Source: a virus. Taken from it: DNA of 22,859 nucleotides. This document shows positions 1 through 22,859 of this stretch, piece by piece; the first letter of the stretch is position 1; every line of letters starts with the position of its first letter. The DNA is taken from the IMG/VR virus record IMGVR_UViG_3300009320_000478, positions 1 through 22,859 of that record; one strand, given 5' to 3'. Below the pieces are notes generated by a model, which was not told where the DNA came from, ran no database searches, and saw nothing but the letters and a program-made list of their open reading frames with translations. The position numbers were made by a program, and so were the translations under genes.

Positions 1-218
1 CAGTTCCGCTAACGAAATATATTGGAATATATGATGATGCATTTCCAATGGATGGTGGCAATTTATCAAGAGCGAACGGCGGCGGCGCAGTTGTCGGTCC
101 GAAGGATGAAGCAACACCTACATCTCCGGGTTGGGCATTTGGAGGTATGATAAAAATTGATGTAAATGGCGCTGATGCTTGGATTCCATATTATACAGAA
201 GTAATACCAGATCGATAG
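1..218 (+). CDS. C-terminus of probable phage virion/tail-fibre protein (5' end outside window)
   Basis: The frame starting at base 3 is open to the TAG at 216-218, giving about 71 residues that end with YYTEVIPDR. The sequence is rich in Gly, Ala, Asn and Asp (a Gly-Gly-Gly stretch, PGWAFGG) with few charged runs. This is the composition of the C-terminal ends of phage fibre and other surface proteins. No catalytic motif is visible. It lies directly upstream of the giant glycan-modifying enzyme, and the other edge of the window also carries a fibre-like gene, so a receptor-binding or virion-surface role is the most reasonable reading. The product name is an inference from composition and context; the reading frame itself is clear. 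Confidence 0.6.
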   Translation, partial: VPLTKYIGIYDDAFPMDGGNLSRANGGGAVVGPKDEATPTSPGWAFGGMIKIDVNGADAWIPYYTEVIPDR

Positions 219-250
219 AATGATGTGTTTCATTAATTAAATTAAATGTA

Positions 251-259
251 CTTATAAGA
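251..259 (+). promoter_or_regulatory. candidate phage late-promoter box (CTTATAAGA)
   Basis: CTTATAAGA lies in the short gap after the upstream gene and 10 bases before the ATG of the giant enzyme. It resembles the T4 late-promoter -10 box (TATAAATA) and similar boxes precede several other genes here. If it is a promoter, the leader would be only a few bases long. No clear Shine-Dalgarno sequence is seen before the ATG at 270. In such AT-rich DNA a single occurrence is weak evidence. Confidence 0.3.
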
Positions 260-269
260 AAATAGTTTC

Positions 270-3200
270 ATGAAAAAATTAAAAGTTTTAGCAAATTCAT
301 CATTTATTGGTGATACCGGCTACAATTCCCACACACGAGAATTCTTTACAGCACTATCCAAATTTTCTGATCTGAAAGTCCGAAATTATACTATTGGGAA
401 AAGTTGGAATGGATATAACAAAACACCACATAATAAAGAAAGTTATATTAAGCAAGAGCATAAAGATATTTTATTTTCTCAGACATTATATGATGATGGT
501 AAAAGGAAAGATTATCCAATCTATTCTCATGATTCAAACTTCAAGCCGGATGTAAATATAGTATTAAATGAAGTAAACCACCACTACTTCTATGATGATT
601 ACGAAGGTCCAAAAATAGCATATAATGTTTGGGAATCAACTAAGTATCCAGATGACTTTATGGATAGGATTTTGGAATACGATCAATTGTGGGTACCAAC
701 CGAATGGCAAAAGCAATGTTCAATCAAACAGGGATATCCATCCGATAGAGTTAAAGTTATACCAGAAGCGGTGGATGCCACCACATTCTTTCCAGAAGAA
801 ATAAAGTATGACGATAATATATTTCGTTTTCTAGTTTTTGGTAGATGGGACTACCGAAAATCAATAAATGAAATAATTGAATCATTCCTAAAAACATTCA
901 ATAAGAACGAAAAAGTAGAGCTGGTATTATCAGTCGATAATCCATTTTCAATTGATGGAATGAAGACAACTGAAGAACGTCTAAAGCATTATGGGTTTAA
1001 TGATAAACGAATTAAAGTTATACATTTCCCTTCCAGAGAAAAGTATATTGAATACTTAAAAAGTGGACATGTATTTGTTTCTTGTGCTAGATCAGAAGGA
1101 TGGAACTTGCCTCTGATTGAAGCGCTGGCATGCGGAACGCCATCAATATATTCAAACTGGGGAGCTCAGCTTGAATTTGCTAAAGGAAAAGGCCATCCCG
1201 TTGAGATTATTGGAGAGCGACCGGCATCTGATGGTTCTGAATTTAGTTATGGTGCTGGAGCCAAATCTGTTGATGGAAAACATGGATATAAAGCAACTGA
1301 TTTAATTCCTGGAAATTATTGCGAGCCAGATTATGACGATCTCAGCAAAACAATGAGATATATTTATGAAAATTACGATAAATGTAAAAAGAAAGCATTG
1401 GATGATTCAAAATTAATTCGTGAACAATTTACATGGGAAAATGCCGCTAAAAAAGCATATAAAATTTTAGAGAATATTGATATACCCGATGGGAACAAAT
1501 ATACATATAACATATATTATAATAAGAATGATCATAAATTATATTTTGAAAATAATAAAGGAGACATAGGACATAGACACGTTTATATTAAAGATGTATC
1601 TAATAATATTACTATGTACCATTTTGATTGGGATTTATCTACAAATATGCGGGCGATTCCATCTAATATAGTGTCTGATTATAATTTATTGAAAAATTTT
1701 AAGGGATTTTTAGTTCAGGTTTTGGATGAGGAAGAAAAAATTATATATGAAACAAATGTAATAGTAAACGATTGTGATAAAATAGATGATTTGAAATTTC
1801 ATCAAAATGATAAAGAAGAGTTGTGGATAAATATTTATGAAATGTTCTATAAAGACATTTATCAAAATATGTTTGAAGGAGATATAAATACTGTTATAGA
1901 TATTGGGGCAAATATTGGGATATTTACAAGATATTGTCTTAAAAAAGGAGTAAAAAAATGTTATTCTATAGAACCATCTATTGCTTATAAATATTTAGAA
2001 AAAAATTTCAAAGGAGATAATAGGATTAAATGCATTGATGCTGCCATAACTGGAAAGTCTGGAGTCGCTAATTTATATATACAGGATAATGGGGAATCAC
2101 TTAGTTCTTTGTTTTTGGATGAAAGCAAAAAAATGAATGAAAAGTATATAACTAAACAAGTAAAGACTTATTCTTTTAATGATTTCGTGACTAAGTACAA
2201 TATTGATAAAATAGATATATTAAAAATCGACGTCGAAGGATCTGAATATGAAATACTAGAACATATGAGTGATGATTATCTGAAAAATAATATATCAAAG
2301 TCAATAATAGAATTTCATTTTAATGACGGCATTAAATTAAAGAGAATTATTGATAAACTAGAACGAAATGGATTTGCAATTCAAATCAAAAACCAAAGCA
2401 CGACTGAAACTGGAAGTATTGATAATACGAATGGTATTCTATTTGCTAGTAAAAATGCAATAACTAAAAAACACTCAGAAAAATTTGAATTTAGATATGA
2501 AGAGAATAAAGATAATATTTTAGTTTATGTTATACCCCATGGAATTGAATATGGAAAAGAATATAATGCATATATAAGAGATGGTATAACTGACTTACTT
2601 ATCTATAGTGATGAATTTAGTTTCAAAGATGGTGTTGAATATTGGATGTCAATTGATAATATGTCTTTGGGCAAAATTCGATTTGTTATATTAGATTCAA
2701 ATAAGAATATTGTTTTTGAAAAGTTTTTTAATACTAAAAGACAAAAGGAATCCATAATCGATCATCATATTTATAGTCAATTTATTGATGAAATTTTTGG
2801 TATATATCGTGGAATAATGCATAATAAAGAATATGAATACGATATATGTCGAGTAGAAAAAGGAGATATTTGTGTGGATATTGGAGCAAATATTGGATTA
2901 TTTAGTATGTATGGTTCTTTGTTAGGAGCTTCTAAAATTTATGCTATTGAACCATGTTCTTTTACTTTTGATCATTTAATAAGAAATAAATCTATCAATG
3001 AAAAGTATGATAATGTTATAATTCCATTTAAGTGTGCTATAACGGCTGATACTGGTAAAAGAGACATGTTTGTATATGGCGTTGGTTCTTGTATGAATTC
3101 TTTAGTTGATGTCGGACTTAAGCTATCTCATGAGAAGGAATCAGTGAATGCTGTTAATATTAATGATTTCGTCTATAGTAATAAAATAGACCATATTAAT

Positions 3201-6200
3201 TTCCTTAAAATCGACGCCGAGGGATCAGAATATGAAATTATAGATACAATTGACTCTGAATTTTTATCTAAACATATTGATAAAATGGTCATAGAATTTC
3301 ATGAAGTTCATAATAATGATTATGAAACGTCTCTAGATAAAATAATAAAATGCGGTTTTGAATACTATGAAAATAAAGATAATGATCCATTTATTATGTT
3401 ATATGCATGGAAACCACATCTTAAAAAAGAAATAAAATCGGCATTTGTAGTAACCTGGTTCGGTGAACTACCATACTGGTTTAGTTATTTCTTGAAGTCT
3501 TGTGAATATAATCCATTATATGATTGGTTGATTTTTTCTGATGCATTGCCACCGAATAATATTCCATCCAATGTTAAATTTATTAAGTTCGATTTACAAG
3601 AATTTAATAAGCTGGCTTCTGATAAATTGAATAGAAATGTGGAAATTACCAATGCATATAAATTATGTGATTTTAAGAGTTTATATGGATTTATTTATGA
3701 AGAATATTTAACTAAATACGACTATTGGGGATTCTGTGATATAGATGTTATATGGGGCGACATTAATAAATTTTTTGGAAATTATTTACGCAAAGGAATT
3801 GATATTATAACTCTCGGAGCAGAAGAAAAAAATGGATTGCATTATAGAATATGTGGTCCGTGTACTTTAGTTAAAAATATAGAAGAATTGAATAAGTTAT
3901 TTTTTAACGTGCCAGAACTTGAAGAGATTTTTTCTTCTAACAATTATATAAATTTTGAAGAATCACATTGGGATAAATATGTTAAAAATAATGATAATAT
4001 TAATTTAGAGATATTATTAAATTTACAGAGTTGGGAAAACGGCGGTCCTATTTTGGACAATGAATGGAATAATGGGAAACTATATTTACCATCTGGTAGA
4101 GAAATAATGATGTCGCATATGATTGAAAAAAATAGGACATTTGAAGATACCGGGTTTCGGTTTTTTGATTCAAACAAACAGGATGATGAATTGGTTTATA
4201 TTACTGGTGGTGATGAAAAATATATGCCACTAATAGATGTTTTAACTAGAAGTTTACTAAAATACTCCAAATATAAAATAATAGTTTATGGTTATAATTG
4301 TGATGTGCCAATTAAATATGAGAATGTAATAAAGAAGAGGATAGATATAAAGGAGGATAATCTTATTGATTATTCAGATAGGCCAGTGGGTTATATGTTT
4401 GCAAAACAACAATGTTGTCTAGACGCGATACAAAATTTTAATTATAAGAATTTCGTATGGATAGACGGAGATAGTTTTGCTAGTAAACATATTGATAATG
4501 TTACCAAATATATATCCCAATTAGATAATTATCCTTTGATTAACTCACATATACACGATTCTATTGTTTCTAATATAACTGGAAGGACAATGCAAGAAGA
4601 TTTAATAGAGTTAGTGGGTGCTGCCAATCGTCAATATCCATGGTTGCACGCGTGTATGATGCTTTTTAATAAAAGTAGCGACTGGTTTTTCAGAGAAGTA
4701 TTGATGGTTGCAGAAAAATTACACGATGATATAAAACTAAGACAAACCATATTTGGAACTGATGAACTATTAATGAATGTTTTATTGTGGAAATATGGGT
4801 TTGATAAAAAAATGGATGTACATGATCTTGATAGTGAAAATGAGGATAATTTTTATAAATTTTCACTCAATGATGTAGAAAAAACCTATAAAAATTTTAC
4901 ACCCCTATTAAGTGATGGATTATCGCCACACGCTATACTTCCAACTAAAGAGGAAGATATACTTGTATATCATGGTCAAAAAGACGCTAAAAAAGCCAAT
5001 GAAATGGTCGATTATTTGGATAAAAAAATTCATTATAGTAGTATGGGTGAATTACAATTAGAACAGCAATCCAATGAAATTGGATTATACTTTAAGTATT
5101 TTGATGTAAATGATGGAGATGTGGTTGTTGATTTAGGAGCATGCTTGGGATTGACAACTTTAGAAATATTAAAAAGAAATCCAAAAAAAGTTTATTGTGT
5201 AGAAGCTTCAGATTTAATATATAAAGATTTGTATAGAAATATTACGAATTTCAGCAATGTGATACCTTGTAAATTATTAATCGGAGAAGAAAAAAATAAA
5301 ATAGGAATTTTTGAGTATAGTGATAAAGATAATGATGTAGAGATTTTATCTTTTTATGAGTTTGTAAAACAAAATAATATTGATAAAATAGACTTTCTAA
5401 AAATGGATATTGAAGGAGCTGAATTTGAAATTTTTAATGATAAAAATAGCAGAGATTGGATTGGGAACAATGTAAAAAATATAGTGGGAGAAAATCATAT
5501 AGATCATAAGAAAGAAGAGTTTTTTGATCTAATTAATAAAATTAAAGATTTAGGATTTGATTTAATTCTTAATAGTATAGATGGAATAGATATTACACAA
5601 CAAGTGATCAATAATCAATTTTTGAGTGATGTAAATGAATACGCAATAGATTATTATAGACATGTTCTTTTCTATGCATTTAAAGATAGATTTTGTTGGG
5701 TTACGGCCGGCGATGAAAAATATATGGGAATGATAGACGTCTTGGCCAAAAGTTTATTGAAATACTCTAAACATAAGTTAATAGTTTATGGATTTAACTG
5801 TGATCCGAATATTGATTTACCCAACGTCATAAATAGACGAATTGATTTTCCTGTAAAAACATCTAATTTTATCAAAAATGCCCCGAAATCAGATTTAAGA
5901 GATAAAGAACATTTAATATATTTTGCAAAGTATTTAGCCAGTTTAGAATCATTAAATGAAAATTATGATACTTTTGCAATGATAGACGGAGATGTTTTCG
6001 TAACGGAGAATATAGATAAATGTGTTAAATATTCAAATGATCTACTAGATTATCCATTATTCATGCGATATTATTATGGCGATCTTGTTTTCTGGCGAAT
6101 CATTGATGGTGTAAAAATGGAGTGTGGTTATGGATCTGAATTATCCAAAATTAAAAATATAAATAGAAATCCAAATAATAGAATTGTAGCAGGTGGTTTT

Positions 6201-8849
6201 TATTTCTATAATAAAAAAAGTGAGAATTTTTTTAATTCGTGCTTAGATTGGAATAAAGAATTAGATAAAATTAGTTTTACGGATTATATAGATGATAATG
6301 CATTCGCAGATGAGCGGGTTGTGAATAATATATTATGGAAAGATAATTTAGATAAATATTTACCAGTAACGTGGAATCACCACAACGGATCAGCAGGCGA
6401 TATACAAGTAAGTAATAAATATACAAAATATCTTAAAAGAGGGTTTGATGTCATGTTTGATGAAAACACCAAAGACGTATATTTTATACACGGACCAGAT
6501 CCATCTGTAGCTAGTAAAAATGCGAAAATATTAATGGAAAATTATGAAGATTATTATAATAATAATATGTTAATGATTGTCGCTCATCCAGATGACGAAA
6601 TAATTTTTGGAGGAGCCGAATTAATACAAAATGCGTCTAATTATCAAGTTATTTGTGTTACTTGTGGAGAACATGATAGTAGTAAACACGATTTTGAAAA
6701 AGTTATGAATGAACTAGGAGTTTGTTCATATGAAATATGGGATTATAAAGCGGAATTTGAATTATTTGAAAACAAATTAGTGGATGATATTAGTAAAATA
6801 ATCAATTCTAAAAAATGGGATAAAATAGTAACTCATAATCCAATTGGTGAATATGGTCATATACAACATAAACAAATATTTGATATAGTCAAAGAATTAA
6901 CTGATGATTTTTATATTTTCACTAAAACTCCAGAAATATTAAGTTCCGATGTATTAGATAAAAAGAAAAATATTTTAGATTTATATGAATCTGAACAGCC
7001 AATTATTCATCAACTAAGAGTTAAAAACGGGGATTGGTATATTAGTCCGGATAGCTCTACCAACTATATTGAGTATGGCACCATTGAAAAATACGATTCT
7101 AGTAAAGATATAACATCATTTATTAGTTGTATGGATAAATCACATAATTATCAGGAGACTTATAATATTAGTAGAGCATATGATATTGGAATGATACAAT
7201 CAAATGGTGAAATAACTAGTTTAGTCGAATTTCTAAAGGATAAAAATATAAAGAATTTCTTAGAAATAGGCACCGATCAGGGCGGTACATTTTATCTATT
7301 TACAAAAATAACATCTGGTAAAAAAATATCATTGGATCTTCCTCGGAATTCATTTGAAACAGAATCTATTCTAGAGGCAAGAAACAATTTAATGCGTAGT
7401 TGGTCTGATAATGTGCATATAATTTCTGGTGATTCACATAAAATGGAATCGTTAAATCAAGTAAAAAAGATTTTAGATGGCGAATTATTAGATTTATTAT
7501 TTATAGACGGCGATCATACATATAATGGAGTATATCAAGATTATATAATGTACTCTAGTTTGGTTCAAGACGATGGATATATAGTGTTCCATGACACCAA
7601 CGACTCAGAAGAATATACACAGTCAGGTTATTCTGTTAGTATTTTATGGAATCAGCTAGACGGAAATAAAATAGAGTTTAACGAGAATAATAGTTGGGGT
7701 GGAATTGGATTAATAACCAAAAATAGTTCTAACACAATAAATAATAAAATTGATACAACTGGAGAGGAATTAACAATAAATGTAAACTTTGTTCAAGGGG
7801 CAATGGCTGAGTTATTGTCGAATAAATCATCTGAATATTATATTGAATTTATCGATTCAGACAAAGGACAAACGATACACCAAGAATATATTAAAAATAA
7901 CACATGGATTAAACCTGATAGAAAATGGTATACAAACTGGTTAATACGGATCATTAATCGATCTTCAAATAAAATAATACACGAACATAAGTTTGATTTA
8001 ACAAATAAAAGAGCATATATTGCACTAGAGAGTAAGTCGTTAGGTGACACACTGGCGTGGATGCCATACGTAGAAGAATTTCGTAAAAAACATAATTGCG
8101 AAACAATTTGTTCAACATTTTGGAATCACTTCTTCAAATCAGAATATAAAGATATAACATTTGTCAAACCAGGAACAACTGTTCATAATCTATATGCTAT
8201 GTATAGTGTCGGTATATTCTCAGAAGACGGTATGAATCCAATCGATATAAAAAAAACACCATTACAAAAAGTAGCAACAGATATACTGGGTCTTGATTAT
8301 GAAGAGATCAAACCAAAAATTCACAAAAAACCAAAATTACGAAAAATAAAAGAACCATATATTTGTATTGCGCCGTATGCGACAGCGCAATGTAAATTTT
8401 GGAATAATCAAAATGGATGGCAGGAATTAGTTGATCATCTAAACAAAAAAGGATATAAGGTCGTACTAATATCACGTGAGGAATCTGGATATATGGGTAA
8501 TGATCATCCAACTGGGATAATAGATAAGTCTGGTGATAAGTATGATATTTATGATCGTATAAATGATTTAGAACACGCCGATGCTTTTATTGGAGTTGGA
8601 TCTGGACTATCTTGGCTTGCTTGGGCAGTGGGAACTCCGGTTATTATGATATCAGGATTCTCACCCCCGTGGTATGAATTCAAATGCGAACGAATAATTA
8701 ACATGGATGTATGTAATAGTTGTTGGCCAGAAAATAAACTAGACGCAGGTAACTGGAATTGGTGTCCAAAACAAAAAAACTTTGAATGCACAAGATCAAT
8801 AACATCGGCTGAAGTTATAAAATCATTGAACAGAATTTTGAAAAATTGA
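270..8849 (+). CDS. Giant multi-domain glycosyltransferase / FkbM methyltransferase / PIG-L deacetylase / heptosyltransferase-like polyenzyme (2,859 aa)
   Basis: Single uninterrupted frame; the modules below are read from motifs. 1-405: GT-B glycosyltransferase of GT4 type with an E-x7-E pair (E276, E284) in SEGWNLPLIEALACGTP. 520-755, 845-1055 and 1600-1800: FkbM-type SAM methyltransferases with DIGANIG or DLGACLG loops (D544, D870, D1621) and K-I/M-D-x-E-G acids (D654, D982, D1713). 1057-1307: glycosyltransferase-like module with DIDVIWGD (D1157, D1159), like DUF6625 proteins. 1308-1587 and 1808-2095: duplicated GT-A-like modules with IDGD (D1399/D1401, D1906/D1908). 2100-2270: PIG-L/LmbE deacetylase with AHPDDE (H2106, D2108, D2109) and GHIQH (H2197, H2200). 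2330-2450: SAM-binding fold with EIGTDQGG and IDGDHTY. 2500-2859: domain like autotransporter O-heptosyltransferases, with SLGDTLAW and cysteines 2815, 2818, 2832, 2840. Beta-rich linkers lie near 410-515 and 760-835. Substrate unknown; fibre or host-glycan modification is inferred from the neighbours. Confidence 0.88.
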   Translation: MKKLKVLANSSFIGDTGYNSHTREFFTALSKFSDLKVRNYTIGKSWNGYNKTPHNKESYIKQEHKDILFSQTLYDDGKRKDYPIYSHDSNFKPDVNIVLNEVNHHYFYDDYEGPKIAYNVWESTKYPDDFMDRILEYDQLWVPTEWQKQCSIKQGYPSDRVKVIPEAVDATTFFPEEIKYDDNIFRFLVFGRWDYRKSINEIIESFLKTFNKNEKVELVLSVDNPFSIDGMKTTEERLKHYGFNDKRIKVIHFPSREKYIEYLKSGHVFVSCARSEGWNLPLIEALACGTPSIYSNWGAQLEFAKGKGHPVEIIGERPASDGSEFSYGAGAKSVDGKHGYKATDLIPGNYCEPDYDDLSKTMRYIYENYDKCKKKALDDSKLIREQFTWENAAKKAYKILENIDIPDGNKYTYNIYYNKNDHKLYFENNKGDIGHRHVYIKDVSNNITMYHFDWDLSTNMRAIPSNIVSDYNLLKNFKGFLVQVLDEEEKIIYETNVIVNDCDKIDDLKFHQNDKEELWINIYEMFYKDIYQNMFEGDINTVIDIGANIGIFTRYCLKKGVKKCYSIEPSIAYKYLEKNFKGDNRIKCIDAAITGKSGVANLYIQDNGESLSSLFLDESKKMNEKYITKQVKTYSFNDFVTKYNIDKIDILKIDVEGSEYEILEHMSDDYLKNNISKSIIEFHFNDGIKLKRIIDKLERNGFAIQIKNQSTTETGSIDNTNGILFASKNAITKKHSEKFEFRYEENKDNILVYVIPHGIEYGKEYNAYIRDGITDLLIYSDEFSFKDGVEYWMSIDNMSLGKIRFVILDSNKNIVFEKFFNTKRQKESIIDHHIYSQFIDEIFGIYRGIMHNKEYEYDICRVEKGDICVDIGANIGLFSMYGSLLGASKIYAIEPCSFTFDHLIRNKSINEKYDNVIIPFKCAITADTGKRDMFVYGVGSCMNSLVDVGLKLSHEKESVNAVNINDFVYSNKIDHINFLKIDAEGSEYEIIDTIDSEFLSKHIDKMVIEFHEVHNNDYETSLDKIIKCGFEYYENKDNDPFIMLYAWKPHLKKEIKSAFVVTWFGELPYWFSYFLKSCEYNPLYDWLIFSDALPPNNIPSNVKFIKFDLQEFNKLASDKLNRNVEITNAYKLCDFKSLYGFIYEEYLTKYDYWGFCDIDVIWGDINKFFGNYLRKGIDIITLGAEEKNGLHYRICGPCTLVKNIEELNKLFFNVPELEEIFSSNNYINFEESHWDKYVKNNDNINLEILLNLQSWENGGPILDNEWNNGKLYLPSGREIMMSHMIEKNRTFEDTGFRFFDSNKQDDELVYITGGDEKYMPLIDVLTRSLLKYSKYKIIVYGYNCDVPIKYENVIKKRIDIKEDNLIDYSDRPVGYMFAKQQCCLDAIQNFNYKNFVWIDGDSFASKHIDNVTKYISQLDNYPLINSHIHDSIVSNITGRTMQEDLIELVGAANRQYPWLHACMMLFNKSSDWFFREVLMVAEKLHDDIKLRQTIFGTDELLMNVLLWKYGFDKKMDVHDLDSENEDNFYKFSLNDVEKTYKNFTPLLSDGLSPHAILPTKEEDILVYHGQKDAKKANEMVDYLDKKIHYSSMGELQLEQQSNEIGLYFKYFDVNDGDVVVDLGACLGLTTLEILKRNPKKVYCVEASDLIYKDLYRNITNFSNVIPCKLLIGEEKNKIGIFEYSDKDNDVEILSFYEFVKQNNIDKIDFLKMDIEGAEFEIFNDKNSRDWIGNNVKNIVGENHIDHKKEEFFDLINKIKDLGFDLILNSIDGIDITQQVINNQFLSDVNEYAIDYYRHVLFYAFKDRFCWVTAGDEKYMGMIDVLAKSLLKYSKHKLIVYGFNCDPNIDLPNVINRRIDFPVKTSNFIKNAPKSDLRDKEHLIYFAKYLASLESLNENYDTFAMIDGDVFVTENIDKCVKYSNDLLDYPLFMRYYYGDLVFWRIIDGVKMECGYGSELSKIKNINRNPNNRIVAGGFYFYNKKSENFFNSCLDWNKELDKISFTDYIDDNAFADERVVNNILWKDNLDKYLPVTWNHHNGSAGDIQVSNKYTKYLKRGFDVMFDENTKDVYFIHGPDPSVASKNAKILMENYEDYYNNNMLMIVAHPDDEIIFGGAELIQNASNYQVICVTCGEHDSSKHDFEKVMNELGVCSYEIWDYKAEFELFENKLVDDISKIINSKKWDKIVTHNPIGEYGHIQHKQIFDIVKELTDDFYIFTKTPEILSSDVLDKKKNILDLYESEQPIIHQLRVKNGDWYISPDSSTNYIEYGTIEKYDSSKDITSFISCMDKSHNYQETYNISRAYDIGMIQSNGEITSLVEFLKDKNIKNFLEIGTDQGGTFYLFTKITSGKKISLDLPRNSFETESILEARNNLMRSWSDNVHIISGDSHKMESLNQVKKILDGELLDLLFIDGDHTYNGVYQDYIMYSSLVQDDGYIVFHDTNDSEEYTQSGYSVSILWNQLDGNKIEFNENNSWGGIGLITKNSSNTINNKIDTTGEELTINVNFVQGAMAELLSNKSSEYYIEFIDSDKGQTIHQEYIKNNTWIKPDRKWYTNWLIRIINRSSNKIIHEHKFDLTNKRAYIALESKSLGDTLAWMPYVEEFRKKHNCETICSTFWNHFFKSEYKDITFVKPGTTVHNLYAMYSVGIFSEDGMNPIDIKKTPLQKVATDILGLDYEEIKPKIHKKPKLRKIKEPYICIAPYATAQCKFWNNQNGWQELVDHLNKKGYKVVLISREESGYMGNDHPTGIIDKSGDKYDIYDRINDLEHADAFIGVGSGLSWLAWAVGTPVIMISGFSPPWYEFKCERIINMDVCNSCWPENKLDAGNWNWCPKQKNFECTRSITSAEVIKSLNRILKN
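4197..4304 (+). repeat. GT-A-like module, copy 1 of an internal protein repeat
   Basis: Encodes residues 1310-1345 of the giant enzyme, beginning YITGGDEKYM and ending YGYNCD. It matches residues 1810-1845 at 26 of 36 positions when aligned by eye without gaps. Downstream of both copies, at similar spacing, lies an IDGD motif typical of metal-binding GT-A glycosyltransferases. This indicates internal duplication of a glycosyltransferase module of about 280 residues. Confidence 0.8.
5697..5804 (+). repeat. GT-A-like module, copy 2 of an internal protein repeat
   Basis: Encodes residues 1810-1845, beginning WVTAGDEKYM and ending YGFNCD. It is the partner of the repeat at 4197-4304 and is separated from it by the third FkbM-type methyltransferase module. 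The match is at protein level; the codons have diverged, so the duplication does not look very recent. Confidence 0.8.
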
Positions 8850-8860
8850 TATTTATTAAA

Positions 8861-8865
8861 AAGGA
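8861..8865 (+). promoter_or_regulatory. Shine-Dalgarno site that sets the start at 8872
   Basis: AAGGA lies 6 bases before the ATG at 8872. An upstream in-frame TTG at 8866 touches this site and cannot be used efficiently, so the protein begins MNFGKQ rather than two codons earlier. Confidence 0.7.
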
Positions 8866-8871
8866 TTGTAC

Positions 8872-11178
8872 ATGAATTTTGGTAAACAACTTATAACTGA
8901 AATACTAACTGAAGCTGGTATTAAAAACGTGATAGCGATATATCCCGGACGATTTCAGCCTCTATCTTTGCATCATGCTAAAACATTCAAGTGGATTCAA
9001 AGTAAATTTGGTGCTAAAAATTCATATATAGCAACATCCGATAAAGTTGAAATACCAAAATCACCATTTAACTTCAATGAAAAGAAAAAAATCATAAATA
9101 AATACGGATTCAGTAATGTCGTTAAAGTTAAGAATCCATATATAGCAAAAGAAGTGGTTAGTAAATTCGATCCAGATACTACAGCTGTAGTTTTTGTTGT
9201 TGGTAAAAAAGATGCAAGTAGATTATCAGGATCGAAATTCTATAGAGAATGGAATAATAAACCAGACGTAACATATCGTAATGGCGTATATTATTTAATA
9301 GCACCACATATATCATTAACTGTATCTGGATATGGCGGAATGGACGGAACTACAGTCCGAAGAGCATTGGGCGATAAATCAAAATCAGATAAAAAAGACT
9401 TATTCAAAAGCATATTTGGGTTCTTTGATAAATCAATATATAATCTAGTTGTTGGAAAGCTGGAAGCACTAAATGAAATTATGTCCGATTTTAGCGAACA
9501 ATTAATTGAATCATCCAATATAACTAAGTTAGGTAAATCAGAGGTGGATGACGGGCCCCGGCACTTCTACGGAAATCAAAAAACATATAGAACAAAGACT
9601 GAAGAGATGGCATTACGTCTTGGTTTTGAAGTTGTCAATTATCTAATAGGAAAAGAAGAATTTGAAATACACGATACTGACTTTCCAGAAGGACCACCAC
9701 AATCAGTAACATATTTTCCGGTAGGACTTGCAGGCGTATATGGAGTAGGTACTAACTATTTCAAGGACATGAAAGGACAACCAGCATTCTATAAGTGGAG
9801 TCGTAATATAATGAGAATAGTTCAGGCAACTGGATTTGAATTTATTACGTTCTTAGGAGCTGAAAAATCAATTGAATCATCTAAACAAGAGCCAACTAAA
9901 GAAGGCGATAGTTTAGTAACAGAGAATTTAGTTGAAAAGCCGGATAATCGAATATTATTAACATGTGGAGGCGGATATGGACATATGAACCATCCATTTG
10001 ATGATAACAATCTAACATTTGGTGACTTTAAACAATTAATAACTGGCACACTATCGGGAAATATTGATGTGAGTACAATATTTGAAAAAAGCGATGGAAT
10101 TAATCTCTTTGTTACGCATAAAAATGGAAAACTATTCGCAGCAAGAAACAAAGGACAAATAAAAAATCCAATTACAGCAAAACAAGTAGCTAAACAATTT
10201 GCAGGAAGAGGCGATATAAAAGATGCATTTGTATTTGCAATGAATGATTTAGAAAAAGCAATTGGATCACTATCTGAAAAACAAATTACTAAAATATTCA
10301 ATAACGGTAAAAATTTCATGAATCTTGAAATCATATACCCAAAAACAAAAAATGTAATCGACTATGATAAAACAGTACTTCAGTTCCATGGAGCACAGAT
10401 ATATGATGATAATGGCAATTCAATGGGTGAAGTACCTGATTCAGGTAGAATACTAGCTGGTATGATAAAACAAGTAAATGCAGATGTACAAAAGCATTTC
10501 AATATTATACCACCAAAAATATTAAAACTCGGCAAATCAAAAAACTTTGGCGAACGAGCATCGTATTTTTTATCAAAATTAAATAAGTTGCAAAAGAAAT
10601 TCAAATTAAAAGACACAGATACACTTGGTATGTATCACCAAGCGTGGTGGCAAGATGTTATTTCAAAAAAAGCAAATAGCTTGAAATATCCAATACCAAA
10701 TAAAATTTTAACTAATCTGGTCAAGCGATGGGCATTTTTTGATAAATCATATAAAATCTCAAACATTAAAAAAGATATTGATAACGAGGAGTTCTTAAAT
10801 TGGGCACTGGACTTTGATAAAACAGATCATAAAGACATGGTTAAGAAAAATATAGAGCCATTTGAACATCTATTCTTAGAACTTGGGGTAGAGGTACTAA
10901 AAAATATCGAAGGATTCTTATCTGCAAATCCAGATAAGACAGTACAAGATATCCGAAATCAAGTAGCAAAAGAAATAAAAAATATTAAGTTAAATGGTAG
11001 TCCGGACCAAATTAAAAAATTAGAAACACAACTTAAAAAAATACAAGCAATAGGCGGCTTTTCAGGTATAGTTCCGTCGGAAGGAATTGTGCTAAAGTGG
11101 AATGGGAAAATTTACAAAATTACAGGATTATTCGCGCCAATAGGGCAGCTTACCGGAATTATGAAATATGCCAGATAA
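8872..11178 (+). CDS. HxGH-type nucleotidylyltransferase fused to a polynucleotide-ligase-like domain (768 aa)
   Basis: Residues about 18-200 look like a cytidylyltransferase-type nucleotidylyltransferase of the NMN-adenylyltransferase/FAD-synthetase class: GRFQPLSLHH (26-35) fits the GxFxPxHxGH loop, and GTTVRRAL (from 159) fits the ISSTxxR motif. The C-terminal half carries, in order, EKSDG (K406, D408, G409) like ligase motif I K-x-D-G, FMNLEI (E486) like motif III, EGIVLK (E737-K742) like motif IV, and KIYKI (K746, K749) like motif V. Those motifs suggest a covalent-nucleotidyltransferase (RNA/DNA ligase-like) fold. I associate this type of phage protein with DUF6267, from memory. The first 14 residues, MNFGKQLITEILTE, form a short amphipathic helix followed by Ala, resembling a T4 capsid-targeting peptide with an L-x-E cleavage site. 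The adenylyltransferase call is good; the ligase call rests on motifs only. Confidence 0.75.
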   Translation: MNFGKQLITEILTEAGIKNVIAIYPGRFQPLSLHHAKTFKWIQSKFGAKNSYIATSDKVEIPKSPFNFNEKKKIINKYGFSNVVKVKNPYIAKEVVSKFDPDTTAVVFVVGKKDASRLSGSKFYREWNNKPDVTYRNGVYYLIAPHISLTVSGYGGMDGTTVRRALGDKSKSDKKDLFKSIFGFFDKSIYNLVVGKLEALNEIMSDFSEQLIESSNITKLGKSEVDDGPRHFYGNQKTYRTKTEEMALRLGFEVVNYLIGKEEFEIHDTDFPEGPPQSVTYFPVGLAGVYGVGTNYFKDMKGQPAFYKWSRNIMRIVQATGFEFITFLGAEKSIESSKQEPTKEGDSLVTENLVEKPDNRILLTCGGGYGHMNHPFDDNNLTFGDFKQLITGTLSGNIDVSTIFEKSDGINLFVTHKNGKLFAARNKGQIKNPITAKQVAKQFAGRGDIKDAFVFAMNDLEKAIGSLSEKQITKIFNNGKNFMNLEIIYPKTKNVIDYDKTVLQFHGAQIYDDNGNSMGEVPDSGRILAGMIKQVNADVQKHFNIIPPKILKLGKSKNFGERASYFLSKLNKLQKKFKLKDTDTLGMYHQAWWQDVISKKANSLKYPIPNKILTNLVKRWAFFDKSYKISNIKKDIDNEEFLNWALDFDKTDHKDMVKKNIEPFEHLFLELGVEVLKNIEGFLSANPDKTVQDIRNQVAKEIKNIKLNGSPDQIKKLETQLKKIQAIGGFSGIVPSEGIVLKWNGKIYKITGLFAPIGQLTGIMKYAR

Positions 11179-11191
11179 TAGGAGTTAACGT

Positions 11192-11848
11192 ATGTTAAAT
11201 GAAAAAGCAAAATCAGTAGCACAACAAAAATTAATGGGAATTGTACATGCAATTCAAAAGGGCGATATAGAACCAAATGATGCATCAGAAGAAGCACAAG
11301 AAATGGCTAAGAAAATGAAGAAAAAAGATGTGAAAGACTTTGCATCAACGAAACATAAAAATTTACCAGACAAAGTCAAAAAAGAACAAAAATTAAAAGA
11401 ACTAATAAGAAATCTAGTTTCTAAATTATTAGTTAAAGAGGGATATATAAAAGTACCAGATGGTTATGAAAACAAAATCAAATCAATGGCTGACTTAATG
11501 AAAATCAGATCAGATTTTTATAATGCAAATGGAGTAAACCAGTTATTAATTGACTTAAACTATACAATACACCAATCATTACGCGATTATATTCATGGTA
11601 ATGTTGATAAAGTGAATAAGGCTGGATTTGAAAAATCATTAGGACGAGAACTTGATTCTATATTATACAAATATACGACTGGAAAATTTCAATTATTTGA
11701 AAATCCAGATAAGAAAAAAATTAAAAATACAATAATTAAGATAGTATCAAAAAATATAAATGTTGAAAAAGTTGATCTAAAAGATAAATCAATACTTAAG
11801 AAAATCAAAGATGCATCAACTGAAATAATTAATAGTTTACTAAAATAA
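11192..11848 (+). CDS. DUF3008-like small phage protein with helical C-terminal extension
   Basis: AGGAG at 11180-11184 lies 7 bases before the ATG. Residues 1-60 (KAKSVAQQKLMGIVHAIQKG, then KKKDVKDFASTKHKNLP) match my memory of the short DUF3008 family found in phages and bacteria, whose function is unknown. Residues about 67-85 (KLKELIRNLVSKLLVKEG) form an amphipathic helix like those at the start of neighbouring proteins. The remaining 130 residues are charged and mostly helical, with no catalytic motif. DUF3008 proteins are usually much shorter, so the C-terminal part is an addition. It follows the nucleotidylyltransferase gene by 13 bases and is probably co-transcribed with it. Confidence 0.72.
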   Translation: MLNEKAKSVAQQKLMGIVHAIQKGDIEPNDASEEAQEMAKKMKKKDVKDFASTKHKNLPDKVKKEQKLKELIRNLVSKLLVKEGYIKVPDGYENKIKSMADLMKIRSDFYNANGVNQLLIDLNYTIHQSLRDYIHGNVDKVNKAGFEKSLGRELDSILYKYTTGKFQLFENPDKKKIKNTIIKIVSKNINVEKVDLKDKSILKKIKDASTEIINSLLK

Positions 11849-11856
11849 TATAAGTT

Positions 11857-12429
11857 ATGGCGAAATTAAAGAACATAGAAACCGTAAAAAAAATGTTGGA
11901 TGGGTCGCATCATACCCAAACCAAAAAATCATTCTATTTTGGCGGAGAAAAAAAACAAGATAGAAAAATCGGCGAGAGGTGGGTAGATAAAGAAGGAACA
12001 GAATGGGTACAGCAGGATGGATATAAAATAAATGTTCCAAAACTGCAAGAGATTAGAGATATGATGAGCGTTCCATCTGTTTGTCCGGAATGTGGTCGAC
12101 CAATGAAAAAACGATTGGACTCCAAATTTTGGTGGTCGCATAAAATGTGCATGGATTGTGTTATTGAATTTGAAACAAAACTGAGAATTGAAGGTAAATA
12201 TGAAGAATATGAGCGAGAGAAAGTTTTAGCAAATGTAATGGCTTGGTTAAAAGATGCTGAAAAAGAGAAAGAATACTTGAAACGCATGTATAGCAAACCA
12301 ATCGAATATACAAACAGCGACGGTACTATTGAAACATGGAACTCACCAATGACACCAGAAGAAATGTGTAAAAAAATTGATGATGATTTCGAGAAGATCA
12401 GGGAGCAAGTACTGAAGGAATTGGAGTAA
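11857..12429 (+). CDS. Zinc-ribbon phage protein of unknown function
   Basis: 190 residues. Two CxxC knuckles, CPEC (C76, C79) and CMDC (C98, C101), spaced 18 residues apart, form a probable zinc-binding ribbon. It is flanked by an N-terminal basic segment and a C-terminal acidic, coiled-coil-like tail (about 140-190). Zinc ribbons of this kind in phage proteins often bind nucleic acid or stabilise a small fold; neither can be decided here. The gene starts 8 bases after the previous stop without a clear Shine-Dalgarno sequence, so it may rely on translational coupling. No family name is recognised. Confidence 0.7.
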   Translation: MAKLKNIETVKKMLDGSHHTQTKKSFYFGGEKKQDRKIGERWVDKEGTEWVQQDGYKINVPKLQEIRDMMSVPSVCPECGRPMKKRLDSKFWWSHKMCMDCVIEFETKLRIEGKYEEYEREKVLANVMAWLKDAEKEKEYLKRMYSKPIEYTNSDGTIETWNSPMTPEEMCKKIDDDFEKIREQVLKELE

Positions 12430-12432
12430 AAA

Positions 12433-12780
12433 ATGGAATCACTAACAAAAAATAACTTCATGGATAAGCTAAAAAATCCAGCAATATGGTTCATCGTTAT
12501 TGCTTTTATTGGAACGATGGCTATATCATTGAATAATATTAAGGAAAATGCAAAAGACAATATTGCATCAGAACAGAAAACTAATAAGAGAGTTGATGTT
12601 ATACATGATAGATTAACTAAAAAAATTGATGTACAAAATGGAATTATTAAAGATTTGAAAGACCAAGAAATTAAACTATTAACTAAAGAAATAGAATTTT
12701 GGAAAAATCATTATAAACAACAAGTCGAAATCGAAAAATTAAGAGTTCACGTTGAATACTTAAAGAAGGAACACAAATAA
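12433..12780 (+). CDS. Single-pass membrane protein with coiled-coil domain (i-spanin-like topology)
   Basis: 115 residues. A short basic N-terminus precedes one hydrophobic helix (about 16-33, IWFIVIAFIGTMA), followed by a long highly charged helical region (about 35-115) with heptad-like spacing, consistent with a coiled coil. The inner-membrane anchor plus periplasmic coiled coil is the topology of Rz-type i-spanins, which fuse inner and outer membranes in the last step of lysis. No lipoprotein (o-spanin) gene is seen next to or inside it, so the spanin reading is tentative; a virion-assembly membrane protein is an alternative. GGAG at 12422-12425 precedes the ATG, and its stop overlaps the next start (TAATG). 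Confidence 0.65.
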   Translation: MESLTKNNFMDKLKNPAIWFIVIAFIGTMAISLNNIKENAKDNIASEQKTNKRVDVIHDRLTKKIDVQNGIIKDLKDQEIKLLTKEIEFWKNHYKQQVEIEKLRVHVEYLKKEHK

Positions 12781-13328
12781 TGGCAGCTGATTGGGGAACA
12801 TTTCAAACGAGCGTAGTACAGTTTCTGAAATCAAAATCATCTAAAGATTTCGACCAGACAGCAGATTTTTTTGCAACACAGTACGATATTGTAATTAAAA
12901 CATCAGCACTACTGATTGGCAATATAGCGACACCACCATCAAATGAACCAGTTTATGCTGCATTTTTAACAGCATTCAACTTAATGTATAATTCACCAAC
13001 TGACTTGGGTCCAGCTCCATATAATGTGTTAGCTGCACAAATAATTTCAACATACTGGTCGTCAATGCAATTTAATTCATTACCACCACATCCACCAACT
13101 ATTGTACCAGCGCCCGGTGTTAGCACATTATATTATGGGGATCCAAGTAGTTTGGGAATTGAACTATATAATGCATTTAATTCAAAGGAAGAAACATTAG
13201 TGGCATCAAATTTAGTACTAGCATTTTCAAATCATATGAAATTGGTTTCTGGATTATATACTGGGTTAATGCCATCACCAACTGGTCCGGTTCCAAGCCC
13301 ACCGATACCATGGGTTGGTGTGTTTTAA
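12780..13328 (+). CDS. Putative phage virion protein, unknown function
   Basis: 182 residues, starting in a TAATG overlap with the upstream gene, with AAGGA at 12766-12770 nine bases ahead. The N-terminal two thirds look helical (DWGTFQTSVVQFLKSK). The C-terminal third is rich in Pro, Gly and Ser (repeated PP, PSP and GPxP pieces) and ends in a hydrophobic WVGVF. There are no cysteines or catalytic motifs. Composition and the tight link to other late genes suggest a structural or assembly protein; no family is recognised. Confidence 0.6.
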   Translation: MAADWGTFQTSVVQFLKSKSSKDFDQTADFFATQYDIVIKTSALLIGNIATPPSNEPVYAAFLTAFNLMYNSPTDLGPAPYNVLAAQIISTYWSSMQFNSLPPHPPTIVPAPGVSTLYYGDPSSLGIELYNAFNSKEETLVASNLVLAFSNHMKLVSGLYTGLMPSPTGPVPSPPIPWVGVF

Positions 13329-13345
13329 TAAAAAAATTAATGATA

Positions 13346-13355
13346 CTTATATATG
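13346..13355 (+). promoter_or_regulatory. candidate phage late-promoter box (CTTATATATG)
   Basis: CTTATATATG sits in the 37-base gap between two genes, 10 bases before the ATG at 13366. It shares the core CTTATAT with the box at 16651 and resembles the T4 late -10 element. The overlap of its end with a short leader makes the leader very short. Confidence 0.35.
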
Positions 13356-13365
13356 AAAGAGTAAT

Positions 13366-13851
13366 ATGAAAATTGAAATCAAAAAAATAGGGGATGAATA
13401 TATAGCATCCGATAAAAGAAGCAATATTGAGTTAATCAAAACAAATGATAAAGATAAATTAGCAAAAACAATTTTTACTAAAGCGGTTGGAAATTTTAGT
13501 AGCACTGATTTAGCTAAGTATAAGAAATCAAATTTTAGAAAAATAATAAACAAAGTTGATAAATCCGGTGATTTTGTGTTCTATTTAGGAGAAAACACCA
13601 TGAAAAAATCAGAACTAAGAAAAATAATTAAAGAAGAAATAATATTAGAATTTACTTTAACTGATATTGGTAATTTCTTTTTTAAGATTAAAAGAAAGTT
13701 AACACCAAAACGAGTGGCTTGGGAATTATTTTTAATGTTTAGAGAACATAATTTGGATATAGGAGACAAGAAAGTTAAATCTTATATGGATTCAATACTA
13801 GGAGATACTAAATCTAAAGAGGAGTTTTATAAACTTTTAAGGGATAAGTAA
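13366..13851 (+). CDS. Small phage protein, possibly two products from nested starts
   Basis: 161 residues. Residues 1-78 form one small domain (MKIEIKKIGDEYIASDK, then a helical stretch). Residue 79 is a Met that begins MKKSELRKIIKEEIILE and is preceded by a near-ideal ribosome-binding site. The second half (79-161) ends in a helical region (KRVAWELFLMF, YMDSIL). The following gene begins with almost the same N-terminal peptide, which argues that Met79 is a genuine start, giving an 83-residue protein. No enzymatic motif is visible. The peptide resembles T4-type capsid-targeting sequences, so the short form could be an internal head protein (inference). Confidence 0.6.
   Translation: MKIEIKKIGDEYIASDKRSNIELIKTNDKDKLAKTIFTKAVGNFSSTDLAKYKKSNFRKIINKVDKSGDFVFYLGENTMKKSELRKIIKEEIILEFTLTDIGNFFFKIKRKLTPKRVAWELFLMFREHNLDIGDKKVKSYMDSILGDTKSKEEFYKLLRDK
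13587..13592 (+). promoter_or_regulatory. internal Shine-Dalgarno site inside a coding frame
   Basis: AGGAGA lies 7 bases before an in-frame ATG at 13600-13602. It is stronger than the site before the upstream start at 13366. It supports separate translation of 13600-13851 as an 83-residue protein starting MKKSELRK. Confidence 0.6.
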
Positions 13852-13852
13852 T

Positions 13853-14216
13853 ATGAAAAAAATCAGAAATCAAACAAATCATAAAAGAGGAAGTTAAAAA
13901 AGTACTAACTGAATCATATGGCGATGTAGGAAGTGGCGATAAATTCTGGAAATGGCCAACTAATGAAGTTGAAATTAAAGGCAAAAAAAGTAGACCAACT
14001 GGAAGCAAAACAGATACATTTAACATGTATCGTGCAAGAATAACATATTGGCCAGAAGGATATTCTGGAAAGTTTGGCGGAGATGATTGGCATACAGAAG
14101 ATGATAAACCAGCAAATTGGGAAAAAGAAGATGGATTACTTTGGATAATATCTACAGTCGACAAAGACGAAGTTATGGGATATATAAATAAAAACATGGG
14201 AAGGTGGAAACCATAA
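13853..14216 (+). CDS. Small MKKSE-type phage protein, frame broken in an A7 run
   Basis: From the ATG at 13853 the frame dies after 14 codons. Skipping one A of the seven at 13856-13862 gives a 120-residue protein starting MKKSEIKQIIKEEVKKVLTE, nearly the same as the internal start of the previous gene (MKKSELRKIIKEEI). It then continues in the frame open to the stop at 14214-14216. The body is rich in Trp, Gly and Asp (ARITYWPEGYSGKFGGDDWH, then GLLWIISTVDKDEVMGYI). The next ATG in that frame is only at 14025, so no other good start explains the open region 13863-14024. The lesion may be a homopolymer error, a real indel, or a slippage site. Function unknown. Confidence 0.6.
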
Positions 14217-14217
14217 A

Positions 14218-14508
14218 ATGAGCAAAGCAGGAAATTATTTTCTAAAAATCATGAGCGATACAGATGGAAATCCATCTAGTAAGCGTTGGTTCGCACTAGT
14301 TAGTTTCATATGTATGATATTTACATTGATCGCTGATATATTTTTCGAAATCACAGTAGCAGAATATCTCTACGAAGGATTTGTATGGCTAACTATAGGT
14401 GGTGTAATCGGATCAACCGTCGAACATTTTGCAAAAAGAAATCGTGGAAAAGAAGAAGCGGATACCTATCCATATGGCAGACCATATGAGAGAGTAGATG
14501 AAATATAG
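14218..14508 (+). CDS. Holin-like two-helix membrane protein
   Basis: 96 residues. It has a soluble N-terminus with a basic SSKRW boundary, hydrophobic helix 1 (about 25-44), a short acidic turn, helix 2 (about 50-66, including GGVIGS), and a charged C-terminal tail. Size and hairpin topology fit small phage holins, which permeabilise the inner membrane at lysis, and it sits just upstream of the terminase. No endolysin is visible in the window, so a non-lytic membrane role remains possible. AAGGTGG at 14201-14207 precedes the ATG at useful distance. The stop lies 2 bases before the TerL start, implying co-translation. Confidence 0.65.
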   Translation: MSKAGNYFLKIMSDTDGNPSSKRWFALVSFICMIFTLIADIFFEITVAEYLYEGFVWLTIGGVIGSTVEHFAKRNRGKEEADTYPYGRPYERVDEI

Positions 14509-14510
14509 TT

Positions 14511-15125
14511 ATGGACACAACTCAACAAAAAATAGCAAAACAGGGAATCACACTAAAAGATATAATCAAATCAGAAATAAAGAAGTGCAGAAAAGATCCC
14601 GCATACTTTATGAATAAATACTGTTATATCCAGCATCCAGAACGTGGAAAGATACCATTCAAACTATTCGACTATCAACGTGATGTAGTGATAGCTGATA
14701 TGGAGAAATATAAGCATAACATTATTCTGAAATCACGCCAGCTAGGAATATCAACTGTCGTAGCAGGATATTGTTTATGGATGGTATTGTTTCAAAAAGA
14801 TAAAACGATTAGAATAATTGCGACGAGTCAAGAGACATCCAAAAACATGATCACCAAAATAAGCTATATGTACTATAGCTTACCACGGTGGTTGAGATCA
14901 TTATCTGATGCGACGGAAGACAATAAAATGTCAATGTCATTTAGCAACGGATCGTCAGTGAGAGCGTTGTCGAGTACGCCAACTTCTGGGAGATCAGAGT
15001 CGCTTTCCGCGCTAATTTTTGATGAGTGCTGCGGAAAAAATACAAAAATAACACTACGAAATAAAGTAACTGGTGAAATAGTAGAAGAGGAAATTGGGAA
15101 TTTAATAAATGATAATTATGAATAA
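14511..15125 (+). CDS. terL: Large terminase, N-terminal ATPase part, fused to a short N-intein (TerL-N/IntN)
   Basis: 204 residues. 1-172 are the start of a T4 gp17-like terminase ATPase, the motor that pumps DNA into the head. A deviant Walker A, KSRQLGIST (74-82), has its Lys ahead of the loop. Walker B is LSALIFDE, ending D171-E172. From C173 the sequence changes to an intein N-terminus (CCGKNTKITLRNKVTGE) and stops at residue 204 with tandem TAA TAG. Removing the intein joins FDE to CAFAEY in the downstream ORF and restores the IDECAF-type Walker B region known from T4 terminases. The polypeptide alone lacks the rest of the ATPase and the nuclease, so activity depends on ligation to the product of 15212-16645, or on correction of the sequence. 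Confidence 0.85.
   Translation: MDTTQQKIAKQGITLKDIIKSEIKKCRKDPAYFMNKYCYIQHPERGKIPFKLFDYQRDVVIADMEKYKHNIILKSRQLGISTVVAGYCLWMVLFQKDKTIRIIATSQETSKNMITKISYMYYSLPRWLRSLSDATEDNKMSMSFSNGSSVRALSSTPTSGRSESLSALIFDECCGKNTKITLRNKVTGEIVEEEIGNLINDNYE
15027..15122 (+). other. Intein N-fragment (32 aa) of an atypically split TerL intein
   Basis: Begins with Cys1 of block A immediately after the Walker B Glu. The pattern CCGKNTKITLRNKVTGE then EEIGNLI fits intein block A (Cys, then T-x-I/V, a turn with G, and an E-I-x-x-L segment). Choosing the first rather than the second Cys as residue 1 gives the canonical spliced terminase FDE-CAF. It is far shorter than a standard N-intein of about 100 residues and lacks block B, which is found in the C-part instead. 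Confidence 0.78.
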
Positions 15126-15211
15126 TAGAGAAATTATATTACAAAACATTTAGATGAAATATCTTTGGCTAATAATGAACATATGTCTAAATTTAAGAAT
15201 CAAGTGATATC
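15126..15211 (+). other. 86-base spacer between the two TerL/intein ORFs
   Basis: It follows the TAA stop at 15123-15125. TAG at 15126-15128 directly follows, in the same frame. After the two stops that frame is open again for 31 codons (RNYITKHLDEISLANNEHMS and onward) to a TAA at 15222. The C-intein frame is closed by a TAA at 15194-15196 and opens only just before its ATG at 15212. There is no room for a homing endonuclease. Only a weak Shine-Dalgarno-like AAGTGA (15202-15207) precedes the ATG. Confidence 0.6.
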
Positions 15212-15535
15212 ATGGACAAAGTAATAAAAAACATATCGGAATGGGAAGTATTAACTCCAGATGGATTTAAGGACTTTAATGGCATCCAAAAAATAATAAA
15301 AGATGAGCATTATGTTCTAGATATAAGCGGCGATGAATTTATTTGTTCTGGAAATCACAAAATCAAAACAAAAGATGGATTCAAGTATGCAAAAGACTTA
15401 AAACAGAATGAGGAATTACTCGAAGGACAAATCATAAATAGTATAACAAAGGTAGATGAAGAAATTGACTTATATGATTTACTAAATGTGGGCGAAGAAC
15501 AAGAATATTACACTAATGGAATAATAAGTCACAAT
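15212..15535 (+). other. Intein C-fragment (108 aa) of an atypically split TerL intein
   Basis: Starts with Met, then EWEVLTPDGFKDFNGIQK, an intein beta-strand segment that normally follows block A. Block B is FICSGNHKIKTKDG (S-x-x-H in place of the usual T-x-x-H). Blocks F/G are LYDLLNVG and YYTNGIISHN, with the terminal His-Asn followed by Cys+1. From memory the AceL-TerL C-intein has the same architecture: a Met start before ILSPNGF, SINH in block B, and YITNGVVSHN at the end. The complete catalytic set (Cys1 in the N-part, block B His, terminal His-Asn, Cys+1) is present, so it may be active in trans. Confidence 0.82.
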
Positions 15536-16645
15536 TGTGCGTTCGCAGAATATGCTGAGGAGATCTGGACATCAGCTCAGCAAGCAGCAATGGCGGGCAA
15601 GATAATAATTGTTAGTACTCCGAACGGTTTTGGAAACTTTTTCCATAAGATGTGGTCTGACGCTGAAGCCGGATTAAATGATTTTAATACAATCAAACTT
15701 AAGTGGGACGTACATCCAGAACACGATCAAGCATGGCGAGATGAGCAAACTGTACTATTGGGCGAACGGCTGGCTGCGCAGGAATGCAACGTGTCATTTA
15801 TTACTTCCGGCCATACTGTAATTGATGGTGAAATATTACAATGGTACAAAGACAATACAGAAGAACCAATCGAAAAACGTGGATTTGATGGAAACATATG
15901 GATCTGGGAACGTCCGGATTATCATAAAACTTATGTCGTTTGTGCTGATGTTGCCAGAGGAGATGGCGAAGATTATTCTACATTTCATGTTTTGGATATC
16001 GAGGATGTCAGGCAAGTAGCAGAATATAAAGGAAAATTACCTCCAGCAGAATTCGGAAATATGTTAATCAGCATAGCAACTGAATATAATGATGCTCTAC
16101 TAATCATTGATAATACAGGATTAGGTTGGGCAGCAATACAACCAGCAATTGATCGTAGTTATCCATATCTATTCTATATGTCAAAGAATTTTGCGTATAT
16201 GGATCTTCAAGTTCAACTACAAAAAGGGCTGGACTTAAAGCAGAAGGAGGATATGGTACCTGGATTTACAATATCAACCAAAACAAGACCGGTGATCATC
16301 TCAAAACTAGAAACATACTTTAGAGAAAGAACTCCAACCGTACGAAGTACTAGATTAGTAGATGAACTATTTACATTCATATGGAACAATGGAAAAGCAG
16401 AAGCAAGAACTGGATATAACGATGATCTAACTATGGCGTTCTCGATTGGATTGTGGGTACGAGATACAGCACTACAGCTTAACCAGAAGGGATTGGAATT
16501 AACAAAAACATCAATGGAATATATGGGCAAATTAAATGAACCACAGATATACAGTTCATCACCATACAGTGATGCGGGAAAGAAAGCGTGGAATATGAAT
16601 GTTGGTAAAAATCAAGTGGAGGATTTGAGTTGGTTAGTTCGCTAG
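15212..16645 (+). CDS. terL: C-intein fused to large terminase C-terminal ATPase/nuclease part (IntC/TerL-C)
   Basis: 477 residues. 1-108 are the intein C-part. From C109 the sequence is terminase: CAFAEYAEEIW completes Walker B, and IIIVSTPNG is the coupling motif. The RNase H-like nuclease follows, with acids at D246 (CADVARGDGEDYS), D300 (LIIDNTG) and D404/D405 (YNDDLTMAF), the positions expected of the T4 gp17 metal-binding triad. Joined to the first ORF after splicing the protein is 541 residues, close to the T4 gp17 size class. It lies in a different frame from TerL-N, so simple readthrough of the first stops could not make the full protein. Its ATG has only a weak ribosome-binding site, and re-initiation from the upstream ORF is plausible. 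Confidence 0.87.
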   Translation: MDKVIKNISEWEVLTPDGFKDFNGIQKIIKDEHYVLDISGDEFICSGNHKIKTKDGFKYAKDLKQNEELLEGQIINSITKVDEEIDLYDLLNVGEEQEYYTNGIISHNCAFAEYAEEIWTSAQQAAMAGKIIIVSTPNGFGNFFHKMWSDAEAGLNDFNTIKLKWDVHPEHDQAWRDEQTVLLGERLAAQECNVSFITSGHTVIDGEILQWYKDNTEEPIEKRGFDGNIWIWERPDYHKTYVVCADVARGDGEDYSTFHVLDIEDVRQVAEYKGKLPPAEFGNMLISIATEYNDALLIIDNTGLGWAAIQPAIDRSYPYLFYMSKNFAYMDLQVQLQKGLDLKQKEDMVPGFTISTKTRPVIISKLETYFRERTPTVRSTRLVDELFTFIWNNGKAEARTGYNDDLTMAFSIGLWVRDTALQLNQKGLELTKTSMEYMGKLNEPQIYSSSPYSDAGKKAWNMNVGKNQVEDLSWLVR

Positions 16646-16650
16646 CTATA

Positions 16651-16660
16651 CTTATATAAA
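16651..16660 (+). promoter_or_regulatory. candidate phage late-promoter box (CTTATATAAA)
   Basis: CTTATATAAA sits just after the TerL stop and about 40 bases before the LamG-like gene. This is the best-spaced of the boxes: it leaves a leader of roughly 35 bases that contains AAGGAG at 16690-16695, 7 bases before the ATG. It resembles the T4 late -10 box TATAAATA. Confidence 0.45.
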
Positions 16661-16702
16661 GCAAATTGAATAAGAAATATATAGAATATAAGGAGAAACA
16701 AA

Positions 16703-17293
16703 ATGTCGCTCGCACATAATCCAAAAGTTGTCGTGGACGGGCTGGTGGGATATTGGGACGCAGCGAATACAAAATCATATCCTGGAAGTGGGACTGTTTG
16801 GAGTGATCTAGTTGGTACAAATCATGGAACACTTGTAAGTGAATCAATAGGAACGACCAATCCAGGTTATATGACATTTGATTCATGTAGTTATGATTAT
16901 ATAACATTAAGTAGTCAGGCTTTTGATTCAACAGGGTCTAGTTTTTCTGTTTGGATAAATTCAACTGGAGAATATTCTGCTAATTATAGTGGACGTGGAG
17001 TAATTTTATCAAGAGATGCAGCTACTTCTAATGGATTTTGGTTAAAAAATACGAGCGTGGGATCAAATTATAAAGTAGAGGGAGAAACAAATACTAATGA
17101 GAATTATTTTGCTGATACTCCATATGACTATACTAGAGATCAATGGTTGCACGTTCACATAAATTTTTCAGAATCAACTGGATCATCATATGTAAATGGG
17201 GAATTTATTGAAAATAATGCTTTGTTAGGTGATTTGACTACTCAACATAAAATTGGCGGAAATGCAGATGATGTTAATCTCGATAGACGATAA
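16703..17293 (+). CDS. LamG/concanavalin-A-like virion or adhesin protein, interrupted by an in-frame stop
   Basis: 196 residues from an ATG with a strong AAGGAG site. The sequence DGLVGYWDAANTKSYPGSGT, then WSDL and a NHGTL segment, a beta-sandwich-rich middle (SFSVWINSTG) and WLHVHINFSES are typical of LamG/ConA-like carbohydrate-binding sandwiches found in phage fibres and decoration proteins. The frame ends at TAA 17291-17293 but the same frame continues for 34 codons with the expected last strand (DGKIPIVMFYNRALTQSEI) to the true-looking stop at 17396-17398. As written the product lacks its final strand. A recent nonsense mutation or a consensus error is likely; suppression is less likely because TAA is the common stop here. 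Placed between TerL and portal, it is probably a late virion gene. Confidence 0.75.
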   Translation: MSLAHNPKVVVDGLVGYWDAANTKSYPGSGTVWSDLVGTNHGTLVSESIGTTNPGYMTFDSCSYDYITLSSQAFDSTGSSFSVWINSTGEYSANYSGRGVILSRDAATSNGFWLKNTSVGSNYKVEGETNTNENYFADTPYDYTRDQWLHVHINFSESTGSSYVNGEFIENNALLGDLTTQHKIGGNADDVNLDRR

Positions 17294-17398
17294 CTATTTG
17301 ATGGAAAGATTCCAATAGTTATGTTCTACAACCGAGCTCTAACCCAATCCGAAATCACACAAAACTTTAATGCGCATAGATCTAGGTTCTCAATCTAA
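17294..17398 (+). pseudogene. In-frame continuation of the LamG-like gene after the TAA stop
   Basis: Same frame as 16703-17293. It encodes LFDGKIPIVMFYNRALTQSE followed by ITQNFNAHRSRFSI and a TAA. The segment IxIxMFYNRALTxxEI is the usual final strand and tail of LamG-like phage domains. The segment has no start or ribosome-binding site of its own, so it is part of the upstream gene. Confidence 0.75.
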
Positions 17399-17451
17399 AA
17401 GAACAAAATTAATGATACAAAAAGGCATACTGAAATTTATTCTGAAATTAT

Positions 17452-17463
17452 CTTATATTTATA
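17452..17463 (+). promoter_or_regulatory. candidate phage late-promoter box upstream of the portal
   Basis: CTTATATTTATA lies in the 106-base gap between the LamG-like gene and the portal, about 42 bases before the portal ATG. It is followed by AAAGGA, a small hairpin and a mini-ORF. It resembles other CTTATA boxes in the window. The rest of the gap is AT-rich with no strong terminator. Confidence 0.35.
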
Positions 17464-17465
17464 CT

Positions 17466-17493
17466 AAAGGAATTGCATAGCATGCAAAATTAA
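17466..17493 (+). promoter_or_regulatory. Portal leader: Shine-Dalgarno, 6-bp hairpin and a 3-codon mini-ORF
   Basis: AAAGGA (17466-17471) is followed by TTGCAT-AGC-ATGCAA (17473-17487), a perfect 6-bp inverted repeat with a 3-base loop. The ATG at 17482-17484, in the hairpin's 3' arm, opens ATG CAA AAT TAA. The portal ATG at 17505 itself has no Shine-Dalgarno sequence in the 15 bases before it. The only good site is therefore 33 bases away and better placed for the mini-ORF, hinting at translational coupling or leader control of the portal. Confidence 0.4.
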
Positions 17494-17504
17494 ATAAAAA
17501 AATT

Positions 17505-20500
17505 ATGGCAAAAAACAAATGGTATAGCGGGTTACAACGTCTCTTCAGCACTGGCGTCGTAGTACGTCGTATTGGTAAAGGCAAAATTAAAGTAGTAGAT
17601 ACTTCTAACCTCCAAGGAGCAGGCGGACCAAAAGGCAGTAAAGTTATTGATCGCTATGGAAGAATCTATAATAGTAGACATACATCTTACTCTTATGGAA
17701 GACCAGGTGGACGTTATCCAGATACACTAAATAATCGATTAGAGCTTTATACTGACTATGAAGCAATGTCGACTGATTCTATATTAAGTTCAGCATTAGA
17801 TATTTTCTCGGATGAATGCTTGCAAAAAGATACAATAATCCCATTGCTTGATGGAAGAAAAATTACCATAAAAGAACTATTCGAAGAAAAAGATTTTTGG
17901 TTATATGGATTAGACGATGATGGTAATTTCAAACCAATCAAAGCAGATAAAGTTTCATTCAATGGCATCAAAAAGATATATAAAATCACTCTTGAAGACG
18001 GCACTGAATTAAAAGCAACTGGAAATCATATATGGCTAGATACAAATCGTATAGAAAAAAGAACAGACGAATTAATGGTAGGTGATGGTATATATACTCT
18101 AGCAACTAAATTAAGTACTCACGGAAATATCCCAGGATATTTAATGATCAAAGACAATAAAGGTTGGGATTTTGTTCATAGATTAGTAGCAAGAAAGCAT
18201 AAACCACTTATCGAACAAAAAACAAAAGATACTGCTTATATCCACCATAGTAGCTTCGATAAATTAAACAATAACCCAGATGAATTATGTTGGATGTCTA
18301 GAAAAGATCATTTTGTTGCTCATTCTGAATTTAATAAAGAAATATGGAGCGATGAAACGATAACCCATATTTACAAAGATAAAACAAGAGCCGGTCATAA
18401 AAAATACTGGACAGCTGAAAAAAGAGCTGAAATGGGAATTCGTGTATCTAAGTTTATTAAACAATATATGCTATCATTAACTCAAGGTAAACGGAATGAA
18501 ATATTTGGCAGACCAGGCAAACAAAATGGAATGTTTGGAAATGGTTATAAATTAGAAAAAGAAAAAAACGGTAGGTGGTTATATGATATAGATAGGTTAG
18601 AAAATATTGATATCCAAGAATATATAAGTATTGCTATGACTGGGTACCGTCCAGATAAAAGTGTATTTAATGAAGTTAATAAATTTTATAATCTAAACTC
18701 ATCTGAATTTCATAGAATAAATAGGCATATATGTGATTTATATGGTGTGAAGAATCTAAAGAAGTTTGCAGTAAAGTATAATAATGGAGAATTAGAATCA
18801 GTAAATATATCAAATCATAAAATAGTAAAAATAGAAGAATCTGGATTAGATGAAGTATATGATATTGTAAATGCAGGCGATAATCATGTTTTTGCTATAG
18901 AAACAAAGGATGGTGGAAAATTATATACACATAATTGCTCAACTCGTGATCTTGAGACTGGCGATATTCTAAATATCAAAAGCAAGAATGAGGACACTCG
19001 TCGCATTCTTGAAAACTTGTTCTATGATATACTAAGTATTGAACATAACTTGTGGTGGTGGATCCGTAACATGACGAAATATGGGGATTTCTACCTTCAA
19101 CTGAATCTAAATCCAGAACTTGGAGTAGTAAACGCACAACCACTATCTTCTTATGACGTGGTGCGTGAGGAGATGTATGATGATGAAACAAATCAATACA
19201 AAGTTAAATTTTTCTATGAAGGAGATCAAGGAAAAGGAGAATTGCAATATTTTGAAGTAGCGCATTTTAGAATGCTGACGGATAGCAATTTCTTGCCATA
19301 TGGAAAGAGCATGATGGAGGGAGCAAGAAAAGTGTGGAAATCACTAACACTTATGGAAGATGCTTTACTTATCAATCGTATTATGCGCGCACCTGAACGC
19401 CGAATCATAAAAGTAGACATAGGAAATATAAAACCAGATGAAGTAGACGGTTATATGGAAAAAGTCATGAACAAGATGAAGAAAGTTCCGTATATTGACG
19501 AGTCGACTGGGGAAATAAATATGAAATTTAATCTTATGAGCATGATGGAGGATGTTTTTCTAGCTGTTCGTGGTGATAAAAGCGGAACCACAGTTGACAC
19601 ATTACCAGGTCTAGAGTGGAATACGACAGAAGATTTAGAATACCTAAGGTCACGGATGATAGCCGCACTCAAAATCCCAAAAGCATTTCTAGGATACGAA
19701 GAAGGAGTAGAAGGAAAGTGTTTAGCACCAAATACCGAAATATCATTATTGAATGGTGAAATTCTTACTATTAAAGAAATAGCAGACAAGTTTACAGAAA
19801 ATAATGAAACTGATTTATGGTGTTATTCTTTCGACTTCAAAACAAATTCAATCATCCCAGCAAAAATCAAATTAGCAGAAAAAACTAGAAGAGATACACA
19901 AGTAGTTAGAGTGCATATAGACAATGATACATATGTTGATTGCACACCAGATCACCATTTCATATTAAAAGGCGGAACAGAAATTGAAGTTCAAGATTTA
20001 GTCGTAGGAGATAATCTTCAAACTAAAGAATTAGACCATAAAGTAGTTCGTATTGAATGGTTGACTGAGAAAATAGATACATATAACATGGAAGTTGATA
20101 ACGAGAATCATAATTATTTATTGAATAATGGAATCTTTATAAAAAATTCAACATTATCTGTCCTCGATATCCGCTTCAGTCGTACTATCGAAATGATCCA
20201 ACGCATCGTTGTTTCCGAACTAACTAAAATCGCGATTATCCACTTATTCTTGCAGGGATATAAAGATTCCGACCTCGTAGAATTCGAGTTAGAACTAACA
20301 AACCCTTCAATCATATACGAACAAGAAAAAGTATCATTATTATCTGAAAAATACCAGTTGGTCTCATCAATGCAAGGAACTGGAATAACATCTCAAGATA
20401 AAATATATAAAGACTTATTTGATATGTCCGAAGATGAAATCAAACAAGAAAAGAAAAAAATTATTGAAGATAAAAAATGGCAATTCCGTCTAGCTCAAAT

Positions 20501-20909
20501 CGAAGCAGAAGGTAATGATCCAGCAATCAGCGGCGAATCATTCGGTACACCACACGATCTAGCAGCAATGAGTGCAGAAGATGCTGAAGAGCCAGAAAAA
20601 CCAGATGTAAAAAATGATCCAGATGATAAAAATGAACCAGGACAAGGTAGACCAAAAGAGCCAACTCACTATGGAGCTCAGGAACATCCAGACGGTCGTG
20701 ATCCAGTTGGTAAGAAAGATATTAAAAAATCATTGGAACCAGACCCAAGTCCACTCAAACATACTTTTAGAAACGGTCCGCTATCATTGAAAAACTCAAT
20801 CAAACCAGAGAAAAAGAAGATGATATCAGAACTATATGAAGACTCTATAGAAAAAGAGGAAGATGATAAATTTTTAGATGAAAATAATATCAAAGATAAT
20901 GATATATAG
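17505..20909 (+). CDS. T4 gp20-like portal protein with two inteins (1,134 aa precursor, about 618 aa after splicing)
   Basis: Portal proteins form the dodecameric ring at the head vertex through which DNA enters; T4 gp20 has 524 residues. Exteins: 1-104 (MAKNKWYSGLQRLF up to SSALDIFSDE), 478-738 (CSTRDLETG; MLTDSNFLPYGKSMMEGARK; RAPERRIIKVDIGN; PKAFLGYEEGVEGK) and 882-1134 (STLSVLDIRFSRTIEMIQRI). These are T4-type portal segments. Both junctions read as continuous portal once the inteins are removed: FSDE-CSTRD and EGK-STLSV. The final 120 residues are an acidic, Pro-rich extension (PEKPDVKNDPDDKNEPG and a charged helix) beyond the gp20 core. The start codon is chosen because the N-terminus matches the family; it lacks a nearby Shine-Dalgarno sequence. 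Confidence 0.9.
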   Translation: MAKNKWYSGLQRLFSTGVVVRRIGKGKIKVVDTSNLQGAGGPKGSKVIDRYGRIYNSRHTSYSYGRPGGRYPDTLNNRLELYTDYEAMSTDSILSSALDIFSDECLQKDTIIPLLDGRKITIKELFEEKDFWLYGLDDDGNFKPIKADKVSFNGIKKIYKITLEDGTELKATGNHIWLDTNRIEKRTDELMVGDGIYTLATKLSTHGNIPGYLMIKDNKGWDFVHRLVARKHKPLIEQKTKDTAYIHHSSFDKLNNNPDELCWMSRKDHFVAHSEFNKEIWSDETITHIYKDKTRAGHKKYWTAEKRAEMGIRVSKFIKQYMLSLTQGKRNEIFGRPGKQNGMFGNGYKLEKEKNGRWLYDIDRLENIDIQEYISIAMTGYRPDKSVFNEVNKFYNLNSSEFHRINRHICDLYGVKNLKKFAVKYNNGELESVNISNHKIVKIEESGLDEVYDIVNAGDNHVFAIETKDGGKLYTHNCSTRDLETGDILNIKSKNEDTRRILENLFYDILSIEHNLWWWIRNMTKYGDFYLQLNLNPELGVVNAQPLSSYDVVREEMYDDETNQYKVKFFYEGDQGKGELQYFEVAHFRMLTDSNFLPYGKSMMEGARKVWKSLTLMEDALLINRIMRAPERRIIKVDIGNIKPDEVDGYMEKVMNKMKKVPYIDESTGEINMKFNLMSMMEDVFLAVRGDKSGTTVDTLPGLEWNTTEDLEYLRSRMIAALKIPKAFLGYEEGVEGKCLAPNTEISLLNGEILTIKEIADKFTENNETDLWCYSFDFKTNSIIPAKIKLAEKTRRDTQVVRVHIDNDTYVDCTPDHHFILKGGTEIEVQDLVVGDNLQTKELDHKVVRIEWLTEKIDTYNMEVDNENHNYLLNNGIFIKNSTLSVLDIRFSRTIEMIQRIVVSELTKIAIIHLFLQGYKDSDLVEFELELTNPSIIYEQEKVSLLSEKYQLVSSMQGTGITSQDKIYKDLFDMSEDEIKQEKKKIIEDKKWQFRLAQIEAEGNDPAISGESFGTPHDLAAMSAEDAEEPEKPDVKNDPDDKNEPGQGRPKEPTHYGAQEHPDGRDPVGKKDIKKSLEPDPSPLKHTFRNGPLSLKNSIKPEKKKMISELYEDSIEKEEDDKFLDENNIKDNDI
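17817..18935 (+). other. Portal intein 1 (373 aa) with HNH homing-endonuclease domain
   Basis: Residues 105-477 of the precursor. Block A is CLQKDTIIPLLDGRKITIKE, and block B is KATGNH (T172 to H175). The C-terminal blocks are EVYDIVNAGDNHVFAI and LYTHN, then Cys+1. Inserted between the splicing blocks is an HNH endonuclease: the H247-H248 pair, N256/N257, and H269 and H273 in the WMSRKDHFVAH segment, followed by DNA-binding-like helices. All residues needed for splicing and for a working HNH site are visible, so this may be an active mobile intein. Confidence 0.85.
19719..20147 (+). other. Portal intein 2 (143-aa mini-intein, no endonuclease)
   Basis: Residues 739-881. Block A is CLAPNTEISLLNGEILTIKE, block B is DCTPDHHF (T814, H817), and blocks F/G are IDTYNMEVDNENHNYLLNNG and IFIKN, then Ser+1 at residue 882. 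The length leaves no room for an endonuclease, so it is not self-mobile. The residue before the terminal Asn is Lys rather than the usual His. Some active inteins tolerate this, but it can slow Asn cyclisation. It interrupts the conserved portal segment GVEGK-STL. Confidence 0.85.
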
Positions 20910-20933
20910 TAACACTTTTTTAATATTTTCATA

Positions 20934-20943
20934 TTTATATAAA
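20934..20943 (+). promoter_or_regulatory. candidate phage late-promoter box (TTTATATAAA)
   Basis: TTTATATAAA lies in the 41-base gap after the portal, 13 bases before the ATG chosen for the next gene. The core TTATATAAA is shared with the box at 16651. The leader, if used, would contain the GAGGA at 20946-20950. Confidence 0.35.
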
Positions 20944-20956
20944 AAGAGGAATGAGA

Positions 20957-21805
20957 ATGAACAGAATCAAAAATAGCAAATTCCGAAATACTGGAATATT
21001 GTTCGAACTGCTAACTCGCCAACTTACAGTTGATACCTTAAACAATAAAGATTCTAAAGCCCTGCTGATAATTAAGAAATATTTTAGTAATAATTCAATT
21101 CTTGGGCAAGAGTTAAAATTATATGAATCATTATTAAAAGAGAAGTTCTTAAGCGAGAATAAAGCAGATAAATTCATTGATAGTATTATATCATATCGTA
21201 AAAATATGAATGAAAACATATTGAAACGCCAAAAATATAATATAATCAAAGATATTAAAGAATCATTCAGCGTAGATGATTTTTTCAAACACCGAATCTC
21301 AGATTATAAAATACTGGCGTCGATATATAAGGTATTTGAGCATGCAGAAGCTGATGATCCTGTTCAAATCATCAAACTTAAAAATACATTGACAGAACAT
21401 GTTCTTAATGTTGAAACACCAAAAGGTGAAATTAAAAAATCATTATTCGAGCAACAAGACCAAGATATAAGAATATTATCATATAGGATACTTCTTGAAA
21501 AATTCAATGAAAAATATAGCCATCTCAATACCAAACAGAAAAGCTTAATACGAGAATATGTGAGTAATGTATCAAACAACAATGAATTAAAAGAGTATGT
21601 ACTACACGAAATCACAGAGATTGAATCGAAGATAAAAAAATTATCAAAACGAGTTGATTCTGAAGTAATCGGTATTAAAATCAAAGAGGTAACTAAATTG
21701 TTAGAAAATGTTAAAAAGCAAAGAAACATAAAGGATGGTAGTGTCCTGCTATTAATTAAATTCTATAAATTAATAGAAGAATTACAAAAATTAGGAGATA
21801 GATAA
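20957..21805 (+). CDS. Helical phage protein of unknown function downstream of the portal
   Basis: 282 residues beginning MNRIKNSKFRNTGILFELLT. Two ATGs lie close together (20951 and 20957). GAGGA at 20946-20950 touches the first but lies 6 bases before the second, so 20957 is preferred. The protein is almost entirely charged alpha helix (KKYFSNNSILGQELKLYES; EITEIESKIKKLSKRVDSEV) with coiled-coil character at the C-terminus and no catalytic motif. In T4 the portal is followed by prohead protease and scaffold genes, and this could be a core or assembly protein, but no protease catalytic motif is visible and the call stays unknown. Its stop overlaps the next start. Confidence 0.65.
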   Translation: MNRIKNSKFRNTGILFELLTRQLTVDTLNNKDSKALLIIKKYFSNNSILGQELKLYESLLKEKFLSENKADKFIDSIISYRKNMNENILKRQKYNIIKDIKESFSVDDFFKHRISDYKILASIYKVFEHAEADDPVQIIKLKNTLTEHVLNVETPKGEIKKSLFEQQDQDIRILSYRILLEKFNEKYSHLNTKQKSLIREYVSNVSNNNELKEYVLHEITEIESKIKKLSKRVDSEVIGIKIKEVTKLLENVKKQRNIKDGSVLLLIKFYKLIEELQKLGDR

Positions 21806-22503
21806 TGGCGACAGCAAACCCAAGTCCAGGTTATAATTATACAGGATCAAAAGTACCAAGTACATTTACGAAAACAGGAGCAAGTGTTGCATTAGCAACA
21901 GACGGTACAAATTATCTAGCACTCCAACTTGATGCTGATGGCAATCTAAAAACAGCAGCACAAGTAAGTATGAGTATTAATGTTGGTGATGTTGAAATTG
22001 GCGCAGTTGAACTCAAAAATGCAACTACAGATGATAGAGCAAAAGTAGCAGTCGTAACAGGTATACTTGAAACTGATATTGGAATAACAGTTATGGATCC
22101 GGTTGTAAGTGCTAGTTTATCGACAATGGGATCAACATTAACTGATGTAAGCGCGAGTACAGCAATATTCAATGCTAATCCTTCAATATATTCATCAACA
22201 GCATATGAATCAGGAAGTCTTGTTAATGCTGGTGATACTAAATTTATATCACTGTGGGGGTATAGTAGTAATGCATCAGCACAATTTATACAAGTATTTG
22301 ATACTGGGTCATTTCCAACTGATGGTGGTGCACCATTTACAACTTTTAAGGTTGCAGCTGAGTCTAATTTTTATTTTGATATTGGCGGTACATATGGAAT
22401 TGATTTTCCATTGGGAATTGTGGTGTGTAATAGTACGTCTGGTTCGATAAAATCATCTGGAGCAGACGATTGTTGGTTTAATGTAGCATATAAAGTCGTG
22501 TAA
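21805..22503 (+). CDS. Putative virion surface/decoration protein
   Basis: 232 residues starting in a TAATG overlap, with AGGAGA (21793-21798) 6 bases ahead. It is rich in Ala, Ser, Thr, Gly and Asp, of low charge, and beta-strand-like throughout (TGASVALATDGTNYLALQLD; INVGDVEIGAVEL; FISLWGYSSNASAQFIQVFD; GTYGIDFPLGIVV). The pattern resembles phage baseplate, fibre-base or decoration proteins that sit near structural operons. No enzyme motif or membrane segment is seen. A surface virion role is inferred from composition and from the fibre-like gene that follows 12 bases later. Confidence 0.6.
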   Translation: MATANPSPGYNYTGSKVPSTFTKTGASVALATDGTNYLALQLDADGNLKTAAQVSMSINVGDVEIGAVELKNATTDDRAKVAVVTGILETDIGITVMDPVVSASLSTMGSTLTDVSASTAIFNANPSIYSSTAYESGSLVNAGDTKFISLWGYSSNASAQFIQVFDTGSFPTDGGAPFTTFKVAAESNFYFDIGGTYGIDFPLGIVVCNSTSGSIKSSGADDCWFNVAYKVV

Positions 22504-22515
22504 GGAAAATATATT

Positions 22516-22859
22516 ATGAGTTTATTAAAAGGAACAAACCCCAATAAATTAACAGGAAATACAACACTTGGAAATGCGATTACTGATACTCACCAAGTAA
22601 CTGGTAGTTTGAATGTATCTGGAAGTACCATATTCAACACCAACCAGCTTGTCCTTGCTACTGACGGCAATGTCGGCATAGGGACTGTGAGTCCTGCAAC
22701 TACTTTAGATGTAGCTGGAGTAATCACAACTGAAGCAATTACAATGGATGGAATGAGTCTATCGTTATGTCAAGGAGTAACATGGGATTCTGATGGTGAT
22801 ACTTACACAAGATTAGGTTCGCTGAAAGGAATAGCAACTGCTCAAAGCGCTGGAAATGC
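22516..22859 (+). CDS. Tail-fibre/spike-like protein, N-terminal part (3' end outside window)
   Basis: Starts at ATG 22516 with AAGGAA (22502-22507) 8 bases ahead and is open to the window edge (114 complete codons). It contains GSLNVSGSTIFNTNQLVLAT followed by DGNVGIGTVSPATTLDVAG. The element NVGIGTxSPxxxLDVxG is common in phage fibres and in proteins that end with an intramolecular chaperone (endosialidase-chaperone type). It is therefore likely a trimeric beta-structured fibre. The C-terminal chaperone domain, if present, lies beyond the window. Confidence 0.75.
   Translation, partial: MSLLKGTNPNKLTGNTTLGNAITDTHQVTGSLNVSGSTIFNTNQLVLATDGNVGIGTVSPATTLDVAGVITTEAITMDGMSLSLCQGVTWDSDGDTYTRLGSLKGIATAQSAGN

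Follow-up and report, generated by a model that had tools for sequence, protein, structure and literature searches.

A ten-module phage polyenzyme with a TibC-type terminal domain as a candidate assembly line for fibre O-glycosylation

The window analysed here is a 22,859-base IMG/VR virus record, a fragment of metagenomic origin. The phage is tailed, with a T4-type portal and a terminase, and the closest annotated relative that we found is the Microcystis phage Mel-JY01, while a DNA-level search of a phage collection with the window returned nothing similar. Positions 270 to 8849 of the plus strand form one open frame, which begins with ATG at 270, ends with a stop codon at 8849 and encodes 2,859 amino acids with 0 internal stops. 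Along this chain, the enzymes are ordered GT4, FkbM, FkbM, DUF6625, GT-A, FkbM, GT-A, PIG-L, Methyltransf_24 and GT9. The kind and number of the ten modules listed in the initial annotation were right, as judged by the open frame, by Pfam, NCBIfam and PHROGs, and by structure models.

270 to 1481, plus strand, residues 1 to 404: module 1, GT4 glycosyltransferase (Pfam Glycos_transf_1, PHROG glycosyltransferase phrog_2170)
1482 to 1829, plus strand, residues 405 to 520: unassigned stretch, read as a beta-rich linker (no Pfam family, no module-survey match; beta-rich as predicted from sequence)
1830 to 2474, plus strand, residues 521 to 735: module 2, FkbM methyltransferase 1 (Methyltransf_21 and TIGR01444)
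2475 to 2819, plus strand, residues 736 to 850: unassigned inter-module stretch (no family)
2820 to 3431, plus strand, residues 851 to 1054: module 3, FkbM methyltransferase 2 (Pfam, module survey)
3432 to 4259, plus strand, residues 1055 to 1330: module 4, DUF6625, putative glycosyltransferase with a DID motif (Pfam DUF6625, 165 bits)
4260 to 5069, plus strand, residues 1331 to 1600: module 5, GT-A glycosyltransferase 1 (D345/D347 of alignment A7 invariant; GT-A fold in the model)
5070 to 5684, plus strand, residues 1601 to 1805: module 6, FkbM methyltransferase 3 (Pfam, module survey)
5685 to 6554, plus strand, residues 1806 to 2095: module 7, GT-A glycosyltransferase 2 (at most 59% identity to viral loci; model with a glycogenin/LgtC/GT6 fold)
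6555 to 7151, plus strand, residues 2096 to 2294: module 8, PIG-L/LmbE-type deacetylase (PF02585; deacetylase fold in the model)
7152 to 7721, plus strand, residues 2295 to 2484: module 9, Methyltransf_24/CmcI-like O-methyltransferase (PF13578 and PF04989)
7722 to 7964, plus strand, residues 2485 to 2565: predicted N-terminal beta-barrel of the TibC-like module (TIGR04414 from residue 2500; aligned to the TibC N-terminal domain)
7965 to 8849, plus strand, residues 2566 to 2859 and stop: module 10, GT9 catalytic domain of the TibC/AAH type with iron-finger cysteines (TIGR04414, PDB 4rap/4rb4, catalytic residues)

Matches above the curated Pfam cut-offs were obtained for GT4 (44.6 bits), DUF6625 (165 bits), PIG-L (41.2 bits), Methyltransf_24 (47.9 bits) and GT9 (44.4 bits), and FkbM reached 145.5 bits across three stretches, likewise above its cut-off, which places these in PF05050/TIGR01444. 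Membership of module 8 in the PIG-L/LmbE family follows from PF02585 (cut-off 28.2), the AHPDDE and HIQH (HxxH) motifs and the fold. Catalytic motifs, described earlier as intact in most modules, were read directly in GT4 (EGWNLPLIE), both GT-A modules (D-G-D), DUF6625 (DID), PIG-L, FkbM (SAM and acidic motifs) and GT9. The GT4 module shares 45% identity with the N-terminus of the Mel-JY01 protein and 52–57% with the best 80 of the confirmed viral loci; for the Methyltransf_24 module, identities of 45–47% were found to L027, L056, L152 and L153.

The two GT-A-like stretches (residues 1331–1600 and 1806–2095) gave no Pfam family and no PDB sequence match of note. The two share about 29% identity, their D-G-D motif is invariant in alignments A4 and A9, and a predicted GT-A fold with a DxD-type motif assigns both to the GT8/GT6-like GT-A class. 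Structure prediction domain by domain, proposed at the outset as a check, yielded a GT-A fold in both and a deacetylase fold in the PIG-L part. The model of residues 1806–2294, covering GT-A 2 and PIG-L, had a mean pLDDT of 86.8; its first half resembled glycogenin, LgtC and the GT6 blood-group enzymes at Z of about 15, with GlyE as the best Foldseek match, and its second half grouped with LmbE-type deacetylases in Foldseek and VIA, although the PIG-L part is less tested in VIA because GT-A matches fill most of that list. The model of residues 1055–1600 was mediocre overall and good only in its GT-A 1 half; a structure of DUF6625 was dropped, as the model of that part was poor. One two-domain alignment that included Methyltransf_24 rows seemed to be misaligned and was left out of the folding. 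At the DNA level, patches of 75–78% identity connect paralogous modules (window 4201–4304 with 5701–5804, and 2160–2254 with 5337–5431), and such patchiness despite a GT-A protein identity of about 29% could reflect internal recombination.

For the C-terminal module, the earlier call "heptosyltransferase-like" holds with regard to the GT9 domain but under-reads the rest. Residues 2500–2856 match TIGR04414, the autotransporter O-heptosyltransferase equivalog, at 308.8 bits against a curated cut-off of 200, and the profile match to the TibC crystal structures (PDB 4rap and 4rb4) has an E value of 3e-79, with the N-terminal stretch aligning to TibC from residue 27. The TibC study describes Asp110 as the base, Arg286, Trp305, Thr226 and Lys230 as holding ADP-heptose, and a four-cysteine iron-finger besides an N-terminal beta-barrel; it also has members of the TIGR04414-type family tested as protein O-heptosyltransferases (PMC4358343). 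The window carries the equivalents D2593 (Asp110), T2705 (Thr226), K2709 (Lys230), R2763 (Arg286) and W2782 (Trp305), the cysteines C2815, C2818, C2832 and C2840, for which metal binding is predicted, and a glycine where TibC has Pro300. By alignment, it shares with TibC and AAH a GT9 domain behind a putative beta-barrel, the catalytic aspartate, the donor-binding residues and all four iron-finger cysteines. It differs in that nine other modules precede it on the same chain, in being encoded by a phage and in the lack of autotransporter acceptor repeats. The TibC/AAH family has ADP-heptose as donor and a dodecameric ring as assembly, features that the window module may or may not share.

Across 155 non-redundant relatives, the catalytic Asp, Trp305 and Thr/Ser226 are each kept in 155, Lys230 in 154 and each iron-finger cysteine in 149. 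The adenine-reading arginine (TibC Arg286) is kept in only 25 of the 155, though the window has it, and valine or threonine takes its position in 97, so that the nucleotide donor may vary within the GT9/TibC-like family. The TIGR04414 match, the TibC residues and the iron-finger cysteines together point to sugar transfer onto a protein. The module is TibC-type by sequence and by the chemistry predicted from it, but we do not call it an autotransporter heptosyltransferase, because none of 48 records, among them the window fragment, contained the TIGR04415 acceptor repeats. With regard to the donor, gmhA was present in 0 of the 48 records and rfaE domain II above the cut-off in 0, with rfaE-like matches below the cut-off in 13; the donor would therefore come from the host, or would not be a heptose. 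A supply of ADP-heptose by the phages themselves was rejected on these counts, and the nucleotidyltransferase-like neighbour of the polyenzyme gene shows only a weak resemblance to NMN adenylyltransferases.

This neighbour, on the right, is a 770-aa ORF whose N-terminus is weakly nucleotidyltransferase-like. On the left lies a 71-aa fragment without a match, and a fibre-like fragment occurs at window position 22516, 13.7 kb from the gene; the earlier placement of the gene between fibre genes was not confirmed. Identities between the window and Mel-JY01 are 45–55% for the portal pieces, 48–49% for the terminase and 41–46% for the nucleotidyltransferase-like ORF. At the syntenic place, Mel-JY01 has one 1,226-aa gene (WWT39291.1, annotated as "methyltransferase FkbM") with the same neighbours, which starts with GT4 and ends with a TibC-like GT9, these ends being 45% and 43% identical to those of the window, but which has another middle and lacks most of the middle modules. 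In six further syntenic contigs (L219, L221, L223, L226, L228 and L229), the downstream genes match those of the window (the nucleotidyltransferase-like ORF, TerL at 51–54%, the best portal piece at 55–56%), and the place of the polyenzyme is taken by an ORF of 552–746 aa followed by a 386-aa TibC-like ORF, in overlapping open frames. Pfam scans of L219, L221 and L229 placed GT4 in the first ORF of all three, and in every one of the six contigs except L219 this ORF has a Methyltransf_24 domain. From these overlapping GT4(-Methyltransf_24) and TibC-like genes, the window gene is best read as a fusion of a small operon with inserted modules. Upstream, four of the six contigs have a frame of 1,579–1,901 aa, which abounds in Ser, Thr and Gly in L219 and L229, the two that were read; as PHROGs matched only the C-terminus of the L221 frame, weakly, to a minor head protein and gave nothing for L219 and L229, these frames are putative fibres.

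The long frame could in principle be an assembly chimera of separate genes, as the record is metagenomic and the full module order was found in no relative surveyed; a mis-join had also been named at the outset as the result that would overturn the proposal. However, the frame is open across every junction, the junctions of GT-A 2 with PIG-L and of DUF6625 with GT-A 1 recur in other contigs, both ends match one Mel-JY01 gene, and the flanks are syntenic. With the syntenic relatives countering it, the frame is probably no mis-join, and we regard a chimera as highly improbable.

In the protein scan, the whole 2,859-aa query gave one weak locus only, and two- and three-row alignments of both ends were therefore used as queries. 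These viral scans returned at least 516 and at least 339 confirmed IMG/VR loci, of which the best 80 each were retained for study; with further scans, the module survey comprised 325 sequences including the window. Its figures are frame counts and not independent phages, because contigs recur between scans. GT4 and GT9 are joined in 147 frames, window included: GT4-GT9 in 104, GT4-GT9-GTA-PIGL in 37, GT4-GT9-MT24 in 2, GT4-FkbM-GT9 in 2, GT4-GT9-GTA in 1 and the window layout in 1. Other frames hold GT9 alone (97), GTA-PIGL alone (24), GT4-GTA-FkbM (19) and DUF6625-GTA (3). The earlier suggestion to look for the same domain order in other phages thus gave a divided answer, since the full ten-module order is unique to the window among the 325 sequences, the next longest GT4-GT9 frame having 1,322 aa, while the modules are shared in other orders.

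The DUF6625-GTA order is also found in L104, L105 and L129, a stand-alone GTA-PIGL gene directly follows the GT4-GT9 gene in L137, L149, L151 and L154, stand-alone FkbM genes related to FkbM 3 come after GT4-GT9 genes in other loci, and L152 and L153 have a stand-alone MT24 gene. As judged from these matches, the fused modules of the window occur elsewhere as neighbouring genes. The IMG/VR GT4-GT9 fusions of contractile-tail phages (59 of 90 GT4+GT9 loci are followed by a tail sheath gene no more than eight ORFs away) share the GT4/GT9 core, and many have an extra GTA, PIG-L, FkbM or MT24 module; they differ from the window in module order and length. Two ideas of the initial annotation are well supported by these data: an assembly line (Pfam, TIGR04414, models and module survey), and the exchange of modules between phages, which is seen in their stand-alone or re-ordered occurrence. 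A related arrangement was observed in L410, an uncultured Bacteroidetes MAG in which GT4-GTA-FkbM is followed at some distance by a TibC-like ORF of 924 aa; the phage contigs L028 and L320 hold this pair as well, and L410 may be a prophage or a mis-binned phage.

The prevalence of plain GT4-GT9 among the frames joining both ends (104 of 147) would also fit a chain that is processed or partly decayed, in which only the two ends, GT4 and TibC, are still of use and the modules between them are carried along. The G+C content of the middle, 27.4% against 33.4% and 32.4% at the two ends, goes in the same direction, but this contrast is weak, being reached by 104 of 2,859 circular shifts, and we rejected it as proof of recent insertion. 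As the middle of about 6.2 kb is open in one frame with its motifs intact, and middle modules are kept beside the GT4/TibC core in other phages, we consider passenger modules improbable.

Considering possible acceptors, the collagen family PF01391 was present in 39 of the 48 records fetched by GT4/GT9 versus 7 of 43 TIGR04414-negative controls (Fisher p 3e-10), and in records of at least 30 kb in 38 of 44 versus 4 of 21 (Fisher p 2e-7); among control records with TIGR04414 it was found in 3 of 7. A local count of collagen repeats gave 61 of 122 versus 8 of 68 (p 6e-8). These p values are too small because records share ancestry, and the association could stem from common descent or from a general tendency of such phages towards complex tail fibres. 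The repeats read GTSGSSGTSG, that is, glycine with Ser and Thr in place of proline, and 39 of the 90 GT4+GT9 loci contain an ORF from a cluster that includes, as its longest sequence, a collagen-like fibre of 2,866 aa. No collagen-like repeat was found in the 22.9-kb window fragment or in the four non-redundant sister-lineage loci counted (at least 12 kb, with a TibC-like gene). Direct adjacency of collagen ORFs to the enzyme in phages was rejected, as these ORFs cover 3% of bases at 0–1 kb versus 20% at 5–10 kb (48 loci, 7 kb both sides).

Of eight TibC-like genes in bacterial contigs, three lie immediately downstream of a gene that encodes a short collagen-like protein with GTSG repeats and a start resembling a signal peptide (L405:6932-9149, L408:6933-9095 and L411:6844-9095; Methylobacter and two Methylococcaceae, with a stand-alone TibC-like gene). 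A fourth bacterial-labelled locus, L407 from a Rickettsiaceae MAG, has a GTA-TibC fusion with a GTSG-repeat fibre gene about 1.1 kb downstream; its contig probably comes from a phage and was binned with a bacterial MAG. The remaining four of the eight bacterial TibC-like loci have no adjacent GTSG-repeat gene. A further arrangement, in L143:5467-7854 and its cluster (14 loci in all), is a 795-aa protein with GT4, a GT25-like transferase and a 2OG-Fe(II) oxygenase-like domain, a combination reminiscent of how animal and mimivirus collagen is hydroxylated and glycosylated.

The usual explanation of phage glycosyltransferases is that they modify DNA or the host surface. Actinophage enzymes are read as DNA or cell-wall modifiers (PMC10202952), and host-recognition-region glycosyltransferases of pelagimyophages as modifiers of host LPS (PMC7029224). 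The polyenzyme might accordingly alter LPS, capsule or exopolysaccharide during infection, for instance to block superinfection; polysaccharide clusters, too, often contain FkbM, PIG-L, GT4 and Methyltransf_24, and the virion acceptor protein is a candidate only. Against such a role, the family of the terminal module comprises tested protein O-heptosyltransferases (PMC4358343), the gene lies among late structural genes in the window and its relatives, bacterial relatives adjoin secreted-looking GTSG-repeat proteins, and the families found in the polyenzyme include no transmembrane or lipid-carrier family. A host-surface target is thus rather unlikely in our view. The two targets proposed by the initial annotation fared differently: the virion fibre gained support from the TibC-family end, the late structural context and the collagen-like association, and nothing specific was found for the host surface or superinfection exclusion. 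Hypermodification of phage DNA bases, a known use of phage glycosyltransferases (mentioned also in PMC12619734), is very hard to reconcile with the TibC-type terminal module, the position in the structural region and a window in which no base-synthesis gene was recognised.

We therefore favour, as likely though by no means assured, that the polyenzyme is a fused assembly line for O-glycosylation of the virion fibres of a T4-like, Mel-JY01-related phage. In the mechanism that we infer, including the O-linkage to a phage protein, the order of reactions, the donor sugars, the set of active modules and the benefit, the C-terminal TibC/AAH-type domain would serve as the anchor and place the first sugar onto Ser/Thr of a phage structural protein. 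Elongation of the glycan would fall to GT4, DUF6625 and both GT-A modules, the three FkbM modules and the Methyltransf_24 module would O-methylate it, and PIG-L would take off N-acetyl groups. The likeliest acceptors would be repetitive Ser/Thr-rich tail-fibre proteins, collagen-like (Gly-Ser/Thr-Ser/Thr) in most relatives. The polyenzyme may have grown by fusion, insertion and shuffling of modules that elsewhere are neighbouring genes around a GT4 and TibC core, and the phage might gain fibre stability, protection or receptor mimicry. A bolder and more doubtful extension is that, in phages and in bacteria such as Methylobacter, collagen-like Gly-Ser/Thr-Ser/Thr repeats replaced autotransporter beta-helices as the acceptor of a TibC-type subfamily, with the whole pathway of a methylated, partly deacetylated O-glycan on one chain.

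A partial parallel is offered by the serine-rich-repeat glycosylation of Streptococcus, in which successive transferases act on Ser-rich repeats and from which GlyE tops the Foldseek list of GT-A 2. Unlike the window, that system has separate genes and a different first transferase. Virion glycosylation of mycobacteriophages was reportedly described by Freeman et al. in 2023, a study that PMC12619734 cites. In the accessible part of PMC12619734, which mentions virion glycosylation of phages, phage enzymes likewise glycosylate virion proteins, but the targets are capsid and tail tube and no TibC-type polyenzyme is mentioned. No paper tying TibC-type enzymes to phages or collagen-like fibres was found in the open literature searched. 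TibC-family chemistry and phage virion glycosylation are already known, and the ten-module chain is a new form of such systems.

Judging from sequence, a protein O-glycosyltransferase appears to be the core of a widespread phage family, with hundreds of IMG/VR loci and modules mixed like those of polyketide synthases. Collagen-like fibres are a testable acceptor class, for which the Mel-JY01 gene and the simple bacterial enzyme-substrate pairs provide handles. Should the terminal module assemble into rings as TibC does, a multi-megadalton particle with ten enzymes in twelve copies would act on a threaded fibre, and if the collagen-fibre reading is true, glycans could stabilise proline-poor triple helices. 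Fibre glycans would then add a new level at which phages vary, and the polyenzyme could serve as a compact means of O-glycan synthesis.

Further features were observed downstream in the window.

14511 to 15125 and 15212 to 16645, plus strand: terminase large subunit over two ORFs, apparently with an atypically split intein
16703 to 17293, plus strand: LamG/concanavalin-like ORF (PF13385) between terminase and portal, with no counterpart in the Mel-JY01 locus
17505 to 20909, plus strand: portal ORF with two inteins relative to Mel-JY01

The inteins in the portal measure about 375 aa, with an HNH domain, and about 140 aa, without one. For the terminase, the extein halves match Mel-JY01 TerL, and the apparent intein consists of an N-part of about 31 aa starting with CGKNTK and a C-part of about 108 aa ending with HN before a cysteine, for which AceL-TerL is a parallel as an atypically split TerL intein.

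What the first reader, a model, noticed from the sequence alone, without database searches (positions are those of the whole stretch)
14511..16645. TerL encoded as two ORFs joined by an atypically split intein
Seen: the first ORF ends with a 32-residue intein N-part starting at Cys173. The second starts with a 108-residue intein C-part ending His-Asn before Cys. The ORFs are in different frames and separated by two in-frame stops plus 86 bases. Removing the intein halves restores FDE-CAF and a 541-residue terminase. Known: most split inteins have a long N-part and a C-part of about 35 residues. A rare class (AceL-TerL, VidaL-type) has an N-part of about 25-35 residues and a long C-part, and the C-part here matches that class in start point, S-x-x-H block B and TNGxxSHN end. 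Inference: a native trans-splicing terminase; short-N split inteins are valued for peptide-tagging work.
Basis: partly seen in the sequence, partly recalled or inferred. Interest (0 to 1): 0.92.

Follow-up and report, generated by a model that had tools for sequence, protein, structure and literature searches.

The report
Phage packaging motor joined by split intein
This phage encodes its DNA-packaging enzyme as two separate proteins, each carrying part of a self-removing protein segment (an intein with an unusually short front part) that should join them into one enzyme; it is a new example of a known, rare kind, and the survey here found many relatives at the same position in the enzyme.

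Summary
ORF1 (14511-15125) encodes the TerL ATPase half and ends in a 32-residue intein N-part (Cys173-Glu204). ORF2 (15212-16645, another frame) starts with a 108-residue intein C-part ending SHN|C, then the rest of TerL. Family profiles match CatN (E 2e-8) and CatC (E 2e-38), the engineered consensus of the atypically split AceL/GOS-TerL inteins; the modelled C-part fits CatC (TM 0.86). Joining the flanks gives a 541-aa TerL that aligns without a gap across the junction to uninterrupted TerLs. The intein sits directly after the catalytic Walker B Asp-Glu (FDE|CAF), not at the AceL site (FE|CEFLGS). The same site and split point recur in at least seven other metagenomic TerLs and in Campylobacter Fletchervirus isolates; in NCTC12673 the halves lie 26 kb apart on opposite strands. 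In five of those seven an endonuclease-like ORF lies between the halves ('fractured gene'); the window and two relatives lack one. A contiguous version exists at the same site. Best reading: a natural, obligately trans-splicing TerL, probably derived from the fractured state by endonuclease loss. New member of a known kind; splicing itself is untested.

The parts
14511..15026 (+). TerL N-extein: ATPase half, 172 aa, with Walker A-like SRQLGIST and Walker B LIFDE at its end
   Evidence: Terminase_6N Pfam match; alignment to Mel-JY01 and immuto TerL
15027..15122 (+). Intein N-part (IntN), 32 aa, Cys1 = Cys173, CCGKNTKITLRNKVTGEIVEEEIGNLINDNYE
   Evidence: Alignment A5 with IntNs of relatives; family profile matches CatN at E 2e-8
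15123..15128 (+). Tandem in-frame stops TAA TAG
15126..15211 (+). 86-base spacer between the ORFs (includes the TAG); no endonuclease ORF, no detectable endonuclease remnant
   Evidence: Translation in three frames; comparison with L002 insert not clearly better than shuffles
15212..15535 (+). Intein C-part (IntC), 108 aa; block B C-S-G-N-H (S46, H49), LYD motif (Asp89), block G SHN (His107, Asn108)
   Evidence: phmmer to CatC 4e-19; profile 1.8e-38; model pLDDT 91, TM 0.86 (query length) to 6dsl chain B
15536..16645 (+). TerL C-extein from Cys+1 (CAFAEY...): rest of ATPase and nuclease domain, 369 aa
   Evidence: tblastn to Flavobacterium phage immuto TerL, 50% identity; alignment

Best explanation
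A naturally split class 1 intein of the atypical short-N (AceL/GOS/Cat, S2) type. The two ORFs are translated separately. The 32-aa IntN on the TerL ATPase half binds the 108-aa IntC on the TerL C-half and completes the HINT fold. An N-to-S acyl shift at Glu172-Cys173, transthioesterification to Cys+1 (Cys109 of ORF2), cyclisation of Asn108 and an S-to-N shift then release the intein and yield the 541-aa TerL. Because the break falls directly after the catalytic Walker B Glu, the motor should be inactive until splicing. The split point is shared with relatives that carry a free-standing endonuclease between the halves; the window most likely lost that endonuclease and kept the split. Shown here: anatomy, homology, conserved catalytic residues, recurrence of the layout, purifying selection on IntC. 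Inferred: splicing chemistry, functional consequence, direction of endonuclease loss.
For: Profile and fold matches to CatN/CatC. Precise restoration of TerL. Same site and same IntN length (32-34 aa) with both halves read in L002, L087, L088, L094, L095, L097 and L101/L102, and 31 aa in Fletchervirus. In Campylobacter phage NCTC12673 the N-half (46030-46755, minus) and C-half (IntC start about 72894, plus) are about 26 kb apart on opposite strands, so only joining or assembly of two proteins could rebuild TerL. The contiguous mini-intein at the same site in L090 shows that the two parts form one intein and places the split in the loop after helix 1, the lowest-confidence inner part of its model (residues 33-40). 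IntC between window and L002: dN/dS 0.09.
Against: No splicing assay, transcript or proteome. IntN is short and much more diverged from L002 (47% aa identity, dN/dS about 0.7 on about 18 synonymous sites) than IntC (85%), so constraint on IntN is not shown by this pair alone. Cys2 and Asn5 in IntN depart from the usual C-x-x-G-[DE]-T. Single assembly, no reads. Only a weak Shine-Dalgarno-like GTGA before ORF2, although TerL-N and portal have none either.
Confidence: 0.9

Rival explanations
1. Assembly or sequencing artefact: really one continuous intein ORF broken by errors.
For: Only one assembly of this locus; no reads; no exact second copy in IMG/VR. A contiguous form exists at this site in L090.
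Against: Two tandem stops plus a frame change would need several independent errors, and the spacer carries no intein sequence. The same break at the same point occurs in many other contigs, in the same locus from two different metagenomes (L101, L102), and in about 40 isolate genomes of Campylobacter phages.
Confidence: 0.03
2. Decayed intein: the split is a dead relic and packaging relies on another TerL.
For: IntN is diverged; the window is a fragment, so another TerL copy cannot be excluded.
Against: IntC is under strong purifying selection (dN/dS 0.09) and the catalytic residues are present in both parts. Both exteins keep full-length alignment to intact TerLs.
Confidence: 0.04
3. Gene in pieces working as a non-covalent two-subunit TerL without ligation.
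For: Known in principle for ribonucleotide reductase interrupted by a homing endonuclease (Friedrich et al. 2007, cited in PMC3322345).
Against: Would not explain conservation of the nucleophiles and of blocks B and G, or why the break falls exactly at an intein border.
Confidence: 0.02
4. RNA intron: the stretch is removed at the RNA level, as reported for the terL gene of phage ICP1 (PMC10448857).
For: RNA splicing of terL is documented in another phage.
Against: No Rfam match in the window. The insert encodes selected intein halves. The 86-base spacer alone is too short for a group I or II intron (own knowledge).
Confidence: 0.01

Closest known systems
Cat / AceL-TerL / GOS-TerL atypically split inteins
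   Same: Short IntN (25-37 aa) and long IntC (104-115 aa) in TerL, split after helix 1 (S2), Cys+1 (PMC11766414, PMC13014065). Window IntN and IntC are homologous to CatN and CatC. Glu at -1 at both sites.
   Different: Inserted at Walker B (DE|CAF) instead of FE|CEFLGS. CatC and 12 of 13 IntCs from the other TerL site form a supported clade (95/95) that excludes the window. 43% identity to CatC over the structural match.
Fractured genes: split intein halves flanking a free-standing endonuclease (Dassa et al. 2009, not held; layout described in PMC7891396)
   Same: L002, L087, L088, L094 and L095 at the same site have this layout.
   Different: The window has no endonuclease between the halves, only 86 bases.
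Split TerL of Campylobacter phages (Fletchervirus NCTC12673 and kin; IBB_35)
   Same: Same DE|C...HN|CAF site, IntN 31 aa, separate IntC-TerL ORF. For IBB_35 the authors described TerL as interrupted by an intein and an intron with a homing endonuclease (PMC3322345); the IBB_35 sequence itself was not examined here. From memory, the NCTC 12673 genome paper mentions a putative trans-splicing intein; not verified.
   Different: In NCTC12673 the halves are 26 kb apart on opposite strands; in the window they are adjacent.
VidaL and PolB16 OarG inteins
   Same: Atypical short IntN.
   Different: Split earlier, at S1, with IntN 15-16 aa (PMC13014065); weaker profile match to VidaL (6e-8).
Mycobacteriophage TerL1-e intein
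   Same: Inserted in the Walker B motif of a terminase (PMC5050341).
   Different: Tested there as one continuous intein; another terminase family (terminase_1).

Membership tests
Atypically split intein, AceL/Cat (S2) type | IntN of 15-37 aa and long IntC on separate ORFs | tested here: met
   32 and 108 aa; known range from PMC13014065
Atypically split intein, AceL/Cat (S2) type | Split point after helix 1 of the HINT fold | tested here: met
   Alignment to contiguous homologues and model of L090 with helix 23-27 and a low-confidence loop at 33-40
Atypically split intein, AceL/Cat (S2) type | Sequence homology of both parts to the characterised members | tested here: met
   CatN 2e-8, CatC 1.8e-38
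Atypically split intein, AceL/Cat (S2) type | AceL insertion site FE|CEFLGS in TerL (an insertion site names the allele, not the class) | tested here: not met
   Window is at DE|CAF; the equivalent of the AceL site in the window (QE|CNVSF) is empty
Atypically split intein, AceL/Cat (S2) type | Protein trans-splicing activity | not testable with these tools
   Needs expression of both halves
Class 1 intein | Cys/Ser1, block B [TS]xxH, C-terminal His-Asn, C/S/T at +1 | tested here: met
   Cys1, S46-G-N-H49, His107-Asn108, Cys+1
Fractured gene with free-standing homing endonuclease | Endonuclease ORF between the two halves | tested here: not met
   86-base spacer only; met in L002, L087, L088, L094 and L095
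T4-type large terminase (TerL) | ATPase motifs plus nuclease domain in a full-length alignment once joined | tested here: met
   541 aa aligned end to end with immuto and Mel-JY01 TerL

The most novel reading that the evidence does not exclude
The TerL Walker B site holds its own widespread family of short-N split inteins, distinct from the AceL/Cat clade, in which the split state persists without any linked endonuclease and the halves can even move apart in the genome (Campylobacter phages), making obligate trans-splicing of the packaging motor a stable architecture and a source of new short-IntN ligation tags.
Probability: 0.55. Interest if true: 0.65.

Novelty: new member of a known kind. 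Interest (0 to 1): 0.55.

Why it matters
Naturally split inteins with a short N-part are few and are prized because the IntN can be made by peptide synthesis for protein labelling. This locus and its relatives supply roughly a dozen diverse candidates at a site with a different native extein context (DE|CA). The set also shows the contiguous, fractured and endonuclease-less states at one site, which makes the order of events in intein splitting testable, and the Campylobacter phages offer a cultured system in which TerL has to be put together in trans.

Tried and rejected
Frame-restoring reading of the spacer as part of one intein: no frame links the parts, and the contiguous homologues have few residues between the conserved N- and C-parts. 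Endonuclease remnant in the spacer: local alignment to the L002 insert was not clearly better than shuffled spacers (best case 16 of 200 shuffles as good). RNA element or intron: no Rfam family in the window. Exact second copy of the spacer or IntC DNA in IMG/VR: none. Unity of Walker B-site inteins: neither shown nor rejected (AU p 0.37; most deep forks unresolved). A scan of bacterial and archaeal genomes gave one relative (L122). The Dassa 2009 paper is not held.

Full report
OBSERVATION. The only slip is small: the 86 bases between the ORFs already include the second stop. The spacer encodes no intein sequence in any frame. The window is a 22,859-base IMG/VR record, so it is a phage fragment.

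HOMOLOGY. A single-sequence search of IntC against the PDB has CatC, the engineered consensus of AceL-TerL and GOS-TerL, as best hit (4e-19). Profiles built from the family found here give CatC at 1.8e-38 and CatN at 2e-8. The modelled window IntC (18-sequence alignment, mean pLDDT 91) superposes on CatC in 6dsl with TM 0.86 by query length, rmsd 1.8. VidaL is a more distant match (6e-8). Literature places the AceL and GOS split after helix 1 (S2) and that of VidaL after strand 2 (S1) (PMC13014065).

RESTORED PROTEIN. Joining the flanks gives LIFDE-CAFAEY. This aligns with no indel at the junction to the uninterrupted TerLs of Microcystis phage Mel-JY01 and Flavobacterium phage immuto, which read LVIDE-AGFID and LLIDE-AAFID. 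The break is therefore directly after the Walker B Asp-Glu, with Cys+1 in place of Ala.

SAME SITE ELSEWHERE. Searches with IntN and IntC alignments found the same two-ORF layout at the same residue in other viral contigs. Both halves were read in L002 (IntN 32), L087 (32), L088 (34), L094 (33), L095 (33; same contig as L059 and L100), L097 (32) and L101/L102 (33; same locus in two metagenomes). Further IntC halves at the site are in L089, L091/L092, L093, L096 and L122. In L002, L087, L088, L094 and L095 the space between the halves is filled by a separate ORF with DUF7487 and/or TnsA-like endonuclease matches. L097 has only 5 bases between its halves, L102 has 225, and the window 86. L090 has a contiguous mini-intein at the same site.

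CAMPYLOBACTER PHAGES. About 40 Fletchervirus records carry the same IntN on the TerL N-half and many carry the IntC-TerL half. In NCTC12673 the N-half is at 46030-46755 on the minus strand and the C-half begins about 72894 on the plus strand, 26 kb away. No continuous message can encode both. This makes artefact an unlikely account of this class of split at this site. The related phage IBB_35 was described as having a TerL interrupted by an intein and an intron with a homing endonuclease (PMC3322345); a split intein would be a simpler account, but the IBB_35 sequence was not examined here.

THE OTHER SITE. The large set of marine contigs found by IntC similarity has the intein at FE|CEFLGS. 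Where IntN was identified (62 contigs), it is 29-34 aa (29 in 56), IntC is 100-108 aa, and the gap is usually 558-596 bases, coding for GIY-YIG or HNH proteins in the two tested against Pfam. L011, L080, L081 and L084 have gaps of only -8 to 44 bases, and L007, L008, L072 and L077 are contiguous. L082 and L080/L081 have closely similar IntN and IntC, with a 579-base and a 5-base gap. So endonuclease-less split inteins occur at both sites. L002 has a contiguous intein at the second site as well as the split one at Walker B.

TREE AND SELECTION. CatC and 12 of the 13 IntCs from the second site form a supported clade (95/95) that leaves out the window; window and L002 are sisters (100/100). Unity of the Walker B-site inteins is not rejected (AU p 0.37) but not shown. 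Between window and L002, IntC has dN/dS 0.09 with dS 0.78, the N-extein 0.065 with dS 2.2, and the first 100 codons of the C-extein 0.13 with dS 1.3. This indicates purifying selection on IntC and hints that IntC was exchanged more recently than the exteins. IntN is more diverged (47% identity, dN/dS about 0.7, few sites), so the two halves may have different recent histories. These are simple Nei-Gojobori estimates, close to saturation for the exteins.

MECHANISM. The inferred steps are the standard class 1 trans-splicing steps (established knowledge). The required residues are present: Cys1, S-x-x-H, His107-Asn108 and Cys+1. Glu at -1 is shared by both TerL sites; PMC11766414 reports extein glutamate contacts in Cat. 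Placement after the catalytic Glu implies that TerL is inactive until spliced; this is inference.

VERDICT. A real, probably functional, natural split intein; a new member of a known but rare kind, at an insertion site for which no characterised short-N split intein was found in the papers searched. Splicing remains to be shown.

Noticed in passing
17505-20909: The T4-like portal gene carries two further inteins, both contiguous: 17817-18935 (373 aa, HNH match, SDE|C...THN|CST) and 19719-20147 (143 aa, GK|C...IKN|STLS). The window thus has three inteins in two neighbouring packaging genes.
   Followed up: partly
270-8849: A single 2859-aa ORF fuses glycosyltransferase, three FkbM methyltransferase stretches, DUF6625, PIG-L deacetylase, CmcI-like methyltransferase and GT9 domains, next to the phage structural genes.
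   Followed up: partly
L109:5001-5081, L112, L113, L116: The same IntN family (C..TKITVRNKxTGEIK, then stop) also sits after a GxGK Walker A-like motif in what looks like a Clp/AAA+ ATPase, suggesting short-N split inteins in another phage ATPase.
   Followed up: no
14984-15010, against L002 just upstream of 514: Just upstream of the insertion site the peptide SGRSESLS is identical in window and L002, but all four serine codons differ (TCN against AGY) and DNA identity falls to 50-60%, as if this stretch came from another donor during homing.
   Followed up: no
L104:5001-5099 and 8685-9020: A split intein two residues before the Walker B Asp-Glu (VY|C...HN|CDEMAF), with about 3.6 kb including an endonuclease-like ORF and another ORF between the halves.
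   Followed up: no
L102:5352-9338: This TerL C-half seems to carry two further large contiguous inteins after the split one, so one TerL gene would have three inteins.
   Followed up: no
L119 (GU296433 72894-74222) and GU296433 46030-46755: Neither TerL half is shown as a feature in the held annotation of Campylobacter phage NCTC12673; gene numbers 55 and 82 are missing there.
   Followed up: partly
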